A stretch of DNA of 64,000 bases from NCBI GenBank assembly GCA_012862575.1, contig BLSF01000044.1:300065-364064 (forward strand). Reading direction: 5' to 3'. A program made the translations under genes and the position numbers. The notes under the pieces are model-generated. The model had not been told where the DNA came from and did no database searches. It saw nothing but the letters and a program-made list of their open reading frames with translations. Each line of letters begins with the position of its first letter. The stretch's first letter is position 1. Below, in pieces: positions 1 to 64,000 of the stretch. Origin of the DNA: Parietichytrium sp. I65-24A. Taxonomy: Eukaryota; Sar; Bigyra; Thraustochytrida; Thraustochytriidae.

Positions 1-3000
1 AACTATCTGTAGCCTCTCCCATATCACACGCACACCTTTGGCATCCTGGTGTTCCTTCTATGTGGTACTAATTAAAGCACCTCAGTCAGAGGTAACCGGA
101 CTGTTAGCTAGCTACTAAAGTACTCTCACATCCAAGTTCGCGATAAACAGCTTGCGCTATTTGGGTGGGTTTGATGTGATTGATTGAGAACGACGAAGCT
201 TCATTTTCTTTTCTTTATTTGTGACAGTGTTTGGAGCACGTGGAGCATGCGGTTTAGAATTAGTTGCCGGTATAGTGAACTGAAGGAAAAGAGAGAAGAA
301 AAGCCTCTAGAGACATTAGTTCGGTAGGGAAAAGAAGAAAGAGTCAAGTCAAGAGCCTGTTCTCACAATGTCCCAAGACGCTCCAAGCTCAAAATTGGAG
401 CGAGAGCAAATGGTCGCCCCTCTCAAACCACCGTGGTACTGGCGACTCACTGTCAGTCAATGCCAGTCGTCACTGAGCGCAGCTGGCGCGCACCGCAACC
501 TACCCATAGGTTCGGGGAATGGATCGAATGCGAAAAACGCCAGAATTATGCATTTTCCCCTCCCCTTCTCCTTTCTTGCTTCTTTCCATCTAAATTCTTC
601 TCCGTCCAGGCGCAAACAGAGCGCGAGAAACGAGTGCATAGCGAACGCCGCAAGCGCTGGTTGCGGGCTACGCTTGTTGCCAGGGAGCGCATAGAAGGGG
701 TAGCAGGAGAGGGATCTTCCTATGGCACGCTACAGCTGCAGTGTACACTTCTGGTGCCCACCGTGACTGTTGCCATTCCATGATTCTGAGGGGATAGGAG
801 CAAAAAGATTGAAGAGATGTGAGTAGTTTGGGATAGTTTGGGGCTTCTGCTCCCTACGCTCTCCTCGCTACTCTGCTCTTCGACGTCGTTCAGTCCAATT
901 TGCTGCCAGCGGGGTTTTCTATTCCCCTTTTGTCTTGAAGGGAAATGGCAGAACTTTCCTGGAAATAGCCGTGGAAGGCATTACTCAACTGGCCTTTGAG
1001 ACGCCCGAGAATCAGCGCTCCACCACTGATGATTGACTGTGAATTGACAGTAAACAAATTGCAAGTCCAAAAAAGCTGTGAATGCATGTTCAAAGACCTG
1101 TCCGGAATGGATGAATTGTAAAAGTAGGAAGGAGAAGATCAATGGCTCTGCGCGTGATCCTCTGCAACAAGGCGCAGTTGCAACGTGAGGGTCTTTGCGC
1201 AGCGCACTGCGAATCCGCGAGAGAGAACCAGATTGAAGTGAGTCGACCAGTCCGCCTGAGGACTAGCTGGGAGGTGGATTGACTTGAAAAGGGTACAAGT
1301 TGAGAACTCAGCATCGTCAAGCGTGGCGTAAGACTGGGGACGTAGACAAAGTGAGACCCATAGAAAGATTTTGCGACAGGCTCAACAATAAAAGAGCTCG
1401 CAACGAATTTGCGCATCCTGGACACCCATGAAACCACTGGAACAAGAATTCAGCGAGTGGCACCAAGCGCTGTCACTCACTCCTTGCGACTGCAAAAGAT
1501 GTTGAGCTTGCCGCAAACTAAAAGTAGGCTGCACGTTTGAAGCATGCGATGGGCGATGCAAGAGCCTGCTTGTGCTTGAGCACGAATTACAACAGCTGGC
1601 GCGCTTGAGCACGGTGAAAGAGGATTGCAAGGAGGGAGAACTCTTCTCACTGAGGTGGCGGTTCTGTCATTGTCTCTCAGAGTTTATCGCTTCTCTTTGC
1701 CAGGATGGGCGACAGGCTGCGTTTTCAGCGACAAAGCATAGTTGTGCATGGAGACGAAGGGATAGGGCTTGTGGCATCGGGTTACAGCTAAACGTATTAA
1801 TAGAGCAGAGTCCTGTCTACGCGGCGCCAAGACCCCTCGCAGACACTCGACATTCTGGCGGGAGGTATGACAAGCATGACGCTTTTCCCTATCTTGGAAG
1901 TTGTAGCAAAATTTGCGCGCAAAGACAAAGCTTGAAGGTGTTTTGATGATCAGCAAAGGAGGGTTTGGCCTCCGTGCGCCAGCTCGCAGCAATCGTCGAA
2001 CTGACAAAGCTAGGCTGAATGATAGCTTTGATTTTGTGAAATCCTTGGGAAGGCTGCAATCCTTGCACATTTTCCCGGGGGCCTGGGTTCCTCGAGTAGA
2101 TGTGAATGATAGAACCGGTGGCGGTCTCCACCAAGACAAAGTTTCCGCCAGGACCAAGGAATCAACTTGGTTCTGAAGTGTAGTGCTTTTCTTCAGAGCA
2201 GGAGCAGGGTGTTCAGATTTTCGCTGGCATGGTCAATTACTGAAGGAAGGCACTCAACTTATGGCGACAAAAATACTCATCACTTTGTGACTTTGGCCTT
2301 GAACGAAGTACTCGAAAATTTCAAGACCAAGTTGTCTGTCACCATTCAGCAGGAGGACTCAGCCAAGTACATTCTAAAAAGAAGATTACGTTCGCTGTGG
2401 AGACGCGCATGTAACTCTTGACATTCTTTTTATCTTTTGCGAGTGCAGTAGTCCTCCTCTTGGAGCGGATGGCCTGGTCTGGCTGATTCCTCCACTCGGG
2501 CGCACCAAGGCTTGGCGCGCCATGTAAAACCGTTAGATCGCTTCACCCCACCATATATGGGCACAGGCACGGGGTTAAGAGCTACTCACCACATTCGCGC
2601 ATTCGCCGCTGCTCCCTCCAATGTAACGCCACGTGCTGAGTATTGTACCGGCTGCGAGTACACGTACAGGTACAGGTACAGGTCCTCTGTAGCTATTACC
2701 CGACTGGTTTAGGACGTTGAAAAAGTGAAGTGAACCCGCGTCTATGGCCTCGCGAAATGTTGTTGGAATTTGAGTCGATGCCAGGCGCAAAGGCCCGGCG
2801 CAAATGCCCGTCGCTGCGCCTCGCAGAGAAGACTGATTGCCTATTGGACGGCTTCGAGATACCTGGAGCAAGTAATAGTGGGTCATGCTCTGAGCCATGA
2901 GAGAAAACTGGTAGCACAGCTTTTTCTATTAAGTACTTAGCGCGGAAAAAGGAAACGCAGATGATCTTTCAACAATCAAAGCTCGGCTTCAAACTGCCAA

Positions 3001-5260
3001 TTCTCCTTCACGGCGCTGCACGCTTATCAATATGTGCGCATTTCCTAACGATAAATCAGGACCTGCTTGGAAGCGAGTGCGGAAATGGGGTAGAATTGTG
3101 CACCGCAACGAATCGTCTTTTGCCGGAATACTTGTTTTCCGTGCAAGTTCTCGACGGATTTGGACGTCCAAACTTTTTTTTTGTTCGGGCCATTGCCGAA
3201 GCCATACGAATTGACAGTCAAGAAGGCTTCTGTCTCAACATCGCCAACATTGCTACGTTCGCATACTCCACTCGACGGCCAAATTCTGTTAGAAGACAAA
3301 AAAATGCACCCGGGTCTTGTGTATACACCATCTGACCTACTTCAACTCTGTGGGGCGTCGCGCCTCGCTTTCATTTTGTAGAGATGCAAAGAGACCGGCG
3401 GTGTTGTGTGTGTGGTATAAAAACGAGTTCTACCTGTGGAACCAAAACTGATTTCCTTCAAATTTTCAGAACAGGTCTTCTGTACGTGCCGACAGTGCAG
3501 ACACCACTGCATGTGCTCTCCCCCATCTCATTAAGTCCCGGGAGGCCCGGACGAACATGGTTTTATTGTGTCTACCCACGGTTGCGAATCTGAAGAGCAT
3601 TGGCGTTAAGCCAGCAACACTACTAAACGTCTCGGAGATCCTGTCCCCAACGCATTTTCCCATAGGGACTTACTTTTACAAAATTCAAGAATTTTAACTG
3701 TAAAACAAAATATCTCAAATCGAACTTCGATGCAATCGTACCTGTTTCATCAGTTACTGCACGAATATGCAACGAAACACCTGCGAGGATCTGAGGACTC
3801 TGGCATGTCCCGCAAATCCCTCTGAAGCATTGGTTTTCCAAACTACAAAATTTGATTCCATGGAGGTGGGCCATACACGAAGCGATGCGATGCGATGTTC
3901 CTGCATCAGTAGCCAATCGCCACGCCATGCTACTGAGGCAGGCTGAGTACCAACTCTTCAACGGTCTTGTCGGCCCTGTGAGTGTGGAGCGAGCCATGCC
4001 AAGCGTGTCTCCCAGAAGCATTCAGCATTTTCTATTTTTTTGTTTATAAGCGGTCTTTAGCAGAGAAGCTAAGGCGATCATCGCCTATTTACTCACCACA
4101 GCTTTCTCCTTCCTCCTCAGGTGCTTCGCGACATTTGCGGAATTTGCGGCATCAAGAATTTTGAGTCACTCTTGATTTTGGGAGGTTTGGGAGGGAGATT
4201 GTTCGGCACTTTTCCTTGCTCGGTAGTGTACATCTCAGAGTACGACTGTGTAGAGTATCTTAGGACTAGGAAAGCAGAACTCGACGGTTTTTTTTAAATC
4301 TTTTCATCATCACATCACATTCACATCATCACATCAAGTTCACAGCATTCATTATCATTTCATGCAAAGTTTTGTTGAGTCCTCTCCGGTGAGAAGATGC
4401 TCGATACGCTCCAAGAAATTTCAATCCAACTCTCGGCGAATAAGAAAGGTCATGGTCAACCGTTCGGTTGTACACGTCCAGTAGTATTATACTGACTTCT
4501 CAACTCACCAGCTGTTAGGAGTGCGGTTCCGGAAAATACGGTTTGGAACTTTCCTAGTAGAGCGTGGATAGGGCCTTGGCAATCAAGCGTTAAGACCATC
4601 TTGATGATAGTAAAAGAACCTGTTCCGAATGATTTGTGCAGTAGATAGTGTCAGGGAAAAGCCTAGTCACTCTTAAAACCCGCGGGATAATTGCGTAAGC
4701 TTTTATGCACGCCCTCGATGATCGCGAAAATAAACCACCACTGTGTTGCCTTTCTCCCGTAGGCTTTGCTAATGGGAGAAGAGTTCCGATGTGAGGGAAA
4801 GATTCTGAGATGTGAAAATTGCGCGTAGATTCAAACATCTTATAGTATTCATTAAATCGTTGCATATCCTTGCATGCACGCTGTACTGGCAGTCCAGAGT
4901 GCTGAGCCCCCAGAGTCCCAGTCAAGCACGGAATCAGCTACGTAACCGTTAGCCCTTCTTTCACGTGCCTCCTCCCTCTCACAGCCCATCACACATGCCA
5001 TTCCTTCCCTCACATCCCCCCCGAAGTTTGAGCGAACTGGAGTGAGAGAGCGATGTGTCTAACGCGCATAAGACCACATAGCATTACGTTGTAGGTCGAG
5101 ATAGCCAGAACCTTGATGAAGTAAGCCCAGAAAGCAAGCGAACAAAGCGAGCGAGGGAGCTTGCATGAATCAGGACTGACTGAGAGAGACGGAAGAGGGA
5201 GAGAAGGGAAGGAGACGTGTGACGTAAGAGGAAACTAATTTTGATCAACTCACTTTTCAA

Positions 5261-5295
5261 TTGATTGAATGATTGATTGATTGATTGATTGATTG
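5261..5295. repeat. (GATT)n microsatellite
   Basis: Successive GATT units, with one GAAT interruption, directly readable. It lies in a gene-free stretch about 0.75 kb upstream of the gene at 6051. Confidence 0.9.
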
Positions 5296-5699
5296 TTTCT
5301 TTCTCTTCTTCCCCCCCGTCTGCCGGGAGAGGAAGGCATCACAGAAGTGGATCGAAAATCAATTCACAGTCGGTTCACAATGCTCCTCCCACTACGTCCC
5401 AGCCGGAAGAATCTAATGCCAGTCCGTCGGTGCATGCGTCTCACTGACAAGATGAATAGTCAAGTACTAGTACATGAATACTAGCTTGCTTTTTCGCAAG
5501 AGTTGGTCTTTCTGTCTTTCCTTCATTCACATTTCGAGTCACAACTTCGTCTCACACGTTCTCGCACTCTCAGGCAATTCGTCTACCGCGGTTAGAGAGC
5601 CGCGTGAAAGAGGGAGTCTAACTGCTCTAGCCGCAGCCTACAAGCCCGGAGAACGGAAGAGTCAAAGTCACCAGAGAGAGATTAAATTAGATAGAGTGC

Positions 5700-5817
5700 T
5701 AGCGAGAGGAACAGAGAGAGAAAGAGAGAGAGAAAGAAAGGGGAGGGAGAGAGATGGAGAGAGGGAGAGAGGGAAAAGTTCTCAGGTGCAATAGTTGCAG
5801 ACAGAGAGAGAGAGAGA
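5700..5817. repeat. GA-rich polypurine tract upstream of gene at 6051
   Basis: Nearly pure AG/AAAG/GGAG runs on the + strand, broken near 5775-5795. Similar strand-asymmetric tracts precede several genes here (8329-8390 before RAD51; pyrimidine runs at 18541-18690 upstream of the minus-strand kinase). It could be core promoter or 5' UTR sequence. That role is inference. Confidence 0.7.
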
Positions 5818-6050
5818 CGTGGAGTTCCCACCTTGGCGAGTGCATAGAGTGCAGTGAGTGCAGAGCGGGCTTCGAGCTAGTCCATTCCGGGACCAGAAAC
5901 GCGCAGTGAGACTTGGGCGTGCAAAAAGCTCAGACCTCGTTTTTGCACACAATAAGCAGGTCGCAGACGTGCAAAGCCGCAAGCGCCAGGGGTTACTCAC
6001 AAGACACAGAAGACGACAGAGACCGAGACGCGAAAGCGCGCAACGACGAA

Positions 6051-7550
6051 ATGCGCTTGCGCGAGCATATGGACGTGCGCGCGGAGGTGGCCATGGGCCA
6101 CGAAGCAGAGCACATGCCACAGAAGCTGGCGAATGTGCCCATTGTACACAAGACTCCTGCAGCGGGTAAGACGGTGAGGCGCGCCGCGAACCTTGGGGAG
6201 TCGTCCTTTCAGGTGTTCATGCGATTTGCTCAGATGGAGAGTCTGGGCGGCGGGGCTGGCGAGAGAATCCTGAGCACCGAGTGCTTCGAAAACTGGCTTC
6301 AAACACGCAAGAGCGTTCCGAAAAACCCGCCGCGGGCATTTAAAGATGCCATCAAAGTGATTTTGCAGGGTTCTTGCCGGTGTAGACCCTTTCCCGAGGA
6401 GGTGGAAGCCGATCTTCTTCGCGTAATTCGCCGCAAGGATTACAGCTGGCCTTGCTTTCAAGAGATGCAAGGTTGCAACATTGGCAAAAGGGGTTGGCGC
6501 ATCCTCGGTTACCACGAGACCCGGCTGTCAGGTGCGCCACCCCCCGCAAACGCTTTCTCTGACTGCGCAGTACGCAAACGAAAAGCCTCAGTGATTTCAT
6601 GTAAACGCAAACGCTCTGCAGCTCCGACCAGAGAGTCTTCTGACGTAGCTCTGCCCGAACAGTTTTCAAGAAACCTCCACGAAATCCATCCACACTCGGA
6701 ATTCAGCACATTTTCAATACCGACAGAGTATTCAGCCCCCCCTCAGACGTTGGCAGAAGGCGCAGAGGTGAAAGTGGAAACCATTCTGGACGCAGTAGAT
6801 GTCTCTTCGTTCTTAATTGAAACACTCCACGACTCGCCAGACTTGTCGCAGCCTTCTCAAAACTTCGCAAACACGGGCTCACCTTACCCGTACCACGCCA
6901 AACCAGCTTACTCGCAACCTCAGTACCCTTCTCCGCCTTCCAGTAAGGGGGAGTATCAAGAATACCCCGAGATCGAGCCCTCCAAGGAGTACTTTTCTGC
7001 AGCAGTACCCGAGTTGCCTACTCGATCGACCTACGACACGTTCAGATCCATATGCGCAACGTCTTCCAATGACCATGATCTCAGATCCATTATGAACCGA
7101 CACATGGCAAGCGGAGATCCAAGACTGGATGCGTACTTTCTCGCGCCAGCCCCCGGACACGTCCAGGAGCTCTGCTACGCTCCTTTCGTCGTGAACGGGT
7201 CCGCCGAGGTCGACCTGATAGTGGACGACGCGTTTTACGGGCCAGGAATCACGTGCTATTTTTCAGGCTCGACTTCCGAGTTTAGGTTCTCCGAGTGCGC
7301 GGTCATGAATTTGCGGACGCTGATGCTCCTCAAAGAGCGTCTGACGAGCCAAAAAACGAACATGCCGCTATATTGTCGAGGAATATGCGGCGACAAGTGC
7401 ATGCTCTACTCTATCACCAGAAACGGAGGTAGTTGCCGAGTTGAATTCATGGACGTTTCCAATCACAACCAGAGCTACCTGCATCTTGCGCCCATCTTTC
7501 CGGTTTCTCCCTACCGGTACCCTTGCGAAGCACTTGAGTTTGCAGATTAA
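6051..7550 (+). CDS. hypothetical protein, basic/Pro-Tyr-rich, possibly nuclear
   Basis: Single-exon gene of 499 residues; family not recognised. The frame is open from a TTG at 5913, but the first ATG is at 6051, so I start there. An N-terminal segment of about 130 residues looks folded, with mixed hydrophobic and charged residues and several Cys and Trp. It is followed by two basic clusters (RKRKAS, CKRKRS) that resemble a bipartite nuclear localisation signal. The middle is low-complexity and rich in Pro, Ser, Tyr and Glu, and a Cys-containing C-terminal segment of about 120 residues again looks globular. The architecture (folded end, NLS, disordered linker, folded end) would suit a lineage-specific nuclear or regulatory protein, but I assign no function. 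It is followed by an AT-rich 3' flank, typical of an intergenic end. Confidence 0.7.
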   Translation: MRLREHMDVRAEVAMGHEAEHMPQKLANVPIVHKTPAAGKTVRRAANLGESSFQVFMRFAQMESLGGGAGERILSTECFENWLQTRKSVPKNPPRAFKDAIKVILQGSCRCRPFPEEVEADLLRVIRRKDYSWPCFQEMQGCNIGKRGWRILGYHETRLSGAPPPANAFSDCAVRKRKASVISCKRKRSAAPTRESSDVALPEQFSRNLHEIHPHSEFSTFSIPTEYSAPPQTLAEGAEVKVETILDAVDVSSFLIETLHDSPDLSQPSQNFANTGSPYPYHAKPAYSQPQYPSPPSSKGEYQEYPEIEPSKEYFSAAVPELPTRSTYDTFRSICATSSNDHDLRSIMNRHMASGDPRLDAYFLAPAPGHVQELCYAPFVVNGSAEVDLIVDDAFYGPGITCYFSGSTSEFRFSECAVMNLRTLMLLKERLTSQKTNMPLYCRGICGDKCMLYSITRNGGSCRVEFMDVSNHNQSYLHLAPIFPVSPYRYPCEALEFAD

Positions 7551-8479
7551 AAGAGCTCACCGTCGAAACTTGCCACTCCTCCTGTCTTGATGCCCCTCTC
7601 ACTGTCTCAATAGACCTCATTAGAACATCACCTTAGCTAAATTTGATCAATGACTTTTTATTGTGAACTACCAATCCACTAAGATTTACAATATCTCTCA
7701 TATTTAAGGTAAACCATAGCCGCAACGATAGGTAGCCATAGATACTATTTATATTATTTGATTTTGAAATATATTTCTACAGTTCAAAAAATACGAAACT
7801 AGACGGGAGGGTGCCTTGATCGTCATTTGAAAATTTGAAAATTCAATACACGTTGGTTCTTGATTCAAGAACCGGAAGCTTACGCCCGCGCGGTTTGACG
7901 CCAGCCTACAGAATGCGCTCTATGTATATCGCATGACCCACAACACGCCTACTAGCTCAAGAGAGCCAATTCTTTGAGCATACAGCCCACCGCAAAACTG
8001 CTTTGGTTCCGGAGGCCAATAATCGCCACACCCTTGCAGGCCAATAAATGCCCACTTTCCACTCACCAGCCTCTCGAGTCCCTCGAGTACATCACCAGAC
8101 CCTTACCATCTCAACTACTCCAAACACTACTCTGCGCAAAGAACCGGGCACGCCGTGCACTCCCCTGCGCGCCCTCCCTCCACTCCTACACACTTGCATA
8201 GCTGGCGCCTATCCTCGTGCCGCCCCCCCTTTTTTTTTCTCTCTCTCCACTTGCATGCACTCCAAACAAACCAGAGCAACCCAAACTTCAAACTTCAAAC
8301 CCCGAACGCTCCTCTCAGCAGCAGCAAGAAAGAAAGAAAGAAAGAGCAGAAAAGAGAAGAAAGGAAAGGGGAGGAAAGGAGAGAGAAGGTTCTTCGGCGG
8401 CAGGCAGCGGCGAGGGAGCGGCAGACCCCTAACTGTGCGGGGCGCGAGGAGAAGAGACAAGGCGCACGCGGCGAGCAGG
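7551..8479. other. intergenic, AT-rich 3' end then RAD51 5' flank
   Basis: 7600-7860 is AT-rich and fits a 3' UTR/terminator region. 8215-8240 is a C/T run, and 8329-8390 is an AAAG/GGAAA polypurine tract immediately before the RAD51 start. Overlapping open frames at 8048-8844 on both strands are low-complexity and are not supported as genes. Confidence 0.6.
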
Positions 8480-9800
8480 ATGGGCGACATGATGATGGCC
8501 GAGGAGGCGTACGTGGACAACCAGATGGCGGTAAGTTGCGCGCGCGGAGGGCGGCGTCGCGGGCTGTTGGCGCGGTTGGCATGGGCGGCATGGGTGGCAT
8601 GGTGGCACGGGCGGGGAAGCTGACGAGAAAGTGCGTACGTTGTTGTTGGTGGTGGTATGTGCGGCCGACAGGAGCAGGAGGACTGCGGGCCATCGCACAT
8701 TGAGCTGCTGGAGTCGCACGGAGTGAGCGCCACGGACGTGAAGAAGCTCAAGGAGGCGGGCTTCCACACGGTGGAGGCCATCGCGTACGCGACCATGCGG
8801 CACCTGTGCGAGGTGAAGGGAATTAGCGAGAACAAGGCGCTCAAGATTCAGCAGGAGGCGAAGAAGATTGTGCCCATGGGCTTTACTACCGTACGTGAAT
8901 CACTGTGTGTTTGTGTTTGTGTTTGATTTGGTGATTGGGTTTGGTCGCGTCTTGGCTGGCCTGGAGTGTGGGTGAGGGTGTTGTGTGGCGTATGTCTCTT
9001 GCACTTGTTTCGGAGAATAAGCTGACCGTTGAGAGTGAATGAGGCAGGCGCGCGAACACTTGAAGATGAGAGAGGATATCATCTCGCTCTCCACGGGGTC
9101 TAAGGAGCTGGACCAGATGCTTGCGGGAGGTATCGAGACGGGCTCGGTGACGGAGCTGTACGGGGAATTCAGGACCGGTAAAACGCAGCTGTGCCACACG
9201 TTGTGCGTAACTTGCCAGCTGCCGACTTCACAAGGTGGCGGCGAAGGCAAGGCCATCTACATCGATACAGAGGGCTGCTTTCGCCCAGAGAGACTGCAGG
9301 CGATCGCCGAGCGCTTTGGATTAAATGCCGACGATGTTCTTGACAATGTCGCGGTCGCCCGAGCCCACAACTCGGAGCACCAAATGCAGCTTCTCTCGCA
9401 AGCATCGGCAATGATGGCAGAGAGCAGGTATGCTCTTATTGTCGTGGACAGCGCCACGGCCTTGTTCCGCACGGACTACCAAGGGCGAGGTGAGCTCGCT
9501 GATCGCCAGCAAAATCTGGCCCAGTTCCTCCGCAACCTCACACGGCTGGCGAACGAGTTCGGTGTCGCGGTAGTCATCACAAATCAGGTCGTGGCCTCTC
9601 CTGATTCTTCCGTTTTCGCCAAAGACCCTATCAAGCCCATTGGAGGAAACATCATCGCCCATGCCTCGACGACCCGCCTCAAGCTCAGAAAAGGCCGCGG
9701 CGAAACGCGTATTTGTAAGGTCATCGACTCCCCCACTTTACCCGAGAGTGAGGCTTCATTCGCCCTAACTGGCCAGGGAGTGGCAGACGCTGCCGAGTAA
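8480..9800 (+). CDS. RAD51: RAD51 recombinase (3 exons)
   Basis: Eukaryotic RecA-family recombinase that forms filaments on single-stranded DNA and drives strand exchange in homologous recombination. Exons are 8480-8530, 8672-8890 and 9048-9800 (stop included), all phase 0, with GT-AG introns of 141 and 157 bp. The 340 residues match the usual size of about 339. Exon 2 carries the N-terminal helix-hairpin-helix region and ends in the MGFTT linker. Exon 3 holds the ATPase core with Walker A (GEFRTGKT), Walker B (LIVVDSA) and the C-terminal [13 protein letters not shown] segment. The MGFTT linker and [10 protein letters not shown] favour RAD51 over the meiotic paralogue DMC1. The 3' end converges on the dynactin gene with a 215-bp gap. 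Confidence 0.96.
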
Positions 9801-10015
9801 TCAATCCATTTTTCGGGGCATGTAGAAAGTATATCCATTTTTTTAAATAAAATAATAGACGATTCCGCCTTGCAAATCGTGCAGTACCTTGACGTATAAG
9901 AGCACAAACACGGACATAAAGAGTCAAATGAGATTTTCTTTTACTTAAAGAGAGACTGCGCTGCTATGTGTTGGGAAAGACTTGTGGCCATCACAAAATG
10001 AGTACAGCGGAGAAA

Positions 10016-13000
10016 TCAATAGCCAGTGAGCGGGAGCGGTTTGTATATTTCTGTCAGTTTGTGTCGCGAGACCAGCACAGGAACCACTTCACAGCCTTTT
10101 CCTTCGGACTCGTCAGACGAAATCTCCACTCGCCCGACATGCACTACAGACGGTTTTTCTCCTCGAGCCAAATTCAGCTCGCGACACAACTTTTGAGCAC
10201 GAATACGTTGAGCTGCCAGCTGCTGAGACAGCGGAATTTCCGGCGTCTTTCGAATTGTCGGAACACGCAACTGGCTTTGCAAGAGGAGGATCTCTGCCAT
10301 CTTGCGGCGAGATTCCTTCCAGTCCAAGAACTCCTCCCCGTGAGTAAATTTGCTTTCTTTTTTCACGAGAACCTTCTTCCCGTTGTAGCGCTTCGCCGGC
10401 GCAAATTTAAGAGGAGCCAAACTCTGCACGGAGCCAAATAGTTTCTCTGACCTCAGGTACGAAATTTCGTCCATAAGGTGGTGAAGAAGAGCCTGTGACA
10501 CTCCAGAACCCGAGTCTTGACCGTGGGTAGCTCCAGAGTTTCCATCGGCGGATGCCACCTGGGATTTCGATGAAGACCCAGGGGACCCGCTCGCAGCGGC
10601 GGCTGCTGCCCGAGCGGCTGCCAGAGGGTTGGTTTTCTTGTCCGGAGACGTCTCTGCAGTCCCGCTGCTCGCGGCAGCACTTGCCGAGGGGAGATGCTGC
10701 ACTTTCTCTTGAAGTGCAGATATCTGGTCTTCGTAGCTTTTGGCGGATTCTTTTGCGACGATGATGGCTTGCTCGTACTCTGCGTTCTTCTGCGCGAGCA
10801 ATTTCTCCAGCTCTTTGCACCTGATACCAAGGTCAAGCTCGCCCTTGGCCACCTCACGAGCGGCATCAAGCTTTTGCTCGAGATCGTCGCGGACAAGTTG
10901 CAGAGCACTCAACTCGTTAGACTTGCTGTGGACCTCCAAGACACGCCGTTTCAGTGCGTTCTTCACTTGCTCAAGCTCTTTGTTGGTTTCAGCAGCTGTC
11001 TCCAGCATTGATGCAACTTCCGTTGCCCTTTCCTTCCATGCCGGACAAACTGGGATTGCCTCTGCGTTGTCTCTCTCGGCTTCCTTGGAGCGAAGCTCAA
11101 TCTCAATTTCCTTGGCCAGAGCCTCCAGCGATGCAAAGTCAACCTCACCAGATAATACTATAGCATTAAGCGAATCGCGCAATCGTTGCGAAACTTCCAG
11201 ACCAAGCATGGACCCGCTCTCCATTCTCTCCAAAGTGCTGCACACACTCCCAATCTGAGCAAGGGATTGATACTGGTCTCCGGACTCGGCTCCTGCGATC
11301 CCTAGTCCGTGAAGGTACGCGAGATAAAGACCTTCCGTTGGAAACAGGGATGTTTCGAACGCAAGACCAGTGCTTTCGCTCACCTTTTGCGCAGCATTCT
11401 TCAGCGTTACTGACGCCGACTCAAGCACCCCAGCAAGGCTCAACAGAGGGTCGATCTGATTCTCCAGATCAGAACTCTCTTTCTGAAGGATCTGGATAAC
11501 CTGAAGAAGCGCATGCTTGAATTGGGATACCACCGGACTGAACACCGCGTTGAATTCTTCCAGTTGTTTAAAGGACATTCCTGCCTCAAATAGATGCCAG
11601 AGCGATTTGATGTCGTTTAGAGCACCAAAGCATGACTTCACCAGCCGGATGCACTCCTTTGGTATTTTAGCAGTCTGCCAAGAGGTCCCGTCCTTCGCAA
11701 TAGCGTTTTGGAGCAAAACCCGGGAAACCAGGCGCGCGAGGTCGGACACTTCCACCGTGCCGAGCAACAGTTGCAGAATATTTCGACTGGGTTTGTCCAA
11801 GATAGACGCAGGCACAAGAGACTCTACACAAAGCGCGCGGTATTCGTTTTGCTTCTTTTCAGCTTTGGAGATTTCCACCTGAATTGTTCGCGTCATGCGC
11901 GCTTCAGTCTCCGAAAGCAGCGCTAGGTTGGCCGACCTGGCCTGATCTTTTGTCTCCGAGAGAACATTCCGAAGGTCCTCTAGCTCGTCAAGTTTCGCTG
12001 CCAGCTCGGCCTCCCGGCCCTGCGACTCCACGATCCGCTGACGCAGCGTTTCTAGCGTTGATTGAAGAGTCTGCATCTGCCCTGCAAGCCGCTCGTTCGA
12101 GTATCTCGTGCTGGTGAGCTCGCTATCGAGCCTATTTATCTCATCCTGCATCTCCTTCTGGTGGTCGACGTGTTGCTGCTCGACCTCCTCGGACAGCTGG
12201 CGAAGCTCTTCCAGCTCCTCGTTTGCCTCTCGCAACTCCGCATTCTCGTCAGCGAGTTCCAAATTCTTGTCTGATAGATCCTCCACCATTGACTCGTAGG
12301 CCTGTGCGGTGTCTAGCATACTCTTTAGCTCCTCTACCTGCTCTTGCAAGCTTTTGTTTTGCTCACGCAATTGCTCCGCCAAAGAAGCACTCTGCGCCAG
12401 CGTCTCCTTCTCCTTGGACAGTACTTTGACTTGCCGGGTGAGCTCGGTCTTGTCATTTGTGCTGGCAGTGTGCAAGCGCTTGAGTGCGTCGCGGAGTTTT
12501 CCATTTTCTTCAGCAACCTCTTTTAGTTTTTCCGTCATTGCAGCGTCCAGATCGGCGCCACCTTCGGCGCTCAGTTGGACGACGGGAGCTTTTGCGCTAA
12601 TGGCAAGTTTTTCTTCCTCAAACTCTGCTTGCATCTGCTCAATCTGTAGCTCGAGCTCCAGGACTTTGTCTTCAGCAATATCCTTTTCCTCTTCTACAGT
12701 TTCTTTATCCAGTGTGAGCGACTCTACCATGACATTTAACTCTTCCAGCTCCTTGGTCTGTTTTTCGATTGTGCGCTCCAACTTGGCGATGGCTGCTTTG
12801 TTCTTGGCTTCCAAGTCAAGGTCTGAACGCTCGGCGAGACTCTTCACTTTGCGCAATTCCGCCTCCAGGTCCATTCTGGTGTGTTTCTCCTGTTCCACTT
12901 CCTCCACGAGTTCGGACACTCGAACTTCCTTGGCCTGCAACTCCGCGTCCTTGCTCTCCCGTAGTGTCTGCAAGCTGTGTTCGAGCGTCGCGGCTTTGAG

Positions 13001-13915
13001 TTTGGCATCCTCCAGCTCCTGCAGCTTGGCCTGGAGCTCCTCATTCGTTGGACCCACGGGAAACGCCTCGCCTCTCGACGTTGACGCCATGGACAGCCGA
13101 TTGGGCACCTCTACCGCCGCACTTGGGCTCGGCTCCGGGCTCGGAACAGGGCTGGGGAGCGGGCTCGGCGGCGCAGAATCCAGCCGCGTCGGACTAGACG
13201 AACGGTCTCTGGCTGGAGTCCTAGCAACGGACGACTTGATGCGCTGCTGCAGCGCCTGCTTCTTCTCGCGCAGCTTGGCCAGCGAGCCTTGCACCCCTGA
13301 GCTCGCGCCAGAGCCCGTCGCCAACGGAGTCCTCGCTGGCGTTGCCGGCATCGAAGCCATTGATGGCGTTGACGAGGAAGCTGCTTCGCCACTGGCCGCC
13401 GCGAGAGCCCTACTAGGCCGGGCATCTTTCCCGCTCACGTCCACCTTGACTTGCGGCTTCTCCTTCTCCTTCTCTGCGCGAATTCGCGACGATGACTCTT
13501 CCTGCGCACCTTTCCCACCACCTCCACCGGAGGCCATCGGCGACGGATTCTTCCTTACGGCGCCATCACTGGAAATAACATCATTGTCATTGTCATTGTC
13601 ATTGACACTTTTGACACTTTTAACACTGCCGGACGGAGATGAGTTGGCCTGCGCTGACGACGAGATCGCTCTTGCCGCTTTCTCTACTTTCTCTACTTTC
13701 TCCACTGCGTCTTCCTTGACAAAAGTGCCATGGCCATCTTTGCAGGAAAAGTACGCCACGCCCTGCACTGTTCCATTGTTCTTTCCCGCTGCGGCGTCCA
13801 GCTCCACGCCGATCCACACGAGCCCCGGCGCGAACTGCGTCTCTCCCACGAAACGCACCACGCCGCGCCCTTTTCCCTGCACGTTCACGACGTCCCCGGC
13901 GCGTACCCCCGACAT
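10016..13915 (-). CDS. DCTN1: dynactin subunit 1 (p150Glued-like)
   Basis: Largest subunit of the dynactin complex, which links dynein to cargo and to microtubule plus ends. Uninterrupted frame of 1299 residues. Residues about 5-70 form a CAP-Gly domain with GKNNG (44-48) in place of the usual GKNDG. A Ser/Pro/Ala-rich basic linker follows (about 75-285), then a long coiled coil (about 290-665). A helical segment around 690-850 resembles the conserved dynactin p150 middle region, and a second coiled coil lies near 1010-1110. The C-terminus ends in a short acidic/Ser patch. The gene is divergent from IFT38 across 1.1 kb, so two microtubule-transport genes may share a regulatory interval. A generic CAP-Gly/CLIP-type protein is the main alternative; the length and middle region favour p150. 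Confidence 0.88.
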   Translation of the reverse strand: MSGVRAGDVVNVQGKGRGVVRFVGETQFAPGLVWIGVELDAAAGKNNGTVQGVAYFSCKDGHGTFVKEDAVEKVEKVEKAARAISSSAQANSSPSGSVKSVKSVNDNDNDNDVISSDGAVRKNPSPMASGGGGGKGAQEESSSRIRAEKEKEKPQVKVDVSGKDARPSRALAAASGEAASSSTPSMASMPATPARTPLATGSGASSGVQGSLAKLREKKQALQQRIKSSVARTPARDRSSSPTRLDSAPPSPLPSPVPSPEPSPSAAVEVPNRLSMASTSRGEAFPVGPTNEELQAKLQELEDAKLKAATLEHSLQTLRESKDAELQAKEVRVSELVEEVEQEKHTRMDLEAELRKVKSLAERSDLDLEAKNKAAIAKLERTIEKQTKELEELNVMVESLTLDKETVEEEKDIAEDKVLELELQIEQMQAEFEEEKLAISAKAPVVQLSAEGGADLDAAMTEKLKEVAEENGKLRDALKRLHTASTNDKTELTRQVKVLSKEKETLAQSASLAEQLREQNKSLQEQVEELKSMLDTAQAYESMVEDLSDKNLELADENAELREANEELEELRQLSEEVEQQHVDHQKEMQDEINRLDSELTSTRYSNERLAGQMQTLQSTLETLRQRIVESQGREAELAAKLDELEDLRNVLSETKDQARSANLALLSETEARMTRTIQVEISKAEKKQNEYRALCVESLVPASILDKPSRNILQLLLGTVEVSDLARLVSRVLLQNAIAKDGTSWQTAKIPKECIRLVKSCFGALNDIKSLWHLFEAGMSFKQLEEFNAVFSPVVSQFKHALLQVIQILQKESSDLENQIDPLLSLAGVLESASVTLKNAAQKVSESTGLAFETSLFPTEGLYLAYLHGLGIAGAESGDQYQSLAQIGSVCSTLERMESGSMLGLEVSQRLRDSLNAIVLSGEVDFASLEALAKEIEIELRSKEAERDNAEAIPVCPAWKERATEVASMLETAAETNKELEQVKNALKRRVLEVHSKSNELSALQLVRDDLEQKLDAAREVAKGELDLGIRCKELEKLLAQKNAEYEQAIIVAKESAKSYEDQISALQEKVQHLPSASAAASSGTAETSPDKKTNPLAAARAAAAAASGSPGSSSKSQVASADGNSGATHGQDSGSGVSQALLHHLMDEISYLRSEKLFGSVQSLAPLKFAPAKRYNGKKVLVKKESKFTHGEEFLDWKESRRKMAEILLLQSQLRVPTIRKTPEIPLSQQLAAQRIRAQKLCRELNLARGEKPSVVHVGRVEISSDESEGKGCEVVPVLVSRHKLTEIYKPLPLTGY

Positions 13916-15005
13916 ACTTGCACTCCACGCGCGCGTACCCCCACCGGCTCAAACCACACACCGCCGAGGACACACACACACGCCCCTTCCCTCCCGCACC
14001 TGCCTCCTTCCCTTTCCTTTCTTGTTTATCCTCCCGCGGACACCTGCGTCTGACCGAGTACCTGTGGGAGGAGGGGAAAAAAACCGCGGGAGAGAAGTCT
14101 CTGTTCGGGAGTCGAAAAAAGTAGGAAATAAAATAAATCTATTTTTGTTTGGCGATGCACGCTGTGCTTGGCGATGCGCGGCGGCTACGGAGCAGAGAGT
14201 AGACAGAGTAGACGCACTTCTCTTGTAGGCATGCTTTAAGTAAGGCTTATGGAGGACTAAGCAAGGCAGTAGTGGTGCTGGCGGCGCGTGGGATTGCAGT
14301 AGAGAGGCGTAGTGTGCCACTGGCGTTGACCGGCAACGGTCAAACATGTGTAAAGCATTGAGATTGCCAAGTTGTATTCTGTAGTAAACTACAAGTTGGT
14401 TTTTGTTTGCATTTGGTTTTACTAATACTTGGTTGCTGTGTTGGAGTGTTGGAGTTGCACTGCGTTCAAGCTCAATTGAATGAAAACGGAGGTTGATGAG
14501 TGAAAGAAATTGCGAAGATCGAAGAAAATGGCATTTTGGTTTTGAATATGCGTTTCAAGATCAGACGCAACTCGCTGGATTGCCTCTGACGTTTTCCAGT
14601 GTTCGCGAGCAACACGCAGCGAAAGTTTTAAGTTTATGTATCGCTCATTCGCTCACTCGCTCATTCATTCGTTCATGCATCATATTCTCTATACATATAT
14701 GTATCGCTTCTGTTGCGCGTTGCAAGAGCAAGGGAAAGAGAAACGAGAAACGAGAAACGAGAAACGAGAAACGAGAAACTAGAAACGAGAAAGAAGGTGG
14801 TCGCAAGAGGCGGCAGTGCTCGCGATAGAAGGGAGGACGGGAGGCAACAGGAGAAGGTCGATTGCGGTCGGTCGCGAGAGTAAAAGCCCAGTGGCGGGAG
14901 GCTTGCAGTTCGCAGCGCTGCGAGGAATAGAGAGAGGCGCGACACGCGACGCAGAGCAGTTGCGACCGAGGTGGTTGAGGCGGTTGTTAGTTGCGAGAAG
15001 GAGAA
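13916..15005. promoter_or_regulatory. bidirectional intergenic region, dynactin / IFT38
   Basis: This is the only interval between the two divergent starts (13915 - and 15006 +), so both promoters must lie here unless 5' exons are missed. It contains a heptamer tandem repeat (14738-14792), CATTCGCTCACTCG-type runs (14641-14690) and TACCGAGTACC-like sequence near 14055. No TATA-like box is convincing. Confidence 0.5.
14738..14792. repeat. 7-bp GAGAAAC tandem repeat
   Basis: About seven copies of GAGAAAC, one with a C-to-T change, in the 5' flank of the IFT38 gene. Directly readable. Confidence 0.9.
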
Positions 15006-16331
15006 ATGTCGTTCCGCGAGCTGCGAGACTTTACGGAGTACATGCGGGTGCTCGGGTACCCGCGGCTGGTGTCGGTGGACAACTTTCGGACGCCGAATTT
15101 TGGGCTGGTGGCCGATGTTTTGTACTGGATGGTTCATCGCTATGATCCCAGCGCGAGCATCTCGGATGACATTAGCACCGAAGACTGCAGAGTGGAGTTC
15201 TTGTCCGCTGTCGCGCACGTGATGTGGTCCAAGTCCGGAATCAAGCTCAACACGAAGCGTTTGTACTCTGCCGACGGCAAGGCGGTGAAAGAGCTGCTCA
15301 AAGTAGCTAATCTGCTGTACTCTGCGCATCGCGCAAACATCGAAAAGGGCGCGCAGGAATCAGAAGGGAAAATGGAGGACGACATGGAGTCTGAACACTC
15401 GCTGTCGGCCATGCAGGGCAAATTGCCCGACGTCAAGAATACTCGCAAGCTAGCCTCTGCAATCACGGAGAGCGGCGCCAAACTATTTGACCTCCTGAAC
15501 GAAGAGCGGGACATCTCTGGCGAGAGGCAGCGTTGCCTGCGCTTTCTCGAGTCGATTTCCAACAATCTGGAGAGCACCTCTGAGCAAAAATTCATTGAAA
15601 GAAAAGTCGAAGAGCTCCTTCAGAGCAACAAAGACCACGTCGCTGCACTGGAGAAGCAGTGCGAGGACCTCGCATCCGACGAGAAGACGCTGCAGGTGAA
15701 GATCAAGAAGAAGCAGGGAGAGCTGGAGCGCAACGATAAGCGCCTCAAGAGTTTGCAGAGCGTTCGGCCAGCCTTTATGGACGAGTATGAGAAACTGGAA
15801 CTGGAACTTGCAAGGCAGTACGAGGTTTACATCGAAAAGTTTCGCAATCTGGACTACCTGGAGCATCGTCTTGGAGCCTTCAACCGCAAGGAGAAGGAGA
15901 AGTTGGAGGAAAGCGAACGCGCGCGCAAGCGTATCCAAATGAATGCCATGGAGAAGAAGGCGCGGGATTTGCGAGGGGAGGAGGACGAGCATCTGTTTGA
16001 CGACGCGTCTGAGTCTGAAGATGACCAGGACGATGCGCCAGTGGAGCGAGAGTCCCGATCGAGACCAGCGTCAAACAACAAGAACAGCGGGAAGGCAATC
16101 CGCGAGGAGGAAGAAAGCGATATTAGCTCTGAGAGCGATGCCAGCGAGGACGACAGCGATTTGAGCGGCGAGAGCTCCCTCAGTGGTTCCATGTCAGAGG
16201 ATGATGACGAAAACTTGATTGATCAAGATGATGATGACGATGGCGACTCGGTCTCGGAAGACTCCGATGACGACAAATTAGACGGCGGCTCAAAGAGCGA
16301 TGTCACAGACGACAGTGACGATAACTTTTAA
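15006..16331 (+). CDS. CLUAP1: IFT38 / clusterin-associated protein 1 (intraflagellar transport B subunit)
   Basis: Subunit of the intraflagellar transport IFT-B complex, needed to build cilia. The frame opens at a TTG (14991), but the conserved family start MSFREL begins at the ATG at 15006, giving 441 residues. Residues 1-115 closely follow the CLUAP1 N-terminal calponin-homology-like domain, including MRVLGYPR, NFRTPNFGLV, KLNTKRLY and KAVKELLK. A coiled coil occupies about 180-320. The last 120 residues are a highly acidic Asp/Glu/Ser tail, as in animal orthologues. Its presence implies a ciliated life stage. It is divergent from dynactin and convergent with the AGC kinase (267-bp gap). 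Confidence 0.95.
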   Translation: MSFRELRDFTEYMRVLGYPRLVSVDNFRTPNFGLVADVLYWMVHRYDPSASISDDISTEDCRVEFLSAVAHVMWSKSGIKLNTKRLYSADGKAVKELLKVANLLYSAHRANIEKGAQESEGKMEDDMESEHSLSAMQGKLPDVKNTRKLASAITESGAKLFDLLNEERDISGERQRCLRFLESISNNLESTSEQKFIERKVEELLQSNKDHVAALEKQCEDLASDEKTLQVKIKKKQGELERNDKRLKSLQSVRPAFMDEYEKLELELARQYEVYIEKFRNLDYLEHRLGAFNRKEKEKLEESERARKRIQMNAMEKKARDLRGEEDEHLFDDASESEDDQDDAPVERESRSRPASNNKNSGKAIREEEESDISSESDASEDDSDLSGESSLSGSMSEDDDENLIDQDDDDDGDSVSEDSDDDKLDGGSKSDVTDDSDDNF

Positions 16332-16598
16332 ACGAACCGTTCCTCGGCCGATTCCATGTTCCCATTGTGCCAAGTAACGATCGTTCCAAAGTGATATACA
16401 ATCAGAACCCTTATCCTTCTTTCGTTCTTTTTCCTCCTTGCATTGTATATATCTGGCCGTGTTGAAATGAAACACGATTTCAACTTGCCGAATGAAGCGG
16501 GTTTATTCTATTTTTATCAGTTTATAAAACGGATCAACAAAGCGCACGAGTGATTCACAAATTCTCTTACTGTTAGTAGTGCTTTGGGGTGGTAATTT

Positions 16599-18266
16599 TT
16601 ACATTGCGGAGCCGATGGTTGAGCTTTCCTGGTAAGTGAAGCCCTTGAATTCGGTGTCTTTGCCAGTGAGTGCGGTTGGTGGAACCACGGAATCAACCAC
16701 GGCTTCCGAAGTGAACTCGGCATCAAAGTTTGAGGTGTCTGTGGTGGACTTGACGCGTGGGACAAACTCGGGCTTGATTTCTTTGCTATACAGACGATCC
16801 CAGTCGATATCTTCAAAAAATTCGTGCGACTTGACCTGCTCCACGTCATCTAGCCCATGGCCGAGGCGGTCCTCCGGGTTGCGCTGAAGAAGACCTGCAA
16901 TGAGAGACCTGGCGCGCGGAGACACAAAGGAAGGAATCCTGAGCTCGCTACTCTGGATGAACTGATACATCAGATTGACATTTTCCGAGTAGAAAGGCGG
17001 GAGGCCAACGAGCATCTCGAACAGGAGGATGCCTAGAGACCACCAGTCCACATCCTTTCCGTGGCCGAGAGACGCGATGACCTCCGGTGCGAGGTACTCT
17101 GGCGTTCCGCAGAAAGTGTTTGCCTGAGCACCGTCAGTGTAGCGCTTTGAGAGTCCAAAGTCAGTTAACTTGATGTGTCCGGTCTCGTCTAGGAGAATGT
17201 TTTCAGGTTTCAGATCGCGGTAGATGATGTTTTTCGAGTGCAAGTGCCCAAGACCTAGGGCAATTTCGGCGGTGTAGAATTTGGCCCTGGATTCTGTAAA
17301 TCGGCGGTCGTTTTTCAAGTGGAAAAAGAGCTCGCCACCAGTGAGGTAGTCCATCACCAAGTACAGCTTGGACTCGGTCTGAAACGCGTAGTGCAGGCCC
17401 ATGAGGAACGGATGCTTGATTTCCTCCAAAATCTCGCGCTCCGCTTTAGTATGTTCAACCTGGTTTCTCTTGATGATAGCCTCTTTGCGCAGAATTTTCA
17501 TCGCAAAGGTTCTGTTCTTGTTCTTATCGCCCTTCTTTTTCACCATCATGACCTTGCCAAAGGAGCCGCGCCCTATCACCTTCAGAAGCTCAAAATCGTC
17601 AGGGCCAACATCACTGGTTTCCTTGCCCCACCCGCTGACCATGCGCTTCTTTGCGACGTGTGCGCAGGAACCGTCAGGGATTCGGAAGCTCCCAGAAGCG
17701 TCCGTTGCGCCACTTCCGTTTCTAGTCAGAATCGTGCCACCGCTGGAGTTGGACATGGTGCTCGAGCGGCGGCCAGACCTCTTGCCCTTTTTAGCCTGGC
17801 TGCGCGTGACACAAACGGACTTGAGCACGATCTGTGGGCTGTACTCTACAATGAGATCTTCGCCTGTGCGCTCCTTGAATGCGCGCTCGATCACCGAAAC
17901 GACCTCGCCTTTCCGCAGGGACATCATGCGGTAGTCATACTCGCTTGGAACGTGCAGTACAAACTCATCAGAGGCCTGGCTGACAGTAAGACTGTCGAGC
18001 TGGTCCAGAGTGATTCTTCGTTTGCATTTGTTAAAGTCGGTGGGCAGCAGGTTGTAGAGCGCCTTATTGGTCACCAAAAGCACGCGTTCTTGCGGCTTGT
18101 CCCGCGGGTTCACCTTGACCAGAAAGTCACTAAAGTACACTTGCTCCGTGTCGCCCGGGCTATGCTTGTTCAACAGCTTGCGCACGGACGCATTGTTTTT
18201 CAGCGCTAGAAAATCGTAATTCTTGCGCTTCTCCGTGGACACCCCGATCTGCGTGGTCATCATCAT
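16599..18266 (-). CDS. AGC-family Ser/Thr kinase with N-terminal myosin-TH1-like domain
   Basis: Protein kinase of 555 residues, single exon. Residues about 10-150 resemble the myosin I tail-homology-1 fold, a PH-like lipid-binding module: KNNASVRKLL, DFLVKVN, RVLLVTNKALY and an IVLKSVC segment. A Ser-rich linker leads to a complete kinase domain (about 224-475) with glycine loop GRGSFG (232-237), Lys257, YRDLKPEN (Asp351), DFG (369-371) and activation segment NTFCGTPEY with phospho-acceptor Thr384. The C-terminal extension ends in FKGFTY (540-545), the hydrophobic motif typical of AGC kinases, with Thr where many have Ser. Membrane-targeted AKT/SGK-like signalling is inferred, with TH1 in the place usually taken by a PH domain. 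Three ATG codons in a row begin the frame. Confidence 0.92.
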   Translation of the reverse strand: MMMTTQIGVSTEKRKNYDFLALKNNASVRKLLNKHSPGDTEQVYFSDFLVKVNPRDKPQERVLLVTNKALYNLLPTDFNKCKRRITLDQLDSLTVSQASDEFVLHVPSEYDYRMMSLRKGEVVSVIERAFKERTGEDLIVEYSPQIVLKSVCVTRSQAKKGKRSGRRSSTMSNSSGGTILTRNGSGATDASGSFRIPDGSCAHVAKKRMVSGWGKETSDVGPDDFELLKVIGRGSFGKVMMVKKKGDKNKNRTFAMKILRKEAIIKRNQVEHTKAEREILEEIKHPFLMGLHYAFQTESKLYLVMDYLTGGELFFHLKNDRRFTESRAKFYTAEIALGLGHLHSKNIIYRDLKPENILLDETGHIKLTDFGLSKRYTDGAQANTFCGTPEYLAPEVIASLGHGKDVDWWSLGILLFEMLVGLPPFYSENVNLMYQFIQSSELRIPSFVSPRARSLIAGLLQRNPEDRLGHGLDDVEQVKSHEFFEDIDWDRLYSKEIKPEFVPRVKSTTDTSNFDAEFTSEAVVDSVVPPTALTGKDTEFKGFTYQESSTIGSAM

Positions 18267-18540
18267 TCTTCTTTCCTCTATCGCTCTATCTGCCGTGCCT
18301 TGCGGGGCTGTGACTTAAGAAAACTGAACGACTCCGCCCCTTGCACCAACAAACTTCAACTGCCCCTTCTTCACAAACCCTCAGCACTCTCCACGGCCTC
18401 AGGCGCCACGCAATCGCTTCGTCCTCTCTGTCGCCCACTCCTTTGATCCTCTTCAATCCTCTTCGATACTCTTCGGTCCTCTTTGGTGTGACTGCCCGAC
18501 TGAGTGCTCTGTTCGACTGAGTCAGTGACTGAGAAAACTT

Positions 18541-18690
18541 TCTCTCTCTCTGTCTCTGTGTGTCTCTGTGTGTCTCTCTCTCTTTCTCTGTCTCTCAGAG
18601 AGTGGACACCGCGCTCTCCCTCAGCCGCGTAACTGAGCTGCTCTCCTCTCTGAGTGTGTCTCACTGTCTCACTGTCTCACTGTCTCAGTG
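18541..18690. repeat. CT-rich tract with CTCACTGT repeats
   Basis: Runs of TCTC/TGTC (18541-18600) followed by several CTCACTGT units (about 18660-18690). It lies 275-425 bp upstream of the minus-strand kinase start, so it is purine-rich on that gene's sense strand. Confidence 0.8.
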
Positions 18691-19504
18691 GCTCACTGTC
18701 TGTGCTCTCATAGCTGTCTTTCTCACAATTCTCATTCTCATTGGTCTCATTCACATTCACTTTTACATTCATTCACTTTCACTTTCGCAATTGCTAAGGC
18801 TCTTTTTAGCCCACACAACTCCAACTTCTACCAGGGCTACTACCCATCACACTACTCAGTGTCAGCATCGGCCATGTACTCCTACTATACCCCCCGGGTT
18901 AAGACTCTGTGCACTTTGACTCGACTTGTCATTAGCATCTGGTAGTACCTACTAACGTCGAGTCCGCGCTCTTTAGCCCCCCTTATGTGGTGTATATGCG
19001 ATTCCCTTGGCCACAGGGTAGATGAGTGTAATGAAAGTGTTCACAGCCGCGGCCTCAGTCTTAGACTTTGCACATGCTTAGATTAAGGATCACTACCGTA
19101 TTAATATCGAGACATAAGGGAGTGAATGCTTATGTGCTCCTATGAAGTTCCGGTATCCAAGAGTCCGGTCTTGGGTACTGGCTGCATAGGTGTGGGGGGT
19201 AGGAGAGCGGGACATACCTGTACTCTTAATAAACGATTATGGTTCTTGGTAGGTCAACGCTCCATGTCCTGAACTGAATTGCCGCGCTGCAAAAGTAGCA
19301 CTAGCGTAGTACCATGATAGAGTAAACAATGATCCGGCATAATAGGTCTTATTGTTACTGCTATGTGCTGTGGCCCGCTCGCGCTGGAACTGCCTATGTG
19401 CAGTCGCCTATAGTGAGCGTAATGTCCAATTAGTCCATTTAGTCCAAGATCGTTTAGCTAACGTGGAGGTTGTGTGAACATGAGAATGATACCTAGCGAA
19501 TACA

Positions 19505-19532
19505 ATAGTACCGGTACTAGTACCGGTACTAT
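19505..19532. repeat. 28-bp perfect palindrome
   Basis: ATAGTACCGGTACT followed by AGTACCGGTACTAT: the sequence equals its own reverse complement over 28 bases, built from two TAGTACCGGTACTA units sharing the central TA. It lies in a gene-free stretch and resembles GTACTCGAGTACCGGT motifs elsewhere. A protein-binding or cruciform role is possible but untested. Confidence 0.9.
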
Positions 19533-21199
19533 CCTGGAGGAGTGAGCCTATTATTTTCCATGGGAGATCCGGGATGTGTGCTAGTGTCTCTGATTTTGCA
19601 GTTCAGAACAAAACAGAATTCAGGCAGTGAAAGAACTTCAGAGTTCAGTCAGAATCAACACAGAAAGAATCATGTTTTAACTTAGTTGTCGTCCAACCGA
19701 AAGGGATCCACATGCATTCAGATGCACATGGCTAGGTTTGCTCTTGATGATCGTAAACTTCCCAAGTCCACTTGGCCACACAAACACAAAAGATGAAAAG
19801 ATATCGTTGTGGATTGGGGACATTAGGACCTTATGTCATAAACATTAGAAACGCTGCTCTTACTTCGATTCTATGTACGACTACCACACGCACTAGCTAG
19901 CAAGAGATGCAATTGCACAGAGGTGTGCATGAGAACTCACGACTCAGGCTTACTTAGTGCTAGTTCGCCTCATTCTCTTTTTCTTACTGAATTCCGTAAT
20001 TGTAATGCAATGCAATCTACAACTATTTCTTGGGGAACGCATTCATCCAACAGTAATGAGGAGTAGTTGTGTGATGTTGTGTGATGCTGTGTGTGATGAT
20101 AATGTGGGCTTCTTCAAGATAAGAATGCAAAGCGAAAAGGGATCTGACAGACAGACACAGAGAAAGTTGGCACTGCGGATGAGCTGTCATTTCATTTTAG
20201 ATCATGATGATTCATAGGCCAGTGGTCCTGCCGTGGATATGCGCGCAATGGATCTAATGGGCGGTTGGGTAACGGGTTAGCTTGACTAACTTTAGGCTTC
20301 TTCATGTCCTGCTCCTGTTTCAGGACCATTGCAATCATCGCCCAAGCTCTCCAAGCTCTCCCGTTCCTGACCATGGGCGTCTGGAGAGTTTAGATTAATT
20401 ACTTCAGAATTCAGAATTCAGATGGACTCATCGCAACTCGGCTGGCAGTTGGAAGCAAGTCTAGATCGAAAGAAAGCTTGAGACGTTCTGCAGGCAAAAG
20501 ATCCAAAGCCTGGCTTCAAAAGTCGACGACTCTGTGTCTGTGTTTGCGTCTGTGACAAGAAGAGAGGGCAAGTCTCTCGCAGCGCATCCCGCGAAAAGGG
20601 AATGTGACAATTGGCATGCATTTGTTTGCCGAGAAACGAGACACGCTGCCAACTTCATAGGCTTTGGGTCTCGACGCCAGTGACTGCTTGGAACCCAAGC
20701 CGGACCGCTGACTGCGAAGGAGGCAAGGAAGGACCGGGTGAACCCGCGGAACCCGCATTTGCATATGCCTTGGCGACTATCGTCTCCGCGATCAGGCTGA
20801 GGCAGCGGAGCTCCACGGAGAATGACGAGAGGAATTAAGAAGCAAAAATGAGCCGCCTTTCCCTGCTGACACCGCAACTTCACGCAGTCAAATTATGAAT
20901 AGTGTTCGCGGTGGACGCCCGACGCTCCACACGAGAAGAACGAGAGTTATGTGCGTGGGCAAGCTAAGCAAGCTAAGCAAACTGGAAATGCTGGACCACG
21001 AAACAACCTTGGAAAACCATGCAAGGTAGAACTTTCGCTGAGCAAGTCATATGTTCTGTAGTGAGTGTACTCGCAGTCCGTACGCAGCTGGAGGTGGGTT
21101 GTACTCGAGTACCGGTGCATTTGCCGACGCCGTGACTCTGGCTGTGGTACCCGCTGGTTCGCGAACGAAGGAGAAGAAGAAAAAAAGGCGCCAAAGACT

Positions 21200-21910
21200 A
21201 TGTGGCTCCGGAGATTGGCGCTTGGCGCAGTGATGGGCCTCGTGCTCCTGGTCACGGGGAGCATAGAGAGCGTTCGAGGGGAGGTAGCGAGGCTAAACGA
21301 AAAGTCGTTTGACTCCACGGTCGGGGCGAGCGGCCAAACGTGGCTGGTGAAATTCCATGCGCCGTGGTGCGGGCACTGCAAGAAGCTGGCGCCGGTGTGG
21401 GACAGCCTTGACAAAGTCGTGAGGCAAGGGAGCGCGGAGGACTCGGTCAGAATAGGCTCCGTGGACTGTGTCAAAAACAAGGCTCTCGCGAACCGCTTCA
21501 AGATCCGGTCGTATCCTACTCTTGTCTTGTTCCATCAAGGCGAGCAGTACATCTACTCTGGCGGCCGTCAGCTGGAGGCATTGCAGGGCATGCTCGAGAG
21601 CGTCAAGTCGGGCGGCCCAGAATCTATTCCAGACCTGCTTTCAAAGGTAGTCACTGGTGAGAACCTCGAAGCTGCAGACATTGGACTCATCATTGCAGCT
21701 ATTGTTGTTGGCGCGATGCTTGGGGGTGGTTTATTTTACCTTTTGTTCAGACCCAGGGGAAATCTTGCCAATTTTCAAAACGAAGTCGAGAGCTTTATTG
21801 AAAAGTATGAAGAGGCAAATGCGAAAGACAAGGACACCAAGTCCAACTCCGAAGAGGGGAAGAAGAACAAGAAGCCCAGCGGCCCTGAAGAGACCAAGAA
21901 GGATCGCTAG
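21200..21910 (+). CDS. TMX-like transmembrane thioredoxin/PDI family protein (CGHC)
   Basis: ER disulfide-exchange enzyme of the single-thioredoxin, single-membrane-span type. The frame is open from 21065, but the ATG at 21200 gives a good signal peptide (residues 1-27: basic start, hydrophobic VMGLVLLV). A thioredoxin domain follows, with active site APWCGHC (Cys57, Cys60) and the cis-proline in SYPT (Pro106). The membrane span is about 160-183. The tail of about 50 residues is strongly basic and acidic and ends in KKDR, possibly an ER-retention-type signal on the cytosolic side. Total 236 residues. The gene is tail-to-tail with a paralogous protein whose active site is degenerate (206-bp gap). 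Confidence 0.9.
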   Translation: MWLRRLALGAVMGLVLLVTGSIESVRGEVARLNEKSFDSTVGASGQTWLVKFHAPWCGHCKKLAPVWDSLDKVVRQGSAEDSVRIGSVDCVKNKALANRFKIRSYPTLVLFHQGEQYIYSGGRQLEALQGMLESVKSGGPESIPDLLSKVVTGENLEAADIGLIIAAIVVGAMLGGGLFYLLFRPRGNLANFQNEVESFIEKYEEANAKDKDTKSNSEEGKKNKKPSGPEETKKDR

Positions 21911-22116
21911 GTTGCGTCTCGCGTGCTAGGGAGGCGCCCATAGTTTTTTCCCCAAGCAATATTGGTCTCGGCTTTCTTCACCTCGAACAGTTTGCGAGCG
22001 TTCCACGGAAAAAATGCTAAGGTCTCGTTTTATTCCACAGATGCGAAACAAGAAGAAAAAATTGTGTGTTACTAAATTTTCCGCAGCTTTCATTCAACGA
22101 AAACATGATTTGGCAA

Positions 22117-22923
22117 TTAGTCTCGCTTTGCAACCGGCTTCTTCTTGCTCAAGACGCCGAGCAACACACCTGCAATAGTAACCACGCCAAGGCCAACAGC
22201 TGCTTGGGGCATCTCCTCCACAAGTTTGAGGAAATCAAATCCTGGCTCCTTAGGCACGGACTTGCCCTCGTTCAAGATTTTAGCCTCCTCGGCAGTCATT
22301 TCATCGCCATCACTCTCTGGGCCTGGGCCTTCAAATCGAATAATCTCTGAGAATCGCTGAAGATGAGAGACTTCCCGCTTGCCCTTGTACTGATACATAA
22401 TGCCTTTGTGAAAATACACCAACGTCGGATACTTGCTGATCTCGAAACGCTCCTTGAGAGCGGGTTCCTCCAAGCAATTCACTTTGGCAACATTGATTTG
22501 CCCAAGCATCTCTTTGGGGTTTTTAAAAAGCAACAAACAGTCAGTCAAGCTCAGGCTTGGTGTCCATTCGCAGGGGGCACATATGACACGCTAACGCACC
22601 TTTCCCGAACTGCTCCCAAGTAGGCTGGAGAGCCTTGCTGTGCGAGCACTTGTGGGAGTAAAACATCACAAACCTGTCTCAACGAAAGGCGTCAAAGCGC
22701 GAGCCGTGTGTCACTTCATCAGCTCCCGTGTCGAGCGCACAAAAGTCAAAACAACGTACCAGTCTCCAGTGGTCGCTCCTGTCGCCGCTTGGGTCTCATG
22801 CTCAAAGCTCTTTTCTGTGAGCTCGATGACCCTTCCCAGCGCGCTCTGCACGCCGCTAAGCGCCAAGGCCAAAGCCAGGGCAAGCGCGCTCCATCTTGCT
22901 GCCCAGGAGCGCATACCACCCAT
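22117..22923 (-). CDS. thioredoxin-like ER membrane protein with degenerate CSHS active site (3 exons)
   Basis: Exons on the minus strand are 22923-22760, 22673-22600 and 22511-22117, with GT-AG introns in phases 2 and 1, giving 210 residues. The architecture equals that of its convergent neighbour: signal peptide (1-30, LALALALALSG), thioredoxin-like domain, one membrane span near the C-terminus (AAVGLGVVTIAGVLLGVL) and a short basic tail. The short middle exon restores the active-site region, which reads HKCSHSKAL, so the second Cys of CxxC is Ser (Cys64, Ser67). The KYPT cis-proline is present. It probably cannot catalyse full dithiol exchange; a holdase, substrate-binding or monothiol role is inference. 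The exon chain is my own reconstruction, supported by frame, splice sites and homology to the neighbour. Confidence 0.82.
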
Positions 22924-23327
22924 CTTCTTCCGCCTTTCCCAGCCTCAATTCGCAGTCTTCTTGCGCGTGAATTCGCCCCACGATACTAGTACGCGCACCC
23001 GCGGCCAGCGACACCAATAAAGCCAACTCGCGTTCGCTCGCAAAGGATGGCTTTGTCCTGAACACTTTTGACTATGAGCATTCTGAGCATGAGCTCCGCA
23101 AGATTCCGCAAGGTTGGATGGCGTACTCGTACAGTTACGCACATAGGATAGATACCCTTTGTCTAACACTGGCGGTGAATCCGCTCTTCGCTTTGACGAC
23201 TTGAGCCAACGAAGAGTGTTTCTTTCGAGACACACGCAGAGAATTGAAGAAGCTGGGTTTTTCTTTAAAGGACGAAAGACAGAGTGCAATGCGAAGATGA
23301 AGATTTGAAGATGATGTGTCTACATGC
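22924..23327. other. intergenic, nothing recognised
   Basis: 5' flank of the minus-strand thioredoxin-like gene and 3' flank of the minus-strand phosphoesterase. Short frames only. Confidence 0.5.
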
Positions 23328-24501
23328 TCATGGTTGGAGAAGCTGGAAATAGTCCTCTTGGTCTTTCTGAAATGTGGTAGACCAGGTGGAGGTTTCGCCT
23401 TCTGAAGTCACTTCAACGACACGCGCCCCGTGGTCGAAGGGCAAATCTGTTGCAGCTCCTTCCCAATGATGGGGGGGAGTGAAACCGCCGCAACGTCCGT
23501 AACCCAGAAAGATGCCTTCCCGGTACCCGATCCAGTCGCAATGGTGATCGTGGCCTACAAAAGTGGCAAGGACATTGCCTTGCTCCTTGAACGCTTCGAA
23601 GATTCCGCTGTTCAGTCGCGAGCAGCCAGCGATCCAATGCTTGTTCAAGAGGCGTACCAAGCCGGTGAATGGTTGAAAGTTGAATGGAAACGGCACCTTG
23701 CCAGCCTTGAGAGCGGCCGCAAAGAGACCATTTTTCCCAGCCAGTGGCACAAGCCCTTCGTATTCAGGCTGAAACGCTTCAAATGATTAGTGCTGACCTG
23801 TAATAACTAAACATTGGGAAACAAGAGTTGGACAGCACGCAAGAAAAAGGACTTACCAGTGGAATATGAAAGTACGCGAGCCCCACGGCCGATGGCGCAA
23901 GCTGCTCACTCTGAGAGAGTTTCTTGTAGCCCTCCACAGCTTCTGGAGAAAAGGTTGTGTAGCGAATCTTTTCGTCGGGAGAATTCGCTCCAGAGTCAAA
24001 GAGCCAGAGTCGCACCGTGGAGTCAGCATTTGGCTCTTCGGTGTGCCCGACCGTAAACGTGTGATCGAACCCGTTCGCTTTCGAAGAAACGCACAGCGGG
24101 AGCTGGAAAATTTTCAGCAGATCCTGCCTCGTCCATGGTGAGTGATCATCATCGTGATTTCCTGGACAGTATGTCCATGCCAAGTTCCGCTCGATGATAG
24201 GCTGGAGAACATCCATCATGACCTCGGTCAGCGAGTTTGCGTCCATGTCTTTGCACGGCCTTCCGTCCAAAATGTCACCAGTGAGAATCACAAAGTCCGG
24301 CTTCATCTTGTCTAGCACGTGCACCACGAGCTCCACATTCTTCTCCGGATGGTAGCCCTCAGCTTCGAAGTCGATCACTCTTCCGCGCGCCTCAAACGTT
24401 CGCACACCTCGCGGCCACTGGTGCAAATCTGTCAGCTGCACGATGCGAACGTTGCCGTCCCCGCGCACGTCGGGCACCGTCACGTGTCCCAGGTCCTCCA
24501 T
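23328..24501 (-). CDS. calcineurin-like metallophosphoesterase, purple-acid-phosphatase-29-like (2 exons)
   Basis: Exons 24501-23857 and 23768-23328 with an 88-bp GT-AG phase-0 intron; 361 residues from the first ATG (the frame is open to a GTG at 24537). It carries the metal-binding motif series of calcineurin-like phosphoesterases in order: QLTDLH, GDILDG, GNHDD, then on exon 2 GHDHH. The spacing and the SGAN, YFHIPL and GYGRCGG segments resemble the fungal/plant DCR2 and PAP29 group. No signal peptide is obvious, so cytosolic phosphatase action is likely; the substrate is unknown. The join HIPL-PEYEG across the intron matches the usual order in the family. Confidence 0.9.
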
Positions 24502-24740
24502 CGCTGCGCCTGAGATCCCAGCTTTCAAGCTGTGCACTCTTTCCGCGCGCTACTCGCACTCCGCCAACTTCTCCCTCTCAAACTCCCAAGGAGACTGAGA
24601 CAGAGACAGAGACAGAGGAGACTCTCTCTGGAAAGCTTACAACAAGCTTACAAGCTTGCACTATCTTGCACTGCATTTCACATTCTTACACCCTCAGTTT
24701 AGTGCTGCTTTGGTTGTAGTATTGTTGTTGTTGTCTTTAC

Positions 24741-24802
24741 AGAATTCTGAACAGTGAATTCTGAATTCTGACACTGTGAATTCTGAATTCTGAATTCTGA
24801 AT
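24741..24802. repeat. GAATTCTGAATTCTGA motif cluster
   Basis: Seven TGAATTC-type units, partly tandem with an 8-bp period. The same motif recurs at 20404-20420, about 31999-32018, 56995-57040, 62591-62606 and 63441-63456. Confidence 0.85.
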
Positions 24803-24825
24803 TTCTCAAGTTGGCCGCACCCATT

Positions 24826-24897
24826 ACTGCAACAACTGCAACAACTGCAACAACTGCAACAACTGCAACAACTGCAACAACTGCAACAACTGCAACC
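24826..24897. repeat. 9-bp tandem repeat (AACAACTGC)n
   Basis: About eight near-perfect copies immediately upstream of the GatC start. The open frame through it (Thr-Thr-Ala) has no ATG, so it is probably 5' UTR or promoter. Confidence 0.9.
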
Positions 24898-24972
24898 CAG
24901 CAACTCTGCGCGCACCCCGCGCATTGGGACAGTGGGACCGTGGGACACTGGGACGCTGTACACCGCAGAATC

Positions 24973-25362
24973 ATGCGGTGGTTGAGGGGCGCGAGCTGGT
25001 CGCTGCGCGAGCGGCTGGGATCGCAAGTAGCCCAAGGAGCACAAGGAGCACAAGGAGCGCGTTGGGAAGCGGCGGACGCGGTGGACAAGCTCGCGGTGCT
25101 GGCGCACGTCCGCGTTCCAGTGGAGTCTGCGGAGAAGTGGCGTCAGGACCTGGAGCAGATGCTCGTGTTCGCGCAGCATGTGCAAGCAGCCGCTGTCGCT
25201 GGGAAAGACTTGTCGCCGGCGGAGGCTTCCGGGAGCGCGCCGCTGAGGAAGGACGCGGTGACGGAGGGCGGGAACGCTGCGGAGATCTGCGCCATGGCGC
25301 AGCGGACGATAGACGGGCATTTCGTGGTGAAGCGATCAGCCACGCCAGGGAGTGACGAGTGA
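24973..25362 (+). CDS. GATC: Glu-tRNA(Gln) amidotransferase subunit C, organellar
   Basis: Small stabilising subunit of the GatCAB complex that converts Glu-tRNA(Gln) to Gln-tRNA(Gln) in mitochondria or plastids. First ATG at 24973; 129 residues. The N-terminus (MRWLRGASWSLRERLGSQ) is Arg/Ser-rich without acidic residues and looks like a mitochondrial presequence. The GatC helical core follows (VDKLAVLAHVRVPVES, then DLEQMLVFAQHVQAA) and the C-terminal segment LRKDAVTEGG...TIDGHFVVKR matches the family's LReD..tEg...dgyFvVPr pattern. Some longer upstream frame exists, but only as Thr/Ala repeats without ATG. Confidence 0.88.
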   Translation: MRWLRGASWSLRERLGSQVAQGAQGAQGARWEAADAVDKLAVLAHVRVPVESAEKWRQDLEQMLVFAQHVQAAAVAGKDLSPAEASGSAPLRKDAVTEGGNAAEICAMAQRTIDGHFVVKRSATPGSDE

Positions 25363-26171
25363 TACGCGGAGGCTGCTGCGAGCGGTGCCGGTGGTTGGGT
25401 GGTGGAGATAGTGCGCCAGGCGGCTGAGCCTGACGAGGGCGTCATGCTGGGCAGCCGCGAAAGCGCGATTGGTTTGTTTTGCTTGCCCCCGCTCCCTTTC
25501 AAGGATCTTCTCGGCGGTTGTATTGGAAGGGTGCGAATTCACGGAGGCTGGGCGGTCCAGTGGATAGACTCGCCCAGTCAGAAATGAGTTTGCGCGAGCC
25601 TTTTTCGAAAAATTACGAGTCAATTACAATATTTCACGTACTCAAAGTTTGAACAGCTTGGAAGTGTGCTATTTATCAAAGTTTCTATTCAAACTTCAAA
25701 TTTACCAACAATACTGCTTCCATGAGGACGAGGTAAAACTTGATCAATCCAAGCCACCTTTTGACAACTAGCCTCGGGAATCCTGAAGAGAAAAATCCTG
25801 CTGCGGTGGTGGTGCATTCGCTCCTGCACGAGTGGAAGACGTGTGTGCAAGAGCTCCGAGCGCCTCAGGAAAGAACGAATTCCGTATTGCTGATCCCAAG
25901 AGATTGGTGGCCACTGCGGCAAATGTTCGAAAAAATTTGAACAGATTTCAGGCTGTATTTCTGTTCATGAAGAAGAGATCTAAAATAAAAAAAATAAGAA
26001 TTTCAACGCATTCCTCAAGGCGTTTATCTAGTGAGTCGCCCACCTCGAGCGCAAACAAAGACAGAAGCCACCTCCGCAGAGACACTGCCACGTCTACCGG
26101 GGTTATACAAGTAGGAAGAACCCTCATTCTCCAAGAGTCAACAGGTACACACAAGTCAGGGGATTGGTTTC
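25363..26171. other. convergent 3' interval, nothing recognised
   Basis: An 809-bp gap between the 3' ends of GatC and the phosphatase-like gene. 25590-25760 and 25920-26010 are A/T-rich with several AATAAA-like strings. The frame 25832-26179 + shows no domain. Confidence 0.5.
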
Positions 26172-27149
26172 TCAGATGAGCGAGCATAAAGAGTCAAGCA
26201 CTTGATAAATGAGGGCGTATTGCCCGACACCTTCTACGAGCCAAGGATGACGCTGCCTACGAATCGCCTCAATGGCCTCCTTAACAATTTCTATCAGCTG
26301 CGATTTGAACGATTCTTCGCTGCATTCCGCAAAAAGCCCCTGCTGAGCGAGGAGCAATAAGTGCTCCCAGCAGGACAATATGGCAACGAAAGTTCCCGAC
26401 CGGCCGACTCCTCCACTGCAATTGATCATGGTCTGCCCAAAAGCAGAAGTGTCGCGAAACAGATAGACGTGCTTTACGACTGTAGCGATCGCTGTGACAT
26501 CAAAAGGCATGCCATAGTTGGGCCAATCATCAAACTGGACGTGAGCGCATTCCACAACCCGATGGTTCGGCGCAGACACGCGAAGAAGCCTGTGCTCTGC
26601 GCTCCTCGCAAAAGGCCTTGGCCCATCAATTACCTCAACCTTGACCTGTCCAAATTGCCCGGCGCTGATATAGTCAGCGCACTCCGCCCCGAATGGAGCC
26701 AAATTCACTAAAAGTTGGATATTGTTTTCTATCGCGGTGTACCAGAACACTTCCCTGGTATCAGGCTCCTCCATCGGGCCCTGTGCCACCAAAAGCACAC
26801 GACCTACAGGATTTACCACGGAGGCGTTGGAGTACCCCTTCGAGCAGCTCGCCAGCCATTGGTCGAACGGCAAAATATTGCTGAAGCGGTTTAGATCGAG
26901 ATTGGCGTTTGCGACCTCGCACTTCTTGTCCCGCATCATGGTTTGATGGCTGCTGGTGCCCCACAGCGTCTCTCTGTACGGCGAGTCCGCGCCGAGTTTC
27001 TGGTACTCCTCCTCCATTTCATCCTTGCTTCGTTGCGCGCAGACCGCTTTGATAAGCCCTTTCAGCTTGGTCATCCACGGCTCTTCGCTCCCTCTGTCTG
27101 CCGTCCCTGCGCCTCCAGGAACGGGCCCTGCTTCTGCCGCACTCTCCAT
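26172..27149 (-). CDS. protein tyrosine phosphatase-like protein, probable pseudophosphatase
   Basis: 325 residues from the ATG at 27149 (a TTG lies two codons upstream). The fold signature of classical tyrosine phosphatases is clear: NRFSNILPFD, YINAS-like YSNASVV, FWYTAIENN, then the WPD-loop and P-loop regions. Key residues differ. The WPD loop reads DDWPNYGMP, so the general-acid Asp is Asn211. The signature reads NCSGGVGRSG, so the usual His before the catalytic Cys is Asn243; Cys244 and Arg250 remain. Such changes usually cripple catalysis while keeping phosphotyrosine binding, so a pseudophosphatase is likely but inferred. The Gln-rich loop appears as VEGVGQYAL with the Gln retained. 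Soluble, no signal peptide. Confidence 0.88.
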   Translation of the reverse strand: MESAAEAGPVPGGAGTADRGSEEPWMTKLKGLIKAVCAQRSKDEMEEEYQKLGADSPYRETLWGTSSHQTMMRDKKCEVANANLDLNRFSNILPFDQWLASCSKGYSNASVVNPVGRVLLVAQGPMEEPDTREVFWYTAIENNIQLLVNLAPFGAECADYISAGQFGQVKVEVIDGPRPFARSAEHRLLRVSAPNHRVVECAHVQFDDWPNYGMPFDVTAIATVVKHVYLFRDTSAFGQTMINCSGGVGRSGTFVAILSCWEHLLLLAQQGLFAECSEESFKSQLIEIVKEAIEAIRRQRHPWLVEGVGQYALIYQVLDSLCSLI

Positions 27150-29220
27150 GCGCAATTACAAATTAGATCACACGCCTTACCGTCCCGGCATCGGCCGGCC
27201 CTCCGCACGCGCTCCACCCACCGCTCTTCTCCCTTCTCCGTTTCTCCGTTTCTACGTTTTTTCTACGTTTCTACGATTTTAGCTCACTTCTCCCTTTGCG
27301 CTTGCCGCACGTAAATTGTTTGTTTCTTCCAGGCAGCCCACCACACGCGACAACCCAGACAACACAGACAACCCACACCAAACAAACCTAAACTCTAAAT
27401 TCTACGGATCTATCATTGAGCTCTCACGCCTCTCTGCTCTCTCTGCTCTCTCTCTCTCTCTCTGCTCTCATCTGCGAGCCAAATCGTCCGAGCGAGATTA
27501 GCGAGGTGCCCGCCACCTTAGGCAGTCATAAGAAACGGCTACCGCCCTATGAAGTGGATAGGGAAGGTTGTGTGTGGGGATGAGATGGGGCGTAGGGGAT
27601 TAGAAGGGATGGGTAGAGAGTAGTGGGGATGTGGTAAGAAGTAGTGGGACGTGAATGGTGTACTAGTACAGGTAGTGTGTTTGGGGGTGTTGTAGGAATG
27701 TATTGCAGTGAGGGCAGTGCTAAACGAGCGACTCTCTCTATCTCTTTCTCTCTCTCTCCTCTCTAAGTTTATCTGCTACAAAAGCGGAAGGAAGGAGTGG
27801 AAGGAGGAAGAGGAGGAAGACAAAGAGAAGAAATGCCTATTGAAATTTACAAATTTACAAATACTTTCGTGGACCATGCACAAAAATGAAGAACAAGTAC
27901 CGGAGATACCGGAGCACTCAGTACACGCATGCTTGTTTACCAAATTCCAAATTCAAGTTTTTACAATGTACATACACTACTGATTCAGTGATTCAGTGAT
28001 TCAAAGTCAGTGAAAGTGCTTTCGCACGGAGATGCCATAGATTGCACAGACATAGACAGACCAACAACAACAGCAACAACAACAACTGGCCACAAGTTAC
28101 GTCCCGCCCATGTGTGTGTTTCCGGGACGCGCTCTATCTCCGTGTCTCCCTCTCTGTTTCTCTGTTTCTCTGTTTCTCTGTTTCTCTGTTTCTCTCCGCC
28201 AACCAATGTTGCCTCTCGTATCCTGTCATAACCTCCCGTGACTCTCGTGACGCTCGTGCTCACAGCCCGTTTGCCGAGTAAAACGGAAGCCGCTCGACGT
28301 ACGCGCGGTCGCTCGCAGGTCAAAGATGGTCAAAGTCCTCCTGCAGCAGCGAGAGAATAACTGGCGCTAGCCTTTACAACAATGGAAAGATGTGGTGTGT
28401 GGTGTCGCATTGGACGCGGGTGAGGCGCTCACCGTACACCGTACTGGTAATGCTGGCAGAGCACCACAACGATGTAAGTAAGTACTTATTTTGTCAACGA
28501 GGCCAAGCTTGACTCGGCAGCTTCGGGCCGCTCTGCACGCCGCTCCCATCCATCCCTGGTTAGTACCCAACTTCCCGTTCGCCGAGTAAGCAGTATTGAG
28601 TAAGTTACTGAGACAGCTCGTCGAGTGGGGTGCTATCGTACAGCTTCTTGCGAGACACCCCCCTTCAAGTTCCTTCCTCACCTTCCTCCCTCCTTTCCTT
28701 TTTTCCTTCTTTCCTCCCTCGCAGGCAACTCTAAGGCCCAGCGGCACGGACAATGGCAATTTTTGCGGTTAAGTGTAGTAGGCTGACATCTGTGAACACG
28801 CGAGCGAAAGCACAAGCTCCGAGATTGGTACTAGTACCAGTACAAAGCCGCCTGCGCTGGCCGCTAGCGTTTGGCATGGTTTGGAAAGCGATGTCGCAAG
28901 GAAGCCTGTAGCAGAAGATAGGATGAGAAGCAGGGCGAAAATGAAGACTACCCCCACAGAGGTAAGGGGCCAACACTGCAGCGTACGCTGCCCTCTAAAA
29001 CACCTCTACTTTTGTGCGTCTGTGAAAAGTGAACAGTGAAGATCGTTCGGGAGGAGTGGCACACCTGGCTCGGAGTGGACGTGGCGTTTTTTCGTCCTTC
29101 CTTCTCTCCGCTATTAGTAGCAAGACGGGACGGGACGTTGGAGCTCGTTAGAGTTTGTCGAGAGAGGAGAAGGATTTTTTACTACTGACACAACTTGCTT
29201 TCTTTCTAACAAAAACAACT
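27150..29220. other. 2-kb intergenic region with microsatellites
   Basis: Contains CT runs (27420-27475, 27724-27765), CAACAA repeats near 28065-28090 and an 8-bp TCTCTGTT repeat (28148-28197). Short frames (28367-28759 -, 28731-28976 -) show no domain. A TACTAGTACCAGTAC string lies near 28830. Confidence 0.55.
28148..28197. repeat. (TCTCTGTT)n tandem repeat
   Basis: About six 8-bp units, directly readable. Confidence 0.9.
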
Positions 29221-31017
29221 CTAATATCTGAACATCATACTTCTACCATGCTTGAATTTCTTCTGGGTATGATTAAAAGAGCGGCTCGCTCCTTTTCCAG
29301 CTGCAGGAAATCCTTTGGAAGCCTTTGCGGCAGGGAACTCCTTAGGGAGCTCCAACACATCCAAATAGTCATAGTGGATCCCGCCGCAATAGAGCACATT
29401 CAACGTCTTCTTCGGACTCTTACTATCAAAACATGAGATGCGCTTGAAGCCGCCCGAACAACGCTCCCATACGTGAATGCGGACATTAAAATGCTTGGAG
29501 CAGGCAGCGAGTTCAATACCGCCTCCCCACGCTGAGCTCCGCATGCGGTTTGCATAGCTCTCTACCGAGCAATTCGCATCCCATCGAACCCAATCTTTGA
29601 CCTTGGTGTCAGCAATCTTTTCCCCCGCATTCCTCCGAACCCAGTCCGCCAACGTGCGCCGCAATTCATTTGTTGACCTAAGACCAGCACTGTGTCCCAA
29701 ACCATGACGGAGTGAGTGATACAAGCAGGACCCATCCCCGGGTTGGTGCCGTACCCTTGCCTGATGCGACTTTATGCGAACATTACCCCCGTCCCCGCCA
29801 ATATCTACAATGCCCCTTCGCTTTTGTGCATCAGGATGATTTTCTCTTGCCTTTTTGTAGTACGGGCACGAGTCTGTTGGGTGCTTGCCATCACATTTGT
29901 CGCATGTGGTAGACTTGGAGCTTGAAACCACCTCCTCTCGGGCCCTTTTCTTATTCTTCTCCTTTCTCTTCCCTTCGGATTCCAAGGCCTTGCTCGCAAC
30001 CGGCTTGCTCTCTAGTGCTTCCTTTTCAGCCTTCGACGTTGAGCTATCTCCTTCTCTATACTTTTCAATAAAAAGCGACACTTGCTTATAGTTCAACTGA
30101 GCAATCAAGTTTTTCGGGTACCCCGACCGTTTCGCAATGCTTATGGCTGTTTTTCGTTCAAGAAAACGAGCAGAAGCGTCGCCAGACCACCCATACTTTT
30201 TCTCGATCAACGCTTCCAAAGCGTCGATTCTGCTCACGTATTTCTGAATAAATTCAACCACATACACATTCAAGTCATCTGTAGAATCAAACCTACCAGC
30301 GTAAGCCTCCCGCAGGCGGCGGGTACAACGCTTCAGCTTCTTCATGTCTTCCCGGCAGACAACGTTCTTTTCTGAGAACTTTGCCTTTTTGTTGGACTTG
30401 TCTGCTGCGGAAGAGTCCTCCACTTTACGTTTTTTCACAGGCTCAGTGCAAAGGGCTGCATCGCTTTGTTTGAGCACTGTGTCAGTAGTTTCTTGAGACT
30501 GACTTGGCTCTGGTCCAGACGCTTTTGCGCTTTCCTTCTTGTCTGAAAACTGTTGCTCTGCACACTCCTTCGGCTCACTTGCCTTTGCTAGAGCACACGC
30601 AGCTTCAGACTGGGTGCTTTCCGATTCTTTCGGGTTCTCTTCGCAGGAAGAAGAACCAGTTTCCTCTGATTCCCCACGTTTAGCTGCATCTGCTGGCAAG
30701 ACTGGCTCTTCTGCAGAGCAGCTCGCAACTTTTTCCTGAGCAACGCCAATGTCCTTGCCAAGTAAGGTCTCCTGAGCTTCCGTCTTGGTCTTGGTCTTTT
30801 CGTGCTTTGTTGGGGCAAAAGCGTCCGCAATTCCATCAACTGATGTCATTTCGTCAGTCTCTGACCCGGAAGACTGCGAGGAACCCGACGAAGCGTTCAC
30901 CAGAGACTTGGTAACGCAACTTTTGCAGCGCCTCGCGCTCTTCTTCTTCAGCTGCGAATTTGAGAACGCCGTTTTTTCCAGCTCATCGGCGCACTGCGCG
31001 CACACTAGAAGCGACAT
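29221..31017 (-). CDS. OTU-domain cysteine protease with N-terminal Stc1-like and central CCHC-like zinc fingers
   Basis: Putative deubiquitinase, 598 residues from the ATG at 31017 (the frame continues to a GTG). Residues 1-34 form a C-x2-C...FS-x2-QL-x-KK...C-x2-C finger resembling Stc1-type modules. An acidic/Ser disordered region of about 180 residues follows, then a helical block (about 225-330) and a zinc-knuckle-like segment CDKC-DGKHPTDSC. The C-terminal OTU domain has PGDGSCLYHSL (Asp428, Cys431) and GGIHYDYLD (His548), giving the Asp/Cys/His triad. The finger modules suggest recruitment to nucleic acid or protein partners; substrates are unknown. Long 5' flank with a GTACTCGAGTACCGGT motif near 31206-31221. 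Confidence 0.88.
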   Translation of the reverse strand: MSLLVCAQCADELEKTAFSNSQLKKKSARRCKSCVTKSLVNASSGSSQSSGSETDEMTSVDGIADAFAPTKHEKTKTKTEAQETLLGKDIGVAQEKVASCSAEEPVLPADAAKRGESEETGSSSCEENPKESESTQSEAACALAKASEPKECAEQQFSDKKESAKASGPEPSQSQETTDTVLKQSDAALCTEPVKKRKVEDSSAADKSNKKAKFSEKNVVCREDMKKLKRCTRRLREAYAGRFDSTDDLNVYVVEFIQKYVSRIDALEALIEKKYGWSGDASARFLERKTAISIAKRSGYPKNLIAQLNYKQVSLFIEKYREGDSSTSKAEKEALESKPVASKALESEGKRKEKNKKRAREEVVSSSKSTTCDKCDGKHPTDSCPYYKKARENHPDAQKRRGIVDIGGDGGNVRIKSHQARVRHQPGDGSCLYHSLRHGLGHSAGLRSTNELRRTLADWVRRNAGEKIADTKVKDWVRWDANCSVESYANRMRSSAWGGGIELAACSKHFNVRIHVWERCSGGFKRISCFDSKSPKKTLNVLYCGGIHYDYLDVLELPKEFPAAKASKGFPAAGKGASRSFNHTQKKFKHGRSMMFRY

Positions 31018-32166
31018 TTTTCCCCGCGGTCCTCTCACAAATACTCTCTTTGTTTTTGCTTGCACGCTTTCTCTCTTCCTCTCTATGGTACCGTGGGCGC
31101 ACTCTTCCGCAAGTCTGTCAAATGAGAGGTACGACAGACTCGCCGCGTGTGTAGCCGTGCGCGTATGTCACGGGGTCCGCGGTCGAGCTTAGGTGGGAGG
31201 AGTAGTACTCGAGTACCGGTCGGTAGTCGTGGTTGTTCGTGTGACTTGTTGATTGACTTGGTGTACTTAGTGAGTGAAAGAGAATGTGAGGAATGAAACG
31301 AGTGGAATTGGGTCACCGGCGCGCCCGTCGGGACCTGCTTTTTAAGAGCTATGTGTTTATGATGATAGTGCTAGTCGGTCTGGAGGTGGGATGCATCTCG
31401 GTCAAGTGGGTGGAGGTAATTTTCGGCTATTGAATACAGTAGTGCCACGTATTCATCGAGAAAGAATGGTTGGTGGCGATTGCACGTGAGGAGGAAAAAC
31501 GCCAGGCATGAGGCATAGGAGCGAATATCGTTTATACTGGGAGTTACAGTCTCACCGGTAACAAATACAAGAGTTTCCAACGTCTAATTGAGTACTATAT
31601 ATTTCTAGAGATGGCTACAGTCCAGTGGTACTCTATTGTATGGGTTATTAGGTAGGTAAAGTGTACTGTGTACTGTGAGACAAAGGCTTGGTTCTCATAT
31701 GACTTGAGGCCTACCGAGTACCAGGTCCAACAGCTGGCGGCGAGGCAACTTCTTTATCTTCAGAAGAGACTTTGCAGTTGCCTGCACCAAACGAGTAGCA
31801 GCTCAAATGAGCAGCAATCGCCCTTCGCCCATTAAAAGGCACAAGCGACTCAGAGCCGGCTCGCTCACTTCAACAACCCCAACCCAAGAACCCAAGAACC
31901 CGAGAACCCCAAAATATCCAGGAACCGACTTCGTAGCTGGCTAGCTTCAACCCCACCATGCTACGTTGGTCCTAGTGATCCTACTGCGAATCTTTGACAG
32001 AGAATTCTGAATTCTGAATCTTTGCATCGAACGTCCCCTGCGAGGACAGTCTTCTCCTCAAACATACATACACACACAAAGTCAAAGTTAGCAGTCTCGT
32101 AAAGGCATACGCTAGAGGGTTACGCGCTGGTTTTGGTTTTGGTTTTGGTTTTGGTGTGTTGGTGTG
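31018..32166. promoter_or_regulatory. divergent interval OTU / GH31 with repeats
   Basis: Divergent starts at 31017 (-) and 32167 (+). Contains GTACTCGAGTACCGGT (about 31206-31221), TACCGAGTACCAGG (31715-31727), GAATTCTGAATTCTGA (about 31999-32018) and a GGTTTT repeat (32126-32156) just before the glycosidase start. No gene seen. Confidence 0.5.
32126..32156. repeat. (GGTTTT)n repeat 10 bp before GH31 start
   Basis: Four to five GGTTTT units ending just upstream of the ATG at 32167. Confidence 0.9.
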
Positions 32167-34897
32167 ATGGCGCAGTTTCGAGCGCGGCGGGATCCCCTCG
32201 CGGACCCGAGCCTGGGCCTAGTGTGCGCGGATGGGAGCATACTGGAGACGAGTGGGAAGACCAGCGGACCACTGCGTGTGGCGGGTACGCGCGGACAGGT
32301 TCTGGAGGTGACGTTCGTGCGCGAGGACGTGGCGCGCGTGGTGCACGTTTGGGAACAGGGAGCGCGCAGCAGTCCCAGCCGCACTTGGACGGTCGCGGAC
32401 GCAGAGGAAATGCCGCCGGGGACAGCGGGATGGGACCGAGCGGATACTTTGGCCAGGCTGCGCGAGGTGCCGGAAGTGGACGTGGTCGTCCGCCAGGGAG
32501 ATATGGGTCAAAGGTACCAAGTGGGGACTAGCAAGTTGAGTGCTCGGTTGGGGGGCAGCAGCAGCGAAGCGACGCCGTTCAGGATCGAGTGGTTCGCCGG
32601 GGACGAAGGCGCCGCGGACGCTGCGGAGAGTTTTGCGAGTGATGCACTGATCGGTGCGTATGCATACGAGGAAGGCGGCGGGGCCGTGCATCGCATGCAG
32701 AGGCGACCCAAGGAAGAGAGCTACTACGGCTTGGGCGAGGTCAGCGGCTCTCTGAACCGCGCGGGGCGTCGTTTCAAGATGGCTTGCCAGGATGCCATGG
32801 GGTACGACGCTGAGCGCTCGGATCCGCTGTATAAACACTTTCCATTTTACATTACCTACAACTCCAAGCACAAGCTAGCATACGGGATCCTTTACGACCA
32901 GCTTTGCGGCGGGTCAGTCGATCTTGGCATGGAAATCTCGGCGTTTCGAGGGTCCTTCAGAACGTACACAGCGGACTCCGGGTTTATTGACTACTACCTT
33001 ATACTTGGCCCTACGATTCCCGAGGTTGTCGAAAAGCTCGGGAGACTTATCGGCCGTCCGGCCGTCCCACCCGGTTGGGCTCTTGGGTACGTGGCGTCAA
33101 CAATGACTTATGCCGATGCTCCAAACGCCCAAGATCGGCTCGAGGCCTTCCCCAAACTGTTGCAAGAGCACTCCATGCACTGTGACGGGTTTTATTTGAG
33201 CTCCGGGTATAGCATGGACAACGATGGGAACCGCAACGTGTTTACGTGGAATCGCGACCGCGTGCCGAGCCCTGAAAAGATGCTGGCCACTTTTCACGAG
33301 CACAACCTTCGAGTCATCGCCAACGTGAAACCTTGGCTCTTGAAAGCTCACCCCAAATACGAGGAGATGAAAAGGTTGGGCGGTTTCTTTCACGAAAGCT
33401 CGGGCGATCACGAGGACGTGGTAGGCTGGTTTTGGAAGGGTGGACCAGGAACCTTTGCTCCAGGCTCTTACTTGGATTTTACAAATCCAGCCACGTTCGA
33501 GTGGTGGAAATCTCAGCTCGTGGAAAACCTCCTTGTACAGGGAGTAGACGCCGTGTGGAACGACAATAACGAATTCGAAATCGACGATTCCAGTGCCCTT
33601 TGCTATTTTGGAGACAAACCAATTGGTCTGTTGGGTCGGTCTTTACAGACACTGCTGATGGCCAAGTCTTCTTATGAGGCACTACTGAAGGCACGACCGG
33701 ACCGCCGTCCACTCGTCGTGTCCCGGTCCGGCTGCATGGGCGTCCAGCGTTTCGCTGCCCAAACTTGGTCTGGAGACAATACCACTTCATTCCACACATT
33801 AAAGTGGAACATCCCGATGAGCCTTGGTCTAGGTCTTTGTGGGTGGGTCGGCAACGGGGCAGACATTGGCGGCTTCACTGGGGACGCGGTGACACCGGAG
33901 CTTTTTGTGCGGTGGATCCAGTTGGGAATTTTCATGCCTCGATTCAGCATCCACAGCTCAAGTTGGAAGCGGTCTGCTCGAAAAAGTTCTACCGAGGCGG
34001 AGGAAGAAGAAGATGATGACGAGGACGCGTACAATCTGGATTGCACAAACGAGCCTTGGATGTTTCCCGACCGCGAAGACCTGGTGCGGTCTTTGCTGAA
34101 AGTTCGTCTGATGTTCCGGCCTCTTCTGCTCTCCCTTCATTTGGAAGCACGAATCAGCAGCTTCCCTGTCGTACGTTTTTTTTTTCTTTTTTCTTTTTGT
34201 GTTGCTGATCTACTTGGCTCTTTACCTTGGGAACAGATTTGTGACAACTAACTTCCTGTGACCGGCTGCATGCTAAAAGATGCGCCCTCTGGTTTTCCAC
34301 TTTGCGGACGATATAAATCCACGCTCCCGCGAGGAGTCCTTCGAATTCTCTCTTGGCCAAGACTTGCTCGTGGCCGCCGTTCTCGAGGCTGACCAGATCG
34401 AGCGGCAAGTATACTTTCCTGGAAACAATGGCGAAGCGGTGCAGATGTGGTGCGACCTTGAGACTGGGGCGTGGTACGAGGGTGGGACAGAGGCAACCGT
34501 ATCTGCTCAGATTGACGGAAGACGATACGGATCGCCCCTCTTTCTGCGGAACAACTCTGGAATTGTGTTGCTAGGCGACGACTTGCAACCCACGAGCAGG
34601 CAAGTCATCCTCGCGAGCCGACCAAGTAGCTCGTCGGAAGTCAGTGTGGTCTGGTTTGAGGACCCGACCCCTGGCCAGGAAGGTCGGCTTGAGACACCCG
34701 AAGACATGGTCACTGTCCAGCTTGACGCAGTTGCGAATGAGACGGAGGTGCGCATCACGCACTTTGACGCCGTACTGCACAACCATGCCATCCCATTCAA
34801 GCAAATTCTAGTCAGGCTCTGTCCTGGAGATTCTCGAAAAGTCGTGATCGACGAAGGCGTTGTCAAACTTAAGGACGTACTCGTCTTGGTCAAGTAG
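32167..34897 (+). CDS. glycoside hydrolase family 31 alpha-glycosidase (2 exons)
   Basis: Retaining alpha-glucosidase/xylosidase family enzyme. Exon 1 is 32167-34170 and exon 2 is 34280-34897; the 109-bp phase-0 GT-AG intron has a CTAAC branch-like sequence. 873 residues. Visible motifs are the catalytic nucleophile region VWNDNNE (Asp466; the family consensus is WxDMNE), the acid/base region WSGDNTTS (Asp537), GADIGGF and, across the intron, SFPV-MRPLVF, matching the family's MRPL segment before the C-terminal beta domain. No signal peptide, so probably cytosolic, unlike ER glucosidase II. The sequence style (NDNNE, WFWKGGPG, YSMDNDGNRNVF) reminds me of bacterial GH31 enzymes, so lateral origin is possible, not shown. 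Exact substrate unknown. Confidence 0.9.
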
Positions 34898-35063
34898 AGA
34901 TCGACTGTGATCAGCGTGACCTGTTTCGCTGAGGGAAGATGAAGTGGAATACTAATGAACAGATGTGTAACATACTTACAGAGGCCGTAACCGCGCAATG
35001 CCTGAGGCATGCATTTCATTCATGTTTTGTAAACAAATAGAACGCACACACACACACACATTT

Positions 35064-35615
35064 TCAGTCCCTCTTTCGACTCGACGGGACACCTGCGTCA
35101 AACAAGAAAGAGTAGATCCAGTGCCAAATTACGCCTGCCACGAGGCCGACCGCCGCGCCAACTACGACCTGATCGGTGGAATGGTACTCCAAGTACACCC
35201 TCGAAAAGCAGACAAACGCCGCCAGTATTGCAAAGAACGCGGGTAGCGCCCAGCCGTACGGCATGCGAGGCGCCGACCCCCTTGCAGCATACATCGTCAA
35301 GAACGCCGCCGTGAAGAGCACAAACTGGCTATGGTTGCTCGGCATGCCATACAGCCCAAAGTGCACCAAATGCGCTTTGCCCTGTGGCCTGGGCATCTTG
35401 AGAACGTGCTTTAGCACCACGTTGGCGGCCACGTTGCCCAGCTGTCCCACGAAGACAAACACCAGCCGCGCGGGAAATCTGTGAGCCACCAGCAGCGTCA
35501 CATACGAAACCACCATGAAGATCGGCGCCAGCGTGCACGCAGCTAGCGCAAGCCCCACCACATCGCCTTTCGCGTGATGCACCAGCGTCAGCGTGAACGG
35601 CACCAGCTCCTCCAT
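35064..35615 (-). CDS. DOLPP1: dolichyl-diphosphatase (PAP2 family)
   Basis: ER membrane lipid phosphatase that recycles dolichyl diphosphate after N-glycosylation. 183 residues from the ATG at 35615. It has the three-part PAP2 signature: KHVLKMPRP (K-x6-RP), GMPSNHSQF (PSxH type as in DOLPP1) and SRVYLEYHSTDQV (SR-x5-H-x3-D). Hydrophobic segments near 20-45, 50-70, 100-120, 128-148 and 155-175 fit a multi-span topology. A long frame upstream lacks a better ATG. It is convergent with the GH31 gene (166-bp gap). Confidence 0.92.
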   Translation of the reverse strand: MEELVPFTLTLVHHAKGDVVGLALAACTLAPIFMVVSYVTLLVAHRFPARLVFVFVGQLGNVAANVVLKHVLKMPRPQGKAHLVHFGLYGMPSNHSQFVLFTAAFLTMYAARGSAPRMPYGWALPAFFAILAAFVCFSRVYLEYHSTDQVVVGAAVGLVAGVIWHWIYSFLFDAGVPSSRKRD

Positions 35616-36175
35616 CCTCTCCTGCCTAGTTCCTGCTTTCCTTCCTCTCTCGACCCCTTCTCCGATACTGCGCTCCACTACGCTGCGGCATCAAACCGGA
35701 AGTTTACTTTTCACTGGAACCTCAGTGTACGTACGCCGAGGGGTGCGCGGACATGCACATGCATATGCACAGTTCCCCACACCTGCCTTCCCACAGTAGC
35801 AGCTACTCTAGTCTAGCTACTAGTAGATCTGGCTAGGCTAGAGCTACTCTAGAGAGAACCGTTTAGGTTAGGTTACTCACTGTCAGTCTCAGGCTGTCCT
35901 CCCTTCCAAACAAACAAACAAAAAGTTAAAAAGTTGCTCCTTTTTGTTGTTCCCACAAAGAGCTGTTCGTTCTGTTCCTCCAGTTCTCGCGTAGTGCCGT
36001 AGTGCACTACCCTCATCGGTAGACGTTGTGTTAACCCCCGAGGAAGTGCCTGTCGTTTGATACTGTAAACAATAGAACTTTGGTTGAGAGGGAACAAACC
36101 GTTCCCCTCTCACAGCATCTCACAGCGCGATGTTCGCACGGTCGCGGACACTGTGGCACTGAGAGCGCCCCCAGA
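35616..36175. promoter_or_regulatory. divergent interval DOLPP1 / presenilin
   Basis: Starts at 35615 (-) and 36176 (+) face away from each other. Contains a CTAG-rich string (35811-35856: CTAGTCTAGCTACTAGTAGA and similar). No gene seen. Confidence 0.45.
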
Positions 36176-37387
36176 ATGCTGGACTCCGGGGCGCCGCCGT
36201 CCTCGCGCGGGCCCTCTCAGGAACCGGCGGAAGAGCCTGCTCAAGAACCGGCCCAAGAACCCGGCGGCACGCGGCGTCGGCTGCAGTGGGTTCCCGGCGC
36301 CGGGTCCGCGCAGCAGCGCGAGCTGTTCTCGCGCGCGAACTGCCTTACCGCGCCGGTAGCGCTTTCACTAGCCCTGGCGGCGCTCATGTCCGCGGCGCTG
36401 GGCATGCGCGCGGAAGGGTCCGCGCCACTGTTCTGCGGGTGCTGGGACGCGCTGGACGCAAGAGCTCGGTGGGTCGCGGCGCTGCGCACGGCGGCGCTCG
36501 CCTTGGCGGCGGTGACGGTGCTGGCGGCGGCGTTCGCGGCGGCGTACGCGCTGAGGATGCGCGCGGCGCTGTGCGCGGGAGCAGCGGGGGTCCTCGCGGC
36601 GGCCGTCGGTGGTCCGGGGTTCTTGACCTCGGCGGCGTTGCTGAAACGCGCGGGAGCCAACGCGGACGTGGTGTCGCTGGCGTTGCTGTGGTGGAATGTG
36701 GCTGCTGTGCTCGCGCTGTGCGCGGTGTTTAGAGCCGAGCTTCACCTGGACGATGAGTGCGGCGTGAACGCTGGCAGTGGTAATGGGGATACTGTTGTGA
36801 ACGACAGCATCAACGACATCAACAACAACAACAACAATAGTAACAATAGCAACAACCGCGCAGCGAGGCGAGTGTGGTGGACGGGCTCGCGCGGGCGGCG
36901 GCTAGGCAACGCGGGGGTGGTGGCCGCGGGCGCCGGGCTGGCGTGGCCGCTGGTTGCAATGCCAGAAGCAGCGTTCTGGCTTTTTGCGGCGATGGCAGCG
37001 GTCTGGGACGCGTGGGCGGTCCTAGCGCCTGGCGGGCCGCTGGGGTACATCATGAGGCTCGAGCAGGAGCGCCGATGGATGGGGAACGCGCTGGAGCTTC
37101 CGGGCGGCATGGTGTACCTGGGGCAGCTTTATTCGCTCGGGCTCATGGACCTCGTGTTCTATGCAGTCGTCGTTGGCAGGGCGGCGATGGTGGGTTGGTG
37201 CTGCGCCTTGAGCTGCTTTGTGACCATATTGACCGGAGTGTATGTGACGGTCCTTGTCACGCCCGAAAACGCAACTATTCCGGCCCTTCCGATCACAATG
37301 GCAATGGGTGTCTTGGTGTACTTTGGGACCAAGTTCTCATTACAATCTTTCGTAGCGGACATGGCGTTCAATTTTGTGTCCATATGA
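36176..37387 (+). CDS. presenilin-like intramembrane aspartyl protease, divergent
   Basis: Catalytic subunit type of gamma-secretase, an intramembrane protease of the ER/Golgi. First ATG 36176, 403 residues, single exon, GC-rich. Nine hydrophobic segments are visible. The sixth contains VWDAWAVLAPGGPL, matching the presenilin YDLVAVLCPKGPL region (catalytic Asp278). The seventh contains SLGLMDLVFYAVVVG, matching GLGDFIFY (catalytic Asp325). IPALPIT carries the conserved PAL motif (369-371), followed by VLVYFGT. The N-terminus is Pro/Glu-rich and an Asn-rich loop lies between spans 4 and 5. Oddities: Trp replaces Tyr before the first Asp, the GxGD motif reads GLMD, and the loop between spans 6 and 7 is very short. 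Signal peptide peptidase is less likely because of the WDAWAVLAPGGPL context. Confidence 0.88.
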   Translation: MLDSGAPPSSRGPSQEPAEEPAQEPAQEPGGTRRRLQWVPGAGSAQQRELFSRANCLTAPVALSLALAALMSAALGMRAEGSAPLFCGCWDALDARARWVAALRTAALALAAVTVLAAAFAAAYALRMRAALCAGAAGVLAAAVGGPGFLTSAALLKRAGANADVVSLALLWWNVAAVLALCAVFRAELHLDDECGVNAGSGNGDTVVNDSINDINNNNNNSNNSNNRAARRVWWTGSRGRRLGNAGVVAAGAGLAWPLVAMPEAAFWLFAAMAAVWDAWAVLAPGGPLGYIMRLEQERRWMGNALELPGGMVYLGQLYSLGLMDLVFYAVVVGRAAMVGWCCALSCFVTILTGVYVTVLVTPENATIPALPITMAMGVLVYFGTKFSLQSFVADMAFNFVSI

Positions 37388-37795
37388 TGAGAATTGTCAT
37401 CTTTCATGCAAATGTTTGTAACCTGTACGGCGTATCGCGTGCAACAAATTTGTGTAACTCGCGTGGAAAAAAGGAAAGAGGGAATAGCAATGCGAAAGGC
37501 AATTATTACAGTGATCAACAACATGCTCCCTGTTTGTAAAATCTTAAAAAACAGTGGACAGATCAGATTGAACGAAAGAAATCTATTTGAAGCTCGACTG
37601 TTTAATTTTGCCGGGTTGCTGAATGAATATTCCAACCCAACCTCCCTTTCTTTCTCGCAGATGATTTTGAGAAGCAAAGCGAGCAATAAGAGATTCACAA
37701 ATGTCGCGCCATATGTACTTACAAAGGGCCGGCTCACTGGTTCCTCAGGTGATGGCAAGATGAAAATGTTGCATACATGATGATGATGTCTCCTT
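37388..37795. other. convergent 3' interval, nothing recognised
   Basis: A 408-bp gap between the presenilin and IMP4 3' ends. The frame 37394-37780 + has no domain. Confidence 0.5.
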
Positions 37796-38689
37796 CTACT
37801 CCGTGAGCACACGGCGCTTCTTAGCCGTGTTGGTATAAGTATGTCTGATCCACTCTGTCTCTGCATTGCTGTCATCCACCGTGCCCAGGCGAATCTGGTA
37901 GAGCTGCATCTCAAAACGAGGCCCCACTTCGCTTAGCTCGACGTCTTCCTTTCTCGTCGTGTTTTGCTCTCCTTTCTCTTTCTTGAAAACATGGTGACGG
38001 AAAGAGATAAAGTCGTTGTCGTTGGCAAACGTCATCACGCGCTTTGTGTCTGGCTTTGGAACAGGGAAGAGGTATCGCAAGATATTTTTCACGCGCTCTC
38101 CGAGTGGGGAGCTGAAGTTGTTGAACACCAAGTGTGGATACGCTTCTGACATGGTTCCAACGTTCTCGATGTCGTGGCGCATGACAGCATTTGACAACGA
38201 GAAGGTGGCTGTTGGCCCGTACGGCAGATGGCACACTTGCATCGAGTCCGGCTCACCGCGATGCTCGTGCAGGATCACAATATCTGTGAAATCATTATTC
38301 CTGCACGCATCCACAAGCTCGGACAACTTATAATTACCGCGATTCACTCTCTGCGCGTTAGGAAACATCAGTTTCACCTCCTTGGCGAACATTTTCAGCC
38401 GCGAAGACGGATCCGAGCTCGTTGTCACGCACACTTTGGGGTCCCGCACTCCAGCATTTGCGTACTCGTCGTCGATGTGCGTTTTCTGCTTGAGCGTAAA
38501 CTCATCCTCCTTGTCCAGCTTGTCCTTCAGCTCCCTGGACTCTGCCCTCAGCTCTGTGGGAATCGGCTTGCCCGCCTCGAGCGCAGCCTTAATCTTGCGC
38601 TTCTTCTCATACTCCTCCTTCTCGCGCCCTTCCAGCTGCTTCCGGTACAAGTACTCCTTGCGCAACCGCACGTGCCTGCGCATCGACAT
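37796..38689 (-). CDS. IMP4: U3 snoRNP protein IMP4 (Brix domain)
   Basis: Component of the small-subunit processome that helps U3 snoRNA pair with pre-rRNA in the nucleolus. 297 residues, single exon, ATG at 38689 (a second ATG two codons on). The N-terminal basic helix (RLRKEYLYRKQLE), IPTELR, DDEY, KVCVTTSSDPSSRLKMFAKE, LHEHRGEP, HLPYGPTATF, NVGTMSEAYPHL, ILRYLFPVPK and the GPRFEMQLYQIRLGT Brix core all align in order with animal and yeast IMP4. The C-terminal HTYTNTAKKR is also conserved. Confidence 0.97.
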   Translation of the reverse strand: MSMRRHVRLRKEYLYRKQLEGREKEEYEKKRKIKAALEAGKPIPTELRAESRELKDKLDKEDEFTLKQKTHIDDEYANAGVRDPKVCVTTSSDPSSRLKMFAKEVKLMFPNAQRVNRGNYKLSELVDACRNNDFTDIVILHEHRGEPDSMQVCHLPYGPTATFSLSNAVMRHDIENVGTMSEAYPHLVFNNFSSPLGERVKNILRYLFPVPKPDTKRVMTFANDNDFISFRHHVFKKEKGEQNTTRKEDVELSEVGPRFEMQLYQIRLGTVDDSNAETEWIRHTYTNTAKKRRVLTE

Positions 38690-39461
38690 TTTTCTATCTT
38701 GCTTCTACCCCTCGCAGTATTAGTGCGACTATGACCTACACGTCTGCGCAGACACGTGTGTGTGTCTTTGTATGTGTATATTTGTATGTGTGTGTGTGCG
38801 CGGACACGTCGGTTACTTCGGTTACTTGCCCCTCTGTCTTTTCTCTCTCTCTCTCTCTTTTTCTCTCTCTCTTTGCCACACTTGCACTTGACTGGTTTTG
38901 CCATGCTTACTGCCGATAGTACTCCTCTGCTACTGTGTAGCTGAATCGATAACAGCTGCTACTGGTGACGTCAGGATGGCGTCAGATCAGCGAAACGTAA
39001 TTGACGTCACAGCTTTGACTCCCCATTACAGTTATTAGTGAATATATTTCAATAGACTCGCATGCAGAACCCTAATTCATTATACGCCCTATTTAGTCGA
39101 ATACATAGCACAGGGAAGAGATACACGTGCTAATGGTTCACACCGCACTGCACTAGCCCCGAACACTACCGAGTATTCTTAATATCCGCTAGTGCGTTGT
39201 GTCCCAAGCGAAACGAAATGAAACACAAGTTATCACAAGTTGATGAAACAGATGAAACGAAACAAACGAAACAAACGAAACAAACGAAACGCACTCTCCT
39301 ACTACTTAACTTTACCCCTTCTTTCTACCAGCGCGTACACGGCGACATACGCGCCGTGGCGAAAGTTCCCCTCCCTCCCTCCATTCCTTCCTCCCACTGC
39401 TGTGCAATAAGAAGGGAACGCTTAGAAGAGAGGAAGAGGAAGAGGAGGATTCAGAGTAAAG
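38690..39461. promoter_or_regulatory. divergent interval IMP4 / lectin protein, microsatellites
   Basis: Contains GTGTGT/TATGTG and CT runs (38755-38872) near the IMP4 start and a GAAACAAAC repeat (39257-39290). No gene seen. Confidence 0.5.
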
Positions 39462-41312
39462 ATGTGGGCCAAGGTGGCTGTGGTGTGGGCAGCTGTGGGG
39501 CTGGGGAACCTCGCGTACGTCGCGTACGGTCGCGAGAGGTTCAATTACCCCAACTTTCAGAACCGTCCGCGGCTGAATTTGAACGGGGACGCTTTGAGCG
39601 ACATAGGGGAGCTGGTGCTGACCAAGCCGCAGAAGAATCAGGCCGGCGCAGTGTGGTTCGACAGCGCAGTGGAGGTGGAAGGCGGGTTCATCTCGACGTT
39701 TTCGTTCTCGATCAAAGATGTGGAGAATGAAGGTGGCGAGGGTTTTGCGTTCGTGCTGCAAAGCGCAGGGCCGTACTCGATAGGCGGAGCAGGCAGCGGA
39801 ATCGGGTACGACGGACTGGGGTCCGGGCTGGCGATCGAGTTTGACGCAGTGTCGAATTCGGACCTATCAGACCCGCCCAAACCGCACGTGTCGCTCCATA
39901 GCGGGCTCTCCGGGGCGCAGCTCACCAGCAAAGAGTCGACGGGAGACCAGTGGTACGCCGTTGTGCCCGATTTGGTTACCTACGATGAGAATCTCGATCA
40001 CGCGATTTTCGAGATCAGGCACATCACCGTAGAGTACAGGGAGGACGGCAAACTTTTTGTCAAAGAGTCGCATACGAACAAGGACAAGAAGTTCGTGGTC
40101 AAGGACCTGATTTATGGCGCAGATGTCGGCCCAATCACAGGGAAATATCACGTTGGGTTTACGGCAACTACCGGAGAGTCGTTCGCGAGGTATGCTATTC
40201 ACAGTTGGTCTTTCAAGTCCACGTCCGGGAGCGACGAAGGAGGGGAGCACCACAGATGCTCAGACGGGTTTAATGGCCCCTCGTGCTCCCTCACTAATGA
40301 AGCCGCTGAGCAAGAGTGTCCTCGCCTAGCGTCATGCAATGTCTGCGTGGAGGACGTGTACAATTGCGCTTGGTGCGCCTCATCTGACGGGGGCAAATGT
40401 GTTGTTGGAGTCGCAGAGAACCTCAAGCAATGTGCATCGTTCTCGCTGGAACCATTGTCTTGCTCTGCCGGCCTCTCGCGCATCTGGCTCTATCTCCTCG
40501 GGTTGTCGTTTGTGATCGTTTTTGCTTTCGGATACATACTCTATCGCCTTTTGCCTGTGCGACAAAGCTTTAGAGCAATCTCTCTTCTCGTCGCATTTGT
40601 TGGGGGTGCACTCTCAGGCATGTTAATCTCTTTCGTCATCTCTGCATCACTTGTGGAGATTTCCGAGACATCGTTCTTCGGCATCTCGTACGGAATATTT
40701 TTCCTCATCCAATTCGTTCTCATCGGAGCACACATCGTTAAACACGAGGTGCCGAACCGCGGCTTTCTGGATAGCCACGTCGTCCTCTTGCTGTTCTGTG
40801 ACCTTGGTGCCCTTTTGTCCGCGATTGCGTGTTTAATCCTTGACCGTCGTCTCATTCATTGGTTGCCTGAAGGTCCAAAGATCATGTTTTACACGATTCT
40901 TGGTGCATCGCTAAACTTTTGCCTCGTGTTCTCCCTCGCGGAAATGTGGGGCGAAATATACACCAGGTGCACCGGGGACACGCAGACTTTTGGCGGCACC
41001 ATTGCCTCGAGTCTCGAGAGGGATAAGGAGGTGCGCAGATCGACAATCATGGCCTCTCAAGCCCGGGTTGCTCTGCTCGCCGCCGCCTCCGTTCTATCAG
41101 GAATGTTCTTTGGCTTCATGTTTGGAACCTTGCGAATTGAAGAGGAGAGTATGTACAGGGTTGCATTGGCTTTGCAGCAAGAAGCTGCTTATACCTACCC
41201 TGTAGGAGCAGTGCTTGGTGGCATTTCGGCCATGTTGTATCAGATGATTCAACTTCCCCTGGCTTCTGATGAGCAGATTGACAGGATTCTGCACGGTGGG
41301 GATGATCTGTAA
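39462..41312 (+). CDS. L-type lectin domain / PSI / seven-span membrane protein
   Basis: 616 residues, single exon, good signal peptide (1-22). Residues about 24-255 form an L-type (legume-like) lectin domain, with FDSAVEVEGGFISTFSFSI, GEGFAFVLQ, GSGLAIEFD and a late YHVGFTATTGES strand. A Cys-rich part follows, with CSDGFNGPSC (266-275, EGF-like) and a PSI/plexin-like module, CPRLASCNVC...NCAWC...GKC (about 286-324). The last 280 residues contain about seven hydrophobic helices (about 340-365, 370-395, 405-430, 440-465, 475-500, 525-550, 575-600). Such a carbohydrate-binding ectodomain on a polytopic membrane domain suggests a receptor or sorting protein at the surface or in the secretory pathway. 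I do not recognise the membrane domain family. It is convergent with the C2/EF-hand gene (260-bp gap). Confidence 0.88.
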   Translation: MWAKVAVVWAAVGLGNLAYVAYGRERFNYPNFQNRPRLNLNGDALSDIGELVLTKPQKNQAGAVWFDSAVEVEGGFISTFSFSIKDVENEGGEGFAFVLQSAGPYSIGGAGSGIGYDGLGSGLAIEFDAVSNSDLSDPPKPHVSLHSGLSGAQLTSKESTGDQWYAVVPDLVTYDENLDHAIFEIRHITVEYREDGKLFVKESHTNKDKKFVVKDLIYGADVGPITGKYHVGFTATTGESFARYAIHSWSFKSTSGSDEGGEHHRCSDGFNGPSCSLTNEAAEQECPRLASCNVCVEDVYNCAWCASSDGGKCVVGVAENLKQCASFSLEPLSCSAGLSRIWLYLLGLSFVIVFAFGYILYRLLPVRQSFRAISLLVAFVGGALSGMLISFVISASLVEISETSFFGISYGIFFLIQFVLIGAHIVKHEVPNRGFLDSHVVLLLFCDLGALLSAIACLILDRRLIHWLPEGPKIMFYTILGASLNFCLVFSLAEMWGEIYTRCTGDTQTFGGTIASSLERDKEVRRSTIMASQARVALLAAASVLSGMFFGFMFGTLRIEEESMYRVALALQQEAAYTYPVGAVLGGISAMLYQMIQLPLASDEQIDRILHGGDDL

Positions 41313-41572
41313 GCAACAGAGGAGGGGAAAAAAATCCAGTCCCAGAGGGCAAAAGACGGGGGGAAAGGAGAAGAGAAGAAAAGAGAAAGGCTTTTCCAAT
41401 AGTATCGGAAAACGTTTGTAGTACAGCTGCGAGGTTTTAAATTTTATCACTTTCAAACTCAGATTCCACTGGCTACTAGCAAAGTTTTTGTTCACAGTCC
41501 ACACCGAGTCTGGAAGCGTTCTAGAAAACATATGGTCTGATGACATCTTGTGGGTATCTCGAACTTTTCCAA

Positions 41573-44500
41573 TCAGGAAGTGAAGTTTGCGTTCATGAGC
41601 AAGTTTGGAAATTTTTGAGCGACAAGGACAAACTCTTCTCGGTCGATTGTTTGACTTCCGTCATTGTCGCACTGCCGCAATATTGTATCCACCTTCTTAG
41701 TTACCATTGAACGATCCGAGACGAGATGAATCGCTTTGACTATTTCAGTCAACTCGTCACGGCTCAACGACCCACTGCCGTCTTCGTCAAACATTAAGAA
41801 GCAAAAGTTGCAGCGCATTTCAAGAGGAGCCTGCACGAAGTTGGACAGACCAAGGAGGAGCTCACGCATATCTACTCTACCCGTATTCTCATAGTCCAGA
41901 ACCTTGAATAGCTTCTTATATTCCCCGACAGGCTCAACCAACAGAATATCGCACATTGATGAGAAGTCTACCGGGCTGAATTTCGCACCCTGAGCCCTGT
42001 CCAACAGTCTGTACACATATTTGCAAAGTCAGTTAGTCATGAAAAGTCCAACTTTTTTCTCTTCGGGGAGAGACACACACGTACCTGAACTTCTCGAAAG
42101 CTCGCTGAAGATAAGGCAATTTCACCTCGTTCTCCGTGGCGAAGACTTTCATCAACGCCATCTTCTCCTTCTTGTTTCCTGCGTCGGCCTCCCGCTTTGC
42201 TGCCATCTCTTTGGCGTCAAGGCCAAGATTCATGTTCCCGCCCTTCGCTTCCAGAACGCGAGCAGGGCTAAATGATGATGACGAAGGGTCCGGATGCAAT
42301 AGCATGGCTGCGTACTCGTTGAAGGATACCTGTCCGTCTCCATCCCCGTCGACCATCCGAACCATTTCGTCTATCTCTTCGTCGCTGCAAAAAAAATAAT
42401 GTTGTGGTGAATTAGCGTCCCAATTCTTGCGAGCCTGACCCACAACATGCCTTACAATCAACTTACGTTACTAGCTCGCCCATGCAAATCAAGAGATGTT
42501 TTAGTTCGCTCGCTCCGATGAATCCATTCTTGTTCAGATCTATGTATTGAAACGACTGCTCGATTTCCGCATCTGAAGAGGAGTGGGGCAGGAAGGATTC
42601 ATAAATTAGAACCAACATAGGTACATTGCCGGTCGGGTTTAGCATCAACGCGCAAATACTTTAGTCACCGATAAACTCGCAACTTACCTGTAAATTCATC
42701 GCTTAGGCGAGTGACCTGTGGCTCCTTCGCTTTCTTCTCTTCAACCTCCGTTTTCGGCCGGTTTTCTCTCTCCGAATCATCGAATGAATCCATCTCGGGC
42801 TGTAGTAGAGGGTAAGCTACCTTTGGTGGGCCCTGAAAGTCCAGATGCAGGTGGATCTCGCCACACTTGCTGACACGACCCCAATTGTCTTTGTTTTTCA
42901 GGGTCACCCAGGTGTCAATAACGCCTTTCTTGAAGACTGGAAGAAGTGAGAAAGACGCTTTACCGATAAGATCGTTCGATCCAAAGGTGTCCTCATCGAA
43001 GACCTCCATTGTCAATTCATAGTGGTCCACCAGGGACAGAACGTGTGTTTCATCCCACCTCGGGTTTGTTCCACCGTCTTTATCGGTCTTCGTGCGAATT
43101 TTTAGTTCGGAAATGTCAGTTTCCGTTCTTGACGTGTACACGATGAAGGGGTCCTGCTTTCCAAGCGTGTCTTTGTCCACAAGATGCCGTCCTTCGAGAG
43201 TAGTGAGCGTGAGACGTCCAGCTGGAAAAAACTCAAATCTGAGGAGGATTTCGCCGGACAGCCTGTCGAGAGCTTTGCCTTGAAATATCTCGTACCACTC
43301 TTCGTGAACGCGTCCCATGCCTTCGGCTTCAAACTGTTCGACATTTTCTGCGTCCGTAACAAAGTCCAACACATCAAAAACTCGCGCTCCGATGAGGTCG
43401 TCTGACCCTATATCTTCGTCGAAACATGAAAATCGAAGAGACTCTGTCCAGCCCCGAGCGTCTACAAGGAGAAGTACTTGCTCATCGCCAAATGAACAGT
43501 CTGTTCCACCGTTCTTTATCGTTTTCGTTCGCTTGGGATTCTGAGTACCAAGCTCAAATTTACAATACGGATCCTGTTTTCCGAGCATCTCCATATTTTT
43601 CATCTTGCGTCCTTCCTTGCATGTGACCAGCAGATATCCACTCTTGGCCGGGCGAAAACGCATCTTTAAAGTGATCTCACCCGCGGGAGTCCTCGGCGCG
43701 GTTTTCTTCTTTTGATAAAAAAGCCTGTACGTCTGCTCCCGGGAGAAGTTGATCAGTAGCGGAAGCACGGAAACATCGACCTCTCCCAGCACCGCGTCCG
43801 ACAAAATATTGCTGTTCATCACGGTAATGTTCAGTTTGATGTCATTTTCTGCGACGAATGCCTCTGGATCCACCATGTCCAGCACAAACCTCTCCTCGAA
43901 CCTAACATTTTTGTTCTGGTTCTTGTGCACCCTGCCTTTGTAAGTCGGTGCTTTCTTGTGCACGCCAAGCGTGGCTTTGAGGTACGGGTCAATCTTTGTC
44001 GAGCTAATAGCCGCTCCTGCATCGTGCTTTGTCAACGAAGTGCATTCCACCACCTCAATAATAAACCTTCCCGGTATAAGTTTCGGAATGGCCGCTGGCG
44101 CGTTTCGAAACACGTTTCCGTCCTCATCTGGTGGGCGGTCTTCGTCTGCTAAAACACCCTCATCTTGCGGCTCTGGCGGAGGTGGCGGAAACTTTGCGGC
44201 ATCGTCCTCCTTCACTTCTTCGAGCGGCGGAGGAGAGGATGGAGGAGGAGGCATCATTCTCGACTCCACGGGGCTCTTCATCTCTCCGCCTGCAGGAGGC
44301 GGGGACGCGGGGGGCGGCGGCCTGCCGATGCCCGCTCTTATTGCATCGCCTCCCGGCGGCGGCGGTCGCGGCACATTCTTGCGCGCCTCCGGAGGCGCAG
44401 GAGCTCCAGACGGAGGGGGCGGTCGTCCTGCAGGCGCTGGTGGTCTTCCTGCAGGCGCTGGCGGTCTTCCTGCAGGTGCCGGCGGTCTTCCAGCAGGAGC

Positions 44501-45479
44501 TGGTGGTCTTCCTGCAGGCGCGGGTGGCCGTCCTGCCGGAACCGGAGGTCTTCCAGCCGGAACCGGAGGCCTTCCAGCAGGAACTGGAGGTCTTCCTGCA
44601 GGAATCGGAGGTCTCCCTGCAGGAACTGGAGGTCTCCCAGCAGGAACTGGAGGTCTCCCAGCAGGAACTGGTGGTCCACCAGCAGGAACTGGTGGTCTTC
44701 CCGCTGGAACTGGAGGTCTCCCCGCTGGAACAGGTGGTCTTCCAGCTGGGACCGGCGGGCTCCCAGCAGGCACTGGCGGTGCCCCCGCAGGCCTTGGCGG
44801 CAATCCCGCAGGTCTTGGTGGTGATCCCGCCGGCGGTGGGCTTCCTGCAGGTCTTGGCGGCAACCCCACGGGCGGAGGGCTCCCTGCAGGTCTTGGCGGC
44901 AATCCCGCAGGCGGTGGGCTCCCCGCAGGTCTTGGCGGCAACCCCGCAGGCGGCGGGCTCCCTGCAGGTCTTGGCGGCATGCCAGCCGGTCTTGGTGGCA
45001 GTCCAGTGGGAGAGCCAACCTTGGGTTGGGCAGCAGTAGAGATAGCACCTGGCCCTGGAGGAGGGCCGCGTGGTGGCGCGAAATTCATTCCGGCTTTAGC
45101 ACCGGGCTGAGCGGCTTCTACTTTCTTGGGGGGCGGCATGCCGGGCGGAGGTTTGCCCGGCGGGGGGCTGGTCGCGCCGCCTGGTGGTCCTGTTTAGTTC
45201 ATCGATTTGCGATGAAAAAGAAATTCCACAAACGGGTCGACAAAACGCCATCAGTTGAAGTTGGCCACGGATCCGCCGCGGGTTGGGCCGTCGTACGCAG
45301 ACCAAGTCAGTGGGGAGTCTCGTCTCTCGCTGCACTTTTTCGAATGGCAAAGAAAACTTACCTCTGGGCGGTGGACTCCGCGGACCACCGGCCGCCGGCG
45401 GCGCTGCTCTGGGAACATCTGCTCGCGGCGGCGCGCCTCGTGGCGGTGGCCCTCTCGGCCGTGGCGGCGCGCGGTCCAT
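41573..45479 (-). CDS. Pro-rich, triple-C2, five EF-hand calcium protein (5 exons)
   Basis: Exons on the minus strand are 45479-45362, 45189-42688, 42572-42467, 42384-42085 and 42008-41573, joined by GT-AG introns whose phases (1,1,2,2) keep one frame of 1153 residues. Residues 1-410 are Pro-rich, including about 17 heptads of (R)PPVPAG/(R)PPAPAG encoded by 21-bp repeats. Three C2 domains follow near 412-545, 558-690 and 697-830, then five EF-hands in the small exons: DLNKNGFIGASE, DGDGDGQVSFNE, DYENTGRVDMRE, DEDGSGSLSRDE and DNDGSQTIDREE. Calcium-dependent membrane binding plus EF-hand sensing, with a scaffold-like Pro region, is inferred. An extra 5' exon is possible: the frame stays open as EAKGAG upstream of the ATG after a TTTAG acceptor-like site. 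Confidence 0.85.
44410..44795. repeat. 21-bp coding tandem repeat (Pro-Pro-x-Pro-Ala-Gly)
   Basis: About 17-18 imperfect 21-bp units inside exon 2 of the C2/EF-hand gene. The antisense strand is also open for over 380 codons because of the repeat composition. Confidence 0.9.
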
Positions 45480-46172
45480 CCCAGCGCCTTTTGCCTCGCC
45501 TAAACCTCAGATTATTAATTAAAAGCAAGCTTCCAACACTGCCGATGTGACACTGCCAGCAGCACCTTTGCAATCAAAAACTTGCGCCTGCCTACCCGCG
45601 ATGGAAAACCTGACTCTTCTCTCCTATCTGTTGTCTGTTGTCTGTTGTTTGCTTCTCTGCCGCTGAGAACAAAACAAAGCTTTCCTTCACCGGTGGCTCA
45701 GAAACGCCTCAATGAATTCGAAACACCTTGCAATAAACACGGGAGTGAGTAAATGTGAGTGAGTAAATGTGAGTGAGTGAGTAAATGTGATTGAGTGAGC
45801 ATGAGCTGCTAGAGCGGACCAGACTGCGCGCGAAGAAGGAAAGTGCGACTTGTTCTTTCAACCCGAACCTGGAAATCGTTGCTCCGGAGGGAGATCTATC
45901 TAATCTAATCCAAATCTAATCTGGAGATGCCAAACAAAGTAAAGTCTGCTTGCGATGCCGACGTACAGGAAGTGTACTCGGGGACTTCGGTGCGTGCGCG
46001 CGCGCACCCTCAGGCTCCTATTGGTTGATCTAACAATCCCACTAGCGTGGAGAGGAGCCCAGCAGCAGCAGTGGAGGATGTGAAGAAAAGGAAAAAACAT
46101 TATTGGAATTTTGGAAAGACAACAAGCTGGGCTGTGAGGGGCGAGCCGACCGTTAGCGAAGGGTTCCGCACG

Positions 46173-46379
46173 TCAAGTGAGAGGGGCGGAAAGAGAAGCT
46201 GCTGTCACAGTAAGCGAGGATAATGAGTTCCGCAAGGTCCGTCGCCGAGGAACAGCACTTTGTTCGCTGAACGGACCTTTCGCCATTTTTTCGCATTTCT
46301 CTACCAAGCGAGTAATTCCTTCTTCCTTCCACCTATCTCTTCCATCCACCCACGCAAGTTCATTCACTTTGTAAACCAT
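46173..46379 (-). CDS. possible small ORF or 3' exon, 68 aa
   Basis: From the ATG at 46379, this gives a charged, helix-like peptide (VNELAWVDGRDRWKEEGI...) with a Ser/Thr-rich end. Its composition looks more like real protein than the surrounding shadow frames, and the frame is open a further 14 codons upstream, but there is no family and no convincing upstream exon. Low confidence. Confidence 0.22.
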   Translation of the reverse strand: MVYKVNELAWVDGRDRWKEEGITRLVEKCEKMAKGPFSEQSAVPRRRTLRNSLSSLTVTAASLSAPLT

Positions 46380-46796
46380 GTCTTCGAGTTTGTTTTTATC
46401 AAATCTTGAATCATTAATCACGAATCATTTTGAGATGGAAATCAAGAGTGAAAACAAATTTGTAACTTCTTGCAAACTTTTCGCTTTCGAACTTGAGCTT
46501 TGTTTTGCCAACAACCGCATCAGCCACAGTTTATGTAAAAACAACCACACAATACACACATCAGACACATCAGACATATCAAACACATCAGACACATCAA
46601 ACTCTGCAAGCAGGCAAGCAGCAGGCAGGCAAAGCCACTCGAGTGCGCTGCGAAAGAGGAGCTCATTCCTTCCCACTTCGCTCACTTCGCTCACTTCGCA
46701 GCTTTATAGAACGAGCCTGTGGCGCTTGGCAGTGCCATGCTCGCGAGATAGAATTGAATTGGACTTGACTTGCCTTTGCCTTTGTGCATGTTTGTG

Positions 46797-46828
46797 TGCA
46801 TGTGCATGTGCATGTGCATGTGCATGCG
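46797..46828. repeat. (TGCATG)n repeat
   Basis: Hexamer run about 50 bp upstream of the coiled-coil protein start. Confidence 0.85.
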
Positions 46829-46878
46829 CGAGGCTTGGTCCGCTGGTTTGATGCGGCGCGGGGCATAGAGCTGTCGCG

Positions 46879-49128
46879 ATGGACGGTAAGAAGCACGACG
46901 AGGCGGGTATGCGCGATGCTCGGCGACTGCGGCAAGCGGAAGAGCAGCGGAAGAGACAGGTGGAGGCGTTGCAGAAGGAGATCGAGGCGCTGAAAGTTCG
47001 CCTGCAGGCCAAGGATGAAGCCATTGGCCGCGCGGAGGTGGAGAGGGACGAGGCCAAGGAAGCGGCGAAATTGCATGCCAAGCAGGTGGAGCAGCTGGAG
47101 GAGATGATGAGCAGAAGACGAAACGACGGAGCTGGGTTTGAGTCGGAGCTGAAGAAGAGCGAGGAGGAATTCGACCTGCTGAGCGAAGCCATGGAGGAGA
47201 GGGAACAGGAGATGAAGAAATTGCAGAAACGGCTGACGGACATGCATCTGCAGAATGATAAGCTCGCCGGCGAGATCAGCCGCCAAAATACGATTTTGCA
47301 TAGAAAAGGGTTGGTCAGCGCTCGAGTGGAAACAGAAGACGTGTGTCTGAGCGCGCGCTCGTTTAGCGAGAACGAATTGATTTCCCTCCGAGATGACGCA
47401 ATCGCGGTGAAGGAAAAACAGATTGCGATTATTAATGAGAGCAACAGCAAGTTGCGTGAAAATATTGACCACGTAGAGCACGAGGTGGAAAGTTTGCAGG
47501 TGGAACTGGTCGAGAAGGACAAAGCCATTCAGAGCCTGCGAGTTTCTGAGCAAAAGCTTCGTGACTATATTGCTGAGCTGGAGAGGAAGCTCGAAGTAAA
47601 GGACGGCAAAGACGAGGCCATGGAGGTGGCAACCAAGCAGAACGCGCAGCTTTTGCAATTGCTGCAACAACAAGAGAGACTGAACGAAACGCTCGAGGAG
47701 AGGAACCGTGAGCTGGCCGAGGCAGTGGAGGACCTGAAGAGAAAGCAAAAGACGACGATGGCCCGTTGCGCGGAATACGAGGTCCAGGCAACCACGGAAA
47801 AGCAACAGGTCATTTCTTTAAAGAAAGAGCTGATGACGATAAGAAGCACTTGGGAGGTAGAAGAGGCAAATTTGCGCTCGCGCCTGAGCAAGCTCGAGAA
47901 GGAGTCCGCCGAGACAATAGAGACCCAGCGGGAAGAATTACGGATGCGACGTGAAAAGCATTACGAGATGCTCTCAAAGCTGCAAACGGCAGAGGCTGCT
48001 GTGAGAGAAGCAGAGGATCAAAAGTACGAGTCGCTGAGCAAGGTAGCGGACATTGAAGCCTCCAACAAGGACCTGGACGTGCGATACCTCGACCTACAAC
48101 GCTGGTGCGAGATTCAGGACGCGCGGCACCGGGAAGCGCTTGTGGCCGCAGACACACGTCACAAGGAAACAAAGGTTAAACTTTTGTCCACCGAGGAGCA
48201 GTGCAGGGCGCTGCAAGCTCAGCTGCAAGAGATGTCAGGTACTGTCATTCGGGCAGTGGAAAAACAACGCGAGGCAGTTGACGAGGCGATCGAGGCGCAA
48301 ACGGTTGTCAAAATTCAAAAGAACCAAATGGTGTTAATGAAGAAGAACATGGTCAAAGAGGGGAATATGCAGGGTAAGAGACGAATGCGGGTGGAATTGG
48401 AGCAGCGCGCAATGGCCGATCAGGTAGAGCTTCTCAAAGAAGAAAATATGCGATTGGCCCATGCAGCGAACGCCAATTTTGACGAGCAAACAGTAGCAAA
48501 GGAAAAGCTTGAGGCAAAGTGCAAACGCTTGGAGCGAATGCTGGAGCACTCTCGCGAAGCCTACGAAAACCGTCTGCAGCAACTACTAAGGTTTGTAGAT
48601 GCTTCGTGTTTTATTCTCGAAGATGGGCGATACACCCTGGGCCTTGACGGATGCAGGCTCGGAGCGTCAAGCTTCCACACTGCCGAGCAGAGCAAGGCCG
48701 CAGTTCGTAAGCTCTGTAAACACTTGCACCTGATGCTGCGCGAGAGTAATGCGCAGAACGCGCCATTGATTATCAATTTAGCAAATAACGGCTTTGATGA
48801 TTCGCACATTGCCGATGCACTCGGAAAAATAGCACAATCACCATTCCGTGCAAAGTCGGTGACAGTCGATTTGTCTCAAAATCATCTGTCTCCCGAAGGG
48901 GTGCGTTCATTGGTGTTTGCAATGAGCAAGAATAAGATGGTTCAGCATGTGTACGTCAGCAAGGACAGCTGTATTCAAGGCTTTCGTGGATCCGAAGTGG
49001 TCTTCCTCATAATCGTAAAGAACAACGCCCCTTTGTCTAATCCAGACTCGGCGCATCAATCTGCCGAAGCCAAGCCCGAGGAGCCTCTGGAAAGCATGAT
49101 TGGGCAAGTGCTTCCTTCGTTGCAATAA
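46879..49128 (+). CDS. long coiled-coil protein with C-terminal LRR-like segment
   Basis: 749 residues, single exon, ATG at 46879. Residues 1 to about 570 are almost continuous charged heptads (long coiled coil) with short breaks near 75-85 and 145-165. The last 180 residues are globular. They include LIINLANNGFDD...IADALGKIAQSP...SVTVDLSQNHLSPEGVRSLVFAM, which looks like two ribonuclease-inhibitor-type leucine-rich repeats, then a Pro/Glu tail. I do not recognise the family. Long coiled-coil plus LRR proteins are frequent in axonemes and basal bodies, so a cytoskeletal role is plausible but unproven. It is convergent with the JmjC gene. Confidence 0.85.
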   Translation: MDGKKHDEAGMRDARRLRQAEEQRKRQVEALQKEIEALKVRLQAKDEAIGRAEVERDEAKEAAKLHAKQVEQLEEMMSRRRNDGAGFESELKKSEEEFDLLSEAMEEREQEMKKLQKRLTDMHLQNDKLAGEISRQNTILHRKGLVSARVETEDVCLSARSFSENELISLRDDAIAVKEKQIAIINESNSKLRENIDHVEHEVESLQVELVEKDKAIQSLRVSEQKLRDYIAELERKLEVKDGKDEAMEVATKQNAQLLQLLQQQERLNETLEERNRELAEAVEDLKRKQKTTMARCAEYEVQATTEKQQVISLKKELMTIRSTWEVEEANLRSRLSKLEKESAETIETQREELRMRREKHYEMLSKLQTAEAAVREAEDQKYESLSKVADIEASNKDLDVRYLDLQRWCEIQDARHREALVAADTRHKETKVKLLSTEEQCRALQAQLQEMSGTVIRAVEKQREAVDEAIEAQTVVKIQKNQMVLMKKNMVKEGNMQGKRRMRVELEQRAMADQVELLKEENMRLAHAANANFDEQTVAKEKLEAKCKRLERMLEHSREAYENRLQQLLRFVDASCFILEDGRYTLGLDGCRLGASSFHTAEQSKAAVRKLCKHLHLMLRESNAQNAPLIINLANNGFDDSHIADALGKIAQSPFRAKSVTVDLSQNHLSPEGVRSLVFAMSKNKMVQHVYVSKDSCIQGFRGSEVVFLIIVKNNAPLSNPDSAHQSAEAKPEEPLESMIGQVLPSLQ

Positions 49129-49478
49129 AGAAGTATGACTTGGGAAGCTTTCGGGAACGGCGGGCTAGTTGTAAGAAAAGTAGCGGATGTCAAGCCGCAT
49201 TCAATGTAAGAATTTTGCGAATTTCTTTGGTTGAGAGCATCACAATGTCAGTTTTTTAAAATCCTAATATAATGAACGGCAAAAGCCTTACAAAGCACAA
49301 ACTTGCAAACCATTCTGGCGAATATGAATCAGAGAGTTCTCAAGTGTTGTTTTTTAGTTCATGTTGATGAACTCGTCTGTTTGGCGGGCACTGCGCGAAT
49401 TCGGAGAAGGAAAAGAGGTATATGCCGGTCAGAAAGCGTCCGCTCTAACGTAAAGTAACCATTTGCAACCGTAAAAAC
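49129..49478. other. convergent 3' interval, nothing recognised
   Basis: A 350-bp A/T-rich gap between the coiled-coil and JmjC gene ends. Confidence 0.5.
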
Positions 49479-51229
49479 TTACACACGTGCGCACCCGTAA
49501 AAGTCCTGGCGATCGCTACGGTTCGGGTCATTGTCAAGAGCGACTGTAATTCGAAGCAAAAACAACAAAGATGCAGGTTAGTGCGACGCCGCCCATCAAG
49601 TTAATCAGCATCGTACAACTAAACTTACCAGCGCTGTTCTGTGGATTGCAAGATTACGGCACGGATTTCACAAGAGGAGCACACGATATCCAACAAGTTA
49701 GTCACCCACAAAACACCAACCATAGAGACTGTGTTCACCCGCATCACTTACCTGGCAGCCGCGCGTCCAGACGTTCACCATCACTGTAGGCTCGAGATTC
49801 TCAATGTGATGGTACCACCCTGCAGGTAGATACAGCATCTCACCAGGCTGCAAGTCTACAATAATGTACTGCAAGGAATCCCGCATTGCCTTTTCGGCTC
49901 CTGAAAGGTCGTTTTTGTTTGGGTACTTGAGTGCTGCCCAGCAAAGGCTCTGGTGCTTGCCGGAACAGACAATAGGGCGGAGCTGTCGCGCATCGGGTGG
50001 AGGAGCGATGAACCAGCGCTTTACACCAGCAACCATGTAGACAAAGTTGTCGCAACAGTCATGGTGAAGCTTGGTGTCGGCTTCTGTGGTCCCCATCCAC
50101 AGTGTTGGAACCTGAAACCGGTTCTTCGGAAGGAAGGGCGGGAGGTCGATGTCGAGGAGACTGAGGTACTTTGGCTTGATCATAAGGTTGCGAGGAAAGT
50201 TCCTGAGAGTGGTCCCCTTCGCGCCGCGCTGCAATTTGGCGTTGCGCTCTAGCTCGTAAAGAGCAGGCCCAAGGTCGATTGGTTTATCCGAGAGTCCGGA
50301 GCGAGCGCCGTAGTTTAGCTTGGACTCACCAGCTTTTGGCTCATACGGGAATTTCTCTCGAAGCTCCTTGATCGTCCATGCACGGGTGAGAACGCCAAGA
50401 TTGCGCATGTGCTCAAAAGGAATGACGACTGGGGTGGAGGTCTGACGAAAAACCTCTGTAAAACCAAGGGAAAACGGTGCTTGAGTTAGGAGCACGGGAC
50501 GACAAACAACAAGTACTAAGGATGACAACAACCCGTGTACAACTTACCATGGAACTGTTTGCGCGTTATTGGCTCGTCGAGGCGAGGAATAAAACGCTTG
50601 TGAACATTGCGCTCAAAGAACTGGTCATGTAGCTTTTGAAGGTACCACATGCGCTTGTAGTCTCTATCATCGAGGGAGCCTGGAGGAATCTCGATGTCCT
50701 CTGCGGCCTCATACTCCACCGCATCCTTGAAGAGTAGGTTTCCAAGCGCCGGGACACGCGTGCTGAAGGAGCTGACTTTAATCTTCTCCTTTCCAGTCAT
50801 GACGTCCTCCATGACGTTGATGGACTTGATCTCCATCTCCTTGCGGTGCTCCTTGAACTCTTGCACCTGCTCCGGCTCAAGCTTGACGTCCCTGGCCTCC
50901 GCCAGCGTCTCCTCGTCGTCTTGCACCGGGTACTCGCCCTCTTCAGCTGCCTTGGCAACTTCCAAACGCGCCTGCGCCTCCTGTGTCGTCTCGACATCGA
51001 CCATGCCGGAAGACACCACCACAGATTGCCCTGCAATTTCTGCCGGGGCTGCACCGGAAGAAGTTCTGTAGAACACCGCCAATATGAACAGCACCACTGC
51101 CGCCACCAAAACCTCGTTGCGCTTCGGCTTGTACGCCGCTGGCATCATCAATCCGCTCTTTTCACCCGTCGCGTAAACGCCATTCTCGCCAGCCGCCTTG
51201 CGCTTGGACGCGCGCAAGTTTCCTATCAT
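49479..51229 (-). CDS. membrane-anchored JmjC/cupin_8 dioxygenase-like protein (4 exons, microexon)
   Basis: Exons on the minus strand are 51229-50548, 50455-49752, 49638-49629 (10 nt) and 49543-49479; phases are 1, 0 and 1, total 486 residues. A short basic N-terminus is followed by one membrane anchor (about 36-55, EVLVAAVVLFILAVFY), giving a type II topology. A Glu/Asp-rich stalk and the Fe(II)/2-oxoglutarate dioxygenase-type cupin domain follow. Metal-ligand candidates are the HHD motif (His358, Asp360) and LPAGWYHHIENL (His443/444). NFVYMVAGVKRWFIAPP is typical of cupin_8/JmjC hydroxylases. Lumenal protein hydroxylation or demethylase-like action is inferred. The C-terminal splicing is my reconstruction; without it, the frame reads from CAG into the intron and stops soon after. 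Confidence 0.82.
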
Positions 51230-52113
51230 GCTGCACAGCACCACCCACCAGAGCCGAATCCAAACCAACTATCCACAAAGCAACGCTGCGATCCGCTCTT
51301 CCTGTGTTGATCGAAGCAAAACCAAGCTTTTTCCAAAACGAAACAAGCCAAGCCAAGAGTCTCAAAACGTTGCACCACAACCACACGCCTGGCTCCGTCG
51401 GGAACGATAACTCGCAGAGACGCCGGCTCTGCTTCTTGAGGGACTTGATGGACCTGAGGGACTTGCGCGTTTTCTTCCTCCTCCTTTCCAACACGGCGAG
51501 ATGTGTCCTCGCTCTCGTGGGTCTCCTTTCGTGTCCTTCTTTGCCAGTGCCAATAAATGGCCAATGATTCCAATGATGGTCAATGGGAGAAATGAGAAAT
51601 GAGAAATGGGAGAGTTGGGAGATGTTGGGAGAGAGACAGATTAGACGATTTAGGAGCGACCTACTGATGCGGCTAGGAGGGGAGGAGGAAGTACGATTTT
51701 GGGAGGGCCTAGCGATATAGGCTGGTAGGGCGTAAGACGGAGGAGCCAGCCGAGGGGGAACAAGGAGCTGTTCGTGTGTGGGTCGCAGGCGGGTTCCGGT
51801 ACAGAGAACCGCTCGTGAGCTCCTCTTGTTCTTTCGCGGCAGAAAACAAACCGACCAGGGCTTACTTTTCCAAACTTTCTTATCCCTTTCGGTCTGAAAC
51901 AATTAGAAAACAGAACAAAAGATGTAGGCTTAATGTAATCACGTCAAACACCACCATCGTGCAGGGTTTGCCTTCGCCAAACTTTCTCACCCCTTATGCT
52001 CAGTCTTGCTGCGACGACATACATCATCATAGTCCATCCTTCTTCATCCTTCAACTGACAGATTTACATCGTTTGCGGGTGACATTTTCTTGTTTTTTCT
52101 GTTCTGGAAACAG

Positions 52114-52402
52114 TTTTTCCTTCCTAATGGTATTTTTATTGCGTTGGAAAAGACCCCTGTGCTGACCTTTTGTAAGTATTTATTCATTACATGTGACCGT
52201 GACCACCGTGACTTGAATTTCTGAGAAACTCGAGTACTGACAGAAGTTGGTACCTTTCTTTGCCAACACCGTTTGCGTTTTGGCAGGATGTTTCTCTCTC
52301 TCTGTGGGAAAAGTGGGAAACAGCATTTCTGGTAAAAAAAAAAAGTTGACGCCAAAGGAGCACATCCGCGATCGGTCTCGCGAAAAGAAGAGCCTCTAAA
52401 CG
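52114..52402 (+). pseudogene. decayed LRR exons upstream of the LRR gene
   Basis: 52114-52171 follows a GGAAACAG acceptor and ends at GTAAGT. It reads like the start and end of an LRR exon (...TTGCGTTGGAAAAGACCCCTGTGCTGACC...) with about 26 bases lost from the middle. About 52345-52402 (GACGCCAAAGGAGCACATCC and following) matches the GAxGAAGGAGCATCAGCGATCGGTCTCGCG core of the live exons and especially the last exon (AAGAAAAGTGCCTCT versus AAGAAGAGCCTCT). Both are out of frame or truncated. Confidence 0.7.
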
Positions 52403-52502
52403 TGATTGCTGTTTGTCTCATTCACACCAGTAATAACTGTTGTCCAATCACATGTAACCGTTGGTGACCTACACACCGGTGACCGTGACACACAACACAC
52501 AC

Positions 52503-52553
52503 AGAGAGAGAGCAAATTGTGGACAGAAGAGAGAGAGCAAATTGTGGACAGAA
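52503..52553. repeat. direct repeat of about 25 bp, two copies
   Basis: AGAGAGAGCAAATTGTGGAC is repeated almost exactly just upstream of the LRR gene start. Confidence 0.9.
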
Positions 52554-52605
52554 GAGGTGCCGCGCGCGAAAGAGTCCAAGGTCTGAGACTGCAAAGAATT
52601 GAAAG

Positions 52606-55576
52606 ATGGGCCCTTACGAGGACTCGGAGCTTGAAGGTGGCACGTGGCACATCTACAGGGCGCGGACTTTAGACGAAGCGCTTGAGGCGATGGACCGGAG
52701 AGAGGCTGTGCGGTGAGTGATTGTCTCTTTGCCGACCGAAAGTGAAATGTATTGCGGTGAGTTGCCTAATACGACCGTTCTTTCGTACGCGTTGGGCAGG
52801 TTTGAAGGTAGCCACATGTCTTCGAACTTGGGGCCAAGCGGAGCGATGAAGCTTGCCTTGGCATTACATGGAAACAAAACGCTCCGAGAATTTTGGTAAG
52901 TCATGCAGTCGTTGAGATATTGGCGCTGGAAAAGCAGCATTTTTACTGAACTTGCTCGTGCTTTGCGGCTGACCATTTTTACCTTCTTTTTCATGCACGG
53001 ATATAGTCTTCGAGCCAATAATATTGGGGCCAAGGGAGCATCAGCGATCGGTCTTGCGTTAGAGAAGAACGCTGCGCTGATGTCATTAGAGTACGTGGGA
53101 CTTTGACTCTCGCCCCGGTTTCGTAAAATGTTCGATACCACTAGTGAAGTTCGTGTTGCTTTGCGGCTGACTGTATTTTCTCTCTCTTGGAATAGTCTGG
53201 AAAGGAATGAACTTGGCGCTGAAGGAGCATCAGCAATAGGTTTGGCGTTGGAAAAGAACACTGCGCTGACATCCCTCAAGTACGTAAGACTTTGACTTTG
53301 GCACCGGTTTCGTAAAATACCTCAGTGTCGTCTCTGTTCCTGACCTTGTTTGTCCTTTGCGGCGAACTTCTTTCTCCATCTGTGAATATAGTATTTCATT
53401 AAATGGAATTCCCGCAGCTGGGATTTCATCGATTGGTCTCGCGTTGGAGAGGAATACAGCGTTGAAGGTTCTAAAGTAAGTGTGACTTTGCCCTTACTTT
53501 CCTAAAGTACTCGAGCACATTTGCTTACTTTGATTGTGCTTTGGGGCCGACTGTTTTCCCTCTCTCTGAAAATAGTCTTGAAAGTAATGGAATGGGCGCT
53601 GGAGGAGGATCAGCGATCGGACTTGCGTTGGAGAAGAACACGGCGCTGACGTTTTTGAAGTACGTGTGACTTTGCATTTGGCACCGGTTTTGCAAAACGT
53701 TCGTCGCCTTGACTGAGCTGATCGTGCTTTGCAGCTGACATTGTTTTCTCTTTTACGGAAATAGTCTTGCTAAAAATGCCATTGGCCCTGAAGGAGCATC
53801 AGCGATCGGTCTCGCTTTGGAGAAGAACACTGCGTTGATGTCCTTGCAGTACGTGCGACTTTGACCTCGGCTCTGTGGAATGCCTCGTACGATTATTGAA
53901 CTCGTTTTGGGTTTGCCGCTGACTGCATTTTGTTCTATTTGGGGGCAGTCTTAGTGGCAATACAATTGGCCATGAAGGAGCATCAGCAATCAGTCTTGCG
54001 CTGGAAAAGAACACTTCACTGACGTTGTTAAAGTACGTGATTTTGGCCTTGTTTCGTTGCACACTCCAGCACTTTTACTAAGCTTGTTCGTGTGACAATT
54101 TTCCTCTTCTCTCGTAATAGTCTTGATTCCAATCGCGTTGGTGCTGAAGGAGCATCAGCGATTGGTCTTGCGTTGGAGACGAACGCAGTGTTGACTTTGT
54201 TAAAGTACGTGTGACTTTGGCCTCCGTTTCCTGAAACACTCTAGTACCTTCACTTACCTTGTTTGTCCTTTGCGGCCGATTGTTTTTTCTCTCTCTGGAA
54301 ATAGTATTGGTGGGAATGGGCTTGGGGCTGAAGGGGCATCAGCGATTGGTCTTGCGTTGAGGAAGAACTCTACGCTGTCGTATTTGAAGTACGTATGGCC
54401 TTGGCACCGGTGTCGTGAAATACCCGAGTGCATTTGCTGACCTTGTTTGTGTCTTGCGGCTGCCTTTTTTTTTCTCTTCGGAAATAGTATGGCTATGAAT
54501 GAAATTGGCGATGTAGGAGCTTCAGCGATCGGTCTTGCGCTGGAGATGAACACGGCGCTGACGTCCTTGAAGTATGTGTGACTCTGAGTTTGGCCCCGTT
54601 TTCCTGCAACACTCTAGTATCTTCGCTGACTTATTCGTGGTTTGCGGCTGACTTCATCTTGTCTTTCTTGGGAATAGTCTTCTTGGCAATGCAATTGGCG
54701 ACGAAGGAGCATCAGCGATTGGTCTTGCGTTGGAAACGAACGCTGCGCTGAGTTCGTTGATGTACGTATGGCCTGGATCCCGCTTTCCTGATACACTGTA
54801 GTATCTTTGCTGAATTTGTTTGTGCTTTGCCGCTGGCTATTTTTTCTCTCTCTCTGGAAATAGTATGTATTGGAATGCAATCGGCCCTGAAGGAGCATCG
54901 GCGATCGGTCTTGGGTTGGAGAAGAACACTGCATTGACTTCCTTGGAGTACGTGTGAACTTGGCCCGGTCTAATGAATCAACTCGAGTACCTTTAATGAC
55001 CTTGTTTGTGCCTTGCGGCTAACTTGTTTTTCACTTTCCGGAAATAGTATCTCTTCGAATGGAATTGGTGACAAAGGAGCATCAGCGATTGGTCTTGCTT
55101 TGGAGAAGAACACCACGTTGACATCCTTGAAGTACGTGTGACATAAATATTTGCCACGGCTTCTTGAATTGCTCGAGTATCTTTGCAGGGATTGTGCATG
55201 GTTTGCAGCTGACTTTTTCTTGTCTTTACAGATTTTCTCGCGATATGATTGGCGCTGAAGGAGCATCAGCGATTGATCTTGCGTTGGAGAAGAACATCGC
55301 GCGGGCTTCCTTGAAGTTCGTGTGAAGGCCATGATTTTGTCTTACTGAATATTTTACTTCTCTGTGATCTTTCGTAGAATTTTTTTTTACTGTTCAATAA
55401 GGTTTAACCGAAATGAGGTTAACCCTGAAAGAGCATCCGCGATTAGTCTCGCGAAGAAAAGTGCCTCTTGCTCAGAACTTATTGTTGGTGCAGCGAATTA
55501 CGATGGCTTACTCGGACTGCGGATTTCCTTGTGGAGTCCATCAACACCTGTTGCATTCGAGTTAAACGAGGTCTAA
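52606..55576 (+). CDS. leucine-rich-repeat protein, one repeat per exon (16 exons)
   Basis: 489 residues. Exons: 52606-52712, 52800-52895, thirteen exons of exactly 84 nt starting at 53007, 53196, 53392, 53576, 53765, 53949, 54121, 54305, 54488, 54678, 54864, 55048 and 55232, and a last exon 55402-55576. All introns are phase 2, mostly GTACGT donors and (AA)ATAG acceptors. Each 84-nt exon encodes one 28-residue repeat of the ribonuclease-inhibitor/NLRC3 type: L-x2-N-x-IG-x-EGASAIGLALEKN-x-AL-x-L. Introns are also alike between units, so the duplicated unit is exon plus intron, with a spacing of 172-196 bp. No NACHT, signal peptide or membrane span is seen. A protein-binding scaffold is likely; the partner is unknown. 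The 3' end is convergent with the first LEA-like gene. Confidence 0.9.
53007..55315 (+). repeat. tandem array of 13 exon+intron units (about 184 bp)
   Basis: Thirteen 84-nt exons plus similar introns, period most often 183-190 bp. Intron consensus by eye: GTACGTGTGACTTTGGC, an ACCGGTTTCGTGAAA-like part, CTTGTTTGTGCTTTGCGGCTGA, TTTTCTCTCTGGAAATAG. Confidence 0.92.
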
Positions 55577-55989
55577 TCTCTCCTGACACAGATCTGGAGA
55601 AAGTAGCTTGATCTCGCCATGTCTTTGCCTCACGAGTGGTTTCTCAACGTCAATATGCATGGACAGTGAACGTTTGTTCGGAGGAAGTTTTTGTACATTT
55701 CATTTCAAAAATGCTCTTTAATTTTAAAAAAAATTCACGAAAATTAGAAAACAGTACTTTGTATTTTGGTTCCCGAGTGTGGCGAGCCGTGCTCTTGGTT
55801 TTTGGCCAAGGAACCGTAAATGATGTGTGGCCGCGGTTTTTGGTTTGGCGAGATAAGCCACGGTTGAGGAGAAAACGGGATGTTTGCCAATTTCAAAATT
55901 GTTAATTTCACTTCTTTAAAGATGAACGTTTAGTGAACTGGACAGCTCCGTGGAGCTGAAAATCTCTCTATACATGTCCAGTGGTCTGT
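55577..55989. other. convergent 3' interval, A/T-rich
   Basis: A 413-bp gap. Includes AAAAA/TTTTAA runs near 55705-55760 and a long TGG/TTTGG-rich part, with no gene seen. Confidence 0.5.
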
Positions 55990-56460
55990 TTAGTGGTGGG
56001 TTGGTCCAGTCACGTTTTCCTTCGCCGCTGCGAGCTTATCGGCGACGGTATCCTTGGCGCTGGCGAGAGTGTCTGCGACGTAGTCAAGGGTGGACTGGCC
56101 GGTTGCTTTGCTTGCTCTGTGGTCGGCCTTGTCGCCGATCTCCTCGGCCTTGTTGCCGGTCTTGTCGAAGGTGTCCTTAACGGAGGACTTGATCTCGGCT
56201 CCCTTGCGGGCCATCATGTCTCCGGTGCTGTCGGTCGGGTGCTCCGCCTTGGTCTTTGCCTCCTCGGCCTTGTTTCCAGCCTGGTCGGCCATGTTGGATG
56301 CGCCCCTCTTGGTCTCAGCAGCCTTGTCAGCGACGGTATCCTTCGCGTTGTTGAAGGTTTCCTTTACGCTCTCAGCAGCATTGGACATGGCGTCCTTGGC
56401 GCTGTTCCATCCCTGCTCGACGTTCTGTTGAACGGTCTCCAAGGTAGTGTTCTGGGTCAT
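55990..56460 (-). CDS. LEA-like amphipathic-repeat protein, paralogue 1
   Basis: 156 residues from the ATG at 56460 (upstream frame lacks a better ATG). Hydrophilic, Ala/Lys/Asp/Thr-rich, with repeated motifs such as AKDTVADKAAE, GNKAEEAKTKAE, KDTFDKTGNKAEEIGDKA and DYVADTLASAKDTVADKL. These form 11-residue amphipathic helices like group 3 LEA proteins or apolipoprotein-like surface helices. No signal peptide. It could protect against desiccation/osmotic stress or coat membranes or lipid droplets; both are inference. A paralogue of the same length lies 1.1 kb downstream on the same strand (57516-57986). Confidence 0.85.
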   Translation of the reverse strand: MTQNTTLETVQQNVEQGWNSAKDAMSNAAESVKETFNNAKDTVADKAAETKRGASNMADQAGNKAEEAKTKAEHPTDSTGDMMARKGAEIKSSVKDTFDKTGNKAEEIGDKADHRASKATGQSTLDYVADTLASAKDTVADKLAAAKENVTGPTHH

Positions 56461-57515
56461 TTTTCTGATCGTTTCTTTGTGATTGCTTGGTTGTTTTGCT
56501 TGGTTGTTTTGCTTGGCGATTGAGTTCTGGGTCTGCAGGGCTTGGAAAACTATCCCAGTCGCGAGATCGCAAGGATCATCATACATACACGAGATAAACC
56601 GAGGGATAGTGTCCGGTCTGTTGCCGGAAATCGAGTAAGAAGGAAAGGAAGAGAGTCTAGAAGAAGGGAAGAATGGCTGGGGTCGCCCACACCTGGAGAC
56701 TGGAGGGCTACCGGGCCTGCAGAGTGGGCATATTTTTTATCCGACGCTCTCAGCGAAGCGATCTTTTCTGGACAGGCTTTTGCATGCTGCATTCCTACCC
56801 TTCAACCTTTATTTCGAGCCCCCCATGTGGGCAAAGGCGGCGGCTACGGCTTGCTACGGGGCGGACCTCTTGACGTCCTCAAGGCATCTCAAGGCCCTCA
56901 AGGCCCTCGAGGTCCTGCATAACTTCGAGCTCGCACACTGGTCGTTTGTCGACTGGCTGAACTCTCGCGAAGAGTGCATCTGCACCTGCATATTTTCTGA
57001 ATTCTGCATTCTGAATTTTTGACTACTGAATTCTGCTGAGAACAAGTGTTGATTTTCTTGTTGCTCGAAACGACAGTTCTCTGTGCAGTACAGGTGCTCG
57101 TCGGCGATGCGTTGTCATTCGACTAAGCTTACAACGACTCCAGTCTCTGATGAAAGAAGAAGATCTTACAATCTTTTTCTGAACTTTGGAGCCTCCAGAG
57201 TTGTCTCACCTCCTTACCAAACGGTCTAATTGACAGATGCTGGTGAGGTGTTCTGACACTCCAGCAATTCGATTAGAGCCAGCTAATACAATTCTGTAAG
57301 AATAAAATTTGCCGTACGAGTACTGCAACTGTAGGTAGGTAGCTAGCTCTAGCTGTTTCGAAGTGATTTGATTGACTGACAAGACTGACACCTTTAAAAT
57401 GGGACTCTTGGTCGTATTTTGATTGATTGAGCGTTTTGTATTGGCTGCGATGTGTCATTTAGAATCATTAATTTCAAAAATGATACTGCTTTAAGTCTTC
57501 TATTATATTTACAAT
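56461..57515. other. interval between LEA-like paralogues
   Basis: Contains AAGGCCCTCAAGGCCCTC repeats (56886-56912), a GAATTCTG cluster (56995-57040) and GATTGATTGA-type strings (57367-57427). No additional gene recognised. Confidence 0.5.
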
Positions 57516-57986
57516 TTAGTTGGTGGTGGTTCCGGTGATGCTGTCTTTGACCTCTCCGAGCTTCTCGACGACGGTATCCTTGGCGCTGGTGAGGGAGTCC
57601 GCGACGTAGTCGAGAGTGGACTGGTTGGTGGCGTCGTTGGCTCTGTGGTCAGCCTTGTCGCCGATCTCCTCAGCCTTGTTGCCGGTCTTGTCGAAGGTAT
57701 CCTTGACGGAGGACTTGATCTCAGCTCCCTTGCGGGCCATCATGTCTCCGGTGCTGTCAGTTGGGTGCTCAGCCTTGGTCTTTGCCTCCTCGGCCTTGTT
57801 TCCAGCCTGGTCAGCCATGTTGGATGCGCCCTTCTTGGCCTCAGCAGCCTTGTCAGCGACGGTGTTGGACGCATCGTTGAAGGTCTCCTTGGTCTTCTCA
57901 GCAGCGTTGGACATGGCGTCCTTGGCGTTGTTCCATCCTGCCTCGACGTTCTGCTGAACGGTCTCCATGGTGCTGTTCTGGGTCAT
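57516..57986 (-). CDS. LEA-like amphipathic-repeat protein, paralogue 2
   Basis: 156 residues from the ATG at 57986. Same architecture as the gene at 55990-56460. A central block of 64 residues (from GASNMADQAG to GDKADHRA) is identical in both, while their DNA differs there at about nine positions, all synonymous. N- and C-terminal thirds differ more. The 5' flank is duplicated at 58613-59230. Confidence 0.87.
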   Translation of the reverse strand: MTQNSTMETVQQNVEAGWNNAKDAMSNAAEKTKETFNDASNTVADKAAEAKKGASNMADQAGNKAEEAKTKAEHPTDSTGDMMARKGAEIKSSVKDTFDKTGNKAEEIGDKADHRANDATNQSTLDYVADSLTSAKDTVVEKLGEVKDSITGTTTN

Positions 57987-58088
57987 TTTGCTTAACAAAA
58001 AGTTGGTTGCTTGTTCTTGTCGTTTGGGTTTTGCTTGTTGCTTGAGTTCTGGGTCTGCCGCTCATGCCAAACCATCTCCGATTCTTCC

Positions 58089-58611
58089 AAGGTCGGGATC
58101 TCCTTCAGGCTCTGCGGCCAAAGAGAGATGACTGGAGCAGTCAAGTATCCGTCTCAGTCTCAGTGCACCGTCAGATGCACCCACTAGGCAAGGGTTACAG
58201 CTCATTATCGTTCGCCTCCGCTACCTCTGCGGCGCCAGATGCTGGATGGATCTTTGCGTTTATTATCTTTCATTTCAGCCCAAGAGATCGGCATCGGCAG
58301 CGTTGCGATGACATGCGAGGGCCTTCACTGTTTGCTACTAGCTCGCATAGCAGTGCACTTCCCACACCTGCGAGGCTTGATTTTACGTGCTGTATTCCTA
58401 CTTTCCATCAATGTCTTAATTAATTACTGTTAATAAGTAATAGTAGTGCTATTATCCGTGGTGCTGAACTCTTCATTCATTCACTACCTGCAACCATACC
58501 GGTATTTTCCAAGGGTCCTTCACTTTCACTCTTCAGGCTTTAGTAGCCCCCACTAGTTTCAGTACCTACTCACTATTCTCCTTCTTCTTAACCCCCCAGC
58601 AAGTGGAAACT
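58089..58611. repeat. 523-bp duplicated segment, copy 1
   Basis: By eye identical to 58708-59230, starting AAGGTCGGGATCTCC and ending GTGGAAACT. It is the upstream flank of LEA-like paralogue 2 and ends directly at the N at 58612. A weaker, older copy seems present near 60945-61060 (GCATAGCAGCGCACTTCCCA, GCTGAACTCTTCATT). Confidence 0.9.
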
Positions 58612-58612
58612 N
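58612..58612. other. single N, probable assembly join
   Basis: The undetermined base lies exactly between the end of duplicate copy 1 and ACATTTTGCTAAAAGTTGG, which is the start-codon region of an LEA-like gene on the minus strand whose body is absent. Confidence 0.8.
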
Positions 58613-59230
58613 ACATTTTGCTAAAAGTTGGTTGCTTGTTGTTCTTGTTGCTGTCTTGCTTTTGCTTGTTGCTTGAGTTCTGGGTCTGCCGCTCATGCCA
58701 AACCGCCAAGGTCGGGATCTCCTTCAGGCTCTGCGGCCAAAGAGAGATGACTGGAGCAGTCAAGTATCCGTCTCAGTCTCAGTGCACCGTCAGATGCACC
58801 CACTAGGCAAGGGTTACAGCTCATTATCGTTCGCCTCCGCTACCTCTGCGGCGCCAGATGCTGGATGGATCTTTGCGTTTATTATCTTTCATTTCAGCCC
58901 AAGAGATCGGCATCGGCAGCGTTGCGATGACATGCGAGGGCCTTCACTGTTTGCTACTAGCTCGCATAGCAGTGCACTTCCCACACCTGCGAGGCTTGAT
59001 TTTACGTGCTGTATTCCTACTTTCCATCAATGTCTTAATTAATTACTGTTAATAAGTAATAGTAGTGCTATTATCCGTGGTGCTGAACTCTTCATTCATT
59101 CACTACCTGCAACCATACCGGTATTTTCCAAGGGTCCTTCACTTTCACTCTTCAGGCTTTAGTAGCCCCCACTAGTTTCAGTACCTACTCACTATTCTCC
59201 TTCTTCTTAACCCCCCAGCAAGTGGAAACT
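58613..59230. repeat. duplicated LEA-like 5' flank, copy 2
   Basis: 58613-58707 resembles 57983-58088 with changes (CATTTTGCT(TAAC)AAAAGTTGG, then TTGCTTGAGTTCTGGGTCTG), and 58708-59230 is apparently identical to copy 1. The complement of the LEA-like start codon (CAT) lies at 58614-58616, right after the N. Confidence 0.88.
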
Positions 59231-61299
59231 GTAGCCATACAATTTTACTGCTTTGCACGTCGCATTCTACGGAGAAGAATAGAGCTGCCGTAAGGTATCC
59301 GATTATCCCATTAGGCGATGGAGTAGCCTATGCACCGAGTAAGCCTAACTCTGGCAGGCGCAACTCACGAAGATGAACTGTGAACGCAAAGAGTAAGCCT
59401 GCAGGAGGACTCTCAAGCACGAAGAAGACAAAGAAGACCGCCAAAGTCGGGCGCACTTTGGCTTGTGTGGCTTGTCAGTCATGTCAGAACAAAAAGAACA
59501 GTGGGATCGGAACATAGCCAGGGACCTATCTGCTGTGGCTACGTGAATAGGTAGCCATGTGGATAGTGACATCAGTAGGACTAATCGAGTCAACAAACTT
59601 ACATTACCGAGTACTAGGCTAGACCATGAAGAGATGGGTGGTGAAACATGACCCCGCTGCAATTCCAACTTGGTGGAACGGCCTCTTAAATATAGGCTTA
59701 GCTTCAGTGCAACCTGGGTATGGAGTTGTTCGTTGGTGTTGTCGGTATACAATCCGTAAATTTTGCAATTCAACATGTTCAACATTTTCTTTTTCTTTGT
59801 TTTTTTCATCACGACTCTTCGAACTTCGATCGCTAGGTTCATTCCTCTCAAGTAGCTACAAGTAGCTACTAGTAGCCAACTGACGCGAGGGCTTATTGAC
59901 CTTATAGAGTTAGCTTGAGGTAAAAATTCCCTTTGTGACAAATCGTTATTACTGAATCTCTTAGTTGTTGGTTGTAACTTGCAGGAACTTCAATTGAATG
60001 GTGACAGCATTCTACTCTGGCGGAGTTAGAAAGAATGGCGAGAATCAGCCGATCAGATCCGTTGGTACGAGATGATACGAGTCACGCGGCGTCTGTGGCG
60101 CCTGTGTGACACGTTGGAGGCAGTTCAATTTTATTCGAAACCCTGCATTGTACTTCTATTTATTAGAAAGCTTTCTGTAAGTGTCGTTTGAAGTACCATC
60201 CTCCAGAATATTCTGGCATTCGAGGTTAGAGCGGCAAGCACCCCTCACATGCTCAAGAATTCCTTTAAAGCAGTCTGATTGAGGCAAAGTTTCGTTCTCA
60301 TAGTAAGATCTTTCGTCAGGTTCCCTGCGCATATTTTTTGGAAACTCAAAATATTCTTCCTGTTTATGTGCTTCATCACAAGCTAAATATCCTTTTGTTC
60401 GCAGTGATAGTCTAATCAATTTTCCTTTGAAACTTGTGTTTTATTTCGTCTTTTTCTCTCTCGAGTCTGCATTCAAAGCGAATACTTGTGGACGTCCCAT
60501 ACTGCTACTAAGGCTCTCTGTTCATGTAAATGAAGATCTTCTTCGTTTTCAACGCAAGACTAAAATCCGTTTGTCCAAAGCGATACTACAGTAATGCAGT
60601 CAGCTTTCCCCCGGAAAGTTGTAATTCGTCACATCTTTTCTTCTCGCGAATTCAGCATTCAAAGCCGTTGCTCGTGTACGTCAACCTTGAGACTCTCTGT
60701 TCATCAAGTCTCATAAACTCTTCATCAAATCTCAGAAACTCTCTGCGCTTAAAATCATTGTCCCATATGCGTTTTCTATGCTTGTAAGACGTGTTCCAAG
60801 AGCGTAGATTCGGTAAACCAAAAAGCTGCGTTGCATCGCCCTGCCTCTTTGTACGTCCAAGTCGCTCTAAGCTTACCATTTATTTCGCCAAATCACGCTC
60901 GTTTGCTCAAAGCTCCGGGATCCAATTCCCGCACTACTGGTTGCGGCGGGCTGCTAAGTTTTGGCTACTATCTGGCATAGCAGCGCACTTCCCACACCGA
61001 TTTTACGTGCATTCCTTCTTCACGTCAACATCTTAACTTGGCGCTGAACTCTTCATTAACCATATTTCCAAAGAGTCACTACACATCTAACATTTGCTAA
61101 ACATTTGCTTGACTTTTTGCTGAGGCCTTGACCTTCAAGTCGACGCTACTAGTGCCGGTAGTCTGAAAGAGAGGAAGAACGACTCCGTGCTCTTGAAGTG
61201 GTGGATATAGCGACCTACTAGTAGTATTTATTTGAGCAAGCGAGATAGCCATTACCGATAAGCTTACCGGTTTCCTCTGATGTGAAGTAGGAAGTGAAA
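59231..61299. other. intergenic, doubtful short ORFs
   Basis: The longest frame (59345-59941, minus) has no domain and no ATG-led core. Two minus-strand frames (60879-60652, ATG-led, 75 aa; 60419-60156, no ATG) look somewhat protein-like, with charged residues and Cys, but end inside a degenerate direct repeat (about 60450-60535 and 60640-60710, each with GAACAGAGAG and CTTTGAATGC on the minus strand). I do not support a gene. Confidence 0.45.
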
Positions 61300-61703
61300 C
61301 CCGTACAGTTAGTCAAGTAGAAAGGAAATGCAGCTATTGCAAAAGGCTCTTGCCATGGCAGCGCTGGTTCGAACGGTGCGAGCGTGTTCGGTGGAGATGA
61401 AGAGTACACGAATCTTGGAGTTGGAGTTTGTGCGGATGGGTCTGGGGTTATCTTTGACATTATGAACTTCGGATCCATGACGCTCGAGGCATGTGCGAAC
61501 AAGACAACGTCTATTCTTGAATATGGAGCAATTGGATTCACAACCGACAGTTCGAGTAATTGCTTCGTCGGATTCCCTGACGGTGCTGTAAACGAGACGA
61601 CTGCGTTTGGGCAAATCAGCTTCATTGAATATGGTGGTGACGAAGGTCCTGTAACCTGCAATAACGTGCAGTTCCCAAATATGTACACATGTTATGTCCT
61701 CGT
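61300..61703 (+). pseudogene. broken copy of Pro-Thr-rich secreted protein gene
   Basis: 404 bases parallel to 61705-62124 (420 bases). The copies are near-identical except for a 16-base loss after GCAGCGCT (about 61363), which shifts the frame behind the start at 61328. The copy then ends at the N at 61704, before the Pro-Thr-Ala stalk. It is either a real pseudogene or a second allele wrongly joined. Confidence 0.75.
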
Positions 61704-61704
61704 N
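61704..61704. other. single N, probable assembly join
   Basis: Lies exactly between the end of the broken copy (TATGTCCTCGT) and the first base (CCCGTACAG) of the intact copy's 5' flank. Confidence 0.8.
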
Positions 61705-61732
61705 CCCGTACAGTTAGTCAAGTAGAAAGGAA

Positions 61733-62380
61733 ATGCAGCTATTGCAAAAGGCTCTTGCCATGGCAGCGCTTACCAGCGCTGTCACGGGCTCGAACGGTGC
61801 GAGCGTGTTCGGTGGAGATGAAGAGTACACGAATCTTGGAGTTGGAGTTTGTGCGGATGGGTCTGGGGTTATCTTTGACATTATGAACTTCGGATCCATG
61901 ACGCTCGAGGCATGTGCGAACAAGACAACGTCTATTCTTGAATATGGAGCAATTGGATTCACAACCGACAGTTCGAGTAATTGCTTCGTCGGATTCCCTG
62001 ACGGTGCTGTAAACGAGACGACTGCGTTTGGGCAAATCAGCTTCATTGAATATGGTGGTGACGAAGGTCCTGTAACCTGCAATAACGTGCAGTTCCCAAA
62101 TATGTACACATGTTATGTCCTCGTCACTGCGGCACCAACCGTTTCGCCTACAGCGACACCAACGCAAGCCCCAACAACAGCAGCACCAACAACAGCAGCA
62201 CCAACAGCAGCACCAACAGCAGCGCCAACAACAGCGCCGACAACGACGCCGGACGCAAATACACTTACCAACAACTCCACTGATCTTCTGGGAGATATCA
62301 TGAACTCGGGTCATAGTGTCCAACCAACCATGGCCCTTACCGCGTTGATTGGCGTTCTGCTGCACCTTCGGCGGCAATGA
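61733..62380 (+). CDS. secreted Pro-Thr-Ala-rich protein
   Basis: 215 residues. A signal peptide-like start (about 1-19, LLQKALAMAALTSAVTGS) is followed by a small Cys-containing domain of about 110 residues (CADGSGVIFDIMNF, LEACANKTT, NCFVGFPDG, VTCNNVQFPNMYTCYV; six Cys) with NxT/S glycosylation sites. A stalk of PTAAPTTAAPT-type repeats (about 135-175) follows, and the C-terminus is hydrophobic and short (LTALIGVLLHLRRQ), like a GPI-attachment or tail signal. Probably a cell-surface or wall glycoprotein; function unknown. It is the intact member of a tandem family with ~850-bp downstream periodicity. Confidence 0.85.
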   Translation: MQLLQKALAMAALTSAVTGSNGASVFGGDEEYTNLGVGVCADGSGVIFDIMNFGSMTLEACANKTTSILEYGAIGFTTDSSSNCFVGFPDGAVNETTAFGQISFIEYGGDEGPVTCNNVQFPNMYTCYVLVTAAPTVSPTATPTQAPTTAAPTTAAPTAAPTAAPTTAPTTTPDANTLTNNSTDLLGDIMNSGHSVQPTMALTALIGVLLHLRRQ

Positions 62381-62720
62381 GATCCAAAAAGGCTCTTCGT
62401 TTGGACCGGCTGTTTCGATTGCTAGGTATTTTATTTTATTATACAACAATCTCGCGAAAACCAAGCTTTATGTTCTTTCCCTTCCCTGTTCCGAGAAATG
62501 TGACTTCGACATGCGCCTGCCGGAGGCTTATCTTGCTGGCGGCTATCCTCTTACCACCTGGTGTATCTTTTAAATCTGGAGTCAAAATACCAGAATTCAG
62601 AATTTGAAGAGTAGACAGCTGTGCAGGAGGGTCTCGCAGGTTTTTGCATGGCCGGAGGGCACGAAAGTCTTCCTTTTCAGATCCATTTGAAGGAGAAACA
62701 TCACAAGGTTTCGCCGTAGA
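62381..62720. other. 3' flank of the intact copy, repeated downstream
   Basis: 62377-62700 is repeated at about 63240-63557 with many small changes: GATTGCTAGGTATTT, GGTGTATCTTTT, ACCAGAATTCAGAATTTGAA and GAGGGTCTCGCAGGTTTTTG occur in both. Spacing is about 850 bp. Confidence 0.8.
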
Positions 62721-63239
62721 GAATTTACAACCGACAGTTCAAGTAAGTGCTTCGTCGGATTCCCTGACGGCGCTGTAAACCAGGACACTCCGCTCGGGCA
62801 AAATGGCTTTTATGAATATGGTGGCAATGACGGTCCTGTGACCTGCAATAATGTGCGCTTCCCAAATATGTACACGTGTTATGCTCTCATCACCGTGGCA
62901 CCGACAGTTTCGCCTACAGCGGCACCAACGGAAGCCCCAACAACGGCGGCACCAACGGAAGCCCCAACAACGGCGGCACCATCGGAAGCCCCAACCACAG
63001 CGGCACCATCGGAAGCTCCAACTACAGCAGCACCATCGGAAGCTCCAACTACAGCAGCACCAACAGCAGCGCCAACAACAGCAGCACCAACAGCAGCGCC
63101 AACAACGACGTCAGACGCGAATTCACTTGCCAGCGACTCCTCTGATCTTCTGGCGGATGTTTTGAACTCGGGTCATAGCTTTCAACCAACCATAGCCATA
63201 ACCGCGTTGTTTGGCGTTGTGGCGCATTTGTGGCGATAA
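62721..63239 (+). pseudogene. 5'-truncated copy of the Pro-Thr-rich protein gene
   Basis: Begins abruptly at GAATTTACAACCGACAGTT, matching codons of about residue 77 on in the intact gene, and runs open to a stop at 63239. The stalk is longer and more regular (APTEAPTTA, then APSEAPTTA units). No ATG or signal peptide lies upstream; the flank is instead a copy of the 3' flank of the previous unit. It could be an unequal-crossover remnant. An acceptor-like CCGTAG at the junction leaves a spliced form possible but without a donor exon in view. Confidence 0.75.
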
Positions 63240-64000
63240 TGAGATCCAGAAACAATGCTCATCGTTTGGCCCGGCTGACTCGATTGCTAGGTATTTCATC
63301 ATATAATCTCGTGAAAACCAAGCTTCATATTATTTCCCATCCCTGATCCGAGGAATGCAACTTCCGACATGAAAGTCTTATCTAGTTGGCGGCTGTCCTC
63401 TTATCACTTGGTGTATCTTTTGAATCTGGAGTCAACTTACCAGAATTCAGAATTTGAAGAGTAGACAGCTGTGCGGGAGGGTCTCGCAGGTTTTTGAATG
63501 GCCAGAGGGCACGAAAGTCTTCCTTTTCAGATCCATTTGAAGGAGAAACATCATGAGGTTTCACCTGAGGAAGAAACTGTCATCTCGAGCTCAGGGACTT
63601 TCTTTTAAATCAGAAACAAGAAGCGCAGCGACGCTCGTCATGGAATCGCTCGCGGTAAAAGCTTCAAATGATGAAGAGATTTGAGCGTACGATGTGCTCC
63701 TGCTGACGACTCAAGAGACCCAAGACGATAATGTTTTCCGGGACACCAACGAGGAGGAAAGAGTGTGCTGGCAACGATGGCTTTTAACAAGAGCAAAGAC
63801 TGCGCCGATAGAATCACTGTTACACTAAAAAACGCTTGGAGGCTACGAAATCGCGAATGGTGAATACATCACCAGCTATAAGCGCTTTGTTTTGGGAGGC
63901 ATCAGAGTACTTCGATGACGAGTGAATACTCGCTGTTGTGCGAGACTTGTCACCAAACAACAACTCTTGCAAAATGCGTACTTTCAGACGCCATCACAGC
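63240..64000 (+). other. right end: repeated flank then unrecognised sequence
   Basis: 63240-63557 repeats 62377-62700. 63558-64000 has no supported gene. A short frame around 63833-63917 (GGYEIANGEYITSYKRF) looks protein-like but is quickly stopped and may be a decayed element. Confidence 0.45.

Follow-up and report, generated by a model that had tools for sequence, protein, structure and literature searches.

A leucine-rich repeat gene of Parietichytrium sp. I65-24A with one repeat per 84-nt exon, and its family of paralogues

Plant NLR and receptor-like leucine-rich repeats (LRRs) display hypervariable residues on the exposed xxLxLxx strand, occur in clusters and undergo exchange between paralogues, and as a rule they are not encoded one per fixed-length exon. 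Brown-algal LRR-ROC-COR (ROCO) genes were reportedly the subject of Zambounis et al. 2012. A later account describes LRR exons of 72 bp in phase 2 that are shuffled, together with diversifying selection, in these genes, and calls LRR-ROC-COR the only domain structure of brown-algal genes (Teng et al. 2024, PMC11378527). In Tetrahymena, LRR genes have exons of exactly 90 bp, >96% of them flanked by phase-2 introns; unequal crossing over is held responsible for the array, a LINE-like element may have taken part, and the design is suggested to have arisen perhaps once. The terms ‘hypervariable’ and ‘positive selection’ are absent from this paper (PMC6564038). A study of vertebrate receptors states that most NOD and NLRC genes contain exons coding one 28-aa LRR, with a boundary that is constant within the beta-sheet (PMC6642158).

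Here we describe an LRR gene in a 64-kb stretch of DNA, the window (G000:C44:300065-364064, in a genome of 42.5 Mb and 172 contigs), together with its paralogues. The design of one LRR per phase-2 exon is already known, and the brown-algal ROCO and Tetrahymena genes are close precedents. The family works like the brown-algal one, with fixed-length one-LRR exons, phase 2, exon shuffling, probable diversifying selection and ROC-COR in some members; it differs in exon length (84 nt vs 72), in its ribonuclease inhibitor (RI)-type repeats of 28 residues vs 23-24, and in that ROC-COR is followed by TIR and that kinase and LRR-only members exist too. The ROC-COR tandem after the LRRs is absent from the window gene and present in a paralogue on contig C12. 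Shared with the Tetrahymena genes are the exact exon length, the phase-2 introns, the tandem exon/intron units and the large dispersed family; unequal crossing over is a further likeness, and in the window gene would be a candidate process only. The differences lie in the exon length (84 nt vs 90) and in a LINE-like retroelement partner, which was not found here (2 RVT_1 matches in the genome, where weak ones could be missed). As in most NOD and NLRC genes, the window gene has one 28-aa LRR per exon and an exon boundary inside the beta-strand, a position that we take from general knowledge of RI-type LRRs. Unlike those genes it has no NACHT domain, and a family of arrays homogenised across the whole genome in this way is not known among them. 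Plant NLRs differ in their NB-ARC domain, which Pfam reported in none of the three proteins or tails scanned here. Among the literature matches listed there was no report of 84-nt phase-2 LRR exon arrays in a protist.

Structure and surroundings of the window gene

The gene model at 52606-55576 (+), built by joining open segments at GT..AG sites, comprises 16 exons and 489 aa (Table 1). All 15 introns are GT..AG and phase 2, with lengths of 86-112 nt (88-112 nt for the twelve that separate exons 3-15). Read-through of any of them meets at least one in-frame stop, and with the predicted splicing 489 codons stay open over 15 consistent junctions. The initial annotation had described thirteen 84-nt exons flanked by phase-2 introns, each coding one LRR, and both statements were confirmed, by the gene model (13/13) and by Pfam, which assigned the window protein to LRR_6 (E 5.6e-63) and otherwise reported LRR families only. 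Exon 2 would also be 84 nt long under an alternative acceptor, an internal AG ending at 52811. Matches among solved structures were ribonuclease inhibitor 1dfj (E 7e-21) and also NLRP proteins; the predicted product is an RI-type LRR protein with 28-residue repeats. The start in exon 1 is matched from residue 1 in 16 of the 33 other array stretches (E up to 0.06), and the C-terminus in exon 16 has no recognisable counterpart in the paralogues. The Pfam scan of the protein gave no NACHT or NB-ARC domain, and inspection by eye no signal peptide. Within the 64-kb window there was no ROC match and no kinase-type part belonging to the LRR gene, the sole kinase match (16929-17597, 24% identity) being an unrelated kinase gene.

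The introns, too, had been proposed to be related, with a period near 184 bp, and this was borne out. Tandem Repeats Finder returned a period of 184 over 54138-55142, and 13 introns of the gene have a mean pairwise identity of 66% (56-78%), vs 55.6 +- 4.1% for shuffled family introns. They are related, but apparently old. The further proposal that the gene grew by duplication of an exon+intron unit holds in part: joint copying is seen family-wide, but the window array itself is old, its introns being at most 78% identical. The closest relatives of the 13 window units with a scored downstream intron lie in the same array (4), in L015 (6), which is the paralogue nearest to the window gene (C40:58-62 kb), and at other loci (3). 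Exons 5 and 15 had been named as the most drifted. This is right for exon 5, in which 22/72 bases outside the variable face codons (see below) deviate from the family consensus, and not for exon 15 (12/72), the other twelve 84-nt exons besides exon 5 ranging from 7 to 15 of 72. Exon 15 carries R at position 24, where 405/411 units have L.

Both decayed pieces upstream of the gene (Table 1) look like remnants of a tandem neighbour; as a control, the best of 20 shuffles reached E 0.003. Just 3' of the gene, on the minus strand at ~55990-56460, lies a Lys/Ala-rich coding stretch with internal repeats, LEA-like by eye.

Table 1. Coordinates of the predicted window gene, its upstream flank and selected paralogous features (window positions unless a contig is named)
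Feature	Location	Strand	Description
Exon 1	52606..52712	+	107 nt; start codon and conserved N-terminus; phase 2 end
Exon 2	52800..52895	+	96 nt; first LRR, diverged
Exons 3-15	53007..55315	+	13/13 exactly 84 nt; one 28-residue LRR each
Exon 16	55402..55576	+	175 nt; last LRR and C-terminus
Pre-start stretch	52528..52593	+	82% identical to same place before L015, E 2.6e-11
Decayed piece	52139..52178	+	like 3' part of LRR exon; E 2e-5
Decayed piece	52351..52397	+	most like exon 16; E 1.6e-6 over 52363-52397
Contig-start LRR first exons (examples)	C58:1-81, C4:4-81, C54:360-464, C53:152-256		
ROC-COR-TIR frame	C12:489770-491950		
ROC-COR-TIR frame	C35:277032-280795		adjoins array match at 281.6-282.1 kb
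Array, coiled-coil-like, kinase, Cys-rich tail (L040/L046)	C30:516.5-522.9 kb		relatives on C88, C8, C29, C140, C45

A genome-wide family and exchange between its arrays

Searches of the genome gave 121 matches with the spliced window protein, of which some lie in long frames that lack introns and many are interrupted by stops, and 94 with the DNA of the gene, both numbers being lower bounds. A unit set was compiled from 34 stretches, the window gene and 33 others, some of them adjoining; L010, being the window itself, was dropped, and more members exist beyond this set. It contains 413 repeat units in 48 arrays, of which 411, including the 84-nt reading of window exon 2, were scored as exactly 84 nt by a unit finder that penalised other lengths; in the C12 array the final unit may be 90 nt, with a GTACGT donor 6 nt further on. 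The 329 introns that separate adjacent units fall into all three length classes modulo 3 (123/105/101). Because nearly all units keep 84 nt while the introns keep no phase, the exon length is not due to chance. The first-exon peptide of a paralogue matched 66 places in the genome, 57 of them at E<=0.01 on 40 contigs, and since the first exon of the window gene is absent among these matches the family must be larger still. Intronless genes with 28-aa LRRs are found as well (C99:1.9-10.5 kb, C59:270.9-272.6 kb, C1:1.8-3.5 kb); they form clusters, in many cases close to the end of a contig, and 59 repeats from such genes of the same genome were used as a control set. Their origin as recent retrocopies was rejected, those listed (L001-L009, L011) being diverged, with 31-41% aa identity to the window protein.

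Units of one array shared an identity of 0.703 and units of different arrays 0.692 (sampled pairs); in the intronless control, repeats of one gene shared 0.454. When the closest relative was determined for 329 units, it belonged to the same array in 111 cases (8.9 expected), lay elsewhere in the stretch in 22 and in another stretch in 196, some of the last group in adjoining stretches of one cluster. Apparent unit exchange is genome-wide. Across the family, exon-core distance drops with rising identity of the downstream intron (Mantel r -0.54; 0/500 permutations), which indicates that exon and intron were copied together. Recent block duplications were seen in the paralogues L022 (833 bp at 99.6%) and L016 (363 bp at 99.4%). 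By its pattern of similarity, one C40 paralogue recently formed as a chimera of two neighbouring genes: over the first 1,351 bp it shows 99.5% identity with the gene next to it, and past this point it tracks a third one, with 94-100% identity in each 150-base bin to the last. Similarity is lost over tens of bases, and the rate of loss is about equal in introns and exons (a rough, threshold-dependent estimate); a recombination hotspot in the exon core was not supported. Retroelement-driven copying was rejected, the two RVT_1 matches found, in a search that could miss weak ones, lying on C1 and C11, far from the listed arrays.

LRR first exons accumulate at contig starts. For 14 of the 57 the distance to contig base 1 is below 2 kb; 13 of these 14 point off the contig, two are cut within the exon, and C45 ends inside an array. 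The arrays thus seem to break the assembly, since many contigs begin just before or inside LRR genes that point off the contig; repertoires of this kind would be undercounted for the same reason. Of 26 array clusters, hand-listed on contigs >100 kb of known length only, 9 are no more than 15 kb away from where the contig ends (1.96 expected, p 5e-5). A simple subtelomeric location was rejected: no run of three common telomere repeats was present in the loci examined, the end of C45 falls inside an array and first exons are cut at contig starts. Some contig ends may be real chromosome ends.

Variable face codons and output parts of paralogues

Across the 411 units, amino-acid entropy reaches 3.7-3.8 bits at codons 2, 3 and 5, 3.0 at codon 26, 2.9 at codon 8 and 2.5 at the split codon 28, with every remaining codon at 1.9 or below. 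Values above 2.5 bits thus occur at 5/27 codons (2, 3, 5, 8, 26) vs 14/27 in the intronless control, in which low entropy at structural positions is built in, as its repeat finder fixes them. The variable codons form what we take to be the exposed strand around LxxLxLxxN of an RI-type LRR, position 25, mostly T, being the exception.

In 344 unit pairs without a synonymous core difference, face codons differ at 0.61 of both site kinds, and each of their three positions is close to saturation. The nonsynonymous difference of the face is greater than the synonymous difference of the core in 32/32 arrays with enough pairs, and greater than the synonymous difference of the face in 21/32; in the remaining 11/32 face pN is not above face pS, which is also expected from saturation. 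Single changes were counted in close disjoint pairs selected by the identity of the best flanking intron, with core rates biased down because candidates were limited to at most 8 core differences. At a cut of >=0.88 (78 pairs from 405 candidates) nonsynonymous:synonymous single changes were 51:5 in the face and 103:92 in the core (Fisher 5e-8); mutation alone predicts 25.5% synonymous face changes (binomial p 0.0016). A cut of 0.85 (91 pairs of 803) gave 62:11 and 130:129 (Fisher 4e-8, binomial 0.023), and a cut of 0.93 (51 pairs of 112) gave 25:4 and 49:43 (Fisher 0.0019, binomial 0.10), so that at the strictest cut the face counts are not distinct from mutation alone, though distinct from the core. 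The pattern supports the view that the face residues are under diversifying selection. The suggestion of the initial annotation that the gene varies a binding surface gains support: variation is much higher at the exposed codons than elsewhere in the repeat, and paralogous units show an excess of nonsynonymous change there. In whole duplicated blocks, on the other hand, the pace of change in the face is only about three times that in the introns.

Two units of L037 have identical trimmed flanking introns on both sides and show 6 differences, all in the first 21 exon bases. Clustered face changes of this kind beside near-identical introns resemble the outcome of short exchange no less than that of single mutations. 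Stored face words, similar to VLR cassettes, were not supported as the main source of variety, with 354 distinct 9-base words in 411 units. Seventy-three pairs share a face word; these are mostly near-identical units, ~14 by hand count being between otherwise different units (4.4 expected under codon shuffling, for all pairs), and reuse of face words may be a minor source of variety.

Behind their arrays, some paralogues encode further domains. Pfam detected ROC (6.3e-19), COR-A (2.8e-14) and TIR_2 (1.9e-8) behind the array on C12. On C30 the array is followed by a coiled-coil-like stretch, recognised by eye, a Pkinase match (2.1e-24) and then a Cys-rich tail. The C30-type kinase has, by eye, an HCDLKPHN motif and DFD replacing DFG. 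Its tail is RING/IBR-like by eye only, with no convincing match to a Pfam zinc-binding family, an NCBIfam family or a solved structure. By tblastn, the kinase type is present in at least 8/34 array stretches (one a 64-aa fragment) and the ROC type in at least 2/34 (one a 36-aa piece), and these counts are lower bounds because many stretches end before the 3' end. Genome-wide, the kinase-type query gave 100 matches, the best 22 of 100 at 49-100% identity and some of them pieces of one gene, and most matches beyond the best 22 being general kinases; the ROC-type query gave 21 matches, several beside arrays. An in-frame phase-2 acceptor precedes the output exon in 6/6 joined loci, with a convincing placement only on C12 and C30. 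In the 6 kb examined after the L015 array there is no large forward output-like frame; the one long forward frame 3' of the array is cytochrome-b5 desaturase-like by eye. As the nearest paralogue of the window gene is in this respect like it, LRR-only members may form a class of their own.

Proposed explanation and alternatives

With a probability of about 0.65, we consider the window gene to be an LRR-only member of a large, recombining, fast-diversifying and probably intracellular receptor-like family. Each 84-nt exon would yield one ribonuclease-inhibitor-type LRR, the splicing itself being inferred from sequence, and since every intron is in phase 2, units could be gained, lost or swapped in frame. 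Duplicated units and blocks, together with exchange from gene to gene, would reshape the arrays, as seen in paralogues. Between-gene exchange would keep most of the repeat alike genome-wide, and diversifying selection would push apart the concave-face residues (codons 2, 3, 5 and 26, to a lesser extent 8 and 28). Because the intron position falls inside the face strand, with codon 26 before it and codon 2 after it, exchange could also join half-strands of different origin. The ROC-COR-TIR or coiled coil-kinase-Cys-rich parts of other members look like signalling outputs, and the family would therefore most likely sense varied ligands, probably non-self, inside the cell. The window gene, without such a part, might encode a soluble binder, a decoy or a partner of these receptors. 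Weighing against the whole reading are the face counts at the strictest cut, the 11/32 arrays with face pN not above face pS, the only threefold faster change of the face in duplicated blocks, and, for the window gene, the missing output part and a C-terminus without recognisable counterpart.

In brown algae the fixed-length phase-2 LRR design is a candidate receptor system, and in Tetrahymena a single origin of the design has been suggested. The present family would add a further case, with 84-nt exons, a homogenised core vs a hypervariable face, and swappable outputs including TIR, and would make testable the idea that the fixed-length LRR-exon design has been selected repeatedly as a generator of binding variety. 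A bolder version, which we rate as a long shot, is that the repertoire is actively reshuffled, perhaps within clones, by recombination of units and half-strands among dozens of genes with interchangeable ROC-COR-TIR or kinase outputs; this would represent a recombination-based recognition system outside animals.

The variety of the face could also have arisen without selection for it, if face codons were merely free while structural demands and homogenisation among the copies held the core. In LRRs the core codons serve the structure, the repeats are homogenised genome-wide, and at family scale the synonymous sites of the face are as divergent as the nonsynonymous ones. Free sites should, however, match the introns, and where duplicated blocks are 88-92% identical, the difference amounts to 0.30-0.35 in the face and 0.10 in the introns, roughly threefold; moreover, nonsynonymous changes exceed the expectation from mutation at two of the three cuts (p 0.0016 and 0.023, with 0.10 at the strictest). 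We regard this explanation as distinctly improbable. Even less credence is given to targeted hypermutation, of the diversity-generating retroelement or somatic hypermutation type, as the process rewriting the face codons. It would account for the near-saturation of the face in the 344 pairs, for the differences packed into 21 bases of the L037 units and for the 51/204 face codons changed by 2-3 bases, but short unit-to-unit exchange can also yield multi-base changes, and the genome has only the two reverse-transcriptase matches. When codons with no more than one change are compared, the face shows no raised level of synonymous single changes (4/128 codons vs 43/1111 in the core), and diversifying selection is favoured over targeted mutation on this ground.

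For the window gene itself, as distinct from its family, decay or silence deserves more weight, and remains on balance unlikely: the gene would be a former receptor severed from its output part. The window has no kinase-type or ROC-type part belonging to it, exon 15 is without a structural leucine, a decayed relative lies immediately upstream and the array is old; on the other side stand the 489 open codons over consistent junctions, the conserved first exon and upstream stretch, and L015, which likewise shows no output-like large forward frame after its array. It is scarcely credible that the exon/intron boundaries have been misplaced and that the array consists of repeat DNA without a coding role, given exons that hold a length of 84 while intron lengths keep no phase, the LRR amino-acid pattern with its Pfam score, and the codon-wise pattern of selection.

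Other repetitive and large coding sequences were noted in the course of the analysis. On C66 (G000:C66:8.5-22.5 kb) several ketosynthase-like matches fall in an open frame of 5,583 aa, which resembles a giant polyketide synthase gene; PfaA itself gave no match above the cut-off, and searches for photosystem-II reaction-centre and light-harvesting families had no match in the genome. Within the window, tandem repeats of 21, 63 and 39 nt at 44421-44979 code Pro/Ala-rich repeats and lie in an 824-aa minus-strand frame (42665-45139), and a 27-nt tandem array of 7.1 copies with 92% matches is located at 62916-63106.
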